A stretch of DNA of 64,000 nucleotides from the NCBI GenBank assembly GCA_902756345.1, contig CACVQR010000004.1, positions 62,001-126,000 on the forward strand. The letters are read 5' to 3'. Of this stretch, positions 1 through 64,000 are shown piece by piece. Position numbers and translations under genes: made by a program. Position 1 is the first letter of the stretch. The number at the start of each line of letters is the position of its first letter. Under the pieces are notes generated by a model, which worked only from the letters and a program-made list of their open reading frames with translations, was not told where the DNA came from and made no database searches. The DNA comes from Fibrobacter succinogenes (GTDB taxonomy: Bacteria; Fibrobacterota; Fibrobacteria; Fibrobacterales; Fibrobacteraceae).

Positions 1-1
1 C

Positions 2-607
2 ACCAGTTTTTACCCGAGCAAGCCGCTCGGCTGTTACGGTGACGGCGGCGCCCTGTTTACCGAAAACGAAGAATTCGCCAAAAAAATCCGCATGATTGCA
101 AACCACGGGAGCACCGGGCGTTACCAGCACGAAATGATCGGCATGAACAGCCGACTTGACGCACTGCAAGCGGCAGTCCTTAGAGTCAAGCTTAGGCACC
201 TCGATGAAGAACTTGCGGTCAGGCGCCAAAATGCGGCCAAGTACGACGCCTACTTTACCGAATACAACAGCACCGCGGCTGCAAGCGAGAAGATTGTTCC
301 TCAAAAAATCGAAACCGGATGCAAGTGCACCTACGCCCAATATACGGTTTTGGCCGAGAACCGCGAAGGATTCATCCAGAAACTGAACGCAGCCGAAATT
401 CCTTACTGCATCCACTACCCCAGCGCCCTGCGAAATCAGCCTTGTTTTATGCAATTTTACCAAGAACCCCTGGGCGGCATCATTTGGATTCCAGAGGAAC
501 ATCCCGACCCGAATTCAGTAAAGGTTTCAAAGCAAGCCATCAGCTTGCCCGTATGCGCCTTCACCAATGTAGATGAAATTATCGAAAAGCTAAAAGTTCA
601 CCTGTAG
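2..607 (+). CDS. DegT/DnrJ/EryC1/StrS family sugar aminotransferase, C-terminal part
   Basis: The frame is open from base 2, so the 5' end lies outside the window; 201 residues remain. The PLP-binding lysine is encoded at 20-22 within FYPSKPLG, followed by GDGGA, and RYQHEMIGMNSRLDALQAA is the usual downstream signature. This fold-type I family transaminates nucleotide-bound keto-sugars for LPS or capsule precursors. By eye it is nearest the WbpE/WlbC type that makes 3-amino sugars, but the substrate cannot be fixed from this piece. It converges on the next gene with a 15-bp gap. Confidence 0.88.
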   Translation, partial: TSFYPSKPLGCYGDGGALFTENEEFAKKIRMIANHGSTGRYQHEMIGMNSRLDALQAAVLRVKLRHLDEELAVRRQNAAKYDAYFTEYNSTAAASEKIVPQKIETGCKCTYAQYTVLAENREGFIQKLNAAEIPYCIHYPSALRNQPCFMQFYQEPLGGIIWIPEEHPDPNSVKVSKQAISLPVCAFTNVDEIIEKLKVHL

Positions 608-622
608 CTTTAAAATCTGCTA

Positions 623-1906
623 TTACAATTCTTTCATTCGCTGCACCGCATCCTTGAAAATCGCGGGCTCTTGCAGTAAGCTGATTACCACCCAGCCGTC
701 TTCGTCGAAATCGAAGAAGAACCCGGGTTGCACCAGCACATGCTTTTCGCGGAGCAAACGGAGCGTGAGTTCCTCGTCGTCTTCGCCGAGGCGAACAACC
801 GCATACCAACCGCCGAGAACCTCGGGGCAGTACTTGGAGGGGAAAGCTTCGCGGAGCGTCTGCCAGTTGGCAAGCAAGCGTTCCTTGACGCGCGATTCGT
901 AAGCGGCGGCCGCGGGCAACAGCGACGTACCCAGCGCCTGCGCCGGAGCAGATACACTCAAGTAGGCATCTTCCACGAATTCGAGCGCCGCGCGAATTTC
1001 TTCGAAGCGTTCGCGGGGCGCGTAAAAAGCCATCCAGCCGAGCTTGAGCTGCGGGGAACCCACTGCCTTGCTTAAGCCGTTCAGCCAGAAGATGGGGCAC
1101 TTGGGACCGTCTTCCGGGAGGTTGATGAAGTCGTTACCGCCCGCATCCCATAGATTATTTGATTTTTCCTCAATGGATTGCTTCCCCCCTTCGGGGGTCG
1201 CAATGACGTATTGCCAAGTACGCTTTACTTTATCCGTAAGCGCATAATCGCCGAAGACTTCGTCCACCACGAGAATCATGTCGTTTTCTTCGCAGAAACG
1301 GACCGCCGCATTCCACTCTTCGCGCGACACGCAATGCCCGGTCGGGTTATGCGGCGAAACCAGCAGCAGGATTTTCGCTTTCTCGGGAGCCGCCAACAAG
1401 CTGTCGGAATCGAGAACGAATCTAAACGCCGCGCCCTCTCGTCTCTCGTCTGTAGCGAGTTTACGAGCGTTCTCTCGTCTAAGTTGCAGAAAATAGGGCG
1501 CACATTCCAAATGTTCGAGCTGTGCAAGCGTATCGAGCAGCGGGTAGCCGGGCATCGGCGTCAGAATCACATCGCCCGGATCGCAGAATGTCTTGAACAA
1601 AACCGAATACGCTTCGCTGGTGCTCGCCGTAAGGATAATCTGACCAGCCGTAAAATTGCCCCCGCGTTCGCGGTAATACTCCACCACCGCTTCGCGGGCC
1701 GACTTCCAACCCGCCGCATCCGGATTCCAGCAACCAAAAGACTCGCGGCCTTCATCGACAGCGGCATCCAGCTCCACCGGCAGTCCCGCCTTCACAGGCG
1801 AAGAAACCGTCATGTCAATAAACGGCGCTGACTCAGCCTTCGCACGCTCCAATTCGGCAAAGAACGGCGATGGCGAAAGATCTTTAGGCAAGCGGGAAGA
1901 AAGCAT
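623..1906 (-). CDS. PLP-dependent class I/II aminotransferase with two in-frame repeat insertions
   Basis: A 427-residue fold-type I aminotransferase. Visible are NPTG (residues 187-190), the cofactor Asp in VVDEVF (215) and the Schiff-base lysine K280 in NGLSKAVGSPQLKLGW. Such enzymes transaminate amino acids in the cytosol; the substrate is not clear. Two stretches look foreign: residues 142-158 are encoded by a TCTCGTC-type repeat that recurs near 22077, and residues about 233-245 by a palindrome that recurs near 22031 and 40101. Both keep the frame and probably lie in surface loops. The start overlaps the upstream stop as TAATG, implying translational coupling. Confidence 0.88.
   Translation of the reverse strand: MLSSRLPKDLSPSPFFAELERAKAESAPFIDMTVSSPVKAGLPVELDAAVDEGRESFGCWNPDAAGWKSAREAVVEYYRERGGNFTAGQIILTASTSEAYSVLFKTFCDPGDVILTPMPGYPLLDTLAQLEHLECAPYFLQLRRENARKLATDERREGAAFRFVLDSDSLLAAPEKAKILLLVSPHNPTGHCVSREEWNAAVRFCEENDMILVVDEVFGDYALTDKVKRTWQYVIATPEGGKQSIEEKSNNLWDAGGNDFINLPEDGPKCPIFWLNGLSKAVGSPQLKLGWMAFYAPRERFEEIRAALEFVEDAYLSVSAPAQALGTSLLPAAAAYESRVKERLLANWQTLREAFPSKYCPEVLGGWYAVVRLGEDDEELTLRLLREKHVLVQPGFFFDFDEDGWVVISLLQEPAIFKDAVQRMKEL
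1173..1208. repeat. Palindromic repeat inside the aminotransferase gene
   Basis: The core is ATTGC (1177-1181), a C-rich arm, a short loop, a G-rich arm and GCAAT (1200-1204), flanked by ATGG and GACG. Copies with the same ends but different arms lie at 22031-22068 and 40101-40130, both intergenic. Here the copy is translated as part of the aminotransferase. Confidence 0.75.
1437..1483. repeat. TCTCGTC heptamer element inside the aminotransferase gene
   Basis: Two perfect TCTCGTC units (1437-1450) are followed by TGTAGCG, a short interior and another TCTCGTC before TAAG (1473-1483). The same arrangement occurs after the sdhB stop at 22077-22125 with a different interior. The units are the complement of the GACGAGA array at 49500-49527. 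Here it is translated in frame as aminotransferase residues 142-158. Confidence 0.75.
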
Positions 1907-2265
1907 TATTTTCTATGTCTGTGGAAAATGCCGGCGAGCACCACTGCGATAAAAATGCCCGCGGGAAGCACCACTGCAATCGTAAGGAGAATCAGCTTTT
2001 GAAAATCCGTGAGTCCCTTGAGAGAGGCCTTAAATTCCTTGAGTTTCGCTTTCAGGCCGGGTTTTGCGGTTCCCTCGGCACCTTCAACGACAGCGCCTTC
2101 GGCCGAAGCTTCAGCCTGGTCTTCTAAACCGGCAAAGGCTTCCATTTTCGGGAGCATGGCCATCAGCTTGGACACCGATTCCTTCACAGGCCCGACATAC
2201 TGGCTCGCTTTTTCGCGAACCTTGTCGTAGCGTTTCTTGAATGGGCGTTTGAGTTGTTCAAGCAT
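1906..2265 (-). CDS. Small C-terminally anchored membrane protein, unknown function
   Basis: The 119-residue protein has a basic N-terminus, a central acidic Ala/Glu-rich stretch (about residues 50-65) and one C-terminal transmembrane helix (about 91-113) ending in HRHRK. There is no signal peptide, so a tail-anchored inner-membrane protein facing the cytoplasm is likely. The ATG at 2265 follows a GAGG ribosome site. Its stop overlaps the aminotransferase start (TAATG), so the two are probably co-translated. No family was recognised. Confidence 0.7.
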   Translation of the reverse strand: MLEQLKRPFKKRYDKVREKASQYVGPVKESVSKLMAMLPKMEAFAGLEDQAEASAEGAVVEGAEGTAKPGLKAKLKEFKASLKGLTDFQKLILLTIAVVLPAGIFIAVVLAGIFHRHRK

Positions 2266-2290
2266 CGGTCACCTCTAGGCATTTGTTCGT

Positions 2291-4390
2291 TTAAGGAACA
2301 AAGACCCTGTAACTTGTTCCCATATACTTCAAAATATACATTCCTCGGTGTTCAAGCGCAATAGACAAATCACTTCCCGAGGAAATTTCTCGCTTTATCA
2401 AATTACCCTGCACATCAAACAGAGCAACCGGTTCTGCAAAAGTCAAACCACTAAGATAGATTCGACCTCTTTCCACTGAATATTTCAACGACGCACTTAC
2501 CAAAGGCACCTGAATCGAAATCGTTCCCGACGAAGACCCCAGTTCCGCAGAACTCGACGAACTTTCTACCAGCGAGGAACTGGAGCTCTTTTCTTTCAAG
2601 AGCCAGTCGGCATTTTCTACAGATGTGTATATGCTCGTATCACGAGAGAACACGTACTGCGGTCCAACATTCTGGGTCTTGTCACCATTTTTGAGGAGCC
2701 AGTTACCAATCTTCTTTCCCGTATTGGGGTCAGAAATACTATCGCCCCAAACGGCATGACCATCGCAATCCGTATAGACTGTATCGAACACAATATTGTT
2801 CACATAGCGCACAATGCCGTATGTAGATTTGCGGCCATCAAGGGCAAGCACCGGGAAACGCCCGTTGTGGCACCAAATATTTCGGTTAGATACCGTCTGG
2901 AACTTCGTATTCAACATCCACGCAAATTGCGGAGACTCCATCAGGGACTCTTCAAGCCCAGTCGTATCGCCTGGAAAAGCTTTTTCTAGCATCACGGAAT
3001 CATAATGATTGCCTACATGCTCACCACCCAGGATTACATTGTAAAGCGGAGCCTTGTTCCCAACATCCGAGATTTTATAAAACACTGCGTACGAATTATA
3101 GACGCTACCCGAATCGGCTCCGACAAGGCCGCCCGTATACATGCCAACAGTGTTAGAAACTTTGGTTCCAAGAATAATCCATGAAGCTCGAACACCACAA
3201 TCCTCTACAACACCTTTATCAGACTGTCTCGCCACGATGCCACCCGCATAGGCTGCGGGGCTAATTTCAATACCACCAGGATTCGTAAGATTTGCAGACA
3301 ACCGAAGCGCTTTGGAGTCATCGATAGAACCATAGTAGGATTTAGAAATCTTTCCCAAATTATAGGCTGCAATGCCGCCAATCGCCACGCCACCGTCACC
3401 GGCACGTCCCAGAGAGCCCGTATATTCCGCCCACTCTACAAAACCACGATTTTCGCCGACAATGCCCGCAACAAGTCCAGTAACAGTCTCCATATCGCCG
3501 ACCATCTTGACATGGTCAAGCGTTCCCTTGTTAATGCCACAAATGCCTCCCAGCACCAAAGGAGAATCATCCTTCAGGTCGCCTTCAACACGAGATTCCG
3601 AAACGGTTCCTTCGTTTGCACCCACGACGCCCCCCATGAACAACGAAATCATCGAACCATGAGGGGGCACAATCAAATCTTTCACGTAAGCATGAGTCAC
3701 CGAACCACGATTGTGTCCAACAACTCCGCCCACATATAAATACATCGTATAAGCATTCACCATTATCGAGGCTGCCGTAGTAGCGGACTTCACAATTTCC
3801 GTAGAATAGGTTCCTTTCGCTACGGCCTCACAATCAATCACACGGACACTATCGACAAAGCCTCGGTTTTCCCCAACCACGTTCCCGACAAAAGGATAGA
3901 AAAGCGGCATATTCGCGATTTCATCAAAAGAGTAGACCGTATCAGAGCCAAGGTGTTCCACCTGAAGGACACTCTTTTCTAGCGTGAAATTCTTGACGAC
4001 GCCGTTTTCGCCGACAAACCTGAAGAACCCGTTAAAGACGGAATCCACATTTTCTTGCGAATACTCGGAATGCGCCCCCAAAATCGTCTTGCCCGCGCCA
4101 TCGAAGATACCTTCGAACGCAAGAGAATCAGACGGACCGATAGGGTTCCAATAATTGGTATCGCCCGACACCGAATCCCAAAGGACGATATCGTTTTTCA
4201 GGACAGCATTAATTGCGGTTTTGCCCGAAGCGACCTGTTTCGAGAACCAGGCCAGTTCCTTAGCCGAAGAAATCTCGTAATAAGATTTCCCGCCTAAAGA
4301 AACTTCTGCCGGTTGAGCGGCAAAATCAGTCCACTCTGCAGCAAAGACCCCCACGGCTACCGCCATAATAGATAGTATTACTCGTAGCAC
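2291..4390 (-). CDS. Secreted GLUG-repeat surface protein with Ser-rich linker and Por-like tail
   Basis: The preferred start is GTG at 4390, which lies just after AAGGAGG and opens directly into a signal peptide (LRVILSIMAVAVGVFAAEW); an ATG 18 bases upstream has no ribosome site. The body contains GLUG-like repeats such as GGVVGHNRG, GGVVGANEG, GGICGINKG and AGIVGENRG, typical of adhesin-like beta-helical surface proteins. A serine-rich linker precedes a final ~80-residue beta domain like the type IX secretion sorting tails seen on Fibrobacter proteins. Likely role: cell-surface adhesion or substrate contact, an inference from the architecture. It stands alone between leuA and the small membrane protein. 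Confidence 0.75.
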   Translation of the reverse strand: MLRVILSIMAVAVGVFAAEWTDFAAQPAEVSLGGKSYYEISSAKELAWFSKQVASGKTAINAVLKNDIVLWDSVSGDTNYWNPIGPSDSLAFEGIFDGAGKTILGAHSEYSQENVDSVFNGFFRFVGENGVVKNFTLEKSVLQVEHLGSDTVYSFDEIANMPLFYPFVGNVVGENRGFVDSVRVIDCEAVAKGTYSTEIVKSATTAASIMVNAYTMYLYVGGVVGHNRGSVTHAYVKDLIVPPHGSMISLFMGGVVGANEGTVSESRVEGDLKDDSPLVLGGICGINKGTLDHVKMVGDMETVTGLVAGIVGENRGFVEWAEYTGSLGRAGDGGVAIGGIAAYNLGKISKSYYGSIDDSKALRLSANLTNPGGIEISPAAYAGGIVARQSDKGVVEDCGVRASWIILGTKVSNTVGMYTGGLVGADSGSVYNSYAVFYKISDVGNKAPLYNVILGGEHVGNHYDSVMLEKAFPGDTTGLEESLMESPQFAWMLNTKFQTVSNRNIWCHNGRFPVLALDGRKSTYGIVRYVNNIVFDTVYTDCDGHAVWGDSISDPNTGKKIGNWLLKNGDKTQNVGPQYVFSRDTSIYTSVENADWLLKEKSSSSSLVESSSSSAELGSSSGTISIQVPLVSASLKYSVERGRIYLSGLTFAEPVALFDVQGNLIKREISSGSDLSIALEHRGMYILKYMGTSYRVFVP

Positions 4391-4431
4391 AAATCCTCCT
4401 TCTTTCATTGCCCTAGAGTTTTTAAAGACTG

Positions 4432-5997
4432 CTACAGCTTTTTATACAGCAGATTCACGCCGCCGAAGAGGGCGCGCATGTTTGCCTTGAGCGTATCGCT
4501 AGAGACGCCGCGGCCTTCGACTTCGACGTTGTTCGCCTTCAGCACAATGCGGCTGAGGCCTCGACCCGCCCACATTTTGTCCTTTTCAGGCACCACGAGC
4601 TGACGGTATTTGACGAGTTCCACCGGCATGCCGATTTCACGCATGAGCATGAGGGCCGCCTCGATCGGGCCTTCGGCCGTCACGGACTTCACCAAAGATT
4701 CGCCATCCTTCTTGAAGTGGAAAATGAAGCGATTCTCGTCGGGGATAACCTCGATGTTGTTGAACACCAGGCGACCGTTCACATTCACGAAATGTTCGCG
4801 GAACACATCCAGCACGCGTTCGGCAGACAGTTCGCCTTCTTTTTCGCTGCAAGCCTTCAGAATCGGCTGCAGTTCGGCGGCTTCGGCAAGAGACATCTTG
4901 TAACCGAACTTCGTGATGATTTCGTACACGGCGGTACGGCCACTCTGGCTGGTGAAGCTGAGCGAATCGTTCTGGTGGCGACCGATAATCGAGTAGTCGA
5001 TGGGGCGGTAGGCACCCTTCTTCATGTCCTTCGTCTTGGAGGCGCCATCCTGGTGGATGCCGCTACGGTGCACGATTGCTTCGGCGCCAATCAACGGAGC
5101 GCGACTATAGATGCTGATACCCGACCACTGAGAAATCAAGATAGCCGTTTCATAAATGCGCTCCATGTGCAGGCCCGTATTCACGCCGGAGTTATGCAGC
5201 GCAACCGCGACTTCGTAGAAGTTCGTATTGCCGCAGCGTTCGCCCAGGCCGTTCAGCGCGACTTCCAACTGGGTTGCACCCACGAAGAAGCTTTCGACGG
5301 TTGCGGCCGTCGCCATACCCAGGTCATTATGGCAGTGCACCGAAATCGTAATATCCTTCGGCAGGGCTTCGTACACCTGCTTAATCTGATTCACGTACAG
5401 GAACGGACGATAACGTTCCACCGTATTCGGCAGGTTGATGGTCGTCGCACCGGCTTCGACCACGGCCTTCAGCACGTCAATCACGAAATCCATATTTTCG
5501 AGGCAGTCACCGAAATGTTCGGCGCTGAATTCCACGTCACCCTTGTCGCCAACGAGCGATTTTGCAAACTTCACGCAATGAACCGCCTTTTCCTTCACCT
5601 GTTCCGGCGTCATGTGCAGCACATGTTCCATCGAGAGCGGGCTTGTGGCGAGGAAGGTATGGATTCGCGGGTGCGGTGCGAACTGCACAGCCTCCCAGCA
5701 GCGCTGGATATCGCTTTCCACACAGCGGGCCAGGCCCGACACCACGATGCGCTTTGCGACTTCGTCGCCTTCTTCGGCCATTTTCGCTGTGAGCTGCGCG
5801 AGTTCCTTGCACGATTCAAAGTCCATCTCGCTCGAAGCCGGGAAACCGACTTCGGCACCCTGCACGCCGAGCTTCAAGAGTTGCAGGTACACGTCCTTTT
5901 TCTGGGCATTGTTCCAAGGCTTCGGGAGCGCCTGGTTTCCGTCACGCAGCGTGACGTCGTAGAAGAAGGGTTGTCTTGCATTCGTATTTTCGCTCAT
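4432..5997 (-). CDS. leuA: 2-isopropylmalate synthase
   Basis: LeuA condenses acetyl-CoA with 2-oxoisovalerate in the first committed step of leucine synthesis. The 521-residue product shows the catalytic N-terminal motif DVTLRDGNQ, the metal-binding SVHCHNDLGMA and the conserved NGLGERCGN. A C-terminal segment of about 130 residues occupies the position of the leucine-binding regulatory domain. The ATG at 5997 is chosen because AAGGAGATAAGG precedes it; a TTG ten codons upstream lacks a ribosome site. No other leu genes are adjacent. Upstream lie a Leu-rich leader peptide and a terminator (6071-6227), so expression is probably controlled by attenuation. Confidence 0.95.
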   Translation of the reverse strand: MSENTNARQPFFYDVTLRDGNQALPKPWNNAQKKDVYLQLLKLGVQGAEVGFPASSEMDFESCKELAQLTAKMAEEGDEVAKRIVVSGLARCVESDIQRCWEAVQFAPHPRIHTFLATSPLSMEHVLHMTPEQVKEKAVHCVKFAKSLVGDKGDVEFSAEHFGDCLENMDFVIDVLKAVVEAGATTINLPNTVERYRPFLYVNQIKQVYEALPKDITISVHCHNDLGMATAATVESFFVGATQLEVALNGLGERCGNTNFYEVAVALHNSGVNTGLHMERIYETAILISQWSGISIYSRAPLIGAEAIVHRSGIHQDGASKTKDMKKGAYRPIDYSIIGRHQNDSLSFTSQSGRTAVYEIITKFGYKMSLAEAAELQPILKACSEKEGELSAERVLDVFREHFVNVNGRLVFNNIEVIPDENRFIFHFKKDGESLVKSVTAEGPIEAALMLMREIGMPVELVKYRQLVVPEKDKMWAGRGLSRIVLKANNVEVEGRGVSSDTLKANMRALFGGVNLLYKKL

Positions 5998-6070
5998 TTT
6001 TTCCTTATCTCCTTGCCTGTCCAACAAGGCTCAAGTTCGTTTTTACGTCCAAAAAATAGAAATTTGGCTT

Positions 6071-6102
6071 AAAAAAAGAACCCGCATCCTCATTGGAGCG
6101 GG
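6071..6102 (-). terminator. Rho-independent terminator in the leuA leader (attenuator)
   Basis: Read on the minus strand, CCCGC (6102-6098) plus TCC pair with GGA plus GCGGG (6085-6081) around a small loop and one bulge, followed by TTC and seven T (6077-6071). It lies between the leader peptide stop and leuA, as expected of an attenuator rather than a terminator for an upstream gene. Confidence 0.8.
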
Positions 6103-6155
6103 CCTTATGGTTTAAATCCTTGGGTTAAAACTCTAAAATCGTCTTGAACCTATGC

Positions 6156-6227
6156 TTAAAAACCGGCTTGCGCTCCGAGAGCACGTCCTAGTAGGTTAAT
6201 AAGTCGTAGATCCAGAATCATGTTCAT
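6156..6227 (-). CDS. leuL: leuA leader peptide (Leu-rich, 23 residues)
   Basis: ATG at 6227, TAA ending at 6156. Six of 23 residues are leucine (positions 5, 7, 9, 12, 13 and 17), using CTG, CTA, CTT and CTC codons, with two adjacent Leu at 12-13; there are also two Ile. The last Leu codon lies in the hairpin that competes with the antiterminator. A second ATG is at 6221. No clear ribosome site precedes either, and a weak TTGCCA-N17-TACCTT promoter would place transcription start close to the first ATG. Confidence 0.7.
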   Translation of the reverse strand: MNMILDLRLINLLGRALGAQAGF

Positions 6228-6295
6228 GTGCAGAAAGGTAATAAAAGTAGGGATTTTTGGCAAGAGCCCTGTCCCCTTGTTTTTTTTCAAGAAAC

Positions 6296-6612
6296 TTAGC
6301 TCCAAAGCCCCTGTTTACTCCAATTTTCAGGAAAACCCATTGCCTTCAATTTTGATAGAGGTTGCTTTGAAAGTAATACTTGCAATTGTTCTTTGATAGA
6401 TGAATTCGAAACAAAGCTCTGCTCAAGGTTCCCTTTTCCAAATCATGCGTGTCTGAGTCAACTTCAAAAGGTTTCCAATAAGACGCCAATCGAAAATAGC
6501 TGATATTTGAAAACTGCTGTCGTGCAAAGGATTCGCTATCAATAACTAATCCCCGACTAGTCAAAATTGATATTTGTTCAGGAATGTCGATGGGCCGTTT
6601 AGAGTATTCCAT
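6296..6612 (-). pseudogene. Abortive infection (Abi_2/AbiD-F family) gene with internal deletion
   Basis: The ATG at 6612 begins a normal Abi_2 N-terminus (KRPIDIPEQI, LTSRGLVIDSES, NISYFRLASYW) that runs to about residue 70. A different frame then carries a normal Abi_2 C-terminus (KLKAMGFPENWSKQGLW) ending in TAA at 6296. The middle of the protein, well over 100 residues in intact relatives, is missing and the join shifts the frame, so the gene should be non-functional. Intact members act as phage-defence or toxin-like proteins. The promoter and leader RNA upstream remain well formed. Confidence 0.75.
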
Positions 6613-6686
6613 ACTTACTCCACGGCATAAAAAACGAAGTCCCACCGTGGTACGCATTGTTAAGAGGCGAGGTGGGAACTGTTGCC
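6613..6686 (-). ncRNA. Pseudoknot-forming leader RNA upstream of the Abi gene (abiF-RNA-like)
   Basis: Two perfect 6-bp inverted repeats interleave: CCCACC/GGTGGG (6641-6646 with 6671-6676) and CCACGG/CCGTGG (6620-6625 with 6645-6650), sharing two bases at 6645-6646, which is a pseudoknot-type layout. A good sigma-70 promoter (6691-6719) would start transcription near 6685, at the base of the structure. The RNA ends at the Abi start codon. The abiF RNA motif is a published structured RNA found upstream of Abi_2-type genes; the match here is from recollection of that pattern, not a covariance search. Confidence 0.6.
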
Positions 6687-6690
6687 AATA

Positions 6691-6719
6691 AATCTAGCCA
6701 AACATAAAACATTTGTCAA
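6691..6719 (-). promoter_or_regulatory. Sigma-70 promoter for the Abi leader RNA
   Basis: TTGACA at 6719-6714, a 17-base spacer and TAGATT at 6696-6691 on the minus strand. The predicted start, about 6 bases further on, coincides with the first bases of the structured RNA. Confidence 0.7.
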
Positions 6720-6867
6720 GAGCCTCTGCTGCTTTGTTGTCCCTATTTTCTCCCAAAACTACATTCTTGAAAGAAGCCTTAGAAGCAATACAGCTGTTTG
6801 CCGTTCATTTTGCAATCTATTGTTTGCAAAAAGCTCAATTTTTTACAAAGGCAAGGTTCATTTTGTG
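6720..6867. other. Intergenic stretch without recognisable gene
   Basis: AT-rich sequence between the Abi promoter and the GC-rich hairpin element. It is open in more than one frame on the plus strand but shows no start context, family similarity or consistent codon use. Nothing supportable was found. Confidence 0.5.
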
Positions 6868-6992
6868 GGCGTTCCCCGACTCGCCGGGTCGGGTACTGCT
6901 CGCCGAGCACACTCGGCTCATCGAGCCGCTACGCGTCTCGCCACAAAGGTGCGACGCCCCCTAACGCAAAAGGGCGGGCTAAAAGTCCGCCC
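6868..6992. repeat. GC-rich element made of consecutive hairpins
   Basis: Bounded by GGGCGT (6867-6872) and ACGCCC (6954-6959), this 125-bp stretch holds successive inverted repeats: CCCGAC/GTCGGG (6875-6893), GCCGAG/CTCGGC (6902-6916), GGCTC/GAGCC (6915-6927) and a GGGCGG/CCGCCC hairpin (6972-6992) next to AAATTTT. It is far richer in GC than its AT-rich surroundings. It may be a dispersed palindromic element or a structured RNA; only one copy is in the window. Confidence 0.5.
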
Positions 6993-7007
6993 AAATTTTC
7001 CAAGAAA

Positions 7008-7168
7008 TTACTTCATCCAATTTTCTTCAAGAAATTCTACGAAAATTTGATTAGATTTCTTTCCGCCAATTACCGGTTTGTGCCAACCACCTCGTGACGG
7101 ATGCTTAGTCCAAATGGATTTTATGTTCATTCTTTTAGCAACATCTTCAAATTTTTGAGACGGTCTGG
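7008..7168 (-). pseudogene. C-terminal fragment of an unknown protein
   Basis: A frame open from about 7168 to TAA at 7008 encodes a coherent, protein-like end (FEDVAKRMNIKSIW, KHPSRGGWHKPVIGG, FVEFLEENWMK) but lacks a plausible start, being cut off by a TGA near 7170. It overlaps the RhuM remnant on the other strand, which suggests a rearrangement joint near 7140-7160. The family was not recognised. Confidence 0.35.
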
Positions 7169-7390
7169 CTCACGCAAGCACAGATGGCGGAATTGTTCGG
7201 CAAAGTCCCCCAGAACATCACAATTCACATCAAAAACATATATAAAGAAGGCGAATTAGACAAAGGCTCAACTTGTAAGGAATATTTACAAGTTGCCCAT
7301 GAAGGAAGCCGAAATGTAACAAGATTACTAAAGTTCTATAACCTTGACGTAATCATTTCTGTCGGTTATCGAGTCATACAAAAGCGCACG
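7139..7390 (+). pseudogene. RhuM/virulence-protein family fragment
   Basis: The frame carries the N-terminal RhuM hallmarks VWLTQAQMAELFG, IKNIYKEGELD and FYNLDVIISVGYRV. After GYRV, where intact members continue for about 200 residues, the sequence turns into unrelated low-quality translation, and a TAG at 7136 closes the frame upstream. RhuM-like genes often sit in mobile or defence islands. With the broken Abi gene it marks a decayed accessory island. Confidence 0.65.
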
Positions 7391-7577
7391 GACACATACG
7401 TATCCGCGCGCCTCTCCACACAAAGTTCTCGCCGTCCCGAACACCTCAGAAAACGCGGCAAGAACTATGCGACTCTTAGATCCTTCTCCCCACAAGGGGG
7501 ATCATGCTCACATAAGCGCTAAAGCGCTAAGTGATCAAAGAGACTTCGCCCTTATGGGCTCCGCTCAGGATGACACT
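7391..7577. other. Intergenic region with small hairpins
   Basis: No gene seen. It contains a hairpin with CCCC/GGGG flanked by GATC (7479-7503), a double AGCGCT palindrome (7515-7528) and GCCC/GGGC around TTAT (7548-7559). The last lies just beyond the pectate lyase stop on its strand and could assist termination, though no T-run follows. Confidence 0.4.
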
Positions 7578-9704
7578 CTACCGTTTCACAATTTTCTGCT
7601 GGTAGGCCTTGCCGCCCGCCACTAGACGCACCAGGTAAACACCAGGCTTAAGGCTGGACAAATCCACACTGGACTGCGACACCGCCTCGGTCGACATCTT
7701 TACGACATGGCCATTCACATCGAAAATGTTCAGGCGGCGCACATCCGCATTGATTTCAAGACGGCTTTCGCTAGCAATGTAGCGCATCGGAGAAGCAACC
7801 TGCATCTTAATGGCAATCGCCTGGGATTGTTCGCTCGAAGAACTTTCCACTTCTTCCTGAGAGCTGGAGGACTTTGCCTCGGAACTAGACGAAACCTCTT
7901 CGGAGCTAGAGGACTTGGCTTCGGAACTTGAAGACTTCGCCTCAGAGCTGGAAGACTGCTCCGACGAGCTCGATTCCACGGAACTGCTGGATACCGGCGC
8001 CACAGAACTGGAGCTTGCATATTCCATGACTTCGCCGTTGCTCCCCTTGTAAGCCATCAGAGCATCTTTCAACTTCTGGTTCACTTCGTAGGCGGCATCA
8101 TCCACCGAGTTGTCAAAGGTCCACTTGAAATCACCTCCCTGCACGCGGCCTGCATAGGCACGCACATTCGCCATGGCCTGCGCCGGAGAATCCGCCGTGT
8201 AGCTGTACATCACGGAATTGTCGGTATCGAAGTTGTTGTAGGTATTCGCACCGGCATAAGACTTGACCGTATTCGGAACCTTGTCGTTGCGGCTAGAAAC
8301 CACGTAGGCGTCAAAGTCGGCCTTGGTATCGATGGAGCCCGCAGCCGTTTCAGAGCCCTTGAGCACATACTTGCTTGCACCATACGGAATGAACGTGTAA
8401 GAACCTTCCATGTGGTTGTTATAAGCCTTGATCGTACCGCCATCTTCGCTGCTGAATGTCGGATTGTTCTTGGTATCGCGAGTGGAGCCGCCAGCATACA
8501 CGTCGCTTCCCTGCATAGACGTCATCATCGGGTACTTGCAATTACGGAAGTAGTTCGCTTCCATAAACACGGAAGAGCCCTTCGTAGAACCGGCGCCGTA
8601 TTTGGCCACGCCATCGTAGTAGTTATTGTACACATGGGCGCTGTAGAAGCGCACGCGCGGATGGCGACTGTCGGAATGGTCGTACCAGTTGTGGTGATAA
8701 GTAATGTAGAGACCGTCGGTCGTGCCTTCGGAAAGTCCGAGCAAATTGGACTTGCCGTTATCCCAGAAATGGTTGTAGCTGAAGGTCACGTAGGTTGATT
8801 TTTTGCAATCCAAGGCACCGTCGCCCTTGACTTGGTCCTTGTCGCTACCCGCATGACCGTAGAAAAAGTCGCAGTTGTGCACCCAAACGTACTGGTTGTC
8901 CTGCTGCAAGCCGATGTTGTCGCCTTCGTCGGAATCCACATTCATGATACCGAGGTTACGGATTTCGACATCGAAAGCGTTCTTGACACGGATGCCCCAG
9001 CCGTTCGCCGTAGCGTCATTACCGATACCTTCGATCGTCATGGACATACCTTCTTTTTTGCCCATGTCAACCAAGATATCGCCTTTGTCGGTTACTTCGG
9101 GGTCAGTCACGTTACCAATCAGGCGGAAATCCAGCGGACGCGTGTCGTAGCCTTTCTTGTAAGCAGTCAAGATGTTCTGCCAGCCGACGCATTCCGTTAC
9201 AGCTCCCTTGCTGCTAGTCACTACATCGAGCTTGACCGTATTCTTAGTCGATTCCGTAATGTAGAGAACAACAGCTCCACTCTTGAGCGTACCGTCGGCC
9301 TTGTAGGCGCCGGGAACGTGATTGTTGCTGAACGCGAAACCCGCACGATCATGAGCCTTGACATCCAAGGACTTCGAAGTCGTCGAAGCGCCTTCCTTGC
9401 CACCCTTGACCGAAGCCACCTTGAGCGTGTAGCTACCAGCCTTGAGTCCGACCACATCGACGCGGTACTTGGAACCGTACTTGCGAATGAGCTGACCGTC
9501 CACCTTGACGTTGCTTGCGCCGGCGCCCGTATAATAGACATTGTAGCTGTCCGAACCATCGGAAGCCCATTCGGCAAAAGCTGATTCAAGCCAGCCTTCG
9601 GCCTTGTTGATCGACACCTGGGCATAAGCCCCGGCAAATCCGAGAAGCGCCACACCGAGCGCTACTCTAGAAACCATTTTGGAACCTGTTGAAACCATAT
9701 TCAT
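7578..9704 (-). CDS. Secreted pectate lyase (PL1-like) with Ser-rich linker and Por-like tail
   Basis: PL1 lyases cleave polygalacturonate by beta-elimination with calcium. After a signal peptide (SRVALGVALLGFAGAYAQ) comes a short beta domain, then the parallel beta-helix with IRNLGIMNVDSDEGDNI, the acidic calcium-site segment KGDGALDCKKSTYVTFSYNH and the catalytic-arginine motif DSRHPRVRF. A long SSSSE-repeat linker leads to a tail (FDVNGHVVK, SSLKPGVYLVRL, QKIVKR) typical of type IX secretion sorting domains. ATG at 9704, behind AAGGGATGG, is preferred to an upstream in-frame ATG at 9776. Monocistronic; it works with the rhamnogalacturonan genes at 59152-64000. Confidence 0.9.
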   Translation of the reverse strand: MNMVSTGSKMVSRVALGVALLGFAGAYAQVSINKAEGWLESAFAEWASDGSDSYNVYYTGAGASNVKVDGQLIRKYGSKYRVDVVGLKAGSYTLKVASVKGGKEGASTTSKSLDVKAHDRAGFAFSNNHVPGAYKADGTLKSGAVVLYITESTKNTVKLDVVTSSKGAVTECVGWQNILTAYKKGYDTRPLDFRLIGNVTDPEVTDKGDILVDMGKKEGMSMTIEGIGNDATANGWGIRVKNAFDVEIRNLGIMNVDSDEGDNIGLQQDNQYVWVHNCDFFYGHAGSDKDQVKGDGALDCKKSTYVTFSYNHFWDNGKSNLLGLSEGTTDGLYITYHHNWYDHSDSRHPRVRFYSAHVYNNYYDGVAKYGAGSTKGSSVFMEANYFRNCKYPMMTSMQGSDVYAGGSTRDTKNNPTFSSEDGGTIKAYNNHMEGSYTFIPYGASKYVLKGSETAAGSIDTKADFDAYVVSSRNDKVPNTVKSYAGANTYNNFDTDNSVMYSYTADSPAQAMANVRAYAGRVQGGDFKWTFDNSVDDAAYEVNQKLKDALMAYKGSNGEVMEYASSSSVAPVSSSSVESSSSEQSSSSEAKSSSSEAKSSSSEEVSSSSEAKSSSSQEEVESSSSEQSQAIAIKMQVASPMRYIASESRLEINADVRRLNIFDVNGHVVKMSTEAVSQSSVDLSSLKPGVYLVRLVAGGKAYQQKIVKR

Positions 9705-10130
9705 CCATCCCTTTTTGAAAATGTTCTCAAATTTCTTCTCAAAATATACACTCAAAACCCAACAAAAGCAATACAAAATTCAATATTTATTTGATATTTT
9801 TAAAGATTTTACAATTTAAAATGTTCTCAAAAATATAAAAGTTCTTAATTTTTTGACAATAGAAGCGATCTACAGACTTTTTCGATCTGAAAAAAAAATT
9901 TGACTGTCACACTGATTCGAAATGCCTAACGGCATTTTTATCTCTTTTGGGTTATCATAACAGGAATCACGTTAGTGATTCCCAATCCGTGTGACAATTG
10001 GGGTTTTAGGGGCGAAGCCCCTAGGCGAGGGAGTGGAGAGCAACGTAGTGCGAACCAGGGGGAAACCTCCCCCTCACTCATTTTAAAGAGTTTTTCGCGA
10101 AATTTTGCACTTTTTAGGCCAAAATCTTCA
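9705..10130. other. Divergent intergenic region between pectate lyase and NfeD genes
   Basis: Bases 9705-9900 are AT-rich and probably hold the pectate lyase promoter; no clear hexamers were singled out. Bases 9905-9996 form a palindromic element described separately. Bases 10008-10078 contain two further hairpins, AGGGGC/GCCCCT around GAA and a GGGGG/CCCCC pair, in the leader side of the NfeD gene. No gene was found. Confidence 0.55.
9905..9996. repeat. Nested inverted-repeat element with a GGAATCAC palindrome
   Basis: The outer 13-bp arms (9905-9917 and 9984-9996) are inverted repeats with one mismatch. Inside are ATGCC-TAAC-GGCAT followed by five T (terminator-like) and the perfect hairpin GGAATCACGTTAGTGATTCC (9963-9982). 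Nineteen of the 20 bases of that hairpin recur at 55941-55960, followed about 80 bp later by AATCCGTGT, also found in the right arm here. Confidence 0.6.
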
Positions 10131-10136
10131 TATATT
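10131..10136 (+). promoter_or_regulatory. TATATT -10 box abutting the NfeD start codon
   Basis: TATATT ends 6 bases before the ATG at 10143, so a normal -10 to +1 distance puts transcription start at or next to the start codon. AAGG lies too close to ATG to act as a standard ribosome site. One of six such cases in the window. Confidence 0.5.
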
Positions 10137-10142
10137 GAAGGT

Positions 10143-11696
10143 ATGAAGTTGTTTGAGCGTATTTTTTCTACCCTTTTGGTGCTTGCGGCATTCTGTTTTG
10201 CCGACACCACATCAATCACTCCGGTCGATTCCACAAAGACGGCAACCGACTCGGTCATCACCCAAGAAACTAAAAAGCATGCAGTTTGGATTAAGCTCGA
10301 AGGTGACGTAGAACCGTCCATGTTTGAATTCTGCGCACGCGCCATCGACAACGCCCTCCAAGAAAACCCAGACTACATCATCTTTGAAATCAACACCTTC
10401 GGTGGCCGTCTCGATGCCGCCTTTGACATTGTCGATACCATCATGGCCGTCAAGGGCCCGACCACCATCGCGCTCGTGAAAAAGAAGGCTATTAGTGCAG
10501 GTAGCCTTATCGCGCTCGCCTGCCAAAAACTCTACATGCTCGAAGCCACCACGATCGGCGACTGCGCCCCCATCGTGCAGGGCGGCGACGGCACTCCGCA
10601 AATCGTCGGCGAAAAAATCCAGTCGCCCTTGCGCGCCAAATTCAGGAACCTTGCCCAGCGTAACGGCTACCCGGAGCTGCTAAGTTCTTCTTTCGTGACG
10701 CCGGAACTTGAAGTCCTCGAACTCACCGCAAAACTCGACAAGGGCAAAAAGACCGAACGCGACACCATGCTCATTATCGAAGGCGACAAATACAACGTCC
10801 TCGACAGCGCCGCCAAGGCATTCTGGGGCGCCCCGAAGATTCTCGTGAAAGAAGGCGAGCTTTTGACCATGACCGACAAGGAAGCGCAGGAACTCGGGTT
10901 CTCGAAGGGAACGTTCAAGGACCGTAGCGAATTCGAGACCGCACTTGCCATCGAAAGCCGCAGCGAAGTCGAGACGACCCTCGGCGAAGATATCGCCTCG
11001 GCCATCGCGGCTATCGCGGGAATCCTTTTGATTCTCGGTTTCGGCGCGCTCTACATCGAATTCAAGACGCCGGGATTCGGCCTGTTCGGCATCATCGGCA
11101 TCATCCTCATCGGCATCGTGTTCCTCGGGCAGTTCGCACCGCAGCTTGACGGCTACATCCCGGCCATCCTGCTCGTCGCGGGCGTAGTGCTGTTCCTGGT
11201 TGAAATCTTCGTGATGCCCGGAACGTTCCTGTTCGGCGTAGGCGGCATCGCGTGCATGATCTTGGCACTTGCACTGTCGTACTCCCCCGCCGACATTCCC
11301 GAGTACGTCCCAGAAGCTGTCGAAGAATCCTTTGACGCCACCCCCTGGCTGTTCGGATTGCTTTACATGCTAACCTGCGCGGCGATAGCGCTCGTGTTCC
11401 CCATTGCCGCAAGCAAGTACCTGATTCCGCTACTCCCCGAAGGCTGGACTCCTATGCTCAAGACCGACCTTGAAACCGCTGCCTCGCCTACCGAAGCCGT
11501 GCAAGAAGTTTCTGTCGGCGACGAAGGTATCGCAAAGACATTCTTACGTCCGGTCGGCCAGGCCCTTATTAACGGAAAACTTTTTGACGTGCAGACCCAC
11601 GGCGAAATCATCGAAGCCAGCACCCGCATCAAGGTGACCGCCGTACAAGAAGGCCACATCTGGGTGACGGTTGCTAAAACTGAAATGGAAGGCTAG
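10143..11696 (+). CDS. NfeD-family membrane-bound ClpP-class serine protease
   Basis: The 517-residue protein starts with a signal sequence (KLFERIFSTLLVLAAFCFA). A ClpP/Crotonase-like protease domain follows; the INTFGGRLDAAFDIVDTI segment and KKKAISAGSLIALAC contain the Ser-Ala-Gly nucleophile region. Next come a bundle of transmembrane helices (about residues 280-380 and 400-425) and a C-terminal OB-fold NfeD domain (about 450-515). NfeD proteases usually pair with SPFH/flotillin partners in membrane quality control, and floA lies at 14002. Here the pair is separated by an opposite-strand lipoprotein gene. Confidence 0.88.
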   Translation: MKLFERIFSTLLVLAAFCFADTTSITPVDSTKTATDSVITQETKKHAVWIKLEGDVEPSMFEFCARAIDNALQENPDYIIFEINTFGGRLDAAFDIVDTIMAVKGPTTIALVKKKAISAGSLIALACQKLYMLEATTIGDCAPIVQGGDGTPQIVGEKIQSPLRAKFRNLAQRNGYPELLSSSFVTPELEVLELTAKLDKGKKTERDTMLIIEGDKYNVLDSAAKAFWGAPKILVKEGELLTMTDKEAQELGFSKGTFKDRSEFETALAIESRSEVETTLGEDIASAIAAIAGILLILGFGALYIEFKTPGFGLFGIIGIILIGIVFLGQFAPQLDGYIPAILLVAGVVLFLVEIFVMPGTFLFGVGGIACMILALALSYSPADIPEYVPEAVEESFDATPWLFGLLYMLTCAAIALVFPIAASKYLIPLLPEGWTPMLKTDLETAASPTEAVQEVSVGDEGIAKTFLRPVGQALINGKLFDVQTHGEIIEASTRIKVTAVQEGHIWVTVAKTEMEG

Positions 11697-11698
11697 CG

Positions 11699-13897
11699 TC
11701 AATCCTTCACGCAGCGGACTGACGCCCCGTATTTTTTCCGGGTTTTCGAAAAACGGACAAATTTGTAAATAGTGAATTCAGCAACCATCGCCGCGTCTTT
11801 CTCCGATTCATTTGACAGCCAAATTTGGGCATTATTGCGGGCAGTTCGAACCGATTCAAAGAACCATTCCTTGGTATAATCTTGACGCCAATCTGCAATA
11901 TTCGAAGGCAAAACCGTAAAACCATAATAATCAAATCCACCTCCGCGGGACACCCAATCCCGGGAAGATTTCAATAAAGGCCCACAATTATTTTGACCAT
12001 CCTCAACACAGTTCAGTTCCGAGAACAATGCGTTCCATTCGGTCGTATCCGGCAAATGCCAACCTTCCGGACAGACTCCACGAATAGTCCCCTTCGGGTT
12101 GCATAATTCACTAAAGCCGCATCCCTTGCCTCCGTCACTAAAGATTCCCGCCGAATCCATCGCCGCAGGCCACGTGTAATAGCGGCCATAAGAAGAATCG
12201 CAGTTTCCCAAGCTATCGGTGAGGCAAACAGAACCATATATCGATACGGAATCTCCCACCTGGTAGTCGTAATTCAAGTTTTCCGCCATCCAGGTCTTGT
12301 CGCCAATTTTTACGGTCTTGTAAACTTGCCCATCACGAGCATCCGTCATTGCCCCTTCCTCCACCTCGGAAGGCAAGATTCCCGGAATATACCTGCTCGG
12401 ATCATCAATATGAGTGTACCCCTTTATGCAACGAATGTACAACTTATCTGCGGCGCCCTGATAAACGGCATCGCTATAGAAACTAAAATACCTTCCGTTT
12501 AGATGAGAGCCGACGCTCCAAAAACCAACATGAGTATGATTGTTACTGCCGCTCAAATCGGGAGAAGGCCTCGCAGAAAAACCATACTCATCGGAACCAT
12601 TGCCGTCGTAAAACCACCCCGTTAGCGATTTTAATTTTTTGCCAGCAACATCTGCACCCCCTACGGCATCAAGCAAGGTATCCCAATCACTGTCACCCGG
12701 CAAGCGCCAACCTTCAGGACAAATTCCACGGACCTGTTCGTTTGGCTTACACACTAACCCATTACAGTCCAAACCGTCATCACTAAAGACTCCAGCTGAA
12801 TCCATCGCGGCGCCAAACGGGTACAAGCGCCCATACAAATCACAAGTTTTAAAGCCGTCAGGAAAAACATAATCGTTGCCGTAATAGATGGGACATACAC
12901 CTTCTTCCTTAAGAAGCGAATCTACCGCATAGATATAGTTCAAGTTCTCCGCCATCCATGTTTGATTACCGATCTTCACGGTCTTGTAAACCTGACCGTC
13001 ACGTTCATCGGTCATTTCTCCATACTCGACTTTCGGATTGAAAAAATCTTTCTTGTCTGCTTTATCCCATAAAGCGAGATTTTCGGTATTCAGCAAAGAT
13101 TTCTCGTAAGGACCACTCCCGTCCTTCAGGCATCGCACGGGAACACCCCTAGTAACTTCATTGAAATAGCCCATAAACCAACCCATAACAGAGGTTTCGT
13201 TATTGTAATAATAAGCTCCAGCTCGATAATTAAACGCTATGCAACTCCGTTCACCCGTATTTTCGTTATCATAGTAATCAGAAGTCAAAAAGAAGACCTG
13301 GGAACAATTCCGTTTACTCATCGGCATCGCCGAGAAACCAAAAGCATCCACCCCTTGTTTTCCATCAGCCCAACCGAACCTTGATTTCAGCATCGCAGCA
13401 TCAACTTTGTCATCTTTACCAACTGATCTGAGGAGTACATTCCACTCAGCAACACTAGGGAGATGCCAACCTTCTGGACACGAACCTGACATTGTATACC
13501 ACCTTCCATAAATTTTGCAGTTACTTTCTAGGCTATCTGGGCACATGGAACGATCAGCAGCATAATTCAAGTTTTCCGCCATCCAAGTTTGATTGCCGAT
13601 CTGCACAGTCTTGTAAACTTGGCCGTCGCGTTCATCGGTCATTTCACCATAGTCTATATCGGGATTCAGGAACTGCGACTTGGAGGTTACCTCGGGACAT
13701 TTTACTTCAGCGAACATAGACGAATCAAACGGATCTTTTGAACCATCTTTGTCCTTATCCGAGTCGTTCTCCTTCTGTGGAGCATCATTCGCTGCAACGC
13801 TGCTTGAGCCTCCGTCTTCGAGACAGGCGTTCAGGCATAAACAGGCAAAAGCCATGAAAGCACAAAATGCAACTATTCTGAAAAAAAGTCTATACAT
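11699..13897 (-). CDS. Lipoprotein with three Fibrobacter major paralogous (FISUMP) domains
   Basis: The lipobox CLNAC places the lipidated Cys at residue 25. Three tandem copies (about residues 80-265, 290-510 and 515-732) each open with DGQVYKTVxIGxxTWMAENLNY and contain CPEGWxLP and a closing VRCxKD/IRCIKG, the signature of the F. succinogenes major paralogous domain (Fib_succ_major). The family is expanded in Fibrobacter and is presumably displayed on the cell surface; its function is unknown. Repeats of near-identical codons around TWMAENLNY could promote recombination between copies. It lies between the NfeD and FloA genes, 2 bp from the NfeD stop. Confidence 0.92.
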   Translation of the reverse strand: MYRLFFRIVAFCAFMAFACLCLNACLEDGGSSSVAANDAPQKENDSDKDKDGSKDPFDSSMFAEVKCPEVTSKSQFLNPDIDYGEMTDERDGQVYKTVQIGNQTWMAENLNYAADRSMCPDSLESNCKIYGRWYTMSGSCPEGWHLPSVAEWNVLLRSVGKDDKVDAAMLKSRFGWADGKQGVDAFGFSAMPMSKRNCSQVFFLTSDYYDNENTGERSCIAFNYRAGAYYYNNETSVMGWFMGYFNEVTRGVPVRCLKDGSGPYEKSLLNTENLALWDKADKKDFFNPKVEYGEMTDERDGQVYKTVKIGNQTWMAENLNYIYAVDSLLKEEGVCPIYYGNDYVFPDGFKTCDLYGRLYPFGAAMDSAGVFSDDGLDCNGLVCKPNEQVRGICPEGWRLPGDSDWDTLLDAVGGADVAGKKLKSLTGWFYDGNGSDEYGFSARPSPDLSGSNNHTHVGFWSVGSHLNGRYFSFYSDAVYQGAADKLYIRCIKGYTHIDDPSRYIPGILPSEVEEGAMTDARDGQVYKTVKIGDKTWMAENLNYDYQVGDSVSIYGSVCLTDSLGNCDSSYGRYYTWPAAMDSAGIFSDGGKGCGFSELCNPKGTIRGVCPEGWHLPDTTEWNALFSELNCVEDGQNNCGPLLKSSRDWVSRGGGFDYYGFTVLPSNIADWRQDYTKEWFFESVRTARNNAQIWLSNESEKDAAMVAEFTIYKFVRFSKTRKKYGASVRCVKD

Positions 13898-14001
13898 GAC
13901 CAGGTTCCTCCCTTGTCCAAATATTCTTATATCAAAGATAAATCTTTTCTTTACTCAAATTATGTATATTACGAAAAGAAAACAAAAAATGGAGATAAAC
14001 A

Positions 14002-14976
14002 ATGGATACTCTTCTTATCGTTGGAATCATCATCGCGGCGATTGCCGTCATCGTTTTGCTCGCCTTTATTGGCAAGTTCTTCAGCCTATGGCTGCAGGCC
14101 TTGTTCTCCAAGGCAAACGTGAGCATTTTCCAGCTTATCGGTATGCGCCTGCGTAAGGTGCCGCCGCAGGTGATTGTTGAAGCCCGAATCCTCAGCTGCA
14201 AGGCAGGCCTCCCGGTCGACACGAACCTGCTCGAAGCCCACTACCTTAGCCGCGGTAACGTGCTCCGCGTAATCCAGGCGCTCATCGCCGCGAACAAGGC
14301 GAACATCAAGCTCGATTTCAAGGAAGCCGCCGCTATCGACCTCGCCGGCCGTAACGTGCTCGAGGCCGTGCAGATGTCCGTGAACCCGAAGGTGATTGAA
14401 ACGCCGAAGGTTTCCGCCGTGGCTCTCGACGGTATTCAGTTGCATGCCGTGACCCGCATTACCGTGCGCGCCAGCATCCAGAAGTTGGTGGGTGGCGCTG
14501 GCGAAGATACCGTGGTCGCCCGCGTGGGCGAAGGCATTGTGTCTTCTATCGGTTCCGCAAAGAGCCACAAGGATGTGCTCGAGAATCCGAACATGATTTC
14601 CAAGAAGGTGCTCGCTTCGGGTCTTGACGCCGGTACCGCATTCGAAATTCTCTCTATCGACATTGCCGACGTGGACGTGGGCCAAAACATTGGCGCCATC
14701 CTCGAAACCGACCGAGCCGAGGCCGACAAGAAGATTGCCCAGGCCAAGGCCGAAGAACGCCGCGCCATGGCGTACGCCGCCGAACAGGAAATGAAGGCCA
14801 AGGTCATGGAAATGAAGGCAAAACTTGTGGAAGCCGAAGCCCAGATCCCGATGGCCATGGCATCAGCCCTTCGCGACGGCAAACTCGGCGTGATGGACTA
14901 TTACAACCTCAAGAATATCGAAGCCGACACGCAAATGCGTAAAGAAATCGGAGCTGGCGGCGAAGCCGCCAAGTAA
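14002..14976 (+). CDS. floA: Flotillin-like protein FloA
   Basis: A 324-residue SPFH protein of the FloA (YqfA/UPF0365) type, usual length about 330. One N-terminal membrane hairpin (residues 3-30) is followed by the SPFH core ([38 protein letters not shown]) and an Ala/Glu/Lys-rich coiled coil (about 235-290) for oligomerisation. FloA organises membrane microdomains and commonly partners an NfeD protease. The ATG follows GGAG; TATATT lies about 30 bases upstream as a likely -10 box. The next gene is separated by heptamer repeats. Confidence 0.93.
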
Positions 14977-15004
14977 TGAGTTTTGAGTAATGAGTTTTGA
15001 GTCT
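14977..15004. repeat. Heptamer array: TGAGTTT/TGAGTAA units
   Basis: Four exactly phased 7-bp units (TGAGTTT, TGAGTAA, TGAGTTT, TGAGTCT) begin directly at the floA stop codon and run up to the S23 gene. An inverted-sense array of the same type lies on the other side of that gene at 15359-15386. Confidence 0.75.
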
Positions 15005-15014
15005 TGGGGTAATC

Positions 15015-15380
15015 GTGCAAGATTTTCAGTCTCTTGAAATTTGGAAAAAAAGTCATTCATTGGTTTTGTCTATATACAAAATTACAGAGAATGACTTCCC
15101 CAAAAACGAACTATTCGCCCTGACTTCGCAAATAAGAAGATTAGCATCATCAATTCCAACAAATATTGCAGAAGGTTGCGGGAGACAAACAAATAAAGAT
15201 TTTGCACATTTTATCCAAATGGCTATAGGCTCATCATCTGAAGTTGAGTATCAACTCATATTAGCAAAAGACCTGAAATATATAAATGAAAAAACTTGGA
15301 AATCACTAAGCAAAAATATCACTGAAATCAGAAAAATGATGCACTCTTTCAAAAACAAACTCACAACTGACAACTCATAA
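15015..15380 (+). CDS. Four-helix-bundle (S23 / 23S rRNA intervening-sequence) protein
   Basis: GTG at 15015 gives the family's usual opening (QDFQSLEIWKKSHSL) with GGGG about 9 bases before it; a TTG 18 bases upstream is less likely. The 121-residue product has LASSIPTNIAEGCGR and FIQMAIGSSSEVEYQL, diagnostic of this small all-helical family (TIGR02436). Relatives include proteins encoded in rRNA intervening sequences and Avd proteins of diversity-generating retroelements; no reverse transcriptase or rRNA is near. The last seven codons and the stop come from the heptamer array, and the gene is flanked by inverted arrays, which suggests a cassette. Confidence 0.88.
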   Translation: MQDFQSLEIWKKSHSLVLSIYKITENDFPKNELFALTSQIRRLASSIPTNIAEGCGRQTNKDFAHFIQMAIGSSSEVEYQLILAKDLKYINEKTWKSLSKNITEIRKMMHSFKNKLTTDNS

Positions 15381-15386
15381 CTGACA
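15359..15386. repeat. Heptamer array: ACTCACA/ACTGACA units
   Basis: Four phased 7-bp units (ACTCACA, ACTGACA, ACTCATA, ACTGACA) cover the end of the S23 frame, including its TAA. They are reverse-complement-like to the TGAGT array on the other side of the gene. Confidence 0.75.
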
Positions 15387-15392
15387 ACTATT

Positions 15393-16202
15393 ATGGAAGG
15401 ACTACTCATTCTCATAGGGATATGGGTTCTCGATATCGTCATTAAGAAGGTCGCGGCCAACCGAAGGGAGCAACAGCAACGCGAACAACAAGTGCCGCCG
15501 CAATACCCAAACGATGACGATGAATTGGACGAATCCGAAGAACAGGCGCAAGGGTACCACCCTCCGCGCTCGTTACAGGATTTGATCCGTCAGTTCGAAA
15601 ATGCCCAGCGTGAGGCGACGCAAGGCAACATCGAGCCCCCCACTCCCCCCGTGCAGCGCAAGCACCCAGAGCAGTTGACGCTCCGCGACATAGCCGAGGT
15701 CGTGATTGAAGTCGATGAAGTCAATCTGGAATTCTTGATGGAAGAATTCGACGTTGACGAAAACACCGCCGCCGAGATGCTGATGGACCTACAGGCCCAC
15801 CGCATCGTAGGCCACGACATGGGCGAAGGCGACTGCGACGTTTTAGTGCACGATCTGGAAGAACTCGACAACCTGCTCAATCACGAAAAAATCGCCGAGC
15901 AAGAAAGAAAAGAATCCCTTAAAAAGGCCGACAATCGTGAAGCAGACGAAGAAAACAGCGCCCGACAGCGCGAATTGGATCGCCAACGTGAATTGAACGC
16001 TCTCGAAGACCGCGCCAGGTCTGCACGCGAATCAGCAGCCGCATTCATGGGAAACGATGTCGCAAGCGGGACTGAACAGACTCCGCGACGCGCGCCCCTT
16101 GTGTCAACCAAGAGCCTCGCCGACGTGCGCAAGGGATTCATCTGGGCTAAAGTCCTGGACGAGCCCCGCTTCAAGCGCCGCTGGAGCGCTCAGTACCGGT
16201 AA
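15393..16202 (+). CDS. Membrane-anchored hypothetical protein with a winged-helix-like segment
   Basis: The 269-residue protein has an N-terminal transmembrane helix (about residues 3-22), an acidic, Gln-rich linker (25-60) and a folded segment (about 95-145; LRDIAEVVIEVDEVNLEFLM, DENTAAEMLMDLQ) that resembles the FtsK-gamma winged-helix pattern. Then comes a long charged helix, likely coiled coil (150-215), and a basic tail. No confident family or function. ATG at 15393 follows the heptamer array without a clear ribosome site. Its stop directly abuts the stop of the next, opposite gene. Confidence 0.7.
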   Translation: MEGLLILIGIWVLDIVIKKVAANRREQQQREQQVPPQYPNDDDELDESEEQAQGYHPPRSLQDLIRQFENAQREATQGNIEPPTPPVQRKHPEQLTLRDIAEVVIEVDEVNLEFLMEEFDVDENTAAEMLMDLQAHRIVGHDMGEGDCDVLVHDLEELDNLLNHEKIAEQERKESLKKADNREADEENSARQRELDRQRELNALEDRARSARESAAAFMGNDVASGTEQTPRRAPLVSTKSLADVRKGFIWAKVLDEPRFKRRWSAQYR

Positions 16203-16988
16203 CTACTTACCGAACCACTTGACCGTAACATCAACGAATTTGCCGTCTTTCTTCATCGAAGCAAGGACGGCATTTATTGTATCGCGGAGAGCCTTGTCAG
16301 CCTTGCGGAATCCGACTGCATAAAATTCATTGTACACGCCATCTTCCAAAATGGCATAGTTTTTATTGTTCAAGACATTCCAATACTTGGCAGCGACTTC
16401 ATCCATAAACACTGCATCGACAGAATCTTGCACCATAGCATCCAGCGCAAGGTTCATAGTTTCAAACTGCACGATTTCCTTGACATCCTTTTTAATTTCA
16501 GACTGTTCGATCATCGACCAAGCAGTCGAAGCATACTGGACACCAATCTTTTTACCCTTCAAAGAATCCAAGCTATTGTAGGCCTCATTCTTCACCATGA
16601 AAACCAGTCTGTTGGTGAGGTAAGGATCGCTCAAGTTCATGGCCGAAGCTCGAGATTCGTCGACGCTCATGCCATTCCACACGCAGTCAATATTTCCCAT
16701 ATTCAATTCTTTTTCCTTGTCAGCCCAAGGAATCAAGTGCAGTTTAAGTCTCAGTCCCAGACGAGAGCAAACCTCACGCGCTAGGTCAACATCAAAACCC
16801 ACAACATTGCTGTCCTTATCGGTAAAGACCATGGGCGGATAATCCCCCATATGGCCCATCACCAGGATTCCAGAAGCCTTTACTCTATTGTAGGAATAAT
16901 CCGAATTCAGGGATAATTTTTTTTCATTGCACCCAGAAAGAGCAACAATGCAGGCAATCGCAAAAACAACCGAGAAAAACTTTTTCAT
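16203..16988 (-). CDS. Polar amino acid ABC transporter substrate-binding lipoprotein (paralogue 1)
   Basis: Family 3 periplasmic-binding protein (SBP_bac_3) of 261 residues with lipobox VALSGC (Cys 20). The fold hallmarks are GFDVDLAREVCSRLGLRL, WNGMSVDESRASAMNLSDPY and VDAVFMDEVAAKYW. ATG at 16988 is preferred to an upstream in-frame start because AAGGAAA precedes it. It captures a polar amino acid outside the inner membrane for the permease. No permease or ATPase gene is attached; the only ones nearby are at 19102-20564, with the third paralogue. Closely related to the next gene. Confidence 0.88.
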   Translation of the reverse strand: MKKFFSVVFAIACIVALSGCNEKKLSLNSDYSYNRVKASGILVMGHMGDYPPMVFTDKDSNVVGFDVDLAREVCSRLGLRLKLHLIPWADKEKELNMGNIDCVWNGMSVDESRASAMNLSDPYLTNRLVFMVKNEAYNSLDSLKGKKIGVQYASTAWSMIEQSEIKKDVKEIVQFETMNLALDAMVQDSVDAVFMDEVAAKYWNVLNNKNYAILEDGVYNEFYAVGFRKADKALRDTINAVLASMKKDGKFVDVTVKWFGK

Positions 16989-17010
16989 GACGTTTTCCTT
17001 TTTTAGATGC

Positions 17011-17778
17011 TTATTTGCCAAACCACTTCATCGAAATTTTCACAAAACGACCATCAATTTTCATCGTATTCAAAATGTCATTTACGGCATTGCGGAGCGC
17101 CTGGTCATTCTTGCGGAAACCGACAGCAAGTTTTTCTTTTATATGAGGGTCTACCCAAAAAAAGTATTCTTTCTTGTATTTATAGATCAGATACTTTGCG
17201 ATGACCTCATCCACGTACACAACGTCTACGTCGCCGCTGTCCAAAGCCGCAAGCGCCTTGAGGTTGTCTTCAAACGCGATGATTTCCTTGGCTGACATCC
17301 CTATCTTCGACGTGACAAGATGATCTTGCGAAGTGGACCCCTTCTGCAAGGCAATTCTCTTACCCATTAGCGAATCCATATTCGCAAGCGAAGAATCCTT
17401 CACCACAAAGTACATGCCATTTTTTAAGTACGGATCGCTCAAACTCATCGAAGAAGCTCGGGCGCTATCGACACTCATACCATTCCAAATACAATCGATC
17501 GCTCCCGAATTCAGTTCATGTTCCTTGTTTTCCCAAGTAATCGGAACGGTCTTGAGTTTGATACCTAGGCGAGCGCAAACTTCTATGGCAAGATCAATAT
17601 CAAAGCCAACGATGTCGCCATCCTGGTCGTAAAAGCCCATAGGCGGATAATATGCATCGAGGCCAATGACCAATTCGCCCTTCGCCATCACCTTCTTGTA
17701 GGAATCATCTCCACTTTCACAGCCAACGGAAGCCAGAGCAAGGGCAACAAGAGCAATAAACGCAAAAATCTTTTTCAC
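17011..17778 (-). CDS. Polar amino acid ABC transporter substrate-binding lipoprotein (paralogue 2)
   Basis: A 255-residue SBP_bac_3 lipoprotein (lipobox LASVGC, Cys 20) starting at GTG 17778 behind AAGGA. It shows GFDIDLAIEVCARLGIKL, WNGMSVDSARASSMSLSDPY and VDVVYVDEVIAKY and ends WFGK like its two paralogues. It is probably co-transcribed with paralogue 1, 22 bp downstream. Residues lining the cleft differ among the three, so different or overlapping ligand ranges are likely, an inference. Confidence 0.88.
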   Translation of the reverse strand: MKKIFAFIALVALALASVGCESGDDSYKKVMAKGELVIGLDAYYPPMGFYDQDGDIVGFDIDLAIEVCARLGIKLKTVPITWENKEHELNSGAIDCIWNGMSVDSARASSMSLSDPYLKNGMYFVVKDSSLANMDSLMGKRIALQKGSTSQDHLVTSKIGMSAKEIIAFEDNLKALAALDSGDVDVVYVDEVIAKYLIYKYKKEYFFWVDPHIKEKLAVGFRKNDQALRNAVNDILNTMKIDGRFVKISMKWFGK

Positions 17779-17815
17779 TTTTCAATCCTTCTTCGTCATA
17801 AAAATAAGATTTTTT

Positions 17816-18529
17816 CTACAAAAAATAGGCTGTTGCGCTAAATTGCAGGCTCCATAGTTTCATGGGGGACGCTTCTCGGTAAGCGGCCCCCTTTGTCATT
17901 TCGACAATTCCCTCCTTTTCGATGCGGGTCATGTCCATGACAAAGCGCATTCCAAGGAAACAATCCCAGCCGATATTAAATCCACCACCGACAACAAGAG
18001 ACCAGCCGAACGGCTCCACGTCGAAGTCAAAGGATTCATCACCATCATCTTCGATTGAAGCGATATCACCATCAACATTCAGGTTAAACTGGGCGCCAGC
18101 CTCAAGATAGAACTTTGATATCGGTACGACCCGAACCAAAACCGGAAATGCAAATCTATACACATACAACCCGAAATTCATCTGGTCACCATAGGGGTCT
18201 TCGGGCGGGATGCTGTAAACATCTTCATCTAACCTGAACCAGGCCATACTAAATTCCGCCTCGCCTACAAACCCGACAAAGCCGTTCAGCCGATACATGT
18301 ACGAAGCGCCGATTGCAATTCCCATTCCCCCAAAATTACCCAACGCAGCCTCCCCGACACCGTCTTTTGCCGAGCCGAACGTGCCCTTTACCGGAGCGTT
18401 ATCCCACACATAGTCAAACCCGAAGGCAAAACGCCCGCCCAAATAATGCGATTTGTCTTGAGCAGCACCTTCTGCGAAGGCGAATGATGCAAACAGCAGC
18501 GCAAAAATGCAAATTCGGACCTTTTTCAT
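17816..18529 (-). CDS. Outer-membrane beta-barrel protein
   Basis: The 237-residue protein has a signal peptide (KKVRICIFALLFASFAFA) and alternating hydrophobic/aromatic strands (GGRFAFGFDYVW, GIAIGASYMYRL, WSLVVGGGFNIGW), ending in an aromatic-rich strand with a C-terminal Phe-Leu. This fits a small 8-stranded porin or OmpA-like barrel. No specific family was recognised. GGAG precedes the ATG. It lies upstream of the amino-acid-binding genes on the same strand, with 37 bp between. Confidence 0.7.
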   Translation of the reverse strand: MKKVRICIFALLFASFAFAEGAAQDKSHYLGGRFAFGFDYVWDNAPVKGTFGSAKDGVGEAALGNFGGMGIAIGASYMYRLNGFVGFVGEAEFSMAWFRLDEDVYSIPPEDPYGDQMNFGLYVYRFAFPVLVRVVPISKFYLEAGAQFNLNVDGDIASIEDDGDESFDFDVEPFGWSLVVGGGFNIGWDCFLGMRFVMDMTRIEKEGIVEMTKGAAYREASPMKLWSLQFSATAYFL

Positions 18530-18623
18530 ATCTTCTCCTGCTTTAAATATAAACTATTTTCAGTCGAGCTCATCTTTTTTCTGTATTTATTGTATTTTTC
18601 TCATAGGGATCGAGGAAAATATC

Positions 18624-19070
18624 ATGAGAAAGCTACTCAGGAAAATCAGCGTATTCGCATGTTCCATATTCTGGGGGAACGGCGCAAGAAGCGGGAATCC
18701 GTTCAGGTTTATCCGCAAGTACTGGGCACAACTGCTCCTTTCTTCCATTGCCATACAGACAATCGCCTGCGCATACGGCGGCGAAGACCCGTACGACTAT
18801 TCCAATGATTGCGAGCCAGTATTCGACACCGAGAAATTCTCGAACGAAGGTTACACCGACTGCGAAAAGCAGATTGTGGAGCAGGCCCTGATTGCAAAGG
18901 ACCTGCAAGACAATCTGGGCAAGCGCGAAGACGCCTCCATAGAGGCCTGGAACGAGGTGCGCCAGAAAATCAGCGAGATTGCCGAGACCTGCGACATGAA
19001 AGCTCTCGAAACCGAGGGCTCAATCTCGTCGTACTACTGCTCAGACGGCAGAGTCCTTATTCCTAAGTAA
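18624..19070 (+). CDS. Putative lipoprotein, unknown function
   Basis: ATG at 18624 (after GAGGAAAA) opens a 148-residue protein with a long basic N-region, a hydrophobic stretch (about residues 35-48) and IACAYGGEDPYDY, where Cys 49 could be lipidated. The mature part is acidic and rich in Cys (residues 49, 62, 79, 123 and 138). The AC-x-YG opening recalls the putative radical-SAM-associated lipoproteins (TIGR04134) of Bacteroidales and Fibrobacter; this is a weak, by-eye resemblance and no radical SAM gene is nearby. Confidence 0.6.
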   Translation: MRKLLRKISVFACSIFWGNGARSGNPFRFIRKYWAQLLLSSIAIQTIACAYGGEDPYDYSNDCEPVFDTEKFSNEGYTDCEKQIVEQALIAKDLQDNLGKREDASIEAWNEVRQKISEIAETCDMKALETEGSISSYYCSDGRVLIPK

Positions 19071-19079
19071 AATTCGCGT

Positions 19080-19095
19080 GGGCACCTGGCGGTGC
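19080..19095. other. Short hairpin between convergent genes
   Basis: GCACC and GGTGC pair around TGGC in the 31-bp gap between the lipoprotein gene and the ABC ATPase gene. No T-run follows, so termination activity is uncertain. Confidence 0.35.
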
Positions 19096-19101
19096 GTTAA
19101 A

Positions 19102-19896
19102 TCAAGCTTTTGAGAACCTGCTCAGGAACTGCGCGAGGCGCTCGTTGCCCGATTCGCGGAACACGTGGTCGGGGGTTCCCTGCTCCACGATGACCCCACC
19201 GTCCATGAAGATGACCTTGTCGGCCACGTCCCGGGCAAAAGCCATCTCGTGGGTCACGATGACCATGGTCATCTTGTCTTCGGCAAGTTTCTTGATAATC
19301 TTGAGCACTTCGCCGGTGAGTTCCGGGTCCAGCGCAGAGGTCGGCTCGTCGAAGAAAAGTATCTTCGGGTTCATCGCGAGCGCGCGGGCAATGGACACGC
19401 GCTGCTGCTGGCCGCCGCTGAGTTCGCAAGGGTAAGCCTTTTCCTTACCTTCAAGGCCCATGCGCTTGAGCAGGAACCGCCCCATGGCGCGGGCATCCTT
19501 GCGTTCGTCCCCCAGCACACGCACCGGAGCAAGACAAAGATTCTGGAGCACCGTCAGGTGCGGGAACAAGTTGAAGTTCTGGAACACGAGTCCCGTAGAA
19601 AGGCGAATTTCACGAAGCGTTTTAGCCGGAGCATACTTGACCGCAGCGCCCTTCGCCGAATCATTCGGCACCACCATGTCCTTGCCGTCGACCTGCACCA
19701 GGCCGCCGTCAACCGTTTCGAGCTGGGTAAGGCAACGCAAAAGCGTACTCTTGCCGGAACCGCTGGGCCCGATAATCGAGAGCACCTCGCCCGCCTTCAG
19801 GTTAAACGAGATATCCTTGAGCACATGCAAGTCGCCAAAGGACTTCTTGACGTGTTCTACCTTGAGGATCGGCGCAGATTCGTTCACGTTTTCCAT
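19102..19896 (-). CDS. Polar amino acid ABC transporter ATP-binding protein
   Basis: A 264-residue ATPase of the GlnQ/HisP type. Walker A is GPSGSGKST (residues 43-51), the signature is LSGGQQQRVSIARAL, Walker B is ILFFDEPTSALDPE and the H-loop is VTHEM. ATG at 19896 has GAGG six bases upstream; a GTG at 19908 overlaps the permease stop (GTGA) but has no ribosome site. It powers the permease encoded just upstream and is probably shared by the three binding proteins of the region. A ~15-residue insert after the Q-loop side (NDSAKGAAVKYAPAKTLREI) is a small variation. Confidence 0.93.
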   Translation of the reverse strand: MENVNESAPILKVEHVKKSFGDLHVLKDISFNLKAGEVLSIIGPSGSGKSTLLRCLTQLETVDGGLVQVDGKDMVVPNDSAKGAAVKYAPAKTLREIRLSTGLVFQNFNLFPHLTVLQNLCLAPVRVLGDERKDARAMGRFLLKRMGLEGKEKAYPCELSGGQQQRVSIARALAMNPKILFFDEPTSALDPELTGEVLKIIKKLAEDKMTMVIVTHEMAFARDVADKVIFMDGGVIVEQGTPDHVFRESGNERLAQFLSRFSKA

Positions 19897-19904
19897 TCCA
19901 CGCC

Positions 19905-20564
19905 TCACTTATAGTAATTGAGCTTGCGTTCCACGTAGGCAAAAAGCACGCTCAGTAAAAGGTTCGCCACATAGTAGAATACGCCCGCCACGAACAGCGG
20001 GTAAATGCTCGCATAGGCGGCCTGCTGTTTCTTGGCCAGCGCAAAAAGTTCCGTCACCGCAATCACCTGCGCCAAGGACGTGTCCTTCACCAGGGTGATG
20101 ACTTCGTTAGCGCTTGCTGGCACCACGCGCTTTACCACCTGCGGGAGGATGATGCGGAAGAACGTCTGCGTGCGGGTCATGCCCAGCATGTAGGCCGCCT
20201 CGTACTGCCCCTTGGGTATGGACTGGATGCCCCCGCGGAAAATTTCGGCAAAGTACGCAGCATAGTTTATCGAAAACGCCACAATCACCGCCGGGAAGCG
20301 GTCAAACGAAAAATCCACGCCCGCATATTCGCTCAGGTAGTAGGAGCCAAAGTAAATCGCCACAATCTGGAGCAGCAAGGGAGTGCCGCGCATCACCGAG
20401 ATGTAGAACGACACCGGGTAACGCACCACGCGCCACTTGCTCATCTTGAGGACCGCAATGAGCAGGCCCAGCGGAATCGAGAACAGGAGCGTGAGCCCGA
20501 AAATGGCGAGCGTCGTGCAGAAGCCGCCCCAAAGGATAGGCAAAAGCGTTGACAATTCCGACAT
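19905..20564 (-). CDS. Polar amino acid ABC transporter permease
   Basis: A 219-residue permease of the HisM/GlnP type with a three-TMS core domain. MRGTPLLLQ and the EAA loop (YEAAYMLGMTRTQTFFRIILPQ) mark the coupling site for the ATPase. ATG at 20564 overlaps the binding-protein stop as TAATG, so translation is coupled; order is binding protein, permease, ATPase. As the only permease in the cluster it probably forms a homodimer. Confidence 0.93.
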   Translation of the reverse strand: MSELSTLLPILWGGFCTTLAIFGLTLLFSIPLGLLIAVLKMSKWRVVRYPVSFYISVMRGTPLLLQIVAIYFGSYYLSEYAGVDFSFDRFPAVIVAFSINYAAYFAEIFRGGIQSIPKGQYEAAYMLGMTRTQTFFRIILPQVVKRVVPASANEVITLVKDTSLAQVIAVTELFALAKKQQAAYASIYPLFVAGVFYYVANLLLSVLFAYVERKLNYYK

Positions 20565-21349
20565 TACTTGCCGAACCACTTGGCAGAGATTTCGTCGAAC
20601 TTGCCGTCGGCCTTCATGGCGGCCAGGGTAGAATTCACGGCATCGCGCAGGGCCTGGTCCTTCTTGCGGAAACCCACAGCGTAGACTTCATCGGAGAGGC
20701 CTTCCTCGAGCACCGTGTAGTCCTTCGCGTTCGTCACAATCCAGTACTTGGCCACGATTTCGTCCAGGAACACGGCATCGACACCGCCCTTGTCCAAATC
20801 CATGAGCGCCGTCTGGTTGTCGTCAAACGGGACGATTTCCTTGGCGGCCTTGCCCGCTTCGGAGGCATCCAAAAGCTTCTGGGCGGTAGAACCGTTCTGC
20901 ACGGCAATCTTCTTGCCGGCGAGTGCAGCAAGATTTGCAAGTGCCTTGTCCTTCACCGTGAAAATCATGCGGTTCTTGAGGTACGGGTCGCTCAGGTTCA
21001 TGGCCTTCGCGCGGGCGCTGTCCACGCTCATGCCGTTCCAGATACAGTCAATCTTGCCGGTGTTCAGTTCCTGTTCCTTCGCATCCCAGGAAATCGGCTG
21101 CGTCTTGAGCTTCACGCCCAGGCGCGCGCAGACTTCGGTAGCGAGGTCGATATCGAAACCCACGATGTTGTTGTCCTTGTCGCGGAAACCCATCGGCGGG
21201 AAGGAATCGTCGAGACCGAGCACAAACTCGCCGGCAGCCTTCACCTTGTTCAAGGACTCGTCGGCCTTGGATTCGGCCTTCTGGTCGTTGCAGGCAGAAA
21301 GAGCCACGGCAAAAGCCACTGCAGAAATAGAAGCAAAAAACTTTTTCAT
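20564..21349 (-). CDS. Polar amino acid ABC transporter substrate-binding lipoprotein (paralogue 3)
   Basis: A 261-residue SBP_bac_3 lipoprotein (VALSAC, Cys 20) and first gene of the transport operon, with AAGGAG before its ATG. It has GFDIDLATEVCARLGVKL, WNGMSVDSARAKAMNLSDPY and VDAVFLDEIVAKYW. It has the same length and cysteine position as paralogue 1, indicating local duplication followed by separation of the other two from the permease. Confidence 0.92.
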   Translation of the reverse strand: MKKFFASISAVAFAVALSACNDQKAESKADESLNKVKAAGEFVLGLDDSFPPMGFRDKDNNIVGFDIDLATEVCARLGVKLKTQPISWDAKEQELNTGKIDCIWNGMSVDSARAKAMNLSDPYLKNRMIFTVKDKALANLAALAGKKIAVQNGSTAQKLLDASEAGKAAKEIVPFDDNQTALMDLDKGGVDAVFLDEIVAKYWIVTNAKDYTVLEEGLSDEVYAVGFRKKDQALRDAVNSTLAAMKADGKFDEISAKWFGK

Positions 21350-21410
21350 ATTGAACTCCTTTCCGACAAAGATAAGTATTTTTCTAATTCAGATTCTTTT
21401 ATTAGCGAAA

Positions 21411-21953
21411 TCATTCGGTTTCAATCACCGTAAAAACATGTCCACCGTATTCTCTATAATTCAAATTCTGAAAAACAGTATCTCCACGAACTTCGCGATA
21501 TCTAGGATTAAACTTACCATTGGCATCGTACACTTCTTCTTTTTTAAGCCCGATAATATAAATGTCTATTGTCTCGAGCGCCATCCCTTTGTCTTTCGAA
21601 ACAATGTATTGGACAACTCCGGATCTTGATCTTTCCCATTCTATATGAATCGGAAAAAAATCCGCCGTCCCAAATATTTTGTAGGTGCCATCGGAGTATA
21701 CCATGGAATCTATGAAAATAGCATCGTCTTCGGAGCGCTTTGAGAAAGTGACGAATTTTTCTCCTTCAAAAGTACTATCGGATTGTATTTTCCTATGTAC
21801 ATCCACTTCAAAAATTTTCCCGTCGAATACCATATTTTCCTTTCCAACGTACGTCCATTCTTTTGGAACATCTTTTGTACGAGAAACACAGCCATCTGCT
21901 GCGGCTGCGTATGATACGAAAAGGAAAAGCAGAAAAAGGAACAATTTGGACAT
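21411..21953 (-). CDS. Secreted hypothetical protein
   Basis: From ATG 21953 the 180-residue product has a signal peptide (SKLFLFLLFLFVSYAAAADG) and a mature region rich in beta-forming residues (MVFDGKIFEVDVHRKIQSD, TYKIFGTADFFPIHIEWERS). An in-frame ATG seven codons earlier has no better ribosome site. No family was recognised. It is AT-rich compared with its neighbours and stands alone, so it may be a recent acquisition or a fast-evolving surface gene. Confidence 0.65.
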   Translation of the reverse strand: MSKLFLFLLFLFVSYAAAADGCVSRTKDVPKEWTYVGKENMVFDGKIFEVDVHRKIQSDSTFEGEKFVTFSKRSEDDAIFIDSMVYSDGTYKIFGTADFFPIHIEWERSRSGVVQYIVSKDKGMALETIDIYIIGLKKEEVYDANGKFNPRYREVRGDTVFQNLNYREYGGHVFTVIETE

Positions 21954-22030
21954 ATTGCATTTTCTCTTTGACATATATTAATAAAAAAGAGAACAGCCGT
22001 TAAGCAGTCCTCTTTTTTATTCTTTATTTT

Positions 22031-22068
22031 ATGGATTGCTTCACCCCTATTCGGGGTTCGCAATGACG
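22031..22068. repeat. Palindromic repeat, intergenic copy
   Basis: Starts ATGGATTGCTTC and ends GCAATGACG, with CCCC/CGGGG arms inside. The same ends flank different arms at 1173-1208 (inside a gene) and 40101-40130. Confidence 0.7.
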
Positions 22069-22076
22069 CGTGATGC

Positions 22077-22125
22077 TTCTCTCGTCTGTAGCGGAGCCGA
22101 AGGCGAAGCGTCCTCTCGTCTAATT
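22077..22125. repeat. TCTCGTC heptamer element after sdhB
   Basis: CTCTCGTCTGTAGCG and CTCTCGTCTAA bracket a short GC-rich interior. The outer parts match the element inside the aminotransferase gene at 1437-1483, but the interior differs. It begins right behind the sdhB stop codon (on the minus strand). Confidence 0.7.
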
Positions 22126-22900
22126 AGTCTTTTCCGTACACCTTTTCGGCGTAGGTCACGGTGGCGCCGAGGTATTCGCGGTTCATCTTGGCGATGTAAT
22201 CCACGGTGATACCCTTCGGGCAGGCGGCCTGGCATTCGTAAAGGTTCGTGCAGTTGCCGAAGCCTTCCTTGTCCATCTGGGCGACCATGGCCAAGACGCG
22301 CTTCTTAGCTTCAACCTTGCCCTGGGGCAAGAAGCTGAGGTGAGAAACCTTGGCAGATACGAAGAGCATTGCGGATGCGTTCTTACAGGCGGCCACGCAG
22401 GCACCGCAACCGATACAGGCGGCAGCGTCGAAGGCGCGGTCGGCATCGGCCTTGGGAACCGGAATCGTGGATGCTTCAGGAGCGGCACCGGTGTTCACAG
22501 AAATGAAACCGCCAGCCTGGATGATGCGGTCGAATGCGGTACGGTCCACGGCGCAGTCACGGATAACCGGGAATGCGGCGGCGCGCCACGGTTCGATCAC
22601 GATGGTGTCGCCATCCTTGAACTTGCGCATGTGAAGCTGGCAAGTGGTGGTCGCATGGTCAGGACCGTGCGGCATACCGTTGATGACGAGGGAGCACATG
22701 CCACAGATACCTTCGCGGCAGTCGTGGTCGAAGGCGAAGCCTTCCTTGCCCTGCTTCATCTGTTCTTCGTTCACGATGTCCAGCATTTCCAGGAAGGACA
22801 TGTCCGGAGAAACATCGTTGATCTTGACAGTTTCGAACTGTCCCTTGGTCTTGGCATCCTTCTGACGCCAAATCTTCAAAGTCAAATTCAGTCCGCTCAT
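22124..22900 (-). CDS. sdhB: Succinate dehydrogenase/fumarate reductase iron-sulfur subunit
   Basis: The 258-residue electron-transfer subunit carries the [2Fe-2S] ligands CREGICGMC with a further Cys at TTCQLH, and the two cluster sets [11 protein letters not shown] and [14 protein letters not shown] for [4Fe-4S] and [3Fe-4S]. It passes electrons between the flavoprotein and the cytochrome b subunit at the inner membrane. Its start overlaps the sdhA stop by one base (TAATG). In a succinate-forming fermenter the complex probably runs as fumarate reductase, an inference from the organism. Confidence 0.95.
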
Positions 22901-24813
22901 TATTTGTAGCTCCTAGTAGCGAGGTGGACGTTATCAAAGGTAAGAGGTTCCTTGGAAAGTTCCGGTGCGACACCGTCGCCCTTGTATTCCCAGGCACCGA
23001 CGTAGCAGAAGTTTTCGTCGTCGCGCTTGGCTTCGCCTTCCGGAGTCTGGCTTTCTTCGCGGAAGTGGCCGCCGCAAGATTCCTTGCGGTGCAGGGCGTC
23101 GAGAGTGAGGACTTCGGCGAATTCGAGGAAGTCTGCAACGCGGCCGGCGCGTTCGAGGTTCTGGTTGAAGGAACCTTCGGAACCGAGCACGTTGACGTTT
23201 TCCCAGAATTCGGCACGGAGGGCCGGAATCTTTTCGAGGGCGGTCTTCAGGCCGGCCTCGTTACGGGCCATGCCCACGTATTCCCACATGATGTTACCGA
23301 GTTCACGATGGATATCGTTAACAGTGCGGTGACCCTTGATGGAGAGGAGCTTGTGGATGCGTTCTTCAGTCTGCTTCTTGCAGTCTTCGAACGCAGCATC
23401 GGATTCGGAAACCTTCTCGAGCTTGGTGCCCGCGAAGTAACCGCCGATGGTGAACGGAATGACGAAGTAACCGTCGGAGAGACCCTGCATAAGAGCAGAA
23501 GCGCCGAGGCGGTTTGCACCGTGGTCGGAGAAGTTGGCTTCACCGAGAACGAAGCAGCCCGGAATCGTGGACATCAGATCGTAGTCCACCCAGAGGCCGC
23601 CCATGGTGTAGTGGATGGCCGGGAAGATACGCATCGGGACCTTGTACGGGTCTTCGTCGGTGATCTTCTCGTACATCTGGAAGAGGTTGCCGTACTTGGC
23701 AGACACGCCTGCAACGCCCATGCGCTGGATAGCGTCGGCGAAGTCGAGATAAACGGCCTGCTTGGTGGAACCCACGCCGAGACCTGCGTCGCAAACCTGC
23801 TTGGCGTTACGGGATGCCACGTCACGGGGCACGAGGTTACCGAAGCTCGGGTACTTTTCTTCGAGGTAGTAGTAACGTTCTTCTTCCGGAATCTGGTCCG
23901 GGCTGCGAGTGTCGCCCGCCTTGCGCGGAACCCAGATACGGCCGTCGTTACGGAGAGATTCGCTCATCAAGGTGAGCTTGGACTGCAGGTCGCCGTGGCG
24001 AGGAATGCAAGTCGGGTGAATCTGCGTGTAGCAGGGGTTAGCGAACAGGGCGCCGCGCTTGTAGGCACGGAAAGCAGCCGTCACGTTAGAACCCTGGGCG
24101 TTGGTAGAAAGGTAGTAGACGTTACCGTAACCACCGGTGCAGAGGCACACAGCGTCACCCACATGGCTTTCAAGTTCGCCAGTGATGAGGTTACGGACGA
24201 TGATACCGCGAGCCTTGCCGTCGATCACGACGAGGTCCATCATTTCGCGGCGGGGGAACATCTTCACCTTACCGGCGGCAACCTGGCGCATGAGGGCCTG
24301 GTAGGCACCGAGCAAGAGCTGCTGACCCGTCTGACCGCGAGCGTAGAACGTACGGGAAACCTGCGTACCACCGAAGGAGCGGTTGTCGAGGAGGCCACCG
24401 TATTCACGACCGAACGGAACACCCTGGGCGACGCACTGGTCGATGATGAGGTTCGAGTTTTCGGCCAAGCGGTGCACGTTGGCTTCGCGAGCGCGGAAGT
24501 CACCGCCCTTCACGGTATCGTAGAACAGACGGTAAACGGAGTCGCCGTCGTTCTTGTAGTTCTTGGCAGCGTTGATACCACCCTGGGCAGCAATGGAGTG
24601 TGCGCGACGGGGGCTATCCTGGATGCAGAAAGACTTGACATTGTAACCAAGTTCGGCAAGGGAAGCGGCAGCGGATGCACCGGCAAGGCCAGTACCAACC
24701 ACGATTACCGTGAACTTACGCTTGTTGGCGGGGTTCACGAGCTTGAGTTCGAACTTGTGCTTGGTCCACTTTTCTTCGATGGAACCACCGGGGATTTTAG
24801 AATCAAGAATCAT
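22900..24813 (-). CDS. sdhA: Succinate dehydrogenase/fumarate reductase flavoprotein subunit
   Basis: The 637-residue subunit contains the FAD Rossmann motif [19 protein letters not shown], the covalent-FAD histidine region [15 protein letters not shown], the active-site segment [14 protein letters not shown] and the C-terminal [17 protein letters not shown]. It interconverts fumarate and succinate on the cytoplasmic face. AAGGAG stands 9 bases before ATG. Length and the three-gene order match the Bacteroidetes/epsilon-type complexes with a single cytochrome subunit. Confidence 0.96.
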
Positions 24814-24830
24814 TAGTGGGCTCCTTAAAA

Positions 24831-25676
24831 TTAAGCGTTAAAAGAAACTTCGACGGTGCCGACAGAAGGAATCACGAAAGAAGTCTTGGCGGCTTCCTTA
24901 TCCTTCTTCATCTGTTCGTACTGCGGCTGGAGGCTGCGGGACTTTTCGATGAGGGCCTGGGTACCCGGCTGGTTAGCGAGGTAGAAGGCAGCAACGGCGG
25001 TGATACCGAAACCGAGGGCAACGATAACGCTGTAAGCGATACCGGCGATATCAATAATCGGGGTCCACTTCTGGTGAGCAATGCCCATGGTCTGGAAGGC
25101 AGAAGAAATAGCGTGGAAAAGGTGCATACCGATCACGAACATGCTGACCACGTAGAATGCAGCCCAAGCCGGGTTAGCAAACATCTGGATGGTGGTGAGC
25201 CACATGTCGCGGACGATTTCACCTTCGGCATTCACGTAGAGGTAGTGTTCGCCGAACTTGAGCATCATGAGGTGCTGCACGAGGAAGCCGAGAATGAAGA
25301 GACCGGACCAGATCATGGTGAAGGTCGCGAAAGTCTTCTTGCCCTTGCGAGCGTTGACTTCGTAATCGATGCCACCGCGAGCCTTCTTGTTCTCGATCTT
25401 CAGCTTGATAGCAAGGAAGATGTGGAGAGCGAAAGCAGCCACCAGCACCAGTTCAACAAGATAAATCATCTTGATCGGGAAGTGGAGCGGGTTGAATCCG
25501 GTCAGGAATTCGGTGTAGGCATTGTAAGATGCCTGTGCCGCAGCCTGATCGAAATTCAGAAGCTGGAAGTTACCACACATGTGGCCGAAGATGAACAGGG
25601 CGAGGAACGCGCCTGTGCATCCCATGATCTGCTTCTTACCGATGGAAGAGGTAAGATACTTGACGATCCATTGCAT
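24831..25676 (-). CDS. sdhC: Succinate dehydrogenase cytochrome b558 subunit
   Basis: The 281-residue membrane anchor has five transmembrane helices and histidines suited to bind haem (FGHMCGN, LHIFLA, VQHLMM, MHLFHA), as in the single-subunit b558 family. It exchanges electrons with menaquinone. First gene of sdhCAB, 17 bp before sdhA; AAGGAG lies 11 bases upstream of ATG. The C-terminal ~45 residues form a charged extension. Confidence 0.92.
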
Positions 25677-25713
25677 TGAGTTGTGTCTCCTTGAGGGGGG
25701 TTATTTTTGAAAC

Positions 25714-26166
25714 TTAGAGGACGCAGCAGGCCTTGAGGCTCGGCATTTCGTAAGCGTAGCGTTCGTCTTCCTTGAACCAGAAGTCCAGTTCGCGCTTGGC
25801 GGATTCAGGACTGTCGGAGCTGTGCACGACGTTTTCGGTCATGGAAGGGGCAAAATCGTAGCGGAGGGTACCGGGTTCCGCCTTAGCCGGATTGGTGGCG
25901 CCGTTGATAGCGCGAACCTTGGCAATGGCATTTTCGCCGCCGAGGGCGAGCATCACGGACGGGCCCTTGGTCATGTAGGCTTCGAGTTCCGGGAAGAACG
26001 GCTTTTCCACGTGTTCGGCGTAGAAACCGCGAGCATCGGCAGAGGTCATCTGGTGCATCTTCACGGCGCAGACAGAGAGGCCTGCAGCGATGTAACGGTC
26101 GATAATGCGTCCAATGAGGCCAGACTTGACTGCATTGGGCTTGATCATTGCAAATGTCATTTCCAT
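25714..26166 (-). CDS. ndk: Nucleoside diphosphate kinase
   Basis: At 150 residues this is the usual NDK length. It has FAMIKPNAV at the N-terminus and the phospho-accepting histidine H115 in NVVHSSDSPESA. It transfers the gamma phosphate between nucleoside triphosphates and diphosphates. ATG at 26166 has AAAGG upstream; TATATT about 30 bases before it may be its -10 box. Followed by a heptamer array that could fold and end transcription. Confidence 0.96.
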   Translation of the reverse strand: MEMTFAMIKPNAVKSGLIGRIIDRYIAAGLSVCAVKMHQMTSADARGFYAEHVEKPFFPELEAYMTKGPSVMLALGGENAIAKVRAINGATNPAKAEPGTLRYDFAPSMTENVVHSSDSPESAKRELDFWFKEDERYAYEMPSLKACCVL

Positions 26167-26208
26167 AGTAGGTACCTTTTGTTTTAAGATGTGGGAAATA
26201 TAGATTTT

Positions 26209-26283
26209 AGTAGGAAGTAGGAAGTAGGAAGTAGGAAGTAAAAAGACAAAAAAACTGCCTACTTCCTACCGTCTACTGTCTAC
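26209..26283. repeat. Heptamer array AGTAGGA x4 with inverted partner
   Basis: Four perfect AGTAGGA units (26209-26236), a short A-rich spacer, then CCTACTTCCTACCGTCTAC and TGTCTAC (26258-26283), which is the inverted sense. The two halves can form a long imperfect hairpin between ndk and the SurA-like gene. Confidence 0.8.
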
Positions 26284-26298
26284 GGCGAGCTTTGCGAG

Positions 26299-28371
26299 CT
26301 ACTCTTCGGCTTCGATTTTCTTCATCAGGTCTTCGGCGAGTTTTCCGCCACTCTTGATGTTGTCGACGAGCCACTGGGCAGATTCCTTGAGTTCGCTGTT
26401 CGGATACTTCTGGAGGAACGCTTCAAGTACTTCGAGAGCCTGTTCATTCTGGCCCAGGTTTTCATTGAGAATAAAGCCTCGACTGAACATGGCCTTTTCT
26501 GCATTAGGGCTATTCGGCCACATGGTGTAATAGGCATAATAGTCGCCTTCAGCATCCTGGAATTCTTCATTTTCGCTTTCGATCTGGGCCATTTCATAAG
26601 CGACATGCTCGAACAGGCTGTCATTATCGGCATAAGCGAACATGACCTTACGGTATTCGTAGTAGGCATCAGACTTCTTGCCGGCCTGATAGAGAGAATC
26701 GGCACGAGCCAGAAGAACGCTAGCAATCATGGTCGGCTTATACTCGGCAACGCCCGTGTCATAAAGGTGAACCGTCGCCTTGGAATAGGCTTCAGCAGCA
26801 AATCTTTCGGACATGAGTCTTTCGACTTCGTCAGAACGGCGAGCATAAACCACAGGAATACTTTCTTCGAAAGTCTTGCCAACATAGAGCATGCGGTATC
26901 CCATGTAATATTCATGCTTGTACATATTTATCGGGAAGGCCGCAACCTTGCGAAGGTCGTCCTTAGCTTGTTCGTAATCGTAACCCACATGAATCGGGGA
27001 ACCCGTGCGGTCATACAAGGCTTTAAGCGTGTCTTCGGGAATATTTTCGCAACCGAATTTTTTCTGGATGTAATGTTCACTCAAGTAATCCCAGCGAGAC
27101 TGGCGGACCATGGCCCTGTATTCCCAGCTATGGTTCAAGTGAGCTTCTTTTGCAGCATCCGCAAAGGCAAACGCTTCGGCAAGCATCGACACAATGCGGT
27201 CATGAAGGTTGCGGTTCATTGCACGTTTGACAAACTTTTCATTAAAGCGGATCATGTCCGCTTCCGTGAACACGGGCTCCCCGGCCTTGGTAATCAGCAC
27301 GACAGAAGTGTCTACGTCAAAGTAGAACCCCTCCTTGATTGCATTGGCAATACCCACATCGACGCGGTCAAACGGCTTTAACCGAGAAGCGTCGATACCG
27401 GCCAAGTAGAAGACATGGAACGTATTATCGCTTGCCTTGAGCACCGGCGTTACAAAGCCCGGTTCCTTGTCCTTGAGCGTCGGCATCAACTGAGGCACGA
27501 CACCAATACCATAAGGCAACACGTAATCGACCTTGACATGTCCTACGTAACCACTATCCTTGGCCGTTTTTGCATTCTTGCTATTTGCTACAGCCACCGA
27601 CTTGAACTGTTCGAGAGTCGGCTTTTCTGTAAACAGGCCAGCAAGTTTTGCGGAATCCGCCTGCACATGGTAAAGTTCGTAGCCGGGAACCGTCATGAAC
27701 TTATCCTGATGTTTGTTGTAATACACCTTCGGATCGACAGGAGGAAGTTCCTTGATTTCGATATTGTGCTTTGCGAGAACATCCGTAGACAATTCCTGTT
27801 GCAGAGCGATACGGCGAGCATCAGCAAAAGACTTTTTCGCCTTCAAGGAATCTTCGGCTGTCGGATTTTCAAGCTTGAGAGAATCCTTGATATAGGCTGC
27901 GAAAGCATCGGCGTTCTTGGAAGCGTAATAGTAGCTTGCAACCAGAGGACGCACCGACAAGAAATCACCGGTAGAATCTTCGGGGAACATGCTACGGTTG
28001 GCATCATAGAACTGACGGAGTTCTGCATCGCTATAAGTCATGTTTTCTGAGACGTAGTAGCGCTGGTAGACCATCGTGAGCACGCGTGCGTCGAGGTCGG
28101 CGTAGTAAGCCTTCCATTGCTCTTCCAGTTCGGGATATTCTTCAACAGCCTTAGCCGAGAGAGCCGCCTTTGAATACAGATTGTCGTAAAGGTACTGATT
28201 CTTGACAGCCTTGAGCCCACCTGCATTTTTCAGAAGCAGTGCATAATCTTCTTGATAGACCTTTTCACCATCGATGCGAGCCAGGAGCGTATCCTTGTCG
28301 CCGATACCGTTACAGCCGTTCAATATAAACAGCGAGGCTAATGAAACGAGAGTCAGAAGTTTTGCCTTCAT
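26299..28371 (-). CDS. SurA/PpiC-like peptidyl-prolyl isomerase lipoprotein with TPR-like C-terminus
   Basis: The 690-residue lipoprotein (lipobox ILNGC, Cys 20) has an N-terminal SurA-type chaperone segment (residues 25-190). A parvulin-like region follows (about 215-330; KDSGYVGHVKVDY, DKEPGFVTPVLKASDNTFHV), then a second helical chaperone-like part, and TPR-like helices at the end (about 580-680; AYYEYRKVMFAYADN, ALEVLEAFLQKYPNSEL). Probably it assists folding or delivery of outer-membrane or secreted proteins in the periplasm. GAGGATAT precedes ATG. A fused TPR end is unusual for SurA. Confidence 0.75.
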   Translation of the reverse strand: MKAKLLTLVSLASLFILNGCNGIGDKDTLLARIDGEKVYQEDYALLLKNAGGLKAVKNQYLYDNLYSKAALSAKAVEEYPELEEQWKAYYADLDARVLTMVYQRYYVSENMTYSDAELRQFYDANRSMFPEDSTGDFLSVRPLVASYYYASKNADAFAAYIKDSLKLENPTAEDSLKAKKSFADARRIALQQELSTDVLAKHNIEIKELPPVDPKVYYNKHQDKFMTVPGYELYHVQADSAKLAGLFTEKPTLEQFKSVAVANSKNAKTAKDSGYVGHVKVDYVLPYGIGVVPQLMPTLKDKEPGFVTPVLKASDNTFHVFYLAGIDASRLKPFDRVDVGIANAIKEGFYFDVDTSVVLITKAGEPVFTEADMIRFNEKFVKRAMNRNLHDRIVSMLAEAFAFADAAKEAHLNHSWEYRAMVRQSRWDYLSEHYIQKKFGCENIPEDTLKALYDRTGSPIHVGYDYEQAKDDLRKVAAFPINMYKHEYYMGYRMLYVGKTFEESIPVVYARRSDEVERLMSERFAAEAYSKATVHLYDTGVAEYKPTMIASVLLARADSLYQAGKKSDAYYEYRKVMFAYADNDSLFEHVAYEMAQIESENEEFQDAEGDYYAYYTMWPNSPNAEKAMFSRGFILNENLGQNEQALEVLEAFLQKYPNSELKESAQWLVDNIKSGGKLAEDLMKKIEAEE

Positions 28372-28434
28372 ATATCCTCTAAAGATTTTTCATACTAACT
28401 TACAAAAAATTTAGCCCACGAACCGTGAGCCAGA

Positions 28435-28457
28435 GCCCTCAAGCGAAAGTTGAGGGC
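28435..28457. terminator. Hairpin between purL and the SurA-like gene
   Basis: GCCCTCAA (28435-28442) and TTGAGGGC (28450-28457) form a perfect 8-bp stem with a 7-base loop, downstream of purL. No T-run follows on either strand, so it may stabilise 3' ends rather than terminate by itself. Confidence 0.45.
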
Positions 28458-28499
28458 GGAGGCGAGAGAAAAGGGCCAAGCAAACATCATTCTTAAGCA

Positions 28500-31400
28500 T
28501 TAGCCCTTTTCGGCTACAAAAATTCGGCCGTTGCGGAACAACTGCATCCACGGGCCGTCTTCGCCCCATTCTGCCGGGTGCCAGGAGTACTGGCAGGTAC
28601 GGAACACGCGTTCGGGGTGCGGCATCATCACGAGGGCGCGGCCATCTTCAGAGCAGAGGCCGTTGATACCGAACGGAGAGCCGTTGGGGTTCAGCGGATA
28701 GCGTTCGGTATATTCGTGCTTGCCGTCCACGTAACGGAGCGCCACGAGACCGGTCTTCAGGCAGGCTTCGGCGGCTTCGCGGCTAGCGAATTCCGCACGG
28801 CCTTCGCCGTGTGCGACCGCAATCGGGAGCACGGAGCCTGCCATGCCCTTGAGGAGCACAGCCGGAGTATCTTCGACCTTGAGCGTACAGAAGCGGGCCT
28901 CGAAGCGTTCGGAGAGGTTCTGCACAAAGCGCGGCCAGTGCTTGGCACCCGGAATCAGGTCCTTGAGGTTAGAGACCATCTGGCAACCGTTGCAGACGCC
29001 GAGCGTGAAGGTATCCTTGCGGTTGAAGTAAGCCTCGAATTCGCTACGGGCCTTCGGGTTGAAGAGGATGCTCTTGGCCCAGCCTTCGCCAGCACCGAGA
29101 ACGTCACCGTAGCTGAAGCCACCGCAAGCCACGAGACCGTTGAAGTCCTTGAGGCTTACGCGACCTTCGAGAATGTCGGTCATGTGAACGTCGATAGATT
29201 CAAAGCCTGCCTTCTGGAAGGCGGCAGCCATTTCGAGTTCGCCATTGACGCCCTGTTCACGGAGGATTGCCATCTTCGGGCGGCTTGCGTAATCCTTGAT
29301 AATCTTGGCGGACGCCGCCACGTCGAAGGTAACCTTCGGCGTGATACCCGGATTGTCCTGTTCCAACTTGAGCTTGTATTCGCTTTCGGCACAATCCGGG
29401 TTATCGCGGAGGGCCGCGATGCGGCGGGTCGTGTCGCTCCAGATGGCACGCAGGTCAGAGAGGCCTTCGGCGTAGTCGCCGATGACCAAGTTGTATGTAT
29501 CGTTGAGTGTCGCGATTTCAGAAACCGTATCGCCGAGGCCGGCGGCTTCGAAAGCGGCCTTAACAGCAGCGAGGTCGGCATTCTTCACCTGGAGCACGGC
29601 ACCGAGTTCTTCGTTGAAGAGAGCGTCGATGACATAGCCCTTGAGGGCATCGGCCTTCACCGTCACGCCCACGTGGCCAGCGAATGCCATTTCGGCGAGC
29701 GTCGTGTAGAGGCCGCCATCGCTCTTGTCGTGGTAGGCCATAATCTTGCCGGCCGCATTGAGCTTCTGGATGGTTTCGAAGAAGGCGCGGAGTTCCTTAG
29801 CGGAATCAACATCCGGAGCCTTGTCACCGAGGTTGTTGTAAACCTGAGCGGCAATGGAGGCGCCCATGCGGTTCTTGCCGCGAGCAAGGTCCACGAGAAC
29901 GAGCGTCGAATCCTTATCCTGCAACAGCTGCGGGGTAAGCGTCTTGCGCACGTCGGCACAAGGAGCAAAGGCACTGATGACCAAAGAAATCGGGGCGGTC
30001 ACGCGGTGGTTACCCTTATCATCCTGCCACACGGTGCTCATGCTCATGGAGTCCTTGCCCACCGGAATCGTAATGCCAAGTTCCGGGCAGAGTTCCATAC
30101 CGATAGACTTCACGGCTTCGTAGAGGTCAGCACCGTCACCTTCGTAGTTCGGCGTGGCCATCCAGTTTGCGGACAAGTTCACGCGGCCCATGTCAGGCAC
30201 GCAAGCGGCAGCCATGTTCGTGAGGGATTCAGCCACCGTCATGCGGGCAGCGGCCGCCGGAGAAATCAAGGCAACCGGGGCGCGTTCGCCCATGCTCATG
30301 ACTTCACCTTCGTATGTGTCGAGCGTTGCGCTGGTCACGGCGCAGTCGGCGACAGGCACCTGCCACGGGCCAACCATCTGGTCGCGGCAAATCATACCCG
30401 TCACGCTACGGTCACCGATAGAAATGAGGAACGTCTTGTCGGCGACGGTCGGGTTCGCGAGCACGCGGTGAGCCACGTCCTTGATAGTTGCATCGGTCGG
30501 AACCACCGTGGAATTGAGCGGGCGCTTCTGGCTCTTTTCGTTACGGATCATGCGGGGCGGCTTGCCGAGGAGCACGCCGAGCGGCATGTCAATCGGAGTC
30601 GTGCCGAAGTACTTGTCGGTCAAGGTCAGGTGCTTTTCAGGGATAGCCTCGCCCACCACTGCATACGGGCAGCGTTCGCGCTTACAAATTGCGTCGAACA
30701 CGTCGAGCTTGTCGCCTGCGATTGCGATAACGTAACGTTCCTGGGATTCGTTACTCCAGATTTCGAAGGGGCTCATGCCCGGTTCGTCGTTCGGCACGTT
30801 GCGCAGTTCAAACTTACCGCCGAGACCGCCATCGTTCACGAGTTCCGGGAAGGCGTTAGAAAGTCCACCTGCACCCACGTCGTGAATGAAGGTAATCGGG
30901 TTTTCTTCGTTCATCGCCCAGCAACGGTCGATGACTTCCTGGCAGCGGCGTTCCATTTCGGGGTTTTCACGCTGCACAGAGGCAAAGTCGAGAGATTCAT
31001 TACCGGCACCGTTAGCCACAGAACTTGCGGCACCACCACCGAGGCCGATGAGCATCGCCGGACCGCCGAGCACAATCAGGTGGTCACCCGGATCGATGTG
31101 GCCCTTTTCGATATGTTCATGCTTGATGTTACCGAGACCACCAGCCAGCATAATCGGCTTGTGGTAACCGCGGACTTCCTTGCCGTTCTGGGCATCGACT
31201 TCCTGTTCGAAAGTACGGAAGTAACCGAGGATGTTCGGACGGCCGTATTCGTTGTTGAACGCAGCGCCACCGAGCGGGCCTTCAATCATAATGTCGAGGG
31301 CAGAAGCAATACGGGACGGGCTACCAAAGTCCTTTTCCCAAGGTTGGACTGCACCCGGCAGTTTCAAGTTCGAAACGCTAAAGCCCGTGAGGCCGGCCTT

Positions 31401-32384
31401 CGGCTTACTGCCCTTACCCGTGGCACCTTCGTCACGGATTTCACCGCCACTACCGGTAGCGGCACCCGGGAACGGAGAAATGGCCGTCGGGTGGTTGTGG
31501 GTTTCCACCTTCATCAAGATATCGACTTCTTCATTGTGGAAGTCGTACTTGTTGTTGCGCGGGTCGGCGTAGTAGCGGCCAGCGACAGCGCCCTTCATCA
31601 CGGCGGCGTTGTCCTTGTAAGCGCTGAAGATGTTGGAATTGTGGAGCTGGTAGGTGTTCTTGATCATCTGGAACAGGGACTTGTCCTGTTTGACGCCGTC
31701 GATGGTCCATTCGGCACCGAACACCTTGTGGCGGCAGTGCTCCGAGTTGGCCTGCGCGAACATGTAGAGTTCCACGTCGGTCGGATTACGCTTGAGTTCG
31801 GTGAAGTTCTTCACCAGGTAATCGATTTCGTCGGAGCTCAGAGCGAGGCCCATTTCCTTGTCGGCCTTCACGAGGGCGTCGCGGCCTTCGGTAAGCACCG
31901 GAATCACGTTCAGCGGGCGCGGCTCTTCCTTGCTGAAGAGCACTTCCAAGGAGGCGGTGTCGGTGAAAACGGCCTGCGTCATGCGGTCGTGAATCTTGGC
32001 CGAAATCTTTTCGCGGGCACCGGCGGGAACAGCACCTTCAAACTTCACGTAATAAGCGATTGCGCGTTCGATGCGCTTGATAGCCGGGAGGCCGCAGATG
32101 TGAGCGATATCGGTCGCCTTGGAGCTCCACGGGCTGATGGTACCCGGACGCGGGCACACCACAAAGAGTTCGCCTTCGAGAGCCTTGGGTTCGCGGGCCG
32201 GACCGTAATGCAGCACCTTCTTCAAAGTTTCGGTTTCTGCATCGGTCAGGTCGGCGGACAAATCCACCACGTGCAGGAATTCAGCGTAAACAGTAGCGAC
32301 AGAAAGGCCTGCGCTCTTGAAATCGGAAGAAAGTTTCTGGAGACGGAAATCCGACAGAGCCGGCGTACCACGAAGAATGAGCAT
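28500..32384 (-). CDS. purL: Phosphoribosylformylglycinamidine synthase, large single-chain form
   Basis: The 1294-residue enzyme is the long (proteobacterial/eukaryotic) PurL that fuses synthase and glutaminase. Order: N-terminal PurS-like domain, linker, two AIRS-type ATP-binding halves ([26 protein letters not shown]) and a C-terminal class I glutaminase with nucleophile in VCNGCQM (about residue 1132) and the His-Glu pair in MPHPERVFR (about 1255). It converts FGAR to FGAM in purine synthesis using glutamine and ATP. GAGG precedes ATG. No other pur genes are adjacent. Confidence 0.97.
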
Positions 32385-32428
32385 TATTAACCTCGGTTTG
32401 ATTTTTTACGAGGGGAAATTTAGAAATT

Positions 32429-32456
32429 AGTAGACAGTAGGAAGTAGGAAGTAGGC
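32429..32456. repeat. Heptamer array AGTAGAC/AGTAGGA
   Basis: Four phased units (AGTAGAC, AGTAGGA, AGTAGGA, AGTAGGC) upstream of purL. No inverted partner is present in this gap. Confidence 0.75.
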
Positions 32457-32471
32457 AGAAATAATCACAAC

Positions 32472-32502
32472 AAGAAACGGCCCGGAAAGCGGGTCGTTTC
32501 TT
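32472..32502. terminator. Terminator hairpin between the 32534 gene and purL
   Basis: AAGAAACG plus CCCG pair with CGGG plus CGTTTCTT (about 13 bp with one G-T pair) around a GAAAG loop. It lies at the 3' end of the two-gene unit read on the minus strand; a T-rich tract follows more clearly on the plus strand. Confidence 0.65.
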
Positions 32503-32533
32503 ACATTTTTATAACTCGTTGAGAGTCAAGCGA

Positions 32534-33109
32534 TTAGCGCTTTTTGCCCTTCTTGCCTTTCTTGCCCTTGGCAGCCTTGGCGGGCTTTGCAGCCTTCTTC
32601 GGTGCCGGAGCTTCTTCGACAGCTTCTTCAGCGCCTTCTTCGCCTTCCTCAGCTTCCTCAATTTCTTCGCCCGGATTACCGACGAGAGCGTTCACGTTCA
32701 CAGAGACGAGGCCAGCCAGAGATTTGACTTCGGTTTTCTTGTCGACTTCGACCTTGGAGAACTTGGAAACGATATAGTAGGCACCCGTGGCTTCAAAGCG
32801 GCGAGTCATGTTCGCAATGCTCATGGAGCCCTTGGTAGACGGGAAATACTTGGATTCCAGACGAGCCTGGTCCTGAGAAGTCTTTACAGACTGCACGGTT
32901 TCGCAAGCCAGGGACCACACGCCCTTGTTCACATCGATAGAGTTGTTCACGTATTCGATGATCTTGGAGGCACCCTTGTAGGAATTGGTGGTGGTCTTGG
33001 TGTAGTGTTCCGTAGCCTGGGACACGTAGCTACCCTTCTGCATCAAAAGTGTCGCAAGGAGAGCGATAACCAGAACGGTGAGTGCAATCGAAATATTCTT
33101 TACGTTCAT
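32534..33109 (-). CDS. Membrane-anchored hypothetical protein with Lys-rich tail
   Basis: ATG at 33109 has AAGGAG eight bases upstream; a GTG two codons earlier is too close. The 191-residue product has one N-terminal membrane helix (about residues 5-23), an exported helical middle part, an acidic Glu/Ala stretch (about 145-165) and a tail of KAAKP and KGKKGKKGKK repeats, which could bind nucleic acid or acidic polymers. No family recognised. It forms a two-gene unit with the gene upstream (12-bp gap), which has the same helix-plus-helical-domain plan. Confidence 0.7.
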   Translation of the reverse strand: MNVKNISIALTVLVIALLATLLMQKGSYVSQATEHYTKTTTNSYKGASKIIEYVNNSIDVNKGVWSLACETVQSVKTSQDQARLESKYFPSTKGSMSIANMTRRFEATGAYYIVSKFSKVEVDKKTEVKSLAGLVSVNVNALVGNPGEEIEEAEEGEEGAEEAVEEAPAPKKAAKPAKAAKGKKGKKGKKR

Positions 33110-33121
33110 TTTCACAACTCC

Positions 33122-33679
33122 TTATTCAAAATGGTAGGCCGCAGGGGCTTCGAGCTTAAATTGATCGGCCATGTTGTAGTTGGCAAGAGCACTGTAGTCG
33201 CTGGACTTCAGCTTGCCCTTTGCAAACGTGAACGAAATGACGCAGTTCTTACCGCAAGCCACTTCCTTGACGCCGCCTTCGTTCTTCAAGAGGAACTTGT
33301 CGGCAAGGCCGGCCTTTTCGTAAATGGAATTCTGGGCCTGGGGAGGAATGCCGGCAGCTTCGTACATGTAAGAAAGCTGCTTGAAACGGGCATCCTTGTC
33401 GCCTTCGATAGCCTTGACTGCGGCATCAAAAGCAGCTTCGGTCTTTGCAGTGGTCAGAGTTGCATAAACCAAGCGCCATGCCATACCGTACTGGTCCACG
33501 GCCTTCCACTGTTCCTGAACGGCACCATTGGAAAGTTCGAGGTAGGCATCCACCTGTTCTTTCACCGTCTTCTGGGCCTGGTCGTTGTACTGGCCCTTCA
33601 GAACCATCATCAAGGCAAACAAGCCGATAATGAGCACAATATCGACAATCATCAAAATTTTGAATTTCTTTTTGTCCAT
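33122..33679 (-). CDS. Membrane-anchored hypothetical protein
   Basis: ATG at 33679 behind AAAGGA gives 185 residues: a short basic start (DKKKFK), one membrane helix (about residues 7-27) and an exported helical domain with AVQEQWKAVDQYGMAWRLV and a Cys pair near 135 (ACGKNC). Partner of the next gene, whose exported part is similar in size and predicted helicity, so the two may interact. Unknown family. Confidence 0.7.
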   Translation of the reverse strand: MDKKKFKILMIVDIVLIIGLFALMMVLKGQYNDQAQKTVKEQVDAYLELSNGAVQEQWKAVDQYGMAWRLVYATLTTAKTEAAFDAAVKAIEGDKDARFKQLSYMYEAAGIPPQAQNSIYEKAGLADKFLLKNEGGVKEVACGKNCVISFTFAKGKLKSSDYSALANYNMADQFKLEAPAAYHFE

Positions 33680-33790
33680 AAGTATCCTTTTGCAAGTTTT
33701 TTGCATATAGAATTTACTTCCAAAATAAAAAAAAACAAGCAAACTTTCCGAAATTTAAGGCTTTTTTACAGAAAACACCCCCTTTTTTAG

Positions 33791-33796
33791 TATATT
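33791..33796 (+). promoter_or_regulatory. TATATT -10 box abutting the 33804 start codon
   Basis: TATATT ends 7 bases before ATG, preceded by a T-rich stretch. It suggests a leaderless transcript. Confidence 0.5.
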
Positions 33797-33803
33797 GCAG
33801 GCC

Positions 33804-34307
33804 ATGAGCGAACAAGAAAACAAAGAAATGCTCCCCTCCCAGGTCATTTTCGAAAACCTCAAGGAGCTTATCAGGGCTAAAAACACAGCCCACGAATCCA
33901 TGTTCAAATTCCACTGGAAAAAAATGTGGCCGTTCAGCCTGTTCTGGCCGCAAGTGGATTTTGAACGCATTGTTCGACTCATGAGCGAAATCCGCAAGAA
34001 CGCCATCAACCAAAAAAACTTGGTCCTACAGGCAAAGTCCAAGGCAAAGCCTTTCGAAAAGACTTTCCTTGACGCCATTCCCGCCTACTTGGACGCGCTC
34101 GATGTTTCTTGTCAAAAACTTTCTGCCGCGGCCCAATGGAAACAGGACATGTTGATGAAGAAGATTCATAAGGATGTCAAGTTCCGCCGCGACGTGTCTG
34201 AATGGAGCCGAATCCTAAAAGAATACGAAGAAGCGCAAGGCAACCTGGTTCGCGCAGGCGCCATTGTGCAAATGGGTTGGGGCGAAGTCGTTCAAGCGAT
34301 TAAATAA
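33804..34307 (+). CDS. Hypothetical cytosolic helical protein
   Basis: From ATG 33804 the product is 167 residues, without signal peptide or membrane helix, largely alpha-helical and basic. It has an aromatic cluster (FKFHWKKMWPFSLFWPQVDF) near residue 40 and long amphipathic helices that could form coiled coils. No family recognised. There is no ribosome site; TATATT ends seven bases upstream. The 3' end overlaps the convergent glycosyltransferase gene by 8 bp. Confidence 0.65.
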   Translation: MSEQENKEMLPSQVIFENLKELIRAKNTAHESMFKFHWKKMWPFSLFWPQVDFERIVRLMSEIRKNAINQKNLVLQAKSKAKPFEKTFLDAIPAYLDALDVSCQKLSAAAQWKQDMLMKKIHKDVKFRRDVSEWSRILKEYEEAQGNLVRAGAIVQMGWGEVVQAIK

Positions 34308-34998
34308 TCGCCTTCAACAAATCAAGCCGCCATTTGATTTTCTGAAAAACGCCTGCGGGAGAATTCCCGATATGCGTCGCATTGGCATGATGCTGGCGGT
34401 ATTCCACTAGCGGTTCGTCGATAGACTTCACCTTAAAGTTTTTTTCTGCCACAAGGCCGAGCCATTGGTCATGCATCGGAAGATTTTTAGGGAACGGAAG
34501 CGCCTTATCCAAAATATTGCGGCGGAATGCAATGCAGCACCCCGTAAAGGTATTCTTCCACCAGTTTGCGATTACCCCACTCTTGTAGGCGCGAATACCG
34601 CTCAACTTGCCAGTGCGAGTCCAAGAAGAACCCGATATGCCGGAAGGGCGAAGCATCCATGCATCATGAATCACGAGGTCGGCTTCATTCAGCGCTGCAA
34701 GAACCTTTTCCACTTTTCCCGGAAGCCAGACATCGTCTTGGTCAGCAAGAAAAATGATTTCACCCTTGGATGCCTGCAGGGCTCGTTCAAAGTTGTAGAT
34801 AACGCCTAAATGCTTTTCGGCTGGCAAAAGGCGGAGTCGGGCATCCCCGATAGATTTCACTACGGCGAGGGTATCGTCAGCCGAGCCGTCGTCAGCAATG
34901 ACAATTTCTGCATCAGACGACAACTGCGAAAGAATGCTTTCCAGCTGTTCGCGGATAAACTTGCCGCCATTATATGTCGCCATGCAGACTGAAATCAT
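34300..34998 (-). CDS. Glycosyltransferase family 2
   Basis: A 232-residue GT-A fold transferase. It begins ISVCMATYNGGKFIREQLES, has the nucleotide-sugar site IVIADDGSADDT and the metal-binding segment ADQDDVWLPGK. Near the end is the acceptor-side motif HDQWLG. This resembles rhamnosyl- or galactosyltransferases of LPS side chains. Last gene of the run aminotransferase, flippase, two glycosyltransferases on the minus strand, so it likely extends the same envelope glycan. Confidence 0.88.
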   Translation of the reverse strand: MISVCMATYNGGKFIREQLESILSQLSSDAEIVIADDGSADDTLAVVKSIGDARLRLLPAEKHLGVIYNFERALQASKGEIIFLADQDDVWLPGKVEKVLAALNEADLVIHDAWMLRPSGISGSSWTRTGKLSGIRAYKSGVIANWWKNTFTGCCIAFRRNILDKALPFPKNLPMHDQWLGLVAEKNFKVKSIDEPLVEYRQHHANATHIGNSPAGVFQKIKWRLDLLKAII

Positions 34999-35005
34999 TT
35001 TAGCC

Positions 35006-35974
35006 CTACCGTTTTAACAGGAACTTCGGAATAAACAATTTGGGCAGGCGTTTGAGGAATGCCGGACTGAACGAAGCCAATTGCGGCAAGCGTCTGAGCG
35101 CTTCGCCTTTTTGCGCATAAGCCAACATCGAGAACCAGTTCGCCTTCCAGTTCCGAACCGCCTGCGGGTAAAGCTTATGGTCCTTGTACAGTTCAATAAT
35201 GCGCAGGAACTCAGCATACATGCGATTGTGATTGGCATGCAAGTTGTTTCCATGAGTGCGGTAATGGCAGCACACGACATCGGGAGTCACGGGCTGCGGA
35301 CCGTACTCATACAGTAACTTCAGGAACAGCGGATAGTCTTCAAAGAAGAACCTAGAATCGTAACCGCCCACGCGGCGAACCGCCTCGACGGAAAGCATCT
35401 CGGCGCAACCATGGAGCGGTTTTAGCCCCAACAGGAATTCTTCAAAATGGATTTCAGGAACCGCTTTCAAGTAAGCGGAATCCACTTGTTCTGCAACGAC
35501 ACCGTCTTCGCTCATGGGCTTTACCTGTCCAAAGCAGGCCACCGCATTCGGATGAGCGAGCAAAAAATCCAACTGTTTTCTCAAACGGTCCGGAGGCATG
35601 ATGTCATCGGAGGAAAAGGTGCAGAAATACTTTCCCCGCGCAAGTTCCAACATTTCGTTCAATGTTGCGACAACGCCCTTGTTTTCTCGGTGGATGTAAC
35701 GGAACTTGAATTCTTCGGAAAGCTTTTCCAGAATATCGGGAGACTTATCTTTACTACCATCGTCAAGGACAATCAATTCAAAGGCGACGCCCTTCTGCGA
35801 CAAAACCGAACGCACCGCAGCTTCCACGTACTTTTCATGATTATAGCTAGCTAGGAGCACCGATACGACCGGCGGAAGTTCCCGTTGCTCCATCTCTTCA
35901 CCTTGGGCAAAAGCTTTCACATAGACATTTTCGGTCATTTTCTGTGCAAACATGTTCGTTACGGAGTATTCCAT
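35006..35974 (-). CDS. Glycosyltransferase family 2
   Basis: A 322-residue GT-A transferase with VSVLLASYNHEKYVEAAVRS, IVLDDGSKDKS and the metal motif CTFSSDDIMPPDRL. The ATG at 35974 lies inside the end of the flippase frame, directly after GAGGAGG, so translation is coupled by a 16-bp overlap. About 35 extra residues precede the catalytic domain. Role: sugar transfer in the same glycan pathway. Confidence 0.88.
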   Translation of the reverse strand: MEYSVTNMFAQKMTENVYVKAFAQGEEMEQRELPPVVSVLLASYNHEKYVEAAVRSVLSQKGVAFELIVLDDGSKDKSPDILEKLSEEFKFRYIHRENKGVVATLNEMLELARGKYFCTFSSDDIMPPDRLRKQLDFLLAHPNAVACFGQVKPMSEDGVVAEQVDSAYLKAVPEIHFEEFLLGLKPLHGCAEMLSVEAVRRVGGYDSRFFFEDYPLFLKLLYEYGPQPVTPDVVCCHYRTHGNNLHANHNRMYAEFLRIIELYKDHKLYPQAVRNWKANWFSMLAYAQKGEALRRLPQLASFSPAFLKRLPKLFIPKFLLKR

Positions 35975-37227
35975 TTAAGCCTCCTCACCAAAATGTAGAG
36001 CACCACAAAATAGACGAAGTTTTCAAAGGCATATGCCGCCATAGGGCCGTTGAATTCCAGGAACTTGATTCCCACAAAAGTGCCTGCGGCAAGCAAAAAT
36101 TCAGAGCCCACTTCTACAGACAGAAACGCCACCGTTTCGCGACGGGCAATCAGCACCAACGCAAGCGCGAAGCCACCGGCTCTAAAGAAATCTCCCACCA
36201 GCTGCAAGGGCAAGTAATCAACCGCCCCCATGTACGCCTGCGAAAACAGCACCTGTACCAGGATGCTGCGGCCAAAATACAGAACCGCAATCATTGCAAG
36301 CGAGATTCCCATAATGCGAAGCAAGAGCGGATTAAACATCTTGAAAAATTCACCGCGGTTCATGCTTGCAGAAACCCGCGGCAAGATAATGACCGTCAAA
36401 ATGGCAGACATGGCCATGAACAAAAAGTCGGAAACTTTCCAGACGCTCTGCCAGATGCCGGCAGCATCATTTCCAAAATGGAAGGCCACCATTGTTCGCA
36501 TCATGGTGAGCACCACTGGCGAAAGAACCATCGGTACAAGGCCCATTAGCGCATACGAAAGCCACGGACCGCGCGTATCAAGAGCGGTTTTCCAAATTCG
36601 ATTGACGCTAAAACCGGCGCGACTAGAGATTCTACCCGCAAAAATGGCCGCCACAATCGACTGGGTCGCGATAATCGAAAGCACCGAGAGTCGCCCCGTA
36701 TAAAGGAAGAAAGCCACCCAAAGCACTTGCCACACCGAAGTCACGATATTGATGAGCGCCCACTTGTGGTTTTCGCCAAGGCCGTTCATAACGGCAGCAG
36801 TAATTGTGATGATGTTTGTCGCCAAGATTCCCGGCAACGCAAAGAGGATTGCCGCCTGGGCAAGACGCGTAGGAACCCCCGGCAACAACATTTCTAGCGG
36901 AGCCATAAAACAGAACAGGAGCGCAATGACAAACGTGAAAAGGCTTGCAAAAGTCGTCAGACGAAGACCGCCACGCCAAATGCCAAGCAATTTGTCCTGG
37001 TTATTCTTGTTCTGCGCCGTCAGAGCGGTCCAACCGTTCTGTAGAGCAAGCGAAGACGTGGCCTGGCCAATATTCATTAAATTCAGGAACTGCCCCACGC
37101 AGGCGAACGCCGCCGGCGGCAGGAATACAGCAAGCAACTTGTTAATAGCAAACGCTCGAAGCGCGTTGAACAACGTGACTGCTCCGGAGCCGGCAAAGAG
37201 TTTCGCAAATTTCAAATCTGAGGACAT
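35959..37227 (-). CDS. Polysaccharide/O-antigen flippase (Wzx-like, MOP superfamily)
   Basis: The 422-residue protein has about 12 hydrophobic helices and no long soluble part. It begins with a short amphipathic stretch (FAKLFAGSGAVTLFNALRAF) typical of Wzx/MATE-like flippases. It would move the undecaprenyl-linked repeat unit across the inner membrane. It lies between the DegT aminotransferase (6-bp gap) and two glycosyltransferases, an O-antigen-type context. No Wzy polymerase was recognised in the window. Confidence 0.85.
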   Translation of the reverse strand: MSSDLKFAKLFAGSGAVTLFNALRAFAINKLLAVFLPPAAFACVGQFLNLMNIGQATSSLALQNGWTALTAQNKNNQDKLLGIWRGGLRLTTFASLFTFVIALLFCFMAPLEMLLPGVPTRLAQAAILFALPGILATNIITITAAVMNGLGENHKWALINIVTSVWQVLWVAFFLYTGRLSVLSIIATQSIVAAIFAGRISSRAGFSVNRIWKTALDTRGPWLSYALMGLVPMVLSPVVLTMMRTMVAFHFGNDAAGIWQSVWKVSDFLFMAMSAILTVIILPRVSASMNRGEFFKMFNPLLLRIMGISLAMIAVLYFGRSILVQVLFSQAYMGAVDYLPLQLVGDFFRAGGFALALVLIARRETVAFLSVEVGSEFLLAAGTFVGIKFLEFNGPMAAYAFENFVYFVVLYILVRRLKWNTP

Positions 37228-37233
37228 CGTAAA

Positions 37234-38355
37234 TCAAGCAAAAGCGTTAATGGATTCGATGACGTAGGTGACTTGTTCGTCAGTCATGGCCGGGCCCATC
37301 GGGATGCTGAGTTCCGTGCGAGCCAGTTCTTCGGCAATCGGAAGCGGGCCGTAGCGAAGTTCACCGCGAGAAAGAGCCCCGTCAAAGGCTTCTTGCAGGT
37401 GCGGCGGAATCGGGTAATGAATCAGAGTTTCAACCCCGCGGTCTTTCAAGAACTTCTGCAATTCGTCGCGACGTTCGCAGAAAACCGGAAACACATGCCA
37501 CACATGGGATTTCGGATTCGCAGGAACAGGCGTTACACGCACCAGGGGGTTCTTGATTTTAGCACAATAACGGGCCGCAATTTCTTGACGGAGAGCATTC
37601 CAGGAATCCAAATGCGGGAGCTTTGCCAGCAAAATGGCTGCCTGGACTTCATCCAAACGAGAATTTACACCCACATACTTGTTCACGTACTTTTCGACAG
37701 AGCCGTAATTTCCGAGAGACTTTACCACTTGGGCAAGTTCCAAGTCATCGGTCACCACTGCTCCCCCGTCGCCCATGGCGCCGAGGTTTTTGGTAGGGTA
37801 AAAACTGTAGGCCGCTGCATTAGACGAGAGTTTAGGTTGATCAAGCCGCGCGCCGTGTGCTTGGGCAGCATCTTCAAACACAAGCAATCCATGAGCCTTT
37901 GCAAATTCACAAATCGCGGACATATCTGCCAGACGACCATACAAGTGAACCACCAAAATGGCACGAGTCTTGTCTGAGCAGGCTTCCGCCAACCGCGAAG
38001 TATCCAGCACACAAGTGTCGCGATTCGGTTCCACAAGTACCGGCACAAGTCCCGCAGCACGTACCGCCAGAACGGTCGCCACAAAAGTATTCGCCGGAAC
38101 AATCACCTCATCGCCCTGTTGCAAGCGACCCAGTTGAATAGAAGCCCTCAACATCAAAGTCAGCGCATCGAGGCCATTCCCTACACCGACACAGACCTTT
38201 GCACCGCAATAAGCGGCAAAAGCCTCTTCGAACGCAGCACAACGCGAGCCGCGAATAAACCATTTAGAATCAAGGACGTCAGAAAAAGATTCGCGCAGGG
38301 CGTCGCCCAGGGTGCGATTCACATAATCCAGCGAATAAAACGGGACATTCATCAT
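37234..38355 (-). CDS. Sugar 3-aminotransferase, DegT/FdtB-like
   Basis: The 373-residue fold-type I enzyme has the PLP lysine in SFYPTKNLGAMGDGGAV and VNSRLDEVQAAIL downstream. The N-terminal VPFYSLDYVN and WFIRGSRCAAFEEAFAAYCG agree with FdtB/QdtB enzymes that aminate dTDP-3-keto-6-deoxyhexoses. An FdtA/QdtA-like 3,4-ketoisomerase is encoded at 39510, supporting this substrate. Product: dTDP-3-amino-3,6-dideoxyhexose for the surface glycan. Start choice is between adjacent ATG codons. Confidence 0.88.
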   Translation of the reverse strand: MMNVPFYSLDYVNRTLGDALRESFSDVLDSKWFIRGSRCAAFEEAFAAYCGAKVCVGVGNGLDALTLMLRASIQLGRLQQGDEVIVPANTFVATVLAVRAAGLVPVLVEPNRDTCVLDTSRLAEACSDKTRAILVVHLYGRLADMSAICEFAKAHGLLVFEDAAQAHGARLDQPKLSSNAAAYSFYPTKNLGAMGDGGAVVTDDLELAQVVKSLGNYGSVEKYVNKYVGVNSRLDEVQAAILLAKLPHLDSWNALRQEIAARYCAKIKNPLVRVTPVPANPKSHVWHVFPVFCERRDELQKFLKDRGVETLIHYPIPPHLQEAFDGALSRGELRYGPLPIAEELARTELSIPMGPAMTDEQVTYVIESINAFA

Positions 38356-38377
38356 TGTTTGATGAAAATAGCAAATT

Positions 38378-38405
38378 AGTAGGAAGTAGAAAGTAGACAG
38401 TAGAC
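38378..38405. repeat. Heptamer array AGTAGGA/AGTAGAC
   Basis: Four phased units (AGTAGGA, AGTAGAA, AGTAGAC, AGTAGAC) between the divergent aminotransferase and acyltransferase genes. Confidence 0.75.
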
Positions 38406-38442
38406 AATGATTAGTAGTTAGGAATTTACTATTTTAGGAAAT

Positions 38443-39402
38443 ATGTACGAAATTTTGCCTTACAGCCCCGAACTGGACCAAAGATTCGACCACTTTGTCA
38501 ACCACGAATCGGTCAACGGAACTTTTCTGCAAACCAGGCGTTTCTTAAACTACCACCCCGCAGGGCGCTTTACCGATGCAAGTTTCGCACTACAAAAAAG
38601 CGGCATCATCGCTGTCTATTTTCCGGGCGTCAAGACCGCCAACAACGAATTCATTTCGCATCAGGGTTCTACCTTCGGCGGGCCAATCGTTTCCAAGGCA
38701 TTCTACAATGGAACTAAGCTCCGTGAACTTTTGGAAGAAGCCTCACAACACCTTTCGCAATACAGCAAGGTTATTCTCAAGATAACCCCAGCCATTTTCT
38801 CAAAAGAGAATCCAGACCTACTTGAATACACACTGGAACACCTCGGCTACAGTCGTCACACGGAACTGAGCAACTACACACCGCTATATAAAGGAACCGA
38901 TCCGCTCAGCCAATGCGACGCCAAGCATCGCAAGCAGTTCCAAGAATCAGAAAATTTCGCATACACATACCGCGAACTTGAAAGTGATCAGGATTTCGAG
39001 ACCTTTTACCATTTTTTAGAATTGTCCAAAGCGAAGCATCAGACCAAGCCAGTCCATACGCTCGCGGACCTGCACGATCTCCGTCGACGTCTAAAAAAGA
39101 AACTGCGGTTCAAAAGCCTCTGGCTCGGCGAACGCTATATATGCGGGATGATGCAGTTCCTGTTCCCCGAAACAGGAACCATCCACGATCAGTATATCTC
39201 GCCGGATGAAACCTTTACCGATTTCCACCCGACAACAGCCATGCATATTCACGCACTACGCGAAGCGGTTCAAGAAGGTTTTTCCAAGTTTTCCTGGGGT
39301 ATTTCTACCGAAAACGGCGGAAACTATCTAAACGAAAACCTATACAGGTTTAAAGAAGCTTTCGGAGCCAAGCCTAGCGTAAATGTCAGATACGAGAGAT
39401 AA
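38443..39402 (+). CDS. GNAT/FemAB-type acyltransferase (BioF2-like)
   Basis: The 319-residue protein shows the double-GNAT outline: VNGTFLQTRRFLNYHP at the start, a middle helix with KHRKQFQESENF, and late motifs GMMQFLFPETGTIHDQYIS and FSWGISTENGG. Related proteins acylate sugars or attach amino acids. Between FdtB- and FdtA-like genes, it could acylate the 3-amino sugar, a step that the hexapeptide-repeat enzyme FdtC performs in known pathways; this is inference. AGGAAAT precedes ATG. It is opposite in strand to its partners. Confidence 0.7.
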   Translation: MYEILPYSPELDQRFDHFVNHESVNGTFLQTRRFLNYHPAGRFTDASFALQKSGIIAVYFPGVKTANNEFISHQGSTFGGPIVSKAFYNGTKLRELLEEASQHLSQYSKVILKITPAIFSKENPDLLEYTLEHLGYSRHTELSNYTPLYKGTDPLSQCDAKHRKQFQESENFAYTYRELESDQDFETFYHFLELSKAKHQTKPVHTLADLHDLRRRLKKKLRFKSLWLGERYICGMMQFLFPETGTIHDQYISPDETFTDFHPTTAMHIHALREAVQEGFSKFSWGISTENGGNYLNENLYRFKEAFGAKPSVNVRYER

Positions 39403-39410
39403 ACGGGAGG

Positions 39411-39502
39411 TGAGTTATGAGTTATCTGTTGTGAGTTGTCAGTATACAGTTTGGCGCCGAAGGCGCAATTATTAAAACTCAAAACTCACCACTCAAAACT
39501 CA
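39411..39502. repeat. Heptamer array TGAGTTA with inverted AAACTCA array
   Basis: Phased units TGAGTTA, TGAGTTA, TCTGTTG, TGAGTTG, TCAGTAT, ACAGTTT (39411-39452) are followed by a GGCGCC-GAA-GGCGC mini-hairpin and the inverted units AAACTCA, AAACTCA, CCACTCA, AAACTCA (39475-39502). It sits between the convergent acyltransferase and ketoisomerase genes. Confidence 0.8.
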
Positions 39503-39509
39503 TGACACA

Positions 39510-39935
39510 CTACATTTCTTTCACTATCTTCTTAAACTCTTCGTATTCGTAGATGTAGTCCGATGCATCGTAATGTTCCGATGCAAGCACCATACACACT
39601 GCACCCGATGAGAAATTTTCGATTTCGCGCCAATGCATGGTGGGAATATAGAGTCCGTGGTAGGAACGGTTCAGCGAGTACTTGGTGCGCTTTTTGCCAT
39701 CGTCCAAAATGACATCGAAACTGCCGCTTGCGGCAATGATCAGCTGACGGAGATTCCTGTGAGCATGGCCACCACGGGTCGTTCCACCGGGAACGTCGTA
39801 CAGGTAATACACTCGCTTGATATCGAAGGGCACCAGTTCGCCCCCCTCCACCACACTCAGGTTACCCCGCTGGTCGTGGGCAATAGGGATATCGATTAAT
39901 TGCGGCTCGTTCAGTTGAGATTCGTTCCAAGTCAT
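39510..39935 (-). CDS. dTDP-4-keto-6-deoxy-D-glucose 3,4-ketoisomerase (FdtA/QdtA-like)
   Basis: The 141-residue single-domain cupin has the family signature RGGHAHRNLRQ, preceded by DVPGGTT, and SLNRSYHGLYIPTMHWREI in the second half. It moves the keto group from C4 to C3, preparing the substrate for the FdtB-like aminotransferase. FdtA and QdtA differ in C4 stereochemistry and cannot be told apart by eye. TATATT ends 6 bases before ATG without a ribosome site. Confidence 0.9.
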   Translation of the reverse strand: MTWNESQLNEPQLIDIPIAHDQRGNLSVVEGGELVPFDIKRVYYLYDVPGGTTRGGHAHRNLRQLIIAASGSFDVILDDGKKRTKYSLNRSYHGLYIPTMHWREIENFSSGAVCMVLASEHYDASDYIYEYEEFKKIVKEM

Positions 39936-39941
39936 ATCTAT

Positions 39942-39947
39942 AATATA
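39942..39947 (-). promoter_or_regulatory. TATATT -10 box abutting the ketoisomerase start codon
   Basis: On the minus strand TATATT (39947-39942) is followed by six bases and ATG at 39935, consistent with a leaderless transcript. Confidence 0.5.
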
Positions 39948-39969
39948 GTATAGTAGACAGTGGTTAGTG

Positions 39970-40033
39970 ATGTGGAATGTGAAATGTGAAATGTGGGTTT
40001 ATTCATTTCACATTTGTCACTTCACATTACACA
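39970..40033. repeat. Heptamer array ATGTGAA with inverted TTTCACA array
   Basis: ATGTGGA, ATGTGAA, ATGTGAA, ATGTGGG (39970-39997) face TTTCACA, TTTGTCA, CTTCACA, TTACACA (40006-40033). It lies in the ~300-bp divergent gap between the ketoisomerase and rpsD genes, which otherwise holds one palindromic repeat and a possible rpsD promoter (TATATAT near 40148). Confidence 0.8.
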
Positions 40034-40100
40034 TTGTATATGGTGCATTTTCTGTCCTCTAGGGGTGGTTCGGGGTGTTTTTCCGGAAAAACTAGCGAAA

Positions 40101-40130
40101 ATGGATTGCTTCGCTTCGCTCGCAATGACG
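40101..40130. repeat. Palindromic repeat, shortest copy
   Basis: ATGGATTGCTTC and GCAATGACG enclose GCTTCGCTC; the arms of the longer copies are absent. About 100 bp upstream of rpsD. Confidence 0.65.
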
Positions 40131-40233
40131 TAAAAATGAAATTTTGCTATATATGGGACTCCAATGAGTGCATGTCGCGCCAAGCTCTGCCAACATGCAT
40201 GTTAACCAAAGAGCTTCCTTTAACGAGGTAAAA

Positions 40234-40839
40234 ATGTCCTCTTTCCGTGGACCAAAAGGTAAGGTAGCCCGTTCTCTCGGACTCGCCGTCTCTCAGAAGA
40301 CTCAGAAGGCTCTCGATCGCCGTAACTTTGCACCCGGCCAGCATGGCCAGACCCGCAAGAAGTCTTCTTCCGTGTACAAGCAGCAGCTCGTCGAAAAGCA
40401 GCGTCTGCGTTTCACCTACAACATTTCCGAAGCTCAGTTGGCCAAGGCTTATGACGAAGCCAACCGTCGCGCCGGTTCTGCTGGTGACAACCTGATGATT
40501 TTGCTCGAAACCCGTCTTGACGCCCTTGTCTACCGCATGGGTTTTGCTCGCACGATTTTTGCAGCTCGCCAGTATGTCGCTCATGGTCACTTCACCGTGA
40601 ACGGTGTCCGCAGCTACTCTCCGTCTCGCCAGATCAAGGCCGGTGACGTGATTGCAGTTCGCGAAGGCTCTAAGGAACACGTTCAGATCAAGGAAGCCAT
40701 TGCTAACGCTCCGGCTGTCCCTGAATACGTGACTGTCGATGCCGGCAAGATGGAAGGCACGCTCGTGAAGCTCCCGCTCCGCGAACAGATTCCGGTCAAG
40801 CTGGAAGAACAGCTCGTCGTGGAATACTACTCCAGGTAG
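40234..40839 (+). CDS. rpsD: 30S ribosomal protein S4, zinc-independent form
   Basis: A 201-residue S4 with the S4 RNA-binding motif (LETRLDALVYRMGFARTIFA, ARQYVAHGHFTVNG). ATG at 40234 follows GAGG. The N-terminal region (SSFRGPKGKVARSLG) lacks the Cys residues found in zinc-binding S4 (GPKCKLCRR in others), so this is the 'C-minus' type. S4 binds 16S rRNA early in assembly and often represses its own operon. Here it is outside the alpha operon, single and with its own terminator. Other copies elsewhere in the genome cannot be excluded. Confidence 0.95.
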   Translation: MSSFRGPKGKVARSLGLAVSQKTQKALDRRNFAPGQHGQTRKKSSSVYKQQLVEKQRLRFTYNISEAQLAKAYDEANRRAGSAGDNLMILLETRLDALVYRMGFARTIFAARQYVAHGHFTVNGVRSYSPSRQIKAGDVIAVREGSKEHVQIKEAIANAPAVPEYVTVDAGKMEGTLVKLPLREQIPVKLEEQLVVEYYSR

Positions 40840-40863
40840 TAACCACTCAAACCAAGAGTTTGG

Positions 40864-40895
40864 GACGCTCGGCATTCGTCGAGCGTCTTTTTTTT
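40864..40895 (+). terminator. rpsD terminator
   Basis: GACGCTCG (40864-40871) and CGAGCGTC (40880-40887) form an 8-bp stem followed by eight T: a textbook intrinsic terminator. Confidence 0.92.
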
Positions 40896-40923
40896 ATATT
40901 CTTTACGAGGAAGTGAGAAAATA

Positions 40924-42612
40924 ATGTCGTCGTACAAGTCTAGACAAAATATAATGGTGATCGAAGACGATCCAGATTGTCAGGAAACATTTCAGAATGT
41001 CCTGGAAGAGTCTTACAACATCACTGTTGTCGGCAACACGCAAGAAGCTTTGCTTTTATTGATGGACGCCCCCACGACCTATACCCTTATTCTACTGGAA
41101 CAAGACCTACCCGACGACACCTGTATCGAATTTTTAAAGCAACGAAACGCCCAAAGCTTTTTGCAGAACATTCCCGTTATCGTCATTACAGGAGAAAACG
41201 ATGAAAACAGATGTTACAAACTGGGTGCAGATGAATTCATACGCAAGCCCCTGAGTTCCCCCGATATTATTCTTGCCCGCTGCGAACGCACCATAGCTTT
41301 ATACGAAAGCAAGAACCTGGTGCAACAGACCGAAAGGGACAAGCTCTCGGGACTTTATACCATTGACTATTTCTTTGAATACCTGAAGCAGATACTCCCA
41401 CTGGACATGGGTTCTGACCGCGATGCCGTTGTCATTGACATTGAACATTTCCGTTTGATTAACGAAATTTACGGACGCGGTACCGGCGACCTGGTTCTGG
41501 CAGAAATCGGGGTCTACCTGCAACAAGTGCTTACAACCTTGAATGCGATTGCCTGCCGCGCAAGCGCAGACGTTTTCTACGTATACTGCATTCACCAAGA
41601 TGACTACCAAGAACTTCAGACAGCGCTTCAGACTATTCTTACCCATTATATCAAAGTAAGCAATATCCGAGTCCGTGTGGGCGTATGGCATTACGTAGAA
41701 CGAGGAATGATTGACCCCGAAACATGGTTTGACCGTGCCAAGAGCGCTTGCGACCGCATTAGCGGAAACTTTACAATTTCTGTATCCACATACAACAGTG
41801 GACTACACAGTAAGCATCTTCGCGAAGAACGCTTGATCAGGGACGTTTACGAAGCGATCGAACGCAAGGACTTGAGGGTGTACTACCAGCCCAAGTACGC
41901 TATTCAAGGCGACAAGCCGCACCTGCGCAGTGCCGAGGCGCTCATCCGCTGGATTCACCCGACTCTCGGCTTTATCAATCCGGGAGACTTCATTCCTTTG
42001 TTCGAATCGAACGGCCTGATTCAGATGGTTGACTACTACGTGTGGAAAGAAGCCGCCGCCCAAATCCGCCGCTGGAAGGACGAATATGACTTTACCGTTC
42101 CCGTGTCGGTAAACGTTTCGCGTATTGACATTTACGATCCGGATCTTGAGAACAAATTCTGCAACATTTTGAAAGAGAACAACCTCTCGCCCAGCGAGTA
42201 CATGATCGAAATTACCGAAAGTGCCTACGCCGAAAACGCACAGGGCTTAATCGAAGTACTCGACAGCATGCGCAAGAAAGGGTTTAAAATCGAAATGGAC
42301 GACTTTGGTACCGGTTATTCTTCGCTCGGCATGCTGACCGAAATTCCGATCGACATTCTAAAGATCGACATGTCTTTTGTCCGCAGCATGGAAAAACACG
42401 AAAAAAACAAGAGGATGGTGGAACTGATTATCGATATCGCCAAATTCTTGAAGGTTCCTTGCGTTGCCGAAGGTGTCGAAACAGAATCTCAGCTGCGCGC
42501 ACTCAGAAGAATGGGTTGCGACGTAATTCAGGGCTATTTCTTTTCGAAGCCGGTGGCGCCTGAAGATTTCGCCAAGTTTATTGAAAAAGAAAAGAGCCTG
42601 TGGACTAAATAA
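40924..42612 (+). CDS. Response-regulator-like protein with degenerate GGDEF and intact EAL domains
   Basis: The 562-residue protein has three parts. The receiver domain (1-120) keeps the acidic pair (VIEDDP) and Lys near 109, but the phospho-accepting Asp is Glu59 (LILLEQDLPDD). The GGDEF domain (about 145-280) has DIEHFRLINEIYG but RASADVF in place of GG(D/E)EF, so it should not make c-di-GMP. The EAL domain (about 300-555) is complete (EALIRW, NVSR, IEITES, DDFGTGYSS, AEGVET) and should hydrolyse c-di-GMP. GAGGAAGTGAG precedes ATG. It may be locked in an activated-like state by the Glu. Confidence 0.9.
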   Translation: MSSYKSRQNIMVIEDDPDCQETFQNVLEESYNITVVGNTQEALLLLMDAPTTYTLILLEQDLPDDTCIEFLKQRNAQSFLQNIPVIVITGENDENRCYKLGADEFIRKPLSSPDIILARCERTIALYESKNLVQQTERDKLSGLYTIDYFFEYLKQILPLDMGSDRDAVVIDIEHFRLINEIYGRGTGDLVLAEIGVYLQQVLTTLNAIACRASADVFYVYCIHQDDYQELQTALQTILTHYIKVSNIRVRVGVWHYVERGMIDPETWFDRAKSACDRISGNFTISVSTYNSGLHSKHLREERLIRDVYEAIERKDLRVYYQPKYAIQGDKPHLRSAEALIRWIHPTLGFINPGDFIPLFESNGLIQMVDYYVWKEAAAQIRRWKDEYDFTVPVSVNVSRIDIYDPDLENKFCNILKENNLSPSEYMIEITESAYAENAQGLIEVLDSMRKKGFKIEMDDFGTGYSSLGMLTEIPIDILKIDMSFVRSMEKHEKNKRMVELIIDIAKFLKVPCVAEGVETESQLRALRRMGCDVIQGYFFSKPVAPEDFAKFIEKEKSLWTK

Positions 42613-42632
42613 GACCGAAGATTTTGTATCTT

Positions 42633-42833
42633 ATGGATATGAAATCAATTGCTCTTAAAGTATTCGATTACCTCAAAAATTATTTAAAATCCCTGAACTG
42701 GATTGTCCTTTTGGGGATTGCCGCATTCTGCATTGCGCTTGCCGTAATCAACAACATTCGCGTTGAAGATTCCAAGTCGGTCGACTGGATCGGCAGCCAG
42801 GAAATACTTGCCAAGCCGGACGAGGTGCTGTAA
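42633..42833 (+). CDS. Small membrane protein coupled to the MauE/DoxX-like gene
   Basis: From ATG 42633 the product is 66 residues with one transmembrane helix (about 25-43) and a short exported tail. Its stop overlaps the next start (TAATG), so the two are co-translated. In other bacteria a MauE/DoxX-like gene often follows a membrane-anchored rhodanese; the tail could be such a protein cut before the rhodanese fold, a weak inference. An ATG two codons later is also possible. Confidence 0.65.
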   Translation: MDMKSIALKVFDYLKNYLKSLNWIVLLGIAAFCIALAVINNIRVEDSKSVDWIGSQEILAKPDEVL

Positions 42834-43519
42834 TGAAGAAGACGATTATCTCTGCAGTACTGCTCGTTGTAGCCTCGATTCTGGTAGCTTTCGGTGTTGC
42901 CGAAATTTCGTTCCCGGAATCGTTCTTGACTTTTACCGACCAGGATTGGCTGATTGACATTTGGCCGAAGGCATACCGCTACAATATTCATGTGGGCCTT
43001 GCCGCCATCATTATCGCCACGGGCATTTGCGTTCCGGCTTACCGCCTGCAAAAGGACTTTGCCATCCGTGCGCTCGAAACCTTGTTCCGTGTGGGCATTG
43101 GCGGCATGTTCATTTTCGCAAGCATCTACAAGATTCAGGACCCGCACCAGTTCGCAGTCCTTGTGGCGCAGTACCAGTTCTTCCCCGCTTTGCACTTGGA
43201 AAGCGTGAACAACTTCTTTGCGCTGGTTTACCCGCAGTTTGAATTCTGGTTTGGACTTGCCATGATTGTAACGCCGTTCGTACGTGAATCGGCCTTCGCC
43301 ATTTTCTGGATGTTCATAAGCTTTATCATTGCTCTCGCATGGGCGCTCGGCAACGACCTCGGCATTACCTGCGGTTGCTTCGAGCTTGAAGACGGCAACG
43401 CTCACGACAAGGCAGAGGCGTGGACAAGCCTAATTCGCGACTTGATCCTGATTTGGCCCACGCTCTGGCTTGCAACCAGAAAGAATCACAGCCTGATTAA
43501 GGTGTGGCGCCGGAAATAG
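42833..43519 (+). CDS. MauE/DoxX-like membrane protein
   Basis: The 228-residue protein has about six hydrophobic helices. The second half carries the MauE/DoxX pattern GIGGMFIFASIYKIQDPHQF and YPQFEFWFGLAMIV, and a CGC motif (GITCGCFEL) typical of MauE-type proteins linked with periplasmic thiol or methylamine dehydrogenase maturation. No partner enzyme is in the window. The 3' end overlaps the convergent glycosyltransferase by 23 bp. Confidence 0.8.
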   Translation: MKKTIISAVLLVVASILVAFGVAEISFPESFLTFTDQDWLIDIWPKAYRYNIHVGLAAIIIATGICVPAYRLQKDFAIRALETLFRVGIGGMFIFASIYKIQDPHQFAVLVAQYQFFPALHLESVNNFFALVYPQFEFWFGLAMIVTPFVRESAFAIFWMFISFIIALAWALGNDLGITCGCFELEDGNAHDKAEAWTSLIRDLILIWPTLWLATRKNHSLIKVWRRK

Positions 43520-44684
43520 AATTCAGGAAGTCTACAACGCGCTTCGAATAAGCTTCGATTGAAACACGGTCCAAGAGTTCTTGGGCCTTTTCTTCGTTTA
43601 CGACCTTTTCGCCAGCGAGCACTCGGTCCAAAACCTTGGCATAAGCCTCGGCATCGGTTGGCGGGTCAATAAGCGGGCACACGCCATCCAAGTTTTCGAG
43701 AAGCGACGTCGTTCCACCGGCAACTGCAGGAGTTCCGCAGCTAATAGCCTCGACAGGCGGAAGGCCAAAGCCTTCAAGAAGGCTCGGGTACACCATCAGT
43801 TCGGCATGATAGTAGAATTCGCGCAATTCAGGGGCGTTAAATTCAGGGAAATGAAAAACATTGTAAAGCTTTTTCGCGTTAATGATATCGCGGTAATGCT
43901 GAGTCAACTTACCCACGCGAACAAAAGCCACATCGGGGCGCAAGCGGGCCATTTCGTAATACGTTTCCACATTCTTTCGCGGTTCGGCAAGGCCCACATG
44001 CACGCACATGGCCTTGTAGTTCTTGATGCCGTAGCTGCGGCGGAACGCTTCACGCTCTTCGGCGGTTTTCGGTTTTTCAAGGCGCTTGAACACGGTTCCA
44101 TCGATCGGGCAGCCAATAACAGCACCCGGAGCGTTCGCCATTTTCGGGCCAAAGTGCTTGCACACCGCATTCTTGGTCCATTCAGAATTGTACACGAAGC
44201 AGTCGGCATTGATCGTCGGATCGATATAGAACTTGTTCAGCAAGATAAACTTGATGCTGTGCGGATACTGCGTTTCGGCAAAGTCATCGTGCAGGTACAA
44301 GACAGACTTTGCATCAGGGCCGCCTTCGCGCTTGTTCTTTTCAATCGCCTTCTTGGCAGACGAAATCAGGAATCCGAGTTCCGGGCGAATAAAGAAAACG
44401 ACATCGGGCTTGACTTTTCTGACGCAATCGTAAACAGGCTTGCGCAAGCTAAGAAAACCTGTATATAGCGACTTCACCCAGACTTCGTGAGCCGTATACG
44501 TGCTCGGATCGGCCACAATCTTGCCGCCTTCTGCCGTATGTTCCGGATTCGGGAAAAACTTGGGAGTCTTCATCCACAGAACATGCGTATCAAATTCCTT
44601 GGCTACAGACCTCACCAAGTTCAATGTGAGGCGGCCAAAACTGGTACATTCGTTCTTATCGCAAATAAACAGGATTTTCTTCAT
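43497..44684 (-). CDS. Glycosyltransferase family 4 (GT-B)
   Basis: From ATG 44684 the product is 395 residues. The C-terminal Rossmann half has CVHVGLAEPRKNVETYYEM and the nucleotide-sugar motif PSLLEGFGLPPVEAISCGTP with the two family glutamates. Such retaining enzymes add sugars to envelope glycans in the cytosol. A TTG two codons upstream is the alternative start. It is divergent from two GT2 genes, with only 55 bp between start codons, so promoters overlap there. Confidence 0.9.
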   Translation of the reverse strand: MKKILFICDKNECTSFGRLTLNLVRSVAKEFDTHVLWMKTPKFFPNPEHTAEGGKIVADPSTYTAHEVWVKSLYTGFLSLRKPVYDCVRKVKPDVVFFIRPELGFLISSAKKAIEKNKREGGPDAKSVLYLHDDFAETQYPHSIKFILLNKFYIDPTINADCFVYNSEWTKNAVCKHFGPKMANAPGAVIGCPIDGTVFKRLEKPKTAEEREAFRRSYGIKNYKAMCVHVGLAEPRKNVETYYEMARLRPDVAFVRVGKLTQHYRDIINAKKLYNVFHFPEFNAPELREFYYHAELMVYPSLLEGFGLPPVEAISCGTPAVAGGTTSLLENLDGVCPLIDPPTDAEAYAKVLDRVLAGEKVVNEEKAQELLDRVSIEAYSKRVVDFLNSISGATP

Positions 44685-44726
44685 AGTCAAATTCCGGTAA
44701 TGGCTTAAAATATAACATTATATTTA

Positions 44727-44732
44727 TATATT
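44727..44732 (+). promoter_or_regulatory. TATATT -10 box abutting the 44740 start codon
   Basis: TATATT ends 7 bases before ATG in the divergent gap between two glycosyltransferase genes; GTGGGCT between them is a poor ribosome site. Confidence 0.45.
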
Positions 44733-44739
44733 GTGGGCT

Positions 44740-45690
44740 ATGGCAAAACTCTGCATCGTAATGGCAACGTACAACGGCGAAAAATATCTTTCGCAAATGC
44801 TAGATTCGCTAGTCAACCAGACAAGGCCAGCGGATTCTATCATTGTCGTTGATGACGGCTCTGCCGATTCGACCGTCTCTATTCTCGAAAGCTACGTCGA
44901 CAGGCTCCCCTTAAAGATTATCAAGTTTGAACACAACCAGGGGCACCGCGCCGCATTTTCAAGAGCACTCGAAGAAGCGCAGAAGATTCTTGCCGAAAAC
45001 GATTATATTGCGCTTGCTGACCAAGACGACATTTGGCTTCCGCAAAAGCATGAGCTATTGATTAAGGAAATTGAAAGCCGCGACGTGGATCTTGTTTTTG
45101 GCGATGCCGAAGTCATCGATGCCGACGGAAACAAGACGGCCGATTCTTGGCGCGCCCTCGGGCAAATTCCCGAGCACCTTTCTTTGCAAGCGATTATGAC
45201 CGGCTTTACCGACGTGACCGGTTGCATGGTCCTCTTCCGCGCAAGCCTTCTCAAGGACATTCTCCCGATTCCTGTTGCAGTTCCTGTCCACGACCAATGG
45301 ATTACATTCTGTGCGTCTGCAAGGAACGGCTACGCATCAATCAAGGCGCCCGTCATTCAATACCGCATTCATGGTTCTAACGCCATCGGGCTTGGTCACA
45401 CGCACACTTGGACCGGAAACCTGAAGTTGAACTTGGGCTGGGCCAAAATGTTGCGTGAAACGCCACATTACCAGAAGCTGAGCGCTACCGACCAGAAATT
45501 TTTGAACGTCTATATTTCCTATGTCGAAAGCAGACTCACAAAGTTTATTCTGCCCGGTTACCTTTTCTGGATTATAAAGAACGCTAAGGCGCTTTACCCG
45601 CATGTATCGTCGAAAACGGCGATGCTTCCGCGAATCCTGTACGGAATCATCGGGGCAAAATTTGCAGCCAAGTTCATGGGAAGGTCGTAA
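44740..45690 (+). CDS. Glycosyltransferase family 2
   Basis: A 316-residue GT-A enzyme opening LCIVMATYNGEKYLSQMLDS, with IVVDDGSADSTV, the metal motif ADQDDIWLPQK and the late acceptor motif VHDQWITF. It is the same subtype as the gene at 34300, so the two may be related by duplication. Its stop overlaps the next start (TAATG). First of three co-oriented envelope genes. Confidence 0.9.
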   Translation: MAKLCIVMATYNGEKYLSQMLDSLVNQTRPADSIIVVDDGSADSTVSILESYVDRLPLKIIKFEHNQGHRAAFSRALEEAQKILAENDYIALADQDDIWLPQKHELLIKEIESRDVDLVFGDAEVIDADGNKTADSWRALGQIPEHLSLQAIMTGFTDVTGCMVLFRASLLKDILPIPVAVPVHDQWITFCASARNGYASIKAPVIQYRIHGSNAIGLGHTHTWTGNLKLNLGWAKMLRETPHYQKLSATDQKFLNVYISYVESRLTKFILPGYLFWIIKNAKALYPHVSSKTAMLPRILYGIIGAKFAAKFMGRS

Positions 45691-46592
45691 TGCAAACCTG
45701 CGCAGTCCTTGTCAACTATAAGAATGCGGCCTTGACGGTACGATGCCTGCACGCCCTGGCACAGGGCACTGTCAAGCCCGACCTTATTTATGTGATTGAC
45801 AACGCCACTTGCGAAGAATCCCAAAAGGTTTTCCAAAGCGAAGATTTTTCGATTCCAGTAAAGTTTATTTGGAATAAGCACAATGTAGGCTTTGCCGCAG
45901 CCAACAACCAAGGCGTGCGTGCGGCACATGCAGAAGGATTCGAAGGCTTTGTTTGGCTGATCAATAACGACACCGAACCCAAGGAAACAGCCCTCGAAAT
46001 GCTCTTGCAGAAAGCAAACGAATCGGGCGCAGGCATTACAGGTTCACTGATTGTAGACGAAAAAGGCAACTACATCGGTGGCGCAGGAACGGCACACGCA
46101 AAGTTTGCATCGGTCGGCCGCCCTCAAGCACCCCAAGGTTCTAACGTTCCGCATTTTGATTATATCGAAGGCGCTTCGTTCCTGATTTCGCCAGAATGCA
46201 TCAAGACAGTCGGCTTGCTGAGCGAAGAATTTTTCTTGTACTTTGAAGAAAGCGATTACTGCTACAGGGCAAAGAAAGCGGGGTTCACGCTTGCCTGGGC
46301 AACCGAAAGCATTGTCAAGCACAGAATCGGCTCGAGCACCGGGAGCGAAAACGCCAAAGGCTGCGTTCCCTTCTTTATCGATTGCCTGATGATTCGCAAC
46401 CGCATACACTTTGCCAAGCGCAACGGATTCCCCCCTGTCGGCATTTGGGCAGGATTCTTGATTTCGCTTGCAATACGCCTAAAACGTTGCCAACTCAATC
46501 GCGTTCTGAAAATTATCGAAATTACTCTTTCTACGAAAAGACTTAAAAAGTTCATTGAAAACAACGGTGGCTACTATGAAATTCATGAATAA
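45690..46592 (+). CDS. Glycosyltransferase family 2, rhamnosyltransferase-like
   Basis: The 300-residue enzyme begins TCAVLVNYKNAALTVRCLHAL and has YVIDNAT, NVGFAAANNQGV, WLINNDTEP and EEFFLYFEESDYCYRAKKAG, the set found in WbbL-type rhamnosyltransferases. Coupled by TAATG to the preceding GT2. Its last 17 bases overlap the start of the Wzi-like gene. Acceptor and donor are not determinable by eye. Confidence 0.88.
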   Translation: MQTCAVLVNYKNAALTVRCLHALAQGTVKPDLIYVIDNATCEESQKVFQSEDFSIPVKFIWNKHNVGFAAANNQGVRAAHAEGFEGFVWLINNDTEPKETALEMLLQKANESGAGITGSLIVDEKGNYIGGAGTAHAKFASVGRPQAPQGSNVPHFDYIEGASFLISPECIKTVGLLSEEFFLYFEESDYCYRAKKAGFTLAWATESIVKHRIGSSTGSENAKGCVPFFIDCLMIRNRIHFAKRNGFPPVGIWAGFLISLAIRLKRCQLNRVLKIIEITLSTKRLKKFIENNGGYYEIHE

Positions 46593-48036
46593 GAATCTTT
46601 ATTGGGGACTGTTTTTTGCAGTCTCTATGAATGCAGCTAACGCCACAGGTTCTTTCAACGATAGCCCGGCGCATTTTACGTTTACCGATTCCGCTCGCCA
46701 CCACGAGGTGAGTATTGGTGCGCAGCTGGTGGATTCCCTTGCGATTACGAACCTGACGAATGCACCCACGCATTACGACAATTCGGCATCGGTTCGTTTG
46801 TTCTTGAACGGGCATTTTACCGAACGGTTCCTGTTCAATGCCCGCGTCAAGGTGAGCACGGACCACACGAATAAAGAAATCTACGACAACTTTTACAACC
46901 CGAGCGAAGGAATCCCCTACAACAAGCAGAGCGACAACAAACGCACTTGGGATATTTTCGCAGCTAACGCCAGCTACGACTTGGACGCCGTTAAGCTACT
47001 TGCCGGATTTGATTATTTGAGCATGGGACCCGCCCGCAGAAACCACGTGATTTTGCGCGGCGAGCAGAGCAATTACCGCCCGTGGCAAGATTCTACGAGC
47101 CGCATTTTCGAACCCGCCCCCACGCCTTATTTCGGCTACCAGTTTGAATTGGGCCCAATCGTTTACTCGCAGTACGCCATGAAGCTTTTCGAGAAAAAGA
47201 ACTTCGGCAAATACATGCACGTACACCGCTTGGATTTGAACTTGCCCAAGAACATTACATTCGGCCTTTCTGAAACGGCGCTCTACGGAAGCACCACCGA
47301 GGAATTCCCGAACCCGAACGAAGACGCCGACAGCACAGGCCGTGAATTCGAATGGGCTTACGTGATTCCATTCATTCCTTATGTTTTCCAGGAGCACCTG
47401 CAGGGAGACCAGGACAACATTTCACTCGCGTTCGATTTGAGCGTAAAGACGATTCCGCATTGGGAATTCTACGGAGAACTCTTGTGGGACGACATGAAAT
47501 CGCCAACGAGCATGTTCGATGACGGCTGGTGGGGCAACAAGTGGGCCACCTCGGTCGGCATTGCCCGCGATAGCCTCAAACTCGGCAGCACGCTTTGGAA
47601 CTGGTATCTGGAATACACCCGCGTAGAACCTTGGGTATACACGCACCACAAGGGCGGCGGTTACACTTACCGCAGCTATTCCCAGAGCCTCGGCTCCGAT
47701 CTCGGCCCGAACAGCCGCGAAATCTATAGCGAAGTCAGCGGACTTTATAAAGTCGAAAGCGGACTCTTGAAAGACGCCTTGTTCAAAGGAACGCTGCATG
47801 CAAGCGCCGTCGCAAAAGACACGGCCTTCGGCGGAAATATTACCGACATGCACACGCCTGAAAGCGCAACCGACAAGAAATTCTTGAACGAAAATACCAC
47901 CTTGCACTACGTGGAAGTCGGCGGTAAAATCGAAATCAAGCCGTGGGAATGGATGACATTCCGCGCGGGCTATGACCGTTACTTCGGTGATTACGAAGGA
48001 TTCCGCGCCATGGTCGGAGGAAGCGTGCAGTACTAA
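46576..48036 (+). CDS. Capsule assembly Wzi-like outer-membrane protein
   Basis: From ATG 46576 the product is 486 residues with a signal peptide (NKNLYWGLFFAVSMNAANA) and many beta-strands. The Wzi-type stretches are LAGFDYLSMGPARRNHVILR and HRLDLNLPKNITFGLSETAL, and the end is a strand with a terminal aromatic (GGSVQY). Wzi proteins hold group 1 capsule or related glycans at the outer membrane. Overlap with the preceding glycosyltransferase gene links it to that glycan. An upstream TTG is an alternative start. Confidence 0.8.
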   Translation: MKFMNKNLYWGLFFAVSMNAANATGSFNDSPAHFTFTDSARHHEVSIGAQLVDSLAITNLTNAPTHYDNSASVRLFLNGHFTERFLFNARVKVSTDHTNKEIYDNFYNPSEGIPYNKQSDNKRTWDIFAANASYDLDAVKLLAGFDYLSMGPARRNHVILRGEQSNYRPWQDSTSRIFEPAPTPYFGYQFELGPIVYSQYAMKLFEKKNFGKYMHVHRLDLNLPKNITFGLSETALYGSTTEEFPNPNEDADSTGREFEWAYVIPFIPYVFQEHLQGDQDNISLAFDLSVKTIPHWEFYGELLWDDMKSPTSMFDDGWWGNKWATSVGIARDSLKLGSTLWNWYLEYTRVEPWVYTHHKGGGYTYRSYSQSLGSDLGPNSREIYSEVSGLYKVESGLLKDALFKGTLHASAVAKDTAFGGNITDMHTPESATDKKFLNENTTLHYVEVGGKIEIKPWEWMTFRAGYDRYFGDYEGFRAMVGGSVQY

Positions 48037-48038
48037 AC

Positions 48039-48467
48039 TTACTCTTCAAATAAAGCTTTCAGGTGCTCGGGAGTTTTTGCATCTAACGCCCGGGCACGCC
48101 ACTCCGGGTTCAGCAACTTACGCGCAATGTTTGCGATAAACTGCGTATGACAAGTGGCAGACTCTGCCGGAGAAAGCAGCAAGCAAATGTATTGCGGCAC
48201 TTGCCCTTGCTTTACAGCGATGTCGGTAAATCCCTTGGGGCAAACGGCAAAAGCAAACAGAGGCTGCGGAAGCCCAGGCACGCGCGTATGCGGCAAGAGC
48301 AAGCCCTCGCCCATGTAGATTCCCTGAGCAATACGTTCTGACAGGGATTTCCAAGTTGCCATGGCGTCGAACTTGACCGGGCCATGCACCAGGGCATCGT
48401 AAGCAAAACCCAAAGCCCTAGCGAAGGATTCGGGTTCTGCATAATGTTTTACGTAAATAGGCTGCAT
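48039..48467 (-). CDS. PTS EIIA domain protein (fructose/PtsN type)
   Basis: The 142-residue single-domain EIIA type 2 protein has the phospho-accepting His60 in GLLLPHTRVPG and FAFAVCPKG and LLLSPAE in the core. No EIIB or EIIC is nearby, so a regulatory role like PtsN is more likely than sugar transport. The ATG directly abuts the stop of the kinase gene upstream, implying co-translation. Confidence 0.85.
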   Translation of the reverse strand: MQPIYVKHYAEPESFARALGFAYDALVHGPVKFDAMATWKSLSERIAQGIYMGEGLLLPHTRVPGLPQPLFAFAVCPKGFTDIAVKQGQVPQYICLLLSPAESATCHTQFIANIARKLLNPEWRARALDAKTPEHLKALFEE

Positions 48468-49481
48468 TTATACCAGTGCATTGTCCATGAAGTCGAAGGT
48501 CTTCGGCGAGGTTGCCTTGGCAATCTTCTTGAATTCATCGAAGACAACACGCAGCTGACGCTTACCCGGTTCAATGTACTGTTCAAACTTCTGGATTCCC
48601 TTCACCTTGCTGAGGAAGCAGTAGGCACCCATGGCCTGCATCACGCGCTGCAAGCTAGCGTGAATAAAGGCTTCCCAAGCGTCTTCCTTGGTGTAGGTCT
48701 TGGTTTCGCGATAAGAAACGCGCCAATATTCAAAGAAGTCCTTGATTTCAGTCAGCGAGAGTTCCACATACGGGTCCCACAAGAGTGAGGCCAAGTCATA
48801 GAACATGGCACCGCGGCGTGCGCCCTGGAAATCTACGAAGGCGATTTCGGAATTTGGCTTCACCATGATGTTCTGGCTCTGGAAATCGCGATGCATCAGT
48901 ACCTTGTGCTGGGCTTCCACAGAAACCGCAATCAGGGAATAGAACTGACGCACGTATTCGGGGATTTCAGCAATGCCCTTGAAATTCTTCAAGTAGTTTT
49001 CGGTAAAGTAGTCGGTTTCCCACTTGAGGGCGGCAAAATCAAAGCGACGAAGCCAGAGGTCAGAGCGTGAACTGAAAAGCGAACGGGAAATGTTCTGCCA
49101 CTTGATCAAAGAATCGATGACTTCGGGGTAAAGAATGCGAACGTTGCCCGTCTTCTTTTCGGAACCCGGCGAAACAATGTTGTCAAGCAAGTTGTGGGCA
49201 CCCAAGTCTTCCTGAAGCACGGAGCAAGAAGCTTCGTCTACGCAATAAATCTTAGGAACCGGAAGTCCGAAAGAACCGAAAGCTTCGGCATAATCCACAA
49301 AACGCTTAAAATCTTCATCGACCGAGGCAGAAACCTGCAACACGGCACTCTGCTTACCAGAGGCAATTCGGTAGTATTTACGGCCCGAACCGGCACCGGC
49401 GATAGAGGTGACTTCGTAGTCGGCATAGCCGCGGGACTTCAAAAACTTTTCAATAACAGGCGAAACAATTTCGTTACTCAT
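48468..49481 (-). CDS. Phosphotransferase of the APH fold (AmgK-like sugar kinase)
   Basis: The 337-residue aminoglycoside-phosphotransferase-fold kinase has the catalytic loop HRDFQSQNIMV and metal site FVDFQGARRG, and an N-terminal GSGRKYYRI nucleotide loop. It is closest by eye to AmgK, the anomeric MurNAc/GlcNAc kinase of peptidoglycan recycling, whose usual partner MurU is not present here. It is followed without a gap by an EIIA gene. TATATT ends 7 bases before ATG; there is no ribosome site. Confidence 0.78.
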   Translation of the reverse strand: MSNEIVSPVIEKFLKSRGYADYEVTSIAGAGSGRKYYRIASGKQSAVLQVSASVDEDFKRFVDYAEAFGSFGLPVPKIYCVDEASCSVLQEDLGAHNLLDNIVSPGSEKKTGNVRILYPEVIDSLIKWQNISRSLFSSRSDLWLRRFDFAALKWETDYFTENYLKNFKGIAEIPEYVRQFYSLIAVSVEAQHKVLMHRDFQSQNIMVKPNSEIAFVDFQGARRGAMFYDLASLLWDPYVELSLTEIKDFFEYWRVSYRETKTYTKEDAWEAFIHASLQRVMQAMGAYCFLSKVKGIQKFEQYIEPGKRQLRVVFDEFKKIAKATSPKTFDFMDNALV

Positions 49482-49488
49482 GGTCTGT

Positions 49489-49494
49489 AATATA
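49489..49494 (-). promoter_or_regulatory. TATATT -10 box abutting the kinase start codon
   Basis: On the minus strand TATATT (49494-49489) is followed by seven bases and ATG at 49481; just upstream lies the GACGAGA heptamer array. Confidence 0.5.
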
Positions 49495-49499
49495 AAAAA

Positions 49500-49527
49500 G
49501 ACGAGAGACGAAAGAAGAAAGACGAGA
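49500..49527. repeat. Heptamer array GACGAGA/GACGAAA
   Basis: Four phased units (GACGAGA, GACGAAA, GAAGAAA, GACGAGA) between the permease and kinase genes. They are the reverse complement of the TCTCGTC elements at 1437 and 22077. Confidence 0.75.
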
Positions 49528-49546
49528 GAAAAATCACGCCTTAAAG

Positions 49547-50563
49547 CTACGAGAATTTGATGCGCGGGTCCACGAGCGTGTAGAGGATATCGCTGAACAG
49601 GCGGCCGATCATCGCCATCAAGCTGCTGAGGAAGATAACTCCCATGACCACGTTGTAGTCGCGGTTGACCATGGAGTTGTAGTAGAGCAGTCCCATACCG
49701 TCGATGTCGAAGACCTTTTCGATAAGGAGCGCGCCCGCAAACATCAAGGTGCAGATTTCAGAAAGACGAGTCGCAATGGGAATCAGGGCGTTACGGAGCG
49801 CGTGGCGAACGAGCGCCTGGTTAAAGCTCATGCCCTTCGCAAGCGCCGTGCGCATATAGTCCTTGCCCAGTTCTTCGAGCGCCGAATTCTTCATCAAAAA
49901 AGTCAGGAACGCGAATTCGCTGATCATGTAGCAGAAAATCGGCAAAATCAAATGGTGCCCGAGGTCTACCATCTTTTCGAAGAAGGTGAAGTCCTCGAAG
50001 TCATCGCTTGTGAGGCCGCCTAGCGGGAAAATGTCGAGGTACGAACCTCCCGCGAGGAATATAATCAGGAGGATACCCAGCGCATAGCCCGGCATCACGT
50101 AGCCCGAGAAAATGATACCCGAGCTGAGGGAGTCAAGCTTGCTTCCGTGGTGCACCGCCTTCCAGAGCCCGAGGGGAATACATACAAGGTAACTCAAGAA
50201 GAAAGAGGTTATCCCGAAGAAGAGCGATATCGGGAAACGGCTCACGATAACGTCCCATACCGGGAGGCCGTAGGTGTAGCTCGAACCCAGGTCCAGGTGC
50301 AGCACGTTCCAGAGCCAGGTCAAGTAGCGCTTCCAGGCGGGTTGATCAAAACCGAAGTACGCCTGAATTTGCGCAATCTGGTCAGGCGAGAGTGCCTTGG
50401 AGGCATCTACCCCGCCCTTCATCGCAGCGGCCTGCTGCGCACGCGAAATCATTTCCTCCACAGGTCCACCCGGCAACAGCTGGATAAGAATAAAGCATAC
50501 CAGTGAAATCCCGATGAGAGTCGGAATCATCAAAAGTAAGCGACGGAGGATATAGGAACGCAT
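49547..50563 (-). CDS. Oligopeptide-type ABC transporter permease (OppB/DppB-like)
   Basis: The 338-residue permease has the OppB N-terminal stretch RRLLLMIPTLIGISLVCFIL with PGGP, six transmembrane helices, and the EAA loop with LGKDYMRTALAKGMSFNQAL and RHALRNALIP. A large periplasmic loop (about residues 35-90) is normal for OppB. The partners (OppC, ATPases, binding protein) are not adjacent, which is unusual. Likely cargo is peptides, but this cannot be proved. Upstream and downstream gaps carry heptamer arrays. Confidence 0.9.
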   Translation of the reverse strand: MRSYILRRLLLMIPTLIGISLVCFILIQLLPGGPVEEMISRAQQAAAMKGGVDASKALSPDQIAQIQAYFGFDQPAWKRYLTWLWNVLHLDLGSSYTYGLPVWDVIVSRFPISLFFGITSFFLSYLVCIPLGLWKAVHHGSKLDSLSSGIIFSGYVMPGYALGILLIIFLAGGSYLDIFPLGGLTSDDFEDFTFFEKMVDLGHHLILPIFCYMISEFAFLTFLMKNSALEELGKDYMRTALAKGMSFNQALVRHALRNALIPIATRLSEICTLMFAGALLIEKVFDIDGMGLLYYNSMVNRDYNVVMGVIFLSSLMAMIGRLFSDILYTLVDPRIKFS

Positions 50564-50568
50564 GGTGT

Positions 50569-50630
50569 AGTAGGAAGTAGGAAGTAGGAAGTAGGAAGTA
50601 ACTGTCTACTTCCTACCGTCTACTGTCTAC
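50569..50630. repeat. Heptamer array AGTAGGA x4 with inverted TGTCTAC/TTCCTAC array
   Basis: Four perfect AGTAGGA units (50569-50596), then TGTCTAC, TTCCTAC, CGTCTAC, TGTCTAC (50603-50630) followed by five T on the plus strand. It fills the dapB-permease gap and closely matches the array after ndk. Confidence 0.8.
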
Positions 50631-50633
50631 TTT

Positions 50634-51464
50634 TTAACGCATCTTGCCGGAGCGGAGCACGTCCATCATGTTGAAGGGTTTGGCCGTTCCGTTTGCAATG
50701 TGGCATGCGAGGAAGTTCACAGCGTCCACGGTGCCTTCGGCGTAAATCTTGCGGCCGCACACGTTATGCTGGAATTCGAAGTGAACCGTACCATCGGCGC
50801 TGTCGAGGCTGTAGGTGTGGAATGCATGACCGCCGAGGTATTCTTCGGGCACGTGCATGCGTTCCATCTGTTCCTTTTCATCGCGGACCTTTTCGATATC
50901 GTCGACGGTGAAATCAAAGCCCATCTTCTGGAAGTCGCCCACCACGGCCTTCGCGGTACCGCTCGTATCGGCCTTGGTCTTCTGGTGGCTTTCCACCACG
51001 GAGAGTTTGTAGCCGCTGAATGCCGTCGGGAATTCCTTAGCCAAGAATTCAATCATCATCTGGAAAGCAACAATCTGCTTTGCCATGTTCGGGGCAATCA
51101 CGCTCGGGTGATTTGCGTCGGCAACGAGCTTGGCGAGCGCTTCGCGGTCACCGCCAGTGGTCCCCATCACGAACGGAATCTTGTGCTTTACATAGAAAGC
51201 GGCGTTGTCGTTCACGGCCGTCGGGTGCGTGTAATCGATGCAAATGAGGTTCGGGTACTTTTCAAGGACTTCGCCAATGCGGGCCTCGCGATTGCTCGGC
51301 TTCAAAAGCTGGATGGTCTTGCCGGCGACTTCGGCTTCGTTTTCAACGATAATTTCACCCGTCAGAGAATACGGGACGAGTTCGAGGCCGCGAGCCACGC
51401 AGGTTTCGGCCACAATGCGGCCCATGTTGCCCGGAATACCATTAACCATCACTTGTACAGACAT
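50634..51464 (-). CDS. dapB: 4-hydroxy-tetrahydrodipicolinate reductase (plant-like DapB type)
   Basis: DapB reduces HTPA to tetrahydrodipicolinate for lysine and diaminopimelate. The 276-residue protein has the nucleotide motif VNGIPGNMGRIV, the catalytic region VVESHQKTKADTSGTA and GGHAFHTYSLDSADG. The longer C-terminal part and divergent sequence resemble the plant-type (DapB2) group rather than the E. coli type. ATG at 51464 follows TAGGAG; an upstream in-frame start is rejected. No other lysine genes are nearby. Confidence 0.9.
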   Translation of the reverse strand: MSVQVMVNGIPGNMGRIVAETCVARGLELVPYSLTGEIIVENEAEVAGKTIQLLKPSNREARIGEVLEKYPNLICIDYTHPTAVNDNAAFYVKHKIPFVMGTTGGDREALAKLVADANHPSVIAPNMAKQIVAFQMMIEFLAKEFPTAFSGYKLSVVESHQKTKADTSGTAKAVVGDFQKMGFDFTVDDIEKVRDEKEQMERMHVPEEYLGGHAFHTYSLDSADGTVHFEFQHNVCGRKIYAEGTVDAVNFLACHIANGTAKPFNMMDVLRSGKMR

Positions 51465-51528
51465 AATAACTCCTAGTTTTTGGGAGGAAAGATAGAAAAA
51501 ATGCAAGAATGAGACTGCGAGACGCTTG

Positions 51529-51614
51529 ATGTGAAGTGTGGGATGTGGGATGTGGGATGTGGAATGAAGAATTACACATTACACATTGCGGCGCAGCCGC
51601 CCACATTACACATT
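51529..51614. repeat. Heptamer array ATGTGGG with inverted TTACACA array
   Basis: ATGTGAA, GTGTGGG, ATGTGGG, ATGTGGG, ATGTGGA, ATGAAGA (51529-51570) face TTACACA, TTACACA, a GCGGC-GCA-GCCGC mini-hairpin, then CCACA and TTACACA. Located between dapB and the transglutaminase gene, touching the latter's stop codon. Confidence 0.8.
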
Positions 51615-53688
51615 ATTTTGTCCAGCGTTCTTTTTCATAATCATTTAGAACCGCAAGAGCATTCTTTGCCTTCTGGATTTTTTTGAGATTGGTTTGGTTC
51701 TCGGCGAGGTGTGAAAACGCAATCTTGACACGAGCCACAAATTTGCCGACAGTTTCGCCGGGCGCACGACGGAGCCCGATTGAGGCAAGCGCTTTTTCGG
51801 CGCGGTCAAGCTTTTTCGTCCATTCCAGGGACCGCGCCGAGACATAGGCGCGATCCTTGGTACTTAATTTATACGCAATGTAAATCTTGCGGCCAGCAAA
51901 GCCTGCAACAAGAATCACGAGCACCACATACAGAATCGGACTTTCTAATAATGCGGTCGACTGATTCTGCCAGCTATCGACGACTCGGCGCCACTCGCCT
52001 TCTTTAAGGGCATGCATCACGCGGGCGAAACGCCCGCGCACGCCCTCCCATTTGACGCTCCACCAGCTGGGCGATTCCGCAAACTGCGGCAAAATGGGAG
52101 GCGTCGGGTCGAAGATTACCCAACGATTATCCACATACGCTTCGACCCATGCATGCGAATGCTTGCGGCGGAAAATACTATAAGGCAGCCCCTCGACCAC
52201 CTCGGGATTTGCAAAGCCCGTCACATACCGCGAGGGAATTCCCAGGCGGCGAAGCACCAGCGTCGAAAGCGTCGCATAGTATTCGCAGAAGCCCTGCTTT
52301 TCACGCCAGAAAACAGCCAACGGCTCATTCTTCGCGCCATTCCAGCGCGTCATTCCCGGTACCGAAAGCGAATAGGTGAAATTTACGAAGTAATAAGCCA
52401 GCATTTTCTGCAACACCAGAGAATCCGGCATCGATTTTGCAAGCGCCGTCGAATCCGTAGCAGCAGAATTCGCGGAGATAGAATCCGTCGGAACGGTGTC
52501 GCGCAATCCCATTGCAGCAATCACCGTATCAATCAGCGGCAAGTACCGCTCGCCCACCATCAAGTCGCCCGCACCCGGAGCCAGCAAGGAATCCGGCAAC
52601 GAGCAAGCCTCCGGCGATGTTTCCGCCGAAACCGGCTTGCACTTGAAATAATGCCAGTCAGAACGCTTTCCGTTTCCGTCCAAGCCCTGCACCATGCCGC
52701 CCGCGTAATAGGTCAGCGAATCCACATCTTTCGCCGCAAAGCCCACGGCACCGTACGGCGCAAACACAAAGCCAAAGTTATTGAGCGTCGATTGCACCCA
52801 GATTTGTTCTACCTCGCGCAAGGAATCGGCCTTTGTCAGCGAATCCGCAGTTTCAAACACCGCATAGTCCACCTGATAGTAGGCAGGATAAAGGCGTTTC
52901 GCAAATTTTGTCGGCAACTTCCAAATGCCCGCCACGTACTTTTCGTAGCTTGCCGCCTTAAAGTAACGCGACGGCTGTTTATCCCACACTCGCAACACCA
53001 CTTGGCTATTGTAGCGAGAACTATAATTGCTCCCGAAGCTTCCCAATGCCGCGACCGGATCAAAGCCCATCATTCGTTCACGCTGGTAATAGTTTTCGGC
53101 CATCTGCGCGCCGTAGCGGTAACGCTGCGTTTTCCAGTATTGCCAACCACCGTAAGAGATGGCGCCGAGGGCCGCTATCACGAGCAAAAAGAGCCCGTAC
53201 TTGTAAGGCGCTGTACCGCGGCGGCTATAAGCACAGAGCGCAAGCAAGAATCCTACAAGGCCCACAAAGCCCCAGCCGTGCGGCACCATGTACATTCCAA
53301 AGAGTAACGCGCCCACGCCATCGAAGGCGACAAAGACTTCAAAGCCACCGTTTCCGCGACTCCGTTCCTGCAAAGCCGCCAAATACAGTAAGTAAATTCC
53401 CGGTAAGAAAATCAAATAAGGCGACACGCCGTTTTCAACGGACGGCGTCATCACCCAGAAAAGCGCTAGCGGCACTATCGCGCCGTAAGCCAAAATCTTG
53501 TTGTAACGCGGGCGCTTCGCAAATTCGCGACGGCGCGTCGCATTCAGCACACCGATAGCCACAAAATAGATGGCAAATAAAACACCGAGCCACAAGAAAT
53601 CAAACGTATGCCCCAGATTCACCGAAGCAAGGCAAAGGAATAACACCTTGAAGGCGTAGCGGATGTCAACTTTTTCGCTAGCCATCAT
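51613..53688 (-). CDS. Transglutaminase-like membrane protein (TgpA type)
   Basis: The 691-residue protein has six N-terminal transmembrane helices (about residues 12-200), a large periplasmic part with the transglutaminase core, and another helix (about 600-620) before a cytoplasmic DUF4129-like tail. The catalytic triad lies in QGFCEYYATLSTLVLRRLG (Cys), KHSHAWVEAYV (His) and WVIFDPTPP (Asp). TgpA-type proteins accompany MoxR and DUF58 genes; the exact substrate is unknown. Overlap with the DUF58 stop (ATGA) indicates coupling. Confidence 0.88.
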   Translation of the reverse strand: MMASEKVDIRYAFKVLFLCLASVNLGHTFDFLWLGVLFAIYFVAIGVLNATRRREFAKRPRYNKILAYGAIVPLALFWVMTPSVENGVSPYLIFLPGIYLLYLAALQERSRGNGGFEVFVAFDGVGALLFGMYMVPHGWGFVGLVGFLLALCAYSRRGTAPYKYGLFLLVIAALGAISYGGWQYWKTQRYRYGAQMAENYYQRERMMGFDPVAALGSFGSNYSSRYNSQVVLRVWDKQPSRYFKAASYEKYVAGIWKLPTKFAKRLYPAYYQVDYAVFETADSLTKADSLREVEQIWVQSTLNNFGFVFAPYGAVGFAAKDVDSLTYYAGGMVQGLDGNGKRSDWHYFKCKPVSAETSPEACSLPDSLLAPGAGDLMVGERYLPLIDTVIAAMGLRDTVPTDSISANSAATDSTALAKSMPDSLVLQKMLAYYFVNFTYSLSVPGMTRWNGAKNEPLAVFWREKQGFCEYYATLSTLVLRRLGIPSRYVTGFANPEVVEGLPYSIFRRKHSHAWVEAYVDNRWVIFDPTPPILPQFAESPSWWSVKWEGVRGRFARVMHALKEGEWRRVVDSWQNQSTALLESPILYVVLVILVAGFAGRKIYIAYKLSTKDRAYVSARSLEWTKKLDRAEKALASIGLRRAPGETVGKFVARVKIAFSHLAENQTNLKKIQKAKNALAVLNDYEKERWTK

Positions 53689-54890
53689 AAAGTCACCACC
53701 CCGCGTTCAAGACCATCCAATTCTTCTGGCGATACCACCAGCAATTTATCATCCGTCGAAGCAGGCTGCGTTCCGACCACGATATGCTTGTTTACAAGCG
53801 GTTCTTCGTTTTCGTAAAGTCCTATGCGAAGCACCGGGTCCATCGGGCGCGCCGCAGGTGCCCAAGGTACCGGCAGTTTTGCATGCGCAAGCGATGCAGG
53901 CGGAATTCTCGCCAAGGCATCCAGCAAATTCTTGCGGCTTTCGCTACCGCCATCTAGCGCAATTTCTTCGCTGTCAATAAAAAATCTTCCGAGAATTTCG
54001 CGGTCCAGGAGCCACTCGCCCACCGCCGCCGTCATGCGAATCGCCTGTTCCAGGTACTGCCGCGACTTGAAATTCGGAGTCGCCGTATCCAGGAGCAAAA
54101 TAATGCCAGCGCCACGCTCAATTTCAAATTCTTTCGTGAAAGGCTTTCCGTAGCGGGCAAAAGCCTTATGGTGCAAATCCCGCAGGGAATCGCCTTCGCG
54201 GTAAGGCCGCACGCCAATAAAATTCATTCCACGCGTAAGGCTCGGCATCAAAAACGGCGCAAACGCCATGCCCGAAGCTCCCTGCGTAAGGAACGGGAAT
54301 TCCTGCACCTTGAGCGCACGCGGGTAAACCAGCAATTCGACCGAGCCGTTAAAGCCATAAGGCCAGCGCAAAAGTCCCATGATTTCGGGCACATTCGCCG
54401 AGACCTTGTTGAGCATAAAGGAGCCGCGGCGCGTCGTACGCACATGGCATTCCATCTTGCGCGGCGGCTCGCCCTTCTTAATCTTTTCGCGGTCCGATTC
54501 AAAACCTGTAAGCGAGGGCGGCAAACGGTTCGCTCCCAAAGTCACACAATCAATCGTCGAGCGCACCGCCACAAAAGCCGTTACCGTAGCCGTTTCGCCT
54601 TCGCGCACGCGATTCACCGAGACACTTTCAATCCAGATCTTGCTCCGCTTCGCCGTCACGAACAGGCTGAATACTAGCCCCAAGAACAGCAGAAAATCAA
54701 TCCCTGCAAAAATCCACGCCGCCCAGAATCCAGGCACTGCGCCTGCAAACATCGCCAGCAAAAACAGCGAGGCTAAAGCGCGACCCGCCGGAGTAAAATA
54801 GTCCAGCCACCAGAAGTATACCGCCATCAGGAGTCCCGATTTTTTCGGGGCCCGCGGAATAGAACGAATAAACCAGTGGAAGAAGGACAT
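53685..54890 (-). CDS. DUF58 protein with N-terminal membrane helices
   Basis: Starting at ATG 54890 gives 401 residues: two transmembrane helices (about 33-80) and the DUF58 vWA-like core with GMNFIGVRPYREGDSLRDLH, ARYGKPFTKEFE and the metal-site-like ILLLDTATPN. The longer open frame to 55001 is rejected, because its first 37 codons are translated heptamer repeats. DUF58 proteins probably receive chaperone action from the MoxR ATPase. Middle gene of the MoxR-DUF58-transglutaminase unit. Confidence 0.88.
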   Translation of the reverse strand: MSFFHWFIRSIPRAPKKSGLLMAVYFWWLDYFTPAGRALASLFLLAMFAGAVPGFWAAWIFAGIDFLLFLGLVFSLFVTAKRSKIWIESVSVNRVREGETATVTAFVAVRSTIDCVTLGANRLPPSLTGFESDREKIKKGEPPRKMECHVRTTRRGSFMLNKVSANVPEIMGLLRWPYGFNGSVELLVYPRALKVQEFPFLTQGASGMAFAPFLMPSLTRGMNFIGVRPYREGDSLRDLHHKAFARYGKPFTKEFEIERGAGIILLLDTATPNFKSRQYLEQAIRMTAAVGEWLLDREILGRFFIDSEEIALDGGSESRKNLLDALARIPPASLAHAKLPVPWAPAARPMDPVLRIGLYENEEPLVNKHIVVGTQPASTDDKLLVVSPEELDGLERGVVTL

Positions 54891-54904
54891 TGTTGGAAGT
54901 AGGG

Positions 54905-55000
54905 ATGTGAGGTATGAGGTATGAGGTCGGCGCAATGCGCCTTTGAGATGTAAGGTGTGGGATGTGAAATGATTAGTCATTACACACCACACATTACACA
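54905..55000. repeat. Heptamer array ATGTGAG/GTATGAG with inverted TTACACA array
   Basis: ATGTGAG, GTATGAG, GTATGAG (54905-54925), a GGCGCAATGCGCC mini-hairpin, GTGTGGG and ATGTGAA (54955-54968), then TTACACA, CCACACA, TTACACA (54980-55000). It fills the MoxR-DUF58 gap inside what is otherwise an operon. Confidence 0.78.
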
Positions 55001-55006
55001 TTGTTT

Positions 55007-55918
55007 TTATTTGGGTACGTTCACCTGCTTCAGGATTCCCTGCAAAATCTTTTTGCTGGCGTCGGGGTCGCCGCTGTCCTTGGCGAACACGCGGTGCTCC
55101 ATCACCGGGAAAAACACGCGCTGAATGTCATCGGGATTCACGAAGTCGCGGTCATTCACATACGCACACGCCTGCGCCATACGCACCAAATTCAAACCTG
55201 CACGCGGACTAGCCGCCAGACGCACGCCACCGTCGTTACGCGTCGCCTGCACCAGCGAAATCACATAGCGTTCCAGCGATTCATCAATATGAATGCCGCG
55301 CACCGTGGCACGGGCCTTCAAAATTTCTTCGGGATTCGTTACCGCCTTCAAAGTATCAATCGGACGACTTGTACGATGCGCCCGCAAAATTTCAAGTTCC
55401 GTTTCTGCACTCGGATAGCCCACGGAAATACGCACCATAAAGCGGTCCATCTGCGCTTCGGGCAGCGGGAAGACACCGTGGAATTCCACCGGGTTTTCAG
55501 TAGCCAGCACCATGAAAAGTTCTGGCAACTTGTACCGTTCGCCTTCCAGCGACACCTGCCGTTCTTCCATCGCTTCGAGCAAGGCGCTCTGCGTACGCGG
55601 CGAGGCTCGGTTGATTTCGTCGGCCAAAAGCACCTGCGTAAACACAGGGCCCTTCTTGATTTCAAATTCACCCGTATTCGCCTTGAATACTGCACCGCCA
55701 GTCACATCGGCAGGCAACAAATCCGGCGTAAACTGGATTCGCGCAAAGTCCGCGCCAATCGCAGCCGCAAGCGCCTTCGAAAGCGTCGTCTTGCCCGTGC
55801 CGGGAACATCTTCCACCAGCACGTGGCCGTCCGCCAACAGCGCCATCACCAAAAGTTCCACCGTGTCCGATTTACCCAGCAGAACCCCATTTAAAGAATC
55901 TATCAGCTCTTTTACCAT
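55007..55918 (-). CDS. MoxR-family AAA+ ATPase
   Basis: The 303-residue AAA+ protein has Walker A VPGTGKTT (residues 38-45), the MoxR segment RIQFTPDLLPADVTG, Walker B VLLADEINRA and sensor motif ATENPVE. MoxR ATPases act as chaperones for metal- or vWA-containing partners; here the partner is the DUF58 protein encoded next. TATATT ends 6 bases before ATG, suggesting a leaderless mRNA. Confidence 0.93.
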   Translation of the reverse strand: MVKELIDSLNGVLLGKSDTVELLVMALLADGHVLVEDVPGTGKTTLSKALAAAIGADFARIQFTPDLLPADVTGGAVFKANTGEFEIKKGPVFTQVLLADEINRASPRTQSALLEAMEERQVSLEGERYKLPELFMVLATENPVEFHGVFPLPEAQMDRFMVRISVGYPSAETELEILRAHRTSRPIDTLKAVTNPEEILKARATVRGIHIDESLERYVISLVQATRNDGGVRLAASPRAGLNLVRMAQACAYVNDRDFVNPDDIQRVFFPVMEHRVFAKDSGDPDASKKILQGILKQVNVPK

Positions 55919-55924
55919 ATTCTA

Positions 55925-55930
55925 AATATA
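55925..55930 (-). promoter_or_regulatory. TATATT -10 box abutting the MoxR start codon
   Basis: On the minus strand TATATT (55930-55925) is followed by six bases and ATG at 55918, downstream of an A/T-rich stretch. Confidence 0.5.
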
Positions 55931-55940
55931 TAATAAAAAA

Positions 55941-55960
55941 GGAATCACGTTAGTGATTCA
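55941..55960. repeat. GGAATCAC palindrome, second copy
   Basis: Bases 55941-55959 repeat the hairpin at 9963-9982 (19 of 20 bases). About 80 bp further AATCCGTGT (56037-56045) also matches the flank of the first copy; the sequence between is unrelated. It lies in the 140-bp gap between nfo and the MoxR gene. Confidence 0.65.
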
Positions 55961-56058
55961 CGATAAATGCGTAAGGCGAGTGAAGCAGGATTGCTTGCAA
56001 GCCTATTTCCGAGCCTAGCATTTAGTACTTTAGTACAATCCGTGTAGCCTAAGGCTAT

Positions 56059-56886
56059 TTACTTCGCCCTTTCGCGCATCAAGGCAATTTCTTTTGCGTA
56101 GCCGGGCAATTCATTCGGCGTTTCCAGGTAAAACGGCAAATTCTTCAACGCCGCATGGTTCACCACCCGCGTCAGCGCATCCAAGCCGATATACCCCGCC
56201 CCTAAAACCTCATGACGGTCCTTGTGGCTACCCATGGGGTTCTTGCTGTCGTTCAGGTGAATCGCTTTCAAACGTTTTAAGCCAATCACCTTGTCAAATT
56301 GTTCAAGGACGCCGTCCAAGTCGTCAATAATATCATAACCGCCATCGAACACATGGCAAGTATCCAGGCAAACTCCCAGTTTATCGCCCAGCTCTACGCG
56401 GTCAATAATGGCACGCAGTTCCTCAAAAGTACGGCCCACCTCGGAGCCCTTGCCCGCCATCGTTTCAAGCAGCACAAGCGTCTTTTGTTCCGGCTTTAAA
56501 ATCTGGTTCAGCGCGCGAGAAATCAAGTCTACGCCCACTTCGACACCTTGCTTCACATGGCTTCCAGGGTGAAAATTGTACATCGCCCCCGGAAAGTGAT
56601 CCATACGCCAGATGTCATCGATCATCACGTCAACCGCATACTGCCGCAAGCCTTCGTCAGCAGCGCATGCATTCAGCGTATAAGGAGCATGCGCCAGAAT
56701 CGGAGCAAAATGGTTGTCATTCAGCAACTTGACAAGCGCATTTGCATCGGCCGCGTCAAAGGGCTTTGCCGACCCGCCGCGAGGATTCCGCGTAAAAAAC
56801 TGAAAAGTATCAGCGCCAATCGAAAGCGCCGTCTGCCCCATGGCCAAAAAGCCCGCCGAAGAAGATAAATGACAACCGATATGCAT
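56059..56886 (-). CDS. nfo: Endonuclease IV (AP endonuclease)
   Basis: The 275-residue TIM-barrel enzyme shows [84 protein letters not shown] and FYLETPN, which carry the three-zinc site of AP endonuclease IV. It cuts abasic sites in base excision repair. It lies at the 3' end of an envelope-sugar gene run with 5 bp spacing, so it is probably co-transcribed although unrelated in function. Confidence 0.95.
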
Positions 56887-56891
56887 ATACT

Positions 56892-57659
56892 TTAAGCAGT
56901 TAAACGAGTCGCAAATCGTCTAAAGACTTGTCGCAATACGCGCAAGCCATAGGTAACCACATTCAAGTTCGATTTTTCATCGGCGTAACGCGTCGGAATC
57001 GGAAGTTCCGCAAGCTTGTAGCCCAAAGAATCCGCAATCGAAATAATCTCGAGATCGATATCGAACGAAGAACTCAATTTATCCAATTCAAGCGTCCTCA
57101 AAAACTCGGAATCGTACACGATAAATCCGCTGTGGCGGTCCGTGAGTTTCTGGTAAAAGGCAAAATTTTCAATCAAGGTCAAGAAGGTTCCGCCCAAGCG
57201 CTTGTACAAGGGCATATTTCCGGCTTTAGCTCCACCACGAGTCAAATGGCGAGAGCCCTGCACCAAGGCAAACTTTCTTTCGTCTCCGTGGTCAACATTG
57301 TTGACCGTCTTGAGATAGTCAAAAAATTCATCCAGTTGCTCTGCCGGGTACTGTCCATCGCCATGCAAACAGGCTACCAGTTCTGCACCGGAACGAAGCC
57401 CTTCGGCAATTCCTTTCTTGACCACAGCACCGTAGCCGTTATTTTGTTCAAACCGCATATAGCGTAAACGGTACTTTTGCTCTTCGGCAAGCGAGCTCGC
57501 AAAATCTTCATAGGCGCTACGTGTATCGTCCGTAGAACCGTCATCAATAATCAAGACGAGAGACTTGTTCCAAACGTTATCAGAAATTTTTTCCAAAACC
57601 GACGCAAGCGTACCGGCAACGTTATAAGCAGGAACAAATATAAAGTAGTCGTTAGCCAT
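56892..57659 (-). CDS. Glycosyltransferase family 2, polyprenol-phosphate type (ArnC/DPM-like)
   Basis: From ATG 57659 the product is 255 residues without the C-terminal membrane helices of ArnC. It opens [20 protein letters not shown], has [12 protein letters not shown] and [13 protein letters not shown] and ends with the basic FRRFATRL. The [15 protein letters not shown] stretch is typical of dolichol-phosphate-type transferases. The ATG overlaps the end of the ArnA-like gene by 8 bp. Together they suggest transfer of a modified pentose or a related sugar to a lipid carrier. Confidence 0.88.
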
Positions 57660-58692
57660 AATGGTGTGCAAACCATGTTAAGGATTCTTCCAGAGCATTC
57701 TTCAACGGAATCTTGGCCTTGAAGCCAACCAGGCGTTCCGCTTTTTCGACAGAAGGTAAACGACGCAAGGAATCGTCGTACCCCTTCCCGTAATACTCTT
57801 CGCCCGGAATCACCTCGACTCCAGGCACTTCGTTTTCATGCACACCCTTAATAACGGCATACACGGAGCGCATCAGTTGAGCAAGTTCTGCAATCGAGAC
57901 TTCGTTTGCCGCATTGCCCACATTGAACGCCTGCGAAAAAGCGCACTCCCCGGCAGCAAACAGGCAGAACATAAAGTCCACCGCATCGTGCACCGAGGTA
58001 AAGCAGCGTTTCGCAACACCTCCATTTACAAGTTTTAGCGATTCCCCACGAACAAGTGCCGTCGAGAAATTCGCAAGCACGCGAGGAATCCCTTCGCCAT
58101 CGACCCCCGGCATGAAATCCATAAACGGGCCCACGAAATTAAACGGTCGAACCACCGTCCAATGGAGTCCGTCCAGACCGGCCAAGTAGCGTTCGGTCAA
58201 GAGTTTTGCCGTCGCATAGCTCCAGCGACTCGCCGCTACTGGCCCAAGCACAATTTCGGACTCGTCTTCGAGAAGCGCACCCGAATCAGCCGCCGTCTTG
58301 CCGTATATTTCGGATGTCGAAAAATGAATCAGCCAACTGCCGCTTTGGGCACAGGCGTCTGCAAGTGCCCGCGGAAGGTCGTAATTGCTGCGAATCACCT
58401 CGGCTGCTTCGGCCATGTAGCGCCCGGGCGTACAAATCGCCGCCAAGTTGACCACTACAGGATACTGCGCAATACGCTTTACCACCTCGGGGTTTGCAAG
58501 GTCTGCGCTAAGGAATTCAAAGCGAGGATTCGCCAAATGCTCCTGAATGCGATAGGAATCAAGATCAACACCAAAAATGCGCCAACTCGTGCGTTCAAAG
58601 ATGGCTCGCAAAAGGTGGCTACCAATAAAACCACCGCAACCCACAAGGGCTACGGTGATTGAAGAATCTTTAAATTCGAGAGTCGAGTTCAA
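57652..58692 (-). CDS. NAD-dependent sugar epimerase/decarboxylase (ArnA C-terminal-like)
   Basis: The 346-residue extended SDR has VALVGCGGFIGSHLLRAIFE, the Thr/Ser site HFSTSEIYG, the catalytic YxxxK (SYATAK) and VRPFNFVGPFMDFMPG. This combination marks ArnA-type UDP-glucuronate decarboxylases, which give UDP-4-keto-pentose or UDP-xylose; the formyltransferase half of ArnA is absent. The start is TTG at 58692, one base after the lipoprotein stop, with AAGGTGA upstream; no internal ATG fits the fold. Product: a UDP-pentose for the adjacent transferase, an inference. Confidence 0.82.
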   Translation of the reverse strand: MNSTLEFKDSSITVALVGCGGFIGSHLLRAIFERTSWRIFGVDLDSYRIQEHLANPRFEFLSADLANPEVVKRIAQYPVVVNLAAICTPGRYMAEAAEVIRSNYDLPRALADACAQSGSWLIHFSTSEIYGKTAADSGALLEDESEIVLGPVAASRWSYATAKLLTERYLAGLDGLHWTVVRPFNFVGPFMDFMPGVDGEGIPRVLANFSTALVRGESLKLVNGGVAKRCFTSVHDAVDFMFCLFAAGECAFSQAFNVGNAANEVSIAELAQLMRSVYAVIKGVHENEVPGVEVIPGEEYYGKGYDDSLRRLPSVEKAERLVGFKAKIPLKNALEESLTWFAHHYG

Positions 58693-58693
58693 A

Positions 58694-59137
58694 TTACTCG
58701 GTCACCTTGAAGGTACCGGAATTTGCGCCCTTGGCAGTCTGTTCGTACGGAACCACGCGAATGATTGCCGTATTGGTCGGTTCTGCCACGTCTTCGGTCA
58801 ATACGACCTTCTGTTCATAGCACTTCTTGCCGTCCGGTTTCATGGGACCGGCAGATTCTTCGAGCATATCAAGGCCAGCATCTTCTTCAGAAGTCTTGAA
58901 GACGAAACGGTAACCGGAACCTTGCACGTCAGAACCATAAATCACGGTGATGGTATCGCCCATCTTGAAGGAATCGCCCTTCTTGGGAGAAACAACCTTC
59001 ACGCCATCTTCGACGGAGCAATCATTGGATGCAGAGGGTTCGTCATTGGAGCTTGCAGACGAAGAATCATCGCAAGCAGCAAACATAAATGCAGCGGACA
59101 CAGCGCATACAGATGCCATCAATTTAAAAAGCTTCAT
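58694..59137 (-). CDS. Small lipoprotein, unknown function
   Basis: The 147-residue lipoprotein (MFAAC, Cys 22) has a Ser-rich spacer after the lipid anchor and then one beta-sandwich-like domain (CSVEDGVKVVSPKKGDSF, DTITVIYGSDVQG, NTAIIRVVPYEQT). The motif 'VVSPKKGDSFKMGDTITV' recalls Ig-like/GPI-anchored Ser-Thr-rich domains that begin with a similar 'P..G..W..G...I' pattern; the resemblance is weak. It heads the run with the ArnA-like gene, with a one-base gap. Confidence 0.72.
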   Translation of the reverse strand: MKLFKLMASVCAVSAAFMFAACDDSSSASSNDEPSASNDCSVEDGVKVVSPKKGDSFKMGDTITVIYGSDVQGSGYRFVFKTSEEDAGLDMLEESAGPMKPDGKKCYEQKVVLTEDVAEPTNTAIIRVVPYEQTAKGANSGTFKVTE

Positions 59138-59151
59138 AAAGCCTCCGTTTT

Positions 59152-61026
59152 CTACTTAATATACAAAAATGAAGACATCAAGACCTGTCCATTGAGCTGA
59201 ACCCGCACGAAATAACGCCCAGACGTCATTTTCGACTGATTTTGCAGCAACGGAACCGTACCGGGAGCGACATTGTGCGTTTCTTGGGCAACCACCTTGC
59301 CCATTGCATCGGACACCTGAACCATCAACATTCCACCGGCTGTCGTGATTGTCTGGTTTCGGGCATCAAAATGCAGGCTCGGAGCCGGACGTACACTGAC
59401 AATCGTCGTGCCGCTCGAAGACGATTCAATATCGTTTTCAACCTTTGCGGGTTTGCAACCGGTGCGGTACACGCCCTTCATGTCGAAGGCAATCATGTCG
59501 ATATTCGGGCCGCCATCACTTGTCGTCGAAGCAATCTTCATCTTGAAATCGAGAGCGTCTACCCAGACATCTTCGATGTAGGCGGTATCCCACTTGTCCC
59601 AGCTACCTGTCGAGGGGAATGCCACATCATACGTTCCGTTGTCAATCGTGATTTTCATGTCGCGATTGGTATTCCCCTGGAACGAATAGCGAATCATGAC
59701 GCGGGCATTCGATGCAGACTGGTCGGACGTCAACTTATAAGTAGCAGTGCTGTAGGCGCTGTTTTCAATATTGAAGAAGCCCTGGCCCGTATAACCTTCG
59801 TGGTTCGTTTCAGTCAAGCCATCTGCAATTTCGGGACTTGCCATATCGATCGGAGAAGGCCAAGCTGCATCGGCTGTACCATCGAAGCAAAGTTTCGGAT
59901 CAATGGAACTCGAAGATTCCGGACCCTCGGAGCTAGAGGACGTGGGATTTTCGTTGCCGGATTCTTCGCTATCGTGAGCAATTTTCTTGCATTCGGAGCC
60001 GCCCTTGAACATCGCCGTATAAGTGATATTGCGGGCCTTGGTCTTGAAACCGTAATAAATCATGTTCTTCGAGATTTCGTTACAGTCGTCGTCCACCCAC
60101 TTTTCGAAGGTCTGACCGTTCGGAGTCACGCGGAGCGTCATCGGGGAACCCGCCGGGAAATACTGCGTCTGCGTGATGAGACCGTTGTAATTCGAAAGGT
60201 TAGTCTGCACCTTGATGGTGTAACGTTTCTTGATAGTAGAAACAAGCGTGGTGAGCGCCGCCTTTGCATCGGCAGAAAGATTCGAATTGCTCTTGAGATT
60301 TTCTTCAAGTTCTTCGCAAATCATCTGGGCATGGCCCATCGAGCCCATCTCCTGGAAATGTGTCGTTCCATCGTTCACGCCATCCGGGTAATTCGGATAT
60401 TCGCCCTTCTCCAGTTTCTTGTACAGATAACGTGTCACGTAATCCGGCATGTTCTTGTAAGTCGTATTGTAGGTATTGTACGACTTCATGTTCAAATCCA
60501 CAAACGGGACCTTGTTGTTCTTCGCCACCGTCTGCATCATGCCGCGGGCATCGTAATTTTTGTCGCCGGTAGAGAACACGTTGCGGCTACCGTTCAAGTT
60601 CATCGGCGAAATCAAAATGGCATTAGCCCCCTTCGCCTTGGCAGCATCCACATATTTCTGGATATAGCCCGAAAACTGGGAGGGTTCCACATAGCGGGCC
60701 GCCTTGCTGTAGTCGCGGTCGTTATGGCCAAACTGCACGAACAGGTAATCACCCTTCTGGAGCTTGCCCTTGACTTCGTCCAAACGGCCTTCTTCAATAA
60801 AGGTTCTAGAACTGCGGCCACCGATGGCATAGTTATTCACCTTCACGCGAGATGCGTCAAAGAAATAACCAAGTACCTGACCCCAGCCCGTTTGCGGGTA
60901 GGCGCTATCCTTGTACGTACAAACTGTAGAATCGCCAACCACGTAAATTGCGAAACTGGTGGAATCGCTTACGGCAACCCCCGTGAACACCGCTGCAGCA
61001 AGAAGGAATTTGGCAATTTTTTTCAT
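59152..61026 (-). CDS. SGNH acetylesterase (CE12-like) with CBM35-like module and Por-like tail
   Basis: From ATG 61026 the product is 624 residues. After the signal peptide (KKIAKFLLAAAVFTGVAVS) comes an SGNH esterase: block I GDST (Ser33), block II NNYAIGGRSSRTF, block III FVQFGHNDRD and block V DGTTHFQ. A Ser-rich linker and a CBM35-like module follow (about residues 395-530; GYTGQGFFNIENSAYS, TSDGGPNIDMIAFD), then a type IX-like tail (SDAMGKVVAQ, SGRYFVRVQLNG). It probably removes acetyl groups from rhamnogalacturonan so the lyase next door can act. Confidence 0.88.
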   Translation of the reverse strand: MKKIAKFLLAAAVFTGVAVSDSTSFAIYVVGDSTVCTYKDSAYPQTGWGQVLGYFFDASRVKVNNYAIGGRSSRTFIEEGRLDEVKGKLQKGDYLFVQFGHNDRDYSKAARYVEPSQFSGYIQKYVDAAKAKGANAILISPMNLNGSRNVFSTGDKNYDARGMMQTVAKNNKVPFVDLNMKSYNTYNTTYKNMPDYVTRYLYKKLEKGEYPNYPDGVNDGTTHFQEMGSMGHAQMICEELEENLKSNSNLSADAKAALTTLVSTIKKRYTIKVQTNLSNYNGLITQTQYFPAGSPMTLRVTPNGQTFEKWVDDDCNEISKNMIYYGFKTKARNITYTAMFKGGSECKKIAHDSEESGNENPTSSSSEGPESSSSIDPKLCFDGTADAAWPSPIDMASPEIADGLTETNHEGYTGQGFFNIENSAYSTATYKLTSDQSASNARVMIRYSFQGNTNRDMKITIDNGTYDVAFPSTGSWDKWDTAYIEDVWVDALDFKMKIASTTSDGGPNIDMIAFDMKGVYRTGCKPAKVENDIESSSSGTTIVSVRPAPSLHFDARNQTITTAGGMLMVQVSDAMGKVVAQETHNVAPGTVPLLQNQSKMTSGRYFVRVQLNGQVLMSSFLYIK

Positions 61027-61049
61027 AATCAATCCCACATTACACACTT

Positions 61050-62912
61050 CTATTTTACCTTCGCATAATTAGCGATAAACTTGGCACTGCCCTGGCGAAC
61101 CACAACGCGGTAGAGTCCGGCAGACTTCACCATCGTTGCAAGCGAAACTTCTGATGCGTTTTCGACAATTCGCTTTGCCACCAGACGACCACCCATATCG
61201 AACACATTCACATGAGCACGTTCCGTACCAACAAGGCGCAGCATTTCGCCATGCAAAGCAAAACCAGTCACATCGCGAACCTTATTCAAAATAGTCGTCG
61301 ACGTATCTTCGGTGCAGCCTTCGCTTACGCGGCAAACGCCGTCGATACTGAAACCAAAGGCATCTAGATTCGGAGCGCCATCGCTTGTAAGCGACATAAT
61401 CTTGAGTTCGGCTTCACCTTGCGGAGCATCCATCACCACGTAGGCCGTATCCCACTTGTCCCAACCACCCGTCGGCGGCGCGCTCACAAGGTAATCATGA
61501 TCCAAATAAGCGTTGAACATACGGTCCGACGATCCACCGTTTGCATAGCGCACCGCAAGCGTCACATAGCCTGCGCCTGGGAACTTGACCTTATATGCGG
61601 CAAACGAGGCATTCGTATTATCCAGATTGTAATAGCCTTCGCCCGTAAAGCCAGTCCATTCGTTCTGAGTCCAGCCGATTCCAGCCGTATCCGGAGTGCT
61701 TGCATCAAAGAATTTCTTGATATCCTTGTCAATTTTCACCGTATCCTGCGTGCTGCCTCCAATCGGGGTAAACGGAACAAAGGTCACATCGTCAAGGCTC
61801 TTCGGGGTCGTGGTCGGGAATGCGGTTAACGCAGCACCATCGCCGGTATATTTCTGCGCCGTTCCGCCCTCGTAAACCGCCGTGAACTGCGTCGAGGCAC
61901 TCCCCATCACGAACGTATGAATGTAAGGAGACTTCACGTTCGAACGGCTCGGGGCACCCACCTTGTTGCCGTTACCGTCGTACCAGCCCAAGAACTTCTT
62001 GCCTTCCTTCGGGATGGTCTTGAGCATCACGGTCATGCCCTGCGGGTAATAGGCGTTGATCGAAGTCGCTTCTGCGGCACCTTCGGGGCTTACCTTCACA
62101 CTCACCTGGTACATGGGCGCCATGTAGTCACCGAGCTTTTTCACGATCGGGTCCGTATGCGCACGCATCTGTTCGGTAATAATGCGCCCGAAAGCGTTCG
62201 CACCGTTCATCTGCAAATGCACGGCGTCTGTCTGGTCGCTTCCCAAGTTGCTGTATTCAGACTTGGTCGCATAGTTGAAGACATACTGTTCCGCATAGCG
62301 TTCACCCACAGAAATCATGTAGTTCGCGACCATCTCGCTCATGTCGATAAACGGCACGTTGAGTTCTTCGGCAAGGCTCTTGTTCAGCGCTGGGTAGCCG
62401 CGGTAACTATTGTGAATCTGCGTCGGGGAATCGTAATACTTACGACGAATCGGGCTCATGATAATCGGGTACGCACCCTTTGCGCGGACATCGCTCACCA
62501 TCTTTTTCATGTTCGAAGCAAAGAAATCTTCGGTACTGTAGTTCACGTCGTTAATACCGAACTGGATCACGACATAGTCGCCCGCCTTGAGTTTTTCAGC
62601 GATGCAGTTGCCATTGGAGCAACCTTTCTTGAAGAACATATCGTAATAGCCGACAGCGGTATTACCCTTCTTGTCAAGACCGCCGCCACCGAGCGACATG
62701 CCACCCTGGCCGCGATTCACGACCGTAGCCTTGGTCGGATCAAACCAGAAATGGAAATCCTGTCCCTGTCCCTGCTTGGGATAGTAGCCTTCGTTCCAGT
62801 CCTGCATGGTGGAGTCGCCACACATATAGATGGTCACTGCCGACCATGTGAGCGGCGCCACGACCATCGATGCGATTACGGCAGATTGCCAAAATTTATT
62901 AAACATTTTCAT
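61050..62912 (-). CDS. SGNH acetylesterase (CE12-like) with CBM35-like module and Por-like tail
   Basis: A 620-residue secreted enzyme with signal peptide and SGNH blocks MCGDSTMQDW, VNRGQGGMSLGG, VIQFGINDVN and DAVHLQMNG. The middle beta domain (about 275-345; GAAEATSINAYYPQG, FLGWYDGNGNKVG) resembles the bacterial InlB-like repeat. A CBM35-like module (NEWTGFTGEGYYNLDNTN, TSDGAPNLDAFGF) and a tail (NVFDMGGRLVAKR, SAGLYRVVVRQG) complete it. Different enough from the adjacent esterase to suggest another acetyl position. ATG 62912 and 62906 are both possible; no ribosome site is evident. Confidence 0.86.
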   Translation of the reverse strand: MKMFNKFWQSAVIASMVVAPLTWSAVTIYMCGDSTMQDWNEGYYPKQGQGQDFHFWFDPTKATVVNRGQGGMSLGGGGLDKKGNTAVGYYDMFFKKGCSNGNCIAEKLKAGDYVVIQFGINDVNYSTEDFFASNMKKMVSDVRAKGAYPIIMSPIRRKYYDSPTQIHNSYRGYPALNKSLAEELNVPFIDMSEMVANYMISVGERYAEQYVFNYATKSEYSNLGSDQTDAVHLQMNGANAFGRIITEQMRAHTDPIVKKLGDYMAPMYQVSVKVSPEGAAEATSINAYYPQGMTVMLKTIPKEGKKFLGWYDGNGNKVGAPSRSNVKSPYIHTFVMGSASTQFTAVYEGGTAQKYTGDGAALTAFPTTTPKSLDDVTFVPFTPIGGSTQDTVKIDKDIKKFFDASTPDTAGIGWTQNEWTGFTGEGYYNLDNTNASFAAYKVKFPGAGYVTLAVRYANGGSSDRMFNAYLDHDYLVSAPPTGGWDKWDTAYVVMDAPQGEAELKIMSLTSDGAPNLDAFGFSIDGVCRVSEGCTEDTSTTILNKVRDVTGFALHGEMLRLVGTERAHVNVFDMGGRLVAKRIVENASEVSLATMVKSAGLYRVVVRQGSAKFIANYAKVK

Positions 62913-62979
62913 AACCAAAACCAAAAATCGCCTAGCCCCGGTCCAACACTCGAAAGACCAAGGCTAGGCAGTGAGGTGT

Positions 62980-64000
62980 TTATAGCTTCGAGAATTTCTT
63001 CGTCGAAACAGCCTTTCCGTTAAGCATTACCTTAACGAGATAAGTTCCCTTCGGAAGCATTTCGCGGTCAAGCGAAATCGTCGTAGAGCCTGCATTCACG
63101 TTCCGCGACACCCCCATGCGCATTGCACCGGACATATCGTAGAAGTACACTTCGGCAAAGCCGCCCCTCGGGGTAAAGAGTACGCCTGTGGAAGGATTGA
63201 AGGCCACACCACTCTTGAACGGAATTACCGCAAGTGCAGTCGGATTATCAATCTTCTGCGTACCGTCGTAAAGCTCCACACCGTCAATGCCGAAGGTGAA
63301 CATGTCAAAGTTCGGGCCACCGTCACTTGTCATCGAGGTAAACGTAATCGTATTCACGCCCGCGACCAGCTTCACATCTACCTTCGCTTCGGAATACTTC
63401 GTCCAATCGCCAGTCGAGGCGAAACTGAGCGTGCCGGCAGAAGCGCCGTTCACGTTCACCGCCATGTTGCGGGAAGTCGTGCCACCGTTCGTGAAGCGCA
63501 CCGTAAGCGTCGTCTTCGCCTCGGTCTTCGAGAAGATTTCCCAAGTGCCGTAGCTCGAAAGCGCATTGTCAAAGTTATAATAGCCGTTCTTGAGGAAGCC
63601 CTCGTTGGTCGTTTCCGTCACACCCTTGCCATCCTTCGGGGTAGAGGCATCCAGTTCGGACTTGCCGTTGTTCACCACCGGAGTCGTGTCGGCAGGTGCC
63701 GGGTCCTCGCCCACCACGAAGATGCTCGGCTGCTTGAGCGACTTCACCATGTCAGGTAGGTAGTAACCCAAGTGCGGCGGCTGGTTATAGGCCGTATTTT
63801 GAGACGCAACCGCCGTGCGGTAGGTGGCATCGTGCATCAAGGTATAAACACGGTGTTCGCTTGTCACCGGAGTCGAAACGATGTACAGCAACGTCGGATC
63901 CTTTTCGCTACGCACTACCATTTCTTCGCGCCAGTCGCCAAAGAGGTCGGCCACAAGGCTCGGCGTATTCTTGGTGCCATTGCAACCGGTAACACCGAGG
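62980..64000 (-). CDS. Rhamnogalacturonan lyase (PL11-like), C-terminal part with CBM35-like module and tail
   Basis: The 5' end lies beyond the window; about 340 residues remain, in frame to the edge. The first part (VADLFGDWREEMVVRS, TEHRVYTLMHD-like segment, QPPHLGYYLPD) is the end of the PL11 beta-propeller that cleaves rhamnogalacturonan I backbone. Then come a CBM35-like module (GFLKNGYYNFDNALSSYG, TSDGGPNFDMFTFGIDG) and a sorting-like tail (VYFYDMSGAMRMG, LPKGTYLVKVMLNG). First gene of a three-gene pectin unit with the two esterases downstream. Confidence 0.88.
   Translation of the reverse strand, partial: LGVTGCNGTKNTPSLVADLFGDWREEMVVRSEKDPTLLYIVSTPVTSEHRVYTLMHDATYRTAVASQNTAYNQPPHLGYYLPDMVKSLKQPSIFVVGEDPAPADTTPVVNNGKSELDASTPKDGKGVTETTNEGFLKNGYYNFDNALSSYGTWEIFSKTEAKTTLTVRFTNGGTTSRNMAVNVNGASAGTLSFASTGDWTKYSEAKVDVKLVAGVNTITFTSMTSDGGPNFDMFTFGIDGVELYDGTQKIDNPTALAVIPFKSGVAFNPSTGVLFTPRGGFAEVYFYDMSGAMRMGVSRNVNAGSTTISLDREMLPKGTYLVKVMLNGKAVSTKKFSKL

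Follow-up and report, generated by a model that had tools for sequence, protein, structure and literature searches.

A predicted leucine attenuator, probably translated leaderless, upstream of leuA in Fibrobacter and across the class Fibrobacteria

Introduction

Control of leu genes through a leucine-rich leader peptide has been described in several forms. In the leu attenuator of Salmonella, replacement of the CUA control codons by CUG lowers the sensitivity of the system (PMC1183508). Streptomyces carries leaderless leucine leaders before leuA (LeuL1) and before leuS (LeuL2), of which LeuL1 has no typical Rho-independent terminator (PMC8079986), and the leuA region of Actinobacteria has been described as a pseudoknot, the LEU element, whose base stem joins the run of Leu codons to the leuA Shine-Dalgarno sequence (PMC1262725). 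Attenuators of leuA, trpE and ilvB are known from Corynebacterium glutamicum, where the leuA leader has four consecutive Leu codons, and the title of a reference cited in the same article names an ilvB leader made without any ribosome site (PMC4046766). A 2013 survey limited to Rfam motifs pointed to the γ-proteobacteria as the possible origin of amino-acid attenuators, with few transfers (PMC3766115).

The locus analysed here lies in a 64-kb stretch of Fibrobacter succinogenes DNA (the window). The initial annotation had proposed a leucine attenuator upstream of leuA and regarded such an element as undescribed in Fibrobacterota; our search of the open-access literature agreed, returning no report of one in Fibrobacter or its phylum. 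Comparison across the class Fibrobacteria makes it highly probable that the leader is a classical ribosome-mediated transcription attenuator that ties leuA expression to charged leucyl-tRNA. The features that carry this reading are a conserved leucine-rich open reading frame (ORF) and promoter geometry, covarying helices and a fixed distance between the Leu codons and the shared pairing segment.

Results

The leuA locus and its leader

The leuA gene occupies positions 4432..5997 of the window on the minus strand (ATG at 5997) and encodes a 2-isopropylmalate synthase of the LeuA2 type (NCBIfam NF042434, E 2e-163, over the curated cut-off). Its Shine-Dalgarno sequence, AAGGAGA, lies at 6008..6014 (minus). 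Across Fibrobacteraceae this sequence is entered by the 3' arm of a hairpin, CTTTGC...GGCAAGG (6008..6035, minus, in the window), which has a variable upper stem and possibly has a translational role. The description of leuA as a lone gene stood in part: leuC and ilvB lie apart from it on other contigs of the same genome (C6 and C5, respectively) and no leucine-pathway gene adjoins it, but a same-strand gene for a GLUG-motif protein (2291..4408, minus) starts approximately 24 nt past the leuA stop codon and could be co-transcribed with leuA in the source genome. Other species carry different genes in this downstream place. Upstream of the leader and on the same strand, a short Abi_2-like gene remnant (6346..6657; E 0.009) adjoins a near-threshold abiF RNA (6640..6676, minus; 36.5 bits vs 37 needed), and the two are apparently what is left of a decayed abortive-infection locus immediately 5' of the leader.

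The leader ORF (6156..6227, minus) has 23 codons and encodes MNMILDLRLINLLGRALGAQAGF*, with six Leu codons in the order CTG, CTA, CTT, CTA, CTA and CTC. It is followed by a Rho-independent terminator (6071..6104, minus) made of a bulged GC hairpin, GGCCCGCTCC-AATGA-GGATGCGGGTT (6104..6079; -15.4 kcal/mol), and the tract CTTTTTTT, with seven T and its last position at 6071. Inside the leader ORF, the segment GGAGCG (segment 2; 6171..6176, minus) can pair either with an upstream arm, GTGCTC (segment 1; 6179..6184, minus), or with CGCTCC (segment 3; 6095..6100, minus). Segment 3 is also the 5' arm of the terminator, the 3' arm of which contains GCGGG (segment 4; 6081..6085, minus), and segment 2 is therefore common to a 1:2 hairpin and a 2:3 antiterminator. 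The frame with six Leu codons, the seven-T terminator between this frame and leuA, and the two pairing options of GGAGCG had all been proposed beforehand, and each was located on the minus strand as described.

Taken singly, the evidence from the window was modest, suggestive and not decisive. At the Leu frequency of the window genes (8.8%), at least six Leu in 22 codons has a probability of about 0.01, and folding of the leader alone was uninformative, with a free-energy z-score of only -1.2. A generic promoter and terminator scan of the window returned nothing at the leader site, where neither the bulged terminator nor the promoter was picked up. Given such modest evidence from a single sequence, conservation of the leader was tested.

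Conservation of the leader in Fibrobacteria

Among the 61 Fibrobacter genomes, leuA was present in 59, and every one of the 57 leuA upstream regions read, including those of F. succinogenes metagenome genomes and of F. intestinalis ATCC 43854, contained a leucine-rich frame together with a hairpin. Across the class, 86 leaders were recovered from families f1 to f5 and most of their genera, and 85 of these have a hairpin and T tract, so that, as in described attenuators, a Rho-independent terminator separates the leader ORF from the first structural gene; the genomes compared are related, hence not independent, and many are metagenome assemblies. Leaders from beyond the genus include MKMILNLNLLNDRLPGLASGAVSVFG, MTKSLNLLLLICNRS, MIHRNFLLALLLSRF, MLKNRTILLLIHL, MSKAHAQLLLLGLSG and MQVKTGALLLLGLLTELDGGLR. 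Retention of the ORF in all 57 Fibrobacter loci and in 86 leaders class-wide removed doubt about the reality of the leader. The leader peptides have little in common beyond Met and the Leu positions, as expected if the codons alone matter.

The element was absent from genera g2 and g4 of the same family, and genus g9 has a weak leader with two Leu codons. In one locus of family f5 (L126) the leucine-rich frame was present and no terminator was recognised. In the other classes of the phylum leuA is mostly found 3' of ilvC in an operon, with no leader at that place, and the non-Fibrobacterota LeuA relatives surveyed (L276-L278) had no obvious leader. One genome of family f14, outside the class (G167, locus L140), has a possible leuA leader, MQFKHNISVYQRALLRLIRPRGGAQG*, with three Leu codons and the pairing GGTGCG:CGCACC.

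Leu accounts for 28.6% of leader codons class-wide in comparison to 8.8% in the window genes, the enrichment in regulatory codons that is characteristic of attenuator ORFs. Within the genus, CTA makes up 38% of the Leu codons in leaders vs 3.4% in 37 window genes, an approximately 11-fold enrichment in a test that counts related leaders as independent.

At gathering score, the window gave no match to any Rfam attenuator family, to Leu_leader (RF00512) or to a T-box, and at E<=10 no Leu_leader match was found in ten loci comprising the window and relatives. Weak matches of leuA leaders to Thr_leader fell below threshold (best 35.6 bits vs 55) and probably reflect general shape only; no attenuator family was identified in the ten loci.

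Promoter position and leaderless translation

A -35 hexamer, TTGCCA (6258..6263, minus), and a -10 hexamer, TACCTT (6235..6240, minus), precede the leader, the latter ending 7 nt 5' of the leader ATG at 6227. Most of the 86 class-wide leaders have TTGCCA or TTGACA with a 17 nt spacer, and the -10 hexamer of most relatives is TATATT. In nearly all of the 86 leaders, whose frames were picked by this promoter geometry because choosing the most leucine-rich ORF gave wrong frames in several loci, a promoter with these or similar hexamers ends 6-7 nt before the ATG, so transcription is expected to start at or beside the ATG itself. No Shine-Dalgarno-like motif was found 4-16 nt upstream of the leader ATG in any of the 86 leaders, whereas 85 of the 86 relatives have such a motif before leuA. 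These two observations make leaderless translation of the leader very probable and strengthen a suggestion already made in the initial annotation. A search of the source genome for the same layout of promoter and ATG returned ten matches vs one for a reversed-pattern control.

Other leaders of this kind were observed in Fibrobacteria. In the source genome, a leaderless-looking Trp leader with a terminator, MMNFVTCTTLNRRWWRGL*, precedes trpE (contig C4, near 347252, locus L181); the RRWW trpE leader is kept in the genus (L206-L215), and an order-level relative has MTNATKSLIRFWWRRNST*. On the same contig, trpB (TIGR00263) is directly preceded by a further leaderless-looking Trp leader with a terminator, MKMNSAIRFNRWWWGSTK* (near 337753, locus L180). 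In a family f5 genome (G165, locus L163), a second acetolactate synthase gene has a leaderless-looking Val/Leu leader, MNNLRLVTLVVSVVVVVDHSLPLG*, also with a terminator. Leaders were sought upstream of Fibrobacter ilvB, hisG and leuC and none was seen. Since Trp leaders precede trpE and trpB in the same genome as the leuA leader, leaderless attenuators appear, as judged from sequence comparison, to be a habit of the Fibrobacter lineage.

Competing RNA helices

Alignment of segments 2 and 3 in 19 distinct but phylogenetically related rows showed 98.2% of cells paired, a share biased upward because segment 2 was located through its best pairing near the stop codon, and 12 cells changed on both sides, a count free of this bias. 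None of 500 shuffles was as good, and slid versions of the alignment were 32-61% paired. Segment 2 typically reads G[GA]AG[CT]G and segment 3 CGCTCC, CGCTTC or CACTCC, the changes on both sides include replacements of GC by AU and of CG by UA, and an order-level relative in family f2 (L112) has a different 2:3 helix, GGCGGGTT:AACCCGCC. The 3:4 helix was paired in 100% of cells and has two covarying pairs. The leaders thus have an antiterminator helix that covaries and is mutually exclusive with the terminator, as is typical of ribosome-mediated transcription attenuators.

A 1:2 hairpin of 4 bp was found in 44 of 60 distinct leaders in comparison to a mean of 30.6 and a maximum of 39 when arms were permuted among leaders, and its arms change together in relatives (TTGCGC/GCGCAA, ACGCC/GGCGT and TCGCT/AGCGA). 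Failure of relatives to keep the Leu codons and both competing pairings had been set beforehand as grounds for abandoning the attenuator reading; both are kept, segment 2, its upstream arm and the terminator being conserved or covarying.

Ribosome position and occlusion folding

The position of the Leu codons relative to segment 2 was nearly fixed. The last permissive Leu codon, defined as lying at least 12 nt upstream of segment 2, was found at a mean distance of 15.05 nt (sd 1.8), in comparison to 18.8 nt (sd 6.8) in codon-shuffled leaders; in 36 of the 60 distinct leaders it starts exactly 15 nt 5' of segment 2. Upstream of the last permissive Leu point 299 of 765 codons are Leu, vs 10 of 352 after it. 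Across distant genera the stop codon shifts between two extremes, 18 nt beyond the end of segment 2 and 16 nt short of it (sd 10.0). A fixed Leu distance with a variable stop codon is expected if the front edge of a stalled ribosome sets the spacing. This edge lies approximately 12 nt past the first A-site nucleotide; a ribosome whose A site holds the last permissive Leu codon would stop barely short of segment 2 and leave it free, and one that had reached the stop codon would cover it.

Partition-function folds of 84 leaders, in which nucleotides under the ribosome were masked, gave a mean probability of the 2:3 helix, before segment 4 is made, of 0.92 with the ribosome stalled at Leu, 0.01 with the ribosome at the stop codon and 0.36 without a ribosome. 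The stalled value exceeded the stop value in all 84 leaders, so that folding and the 15 nt spacing both place the control codons as in an attenuator. Equilibrium folds of the full-length RNA favour the terminator whatever the state of the ribosome, stalling included, and antitermination must therefore be kinetic. In the leader of the window itself, the probability of 2:3 without a ribosome, before segment 4, was 1.0, and since the 1:2 arm does not win here, termination may be weak if the leader is untranslated.

Alternative explanations

Three other explanations of the leader region were considered. Regulation might reside mainly in translation, with a translated leucine-sensing leader acting through the hairpin at the leuA Shine-Dalgarno sequence (CTTTGC...GGCAAGGAG) and the terminator playing an auxiliary part. 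That hairpin abuts the leuA ribosome site, has a nearly invariant lower stem and recurs across Fibrobacteraceae, and the actinobacterial LEU element offers a precedent for pairing between leucine codons and the leuA Shine-Dalgarno sequence (PMC1262725); however, a strong hairpin with a T tract is kept in 85 of 86 leaders, segments 2, 3 and 4 covary, and a link from the leader to the Shine-Dalgarno hairpin was neither seen nor required, which renders this explanation very improbable. Control of leuA by a transcription factor or a leucine-binding RNA, with the leader peptide having a secondary or basal role, is slightly less probable again, as no Rfam riboswitch or T-box was found in the window at gathering scores or above threshold in ten related loci, and the Leu codons are held at positions meaningful only to a translating ribosome.

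The least probable of the three is that the hairpin with its T run merely terminates the upstream gene and that the leucine-rich frame is a chance ORF. The window does contain an upstream candidate on the same strand, the Abi-like gene remnant, and six Leu in 22 codons would arise by chance in about 1% of cases, but ORF, promoter and hairpin remain constant among species with different upstream genes, the promoter separates the upstream gene from the ORF, and helices 2:3 and 1:2 connect the ORF to the hairpin. The ribosome-mediated transcription attenuator remains the favoured reading, and as far as sequence can tell the leader has every defining feature of this class.

Discussion

In the proposed mechanism, RNA polymerase would start at or beside the leader ATG and a ribosome would load straight onto the 5' end of the transcript and translate the peptide. 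When leucine is sufficient, the ribosome would reach the stop codon and cover segment 2, or depart and let the 1:2 hairpin form; with segment 2 unavailable, the 3:4 terminator would fold and transcription would stop near 6071. When leucine is short, the ribosome would stall on the Leu codons approximately 15 nt before segment 2, covering segment 1 and leaving segment 2 free to pair with segment 3 before segment 4 exists, so that no terminator would form and leuA would be transcribed.

A leucine attenuator that covaries throughout the class Fibrobacteria and has no Rfam match indicates that the mechanism either has a long history in this lineage or had an independent origin there, and that such elements escape model libraries. 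Tentatively, and as an idea that falls somewhat short of being probable, the attenuators with leaderless leaders before leuA, trpE and trpB may have been built independently in Fibrobacteria, with the ribosome obliged to load at the naked 5' end emerging from RNA polymerase, so that leaderless initiation itself would time the race between ribosome and polymerase. The leader also gives a handle on the regulation of leucine synthesis in rumen fibre degraders and offers a small, naturally occurring system in which leaderless initiation and the ribosome-footprint rule can be tested.

Among described systems, the leu attenuator of Salmonella and E. coli (RF00512) shares with the Fibrobacter leader a leucine-rich ORF, rare CUA codons (PMC1183508), and an antiterminator competing with a Rho-independent terminator before leuA. 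The Fibrobacter leader differs in having no ribosome site and in starting at the expected transcription start; its leuA is separate from leuC and no sequence similarity between the two was detected. Consecutive Leu codons before leuA are also found in C. glutamicum, a member of another phylum. Where the actinobacterial LEU element is described as a pseudoknot, the Fibrobacter leader bears a terminator with a T tract. Streptomyces LeuL1 and LeuL2 resemble this leader in placing a leaderless ORF that contains a run of Leu codons ahead of leuA or leuS, but the Fibrobacter element, unlike LeuL1, has the form of a classical terminator/antiterminator switch, and its design is closest to that of LeuL2 before leuS. 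In summary, attenuation of this class is itself known, and the Fibrobacter leader is, within the open-access literature searched, new as a record for its phylum, as a leaderless leader found class-wide.

Follow-up and report, generated by a model that had tools for sequence, protein, structure and literature searches.

What kind of unit is the small gene that stands between floA and its downstream neighbour in this Fibrobacter genome, with short tandem repeats on both sides? The gene belongs to the S23, or four helix bundle, family, which so far has no accepted function outside 23S rRNA introns. The window, meaning the whole 64-kb stretch of DNA analysed here, had received a first-pass annotation that read the gene as a cassette inserted between floA and the next gene, with inverted heptamer arrays as its ends. 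Comparison with S23 genes of the genus, its phylum, many other phyla, plasmids and viral contigs leads us to conclude that the gene and its two arrays are probably one mobile element, working in the manner of a REPIN/RAYT system.

An S23 gene between inverted heptamer arrays

The ORF is a member of PF05635/TIGR02436 (23S rRNA IVP, four helix bundle protein), scoring 136 bits against a curated cut-off of 33.8 for PF05635 and 129.8 bits against 24 for TIGR02436. Its start codon is most likely the GTG at 15015, with an in-frame TTG at 14997 as the alternative. The arrangement described by the first-pass annotation is found as described (Table 1): TGAGTTT-type units begin directly 3' of the floA stop codon (TAA, 14974-14976), where the left array reads TGAGTTTTGAGTAATGAGTTTTGAGTCTTG, and units in the opposite orientation cover the final S23 codons and the stop (15378-15380), where the right array reads AACTCACAACTGACAACTCATAACTGACAACT. 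The neighbours of the cassette are FloA and a gene without a Pfam match. Profile searches recognised no catalytic domain in the cassette, and the cassette as a whole folds no better than its shuffles (z -1.3). Each of the three S23 genes of this genome has a heptamer type of its own, with inverted ends, and the other two cassettes (L002 and L003) are bracketed by heptamers of other types than the one at floA.

A lag-7 detector found 16 arrays in the window. Five Markov-1 resamplings of the window gave 0, 1, 0, 0 and 0 arrays, and other periods (4, 5, 6, 8, 10, 11 and 13) gave 0-1 array each. Outside the S23 cassette there are six gene-less inverted pairs or composites, three single arms and one short array at 1436. 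Folded as single-stranded DNA, each of the six gene-less pairs is more stable than any of its 200 shuffles (z -3.8 to -6.8). The arm at 38378 lies in the loop of a terminator-like palindrome, AAAATAGCAAAT-TAAC-ATTTGCTATTTT, which is intact in the related genome G041. Short perfect GC hairpins (GGCGCCGAAGGCGC, GCGGCGCAGCCGC and similar) recur in or beside Fibrobacter heptamer arrays, at 39451-39470, 51588-51600 and 54928-54941 of the window and at loci L388, L390 and L393.

Table 1. The S23 cassette, its neighbours and other array-bearing features of the window.
Feature	Position	Strand	Remarks
floA	14002..14976	+	PF12127 E 1e-151; stop codon abuts cassette
Left heptamer array of S23 cassette	14977..15006		TGAGTTN/TGAGTAA units
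S23 / four helix bundle gene	15015..15380	+	PF05635 E 7e-40, TIGR02436 E 5e-38
Right heptamer array of S23 cassette	15358..15389		Inverted relative to left array; overlaps S23 3' end and stop
Gene 3' of S23 cassette	15393..16202	+	ATG start 3 nt past array
Gene-less two-arm element	26209..26283		AGTAGRM type, ends as S23 cassette L002; hairpin z -6.3
Single arm	32429..32458		AGTAGRM type; lag-7 detector
Single arm	38378..38406		AGTAGRM type; inside palindrome loop; site empty in G041
Gene-less two-arm element	39411..39502		TGAGTTN type, as the S23 cassette of the window; z -3.8
Gene-less two-arm element	39970..40035		ATGTGAA type; z -6.4
Single arm	49499..49529		AGACGAR type; lag-7 detector
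Gene-less two-arm element	50569..50631		AGTAGRM type; z -4.1
Gene-less two-arm element	51537..51609		ATGTGGG type; short GC hairpin inside; z -6.8
Gene-less composite	54908..55002		TGAGGTA and ATGTGRR types; z -5.7

Arrays beside S23 genes in other genomes

S23 loci were collected from the genus Fibrobacter (100 matches in 53 of 80 genomes), the phylum Fibrobacterota (100 of 167 genomes), named genomes (80 loci, found through an S23 peptide pattern and not through arrays), plasmids (34 records) and viral contigs (35 loci). Duplicates with identical core DNA and loci with less than 150-160 bp of flank were left out of the counts of array frequency, loci with less than 60 bp of flank and rows more than 85% identical were left out of the count over 165 loci and of those on matching ends and clades, and the thresholds of the array detector varied from 7 to 9 between analyses.

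A scan of lags 4-14 around S23 genes gave a signal only at 7 (with its multiple 14) and at 8; lags 4-6 and 9-13 were near zero. Of 67 Fibrobacter S23 genes, 90% have a lag-7 array on one side or both, against 1.1% of control windows. Whether S23 genes elsewhere in Fibrobacter also lie beside arrays, as the first-pass annotation had wished to see checked, is thus answered for most of them: 63 of the 67 non-duplicate loci have at least one array (both ends 45, one end 18) and 4 have none. At lag 7 the 47 loci of other Fibrobacterota genera gave both ends 23, one end 9 and none 15, some of the array-less ones proving to have 8-bp arrays, and the 80 named loci gave 38, 23 and 19, where inspection of the 19 negatives revealed 8-bp units in most. 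With lag 7 or 8 the counts are 41 of 47 (controls 1.0-4.2%) and 68 of 79 (controls 0.6-2.9%). The idea that the units are heptamers only is wrong, because loci scored as having none, in Flavobacteria and others, have 8-bp units.

The 165 non-redundant loci, drawn from Fibrobacterota and from named genomes belonging to many phyla, divide into 125 with 7-bp arrays, 25 with 8-bp arrays and 15 with no detected array; arrays occur in 0.3 to about 4% of control windows over all sets. S23 genes with no detected array, which had been named as grounds for giving up the cassette, thus do exist, as 15 of the 165. Judged by this survey, inverted 7- or 8-bp arrays are the rule for the S23 family. Viral contigs had an array on some side in 27 of the 29 loci checked and on both in 20 (the other 6 of 35 were near copies or short partial matches), and plasmid loci had lag-7 arrays in 7 of 8 at a lenient threshold. 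One S23 protein searched against 50,697 phage records found no match. In a Methanophagales archaeon MAG (L174), one side of the S23 gene bears a heptamer array, and a divergent Fibrobacter S23 group (L144-L148 and similar; PF05635 E about 1e-28) has A+T-rich heptamers.

Agreement of the two ends with each other and with the protein

Both arrays are present at 94 non-redundant S23 loci, and there the unit lengths of the two ends were 7/7 in 82, 8/8 in 11 and mixed in 1. The ends shared 0.56 of their 5-mers in inverted orientation and 0.12 in direct orientation; when ends were permuted between loci the value was 0.04 (maximum 0.065 of 200). Counted by locus, the ends were more alike inverted in 80, more alike direct in 11 (among them L191, L205, L220 and L169) and tied in 3. 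These comparisons show S23 genes across the sampled prokaryotes to lie between inverted arrays of one common 7- or 8-bp unit.

The arrays also follow the protein. With rising S23 protein distance, array similarity falls from 0.80 through 0.58, 0.10, 0.06 and 0.05 to 0.04 (Mantel rho 0.17, p 0.002). The nearest neighbour of an octamer locus is another octamer locus in 21 of 25 cases, where 3.8 are expected and 0 of 500 permutations reached as many. In the genus tree of S23, the clades coincide with heptamer types (AAGTAGG, AGTGGTT, ACGAGAG, ACTAGTT and others), in a tree of few columns and many weak forks. Across the aligned loci, both the sequence and the length of the unit are seen to change along with the S23 protein.

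Empty and filled sites

The floA junction was compared in 70 of 77 genomes with a floA match. It is empty in 49, holds an S23 cassette with arrays in 17, a number that agrees with the S23 places from the genus survey, and holds another short ORF in 4, which agrees well with the earlier claim of a cassette inserted between floA and the next gene. The empty junctions are 4-61 nt long and arrays were detected at 0 of 49. Empty sites free of heptamer remnants had been proposed as a refutation of the cassette, and such sites exist in all 49 cases, but the test is ill-posed because a site that was never occupied should look the same. The four other ORFs (loci L238, L242, L251 and L259) are about 90 aa long, start with MIGEFV and are without arrays.

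The S23 genes at floA form several clades and not one (p-AU 7e-65), and those at lolC are not a single clade either (p-AU 2.6e-7). Of the 17 filled sites, 16 have TAG as the floA stop codon, as do 9 of the 49 empty ones (Fisher 3e-8, relatedness ignored). This TAG keeps phase with the first repeat unit, a sign that the cassette brings a TAG stop along or prefers TAG sites.

Two further sites were judged by eye from their junction sequences. The lysS-lolC junction, whose gene names are a reading of translated ends and not from a family search, is empty in 12 of 30 genomes, holds S23 cassettes of at least three types in 14 and an end remnant in 1, with 3 undecidable; in genome G039 an AGTGGTT cassette lies inside AGTAGRM ends. 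The site of the window element at 50569 has no array in 17 of 30 genomes and arrays of several types in 12, with 1 undecidable. Among five syntenic genomes, the element at 26209 is present in this genome (G000) and G044 and absent from G004, G041 and G077. Array length differs between relatives in steps of one unit (G041, site 47827).

The clearest insertion is in related cyanobacterial conjugative plasmids. Those of Nostoc linckia, Fremyella, Nostoc carneum and Aulosira have the empty site, GTTAAAAAGTAATTAACAAATAA, and those of Trichormus variabilis and Scytonema read GTTAAAAAGTAA, then an array, S23, an array ending in TTCTTTGTAA, and TTAACAAATAA. The insertion is precise, lies 3' of a stop codon and has a second GTAA at its far end; the site is empty in 4 records at 97-98% identity. 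This GTAA is the one clear target-site duplication; Fibrobacter insertion sites are too diverged or messy for one, and a fixed TA duplication there was not established, several sites not fitting it. Other plasmid sites carry the same cassette at 78-81% identity, and the similarity ends at the arrays. One plasmid cassette (L442) has decayed to its left array and the start of S23. Altogether, the aligned junctions show cassettes and gene-less copies at sites that are empty in close relatives.

Gene-less copies

The elements at 26209 and 50569 carry both ends of S23 cassette L002, and the gene-less plasmid elements L453-L455 both ends of L435, so that like MITEs they keep both ends of the autonomous element. 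In this genome, 36 places match one 25-base arm within 2 mismatches, and the reversed pattern matches 0. The surroundings of 30 of these places were viewed and are mostly unrelated, a few places overlapping each other, and the dispersed copies keep the same order of variant units.

The number of copies was compared over 80 genomes as counts of unit triplets, with a heptamer type assigned to 75 of 100 S23 genes and 25 left untyped. The median of AGTAGRM triplets is 142 (62-190) for the 10 genomes that have a cognate S23, 2 for the 43 that have S23 of other types and 1 for the 27 that have no S23 (p 1.7e-7). For AGTGRTT the values are 36, 4 and 0 (p 5.5e-5), and for AGACGAR, whose counts overlap widely between the classes, 46, 17 and 4 (p 2.7e-4). 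Exceptions to the AGTAGRM rule are G067, which has 141 triplet matches but an AGTGRTT S23, and G066, G008 and G022. Under phylogenetic pairing, AGTAGRM at a threshold of 60 favours cognate S23 in 4 of 4 pairs in most pairings and at a threshold of 30 in 2-3 of 4, AGTGRTT favours it in about 4-5 of 7, and no pair is opposed, with too few pairs for significance. From these counts, gene-less copies with both cassette ends are seen to be dispersed in the genome in numbers that follow the presence of cognate S23. S23-bearing cassettes number 1-4 per genome and cluster at floA and lolC. Their descent may therefore have been vertical in large part, and the gene-less copies may be the mobile part.

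The gene-less plasmid derivatives are about 180 bp long, with both ends around a structured core. In the Nostocales elements L453:296-475, L454:296-475 and L455:296-476, the core is about 105 bp with two hairpins, one of which has paired changes among the three copies, and 32 plasmid records contain related cores, at 51 places in all. The core is possibly structured RNA cargo; an Rfam search found no family in L453-L455, L435 or L002.

The first-pass annotation had spoken of a new kind of cassette, a small helical protein travelling with heptamer ends. That description holds in substance and needs amending in three points: the length of the unit, 7 or 8 bp, depends on the S23 clade, arrays are numerous without the gene, and the phenomenon spans phyla.

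The S23 protein

The nearest solved relatives are PDB 2gsc and 2rld, with five chains per entry. The first is XCC0516, an S23 protein of X. campestris, a species in which heptamer repeats have been reported. Six polar positions are at least 96% conserved in the S23 alignment (Q34, R37, S41, N45, E48 and E72, in alignment columns), which would be unusual for a mere scaffold and is compatible with an active site or with strict nucleic-acid contact. S23 also matches the profiles of Avd (bAvd E 3e-6, 28 bits against a curated cut-off of 40; DivGenRetAVD E 3e-6, 27.6 against 80), and these scores below the cut-offs point to distant homology. Avd works with a reverse transcriptase in diversity-generating retroelements, whereas the S23 cassette has neither a reverse transcriptase nor a template or variable repeat.

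A probable mobile element and its alternatives

Evidence for mobility is by comparison of sequences: no movement has been observed, and the cassette has no recognised transposase. The S23 protein would bind the hairpin of its own arrays, as single-stranded DNA or RNA, and bring about the copying or transfer of the segment bounded by the arrays. Short gaps next to a stop or start codon would be the preferred targets, and versions with an internal deletion but both ends kept would be moved in trans. We infer that S23 recognises the arrays and that they do not spread without it. Cutting and joining could be done by S23 itself, with its near-invariant Q, R, S, N, E and E, or by recruited host replication or repair, and the two have equal standing. 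Copying through hairpin intermediates, with slippage, would explain how both arms keep the same fast-changing unit.

A further-reaching version, which we put forward tentatively and at somewhat less than even chances, is that S23 proteins are the first known of a new class of mobility enzymes. The oligomeric four-helix bundle, with its near-invariant polar residues, would recognise the hairpin formed by its own 7- or 8-bp repeats, would itself copy these repeats and would set the length and sequence of the unit. Such elements would be the source of the unexplained 7-bp repeats between genes in many bacteria, and rRNA intervening sequences would be the same element.

Alternatively, the arrays could be binding sites of an RNA- or DNA-binding regulator of the S23 type that owe their spread to an effect on neighbouring genes, by regulation or termination, and the flanks of S23 could serve autoregulation. 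The arrays hug stop and start codons, the gene-less pairs form hairpins, Avd and the rRNA IVS proteins indicate nucleic-acid contexts, and translational regulation has been proposed for TAACTGA heptamers (MacGregor 2015, PMC4679880). We consider this unlikely, since orthologous junctions of sister species lack arrays or have unrelated types (at 50569, 17 of 29 none and 12 of 29 several types), the same element occurs at unrelated plasmid sites, and a regulon leaves the two-sided arrays of S23 unexplained.

Just as improbable in our estimate is that S23 is a passenger or partner, and that an enzyme encoded elsewhere (Y1/RAYT, integrase or reverse transcriptase) moves the segments. The want of a recognised catalytic domain in the cassette and the partnership of Avd with reverse transcriptase would fit this, but the sequence and length of the unit track the S23 protein. 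For the Y1 class in particular there is no support: PF01797 is present in 27 of 80 genomes without a link to array number (p 0.63-0.93), and is absent from the array-rich genomes G000, G041, G044, G059 and G018. Finally, that the arrays are ordinary microsatellites grown by slippage, with S23 nearby by chance, is highly improbable and refuted as a whole explanation. Array length does vary by single units between relatives, but arrays lie near 90% of S23 genes against 1% of controls, the ends match in inverted orientation, dispersed copies share the order of variant units, and empty sites are precise, as on the plasmids.

Relation to known systems and significance

The favoured reading, one mobile element of gene and arrays, takes its model from the REP/REPIN and RAYT (TnpA-REP, Y1/HUH) system, in which a few-copy master gene lies between its own repeats and many gene-less two-arm hairpins are dispersed. 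S23 cassettes share the few-copy gene within its own repeats, the dispersed gene-less hairpins matching the ends, and the repeat type that follows the gene. They differ in that the protein is a four-helix bundle without the HUH motif of a Y1 master gene, in that the arms are 7/8-bp tandem arrays where REP arms are single 20-40 bp palindromes, and in that the system is not linked to Y1 genes in Fibrobacter.

In a paper on the Coxiella IVS (PMC4990558), the intervening sequences of 23S rRNA in Leptospira and Coxiella are described as an S23 ORF within terminal inverted repeats, sporadic and suspected of past mobility, and Ralph and McClelland 1993 is cited for the ORF as a mobility component. 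The cassette of the window also has its ORF between terminal inverted repeats; however, the cassettes lie between protein genes (floA, lysS-lolC) and not in a 23S rRNA gene, and they have array ends, abundant gene-less copies and no known RNase III excision. The best reading is that the S23 array system generalises these intervening sequences.

Heptamer arrays themselves have been described before. MacGregor 2015 (PMC4679880) gives TAACTGA heptamers in Beggiatoaceae, cyanobacteria and Bacteroidetes, with no mechanism of spread found, and PMC4692102 gives GGGAATC in Xanthomonas and GGGGAYT in Anabaena/Nostoc, with 186 heptamer repeats in X. campestris, inverted pairs in 70 cases in X. campestris pv. 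campestris, and placement at different genes in a sister species. Intergenic 7-bp arrays, many inverted pairs and different genes in related species are also what is seen here. The terms 'S23' and 'four helix' do not occur in either paper, and a search of the open-access literature (subscription papers and preprints lay outside its scope) turned up no report that connects S23 with heptamer or octamer arrays. S23 with inverted arrays is probably a widespread kind of mobile element, apparently undescribed so far.

S23 goes with inverted 7- or 8-bp arrays in Bacteria, on plasmids, on viral contigs and in one archaeal MAG. This association provides the S23 family with a testable role and suggests a mobile system that lacks any known transposase. 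As every S23 clade has a unit of its own, a protein-DNA specificity would be readable from genomes and directly testable. S23 elements also offer a cause for the over-represented heptamers of Xanthomonas, Nostoc, Beggiatoaceae and others. If S23 is indeed a mobility enzyme, the rRNA intervening sequences would be instances of this element that came to rest in rRNA.
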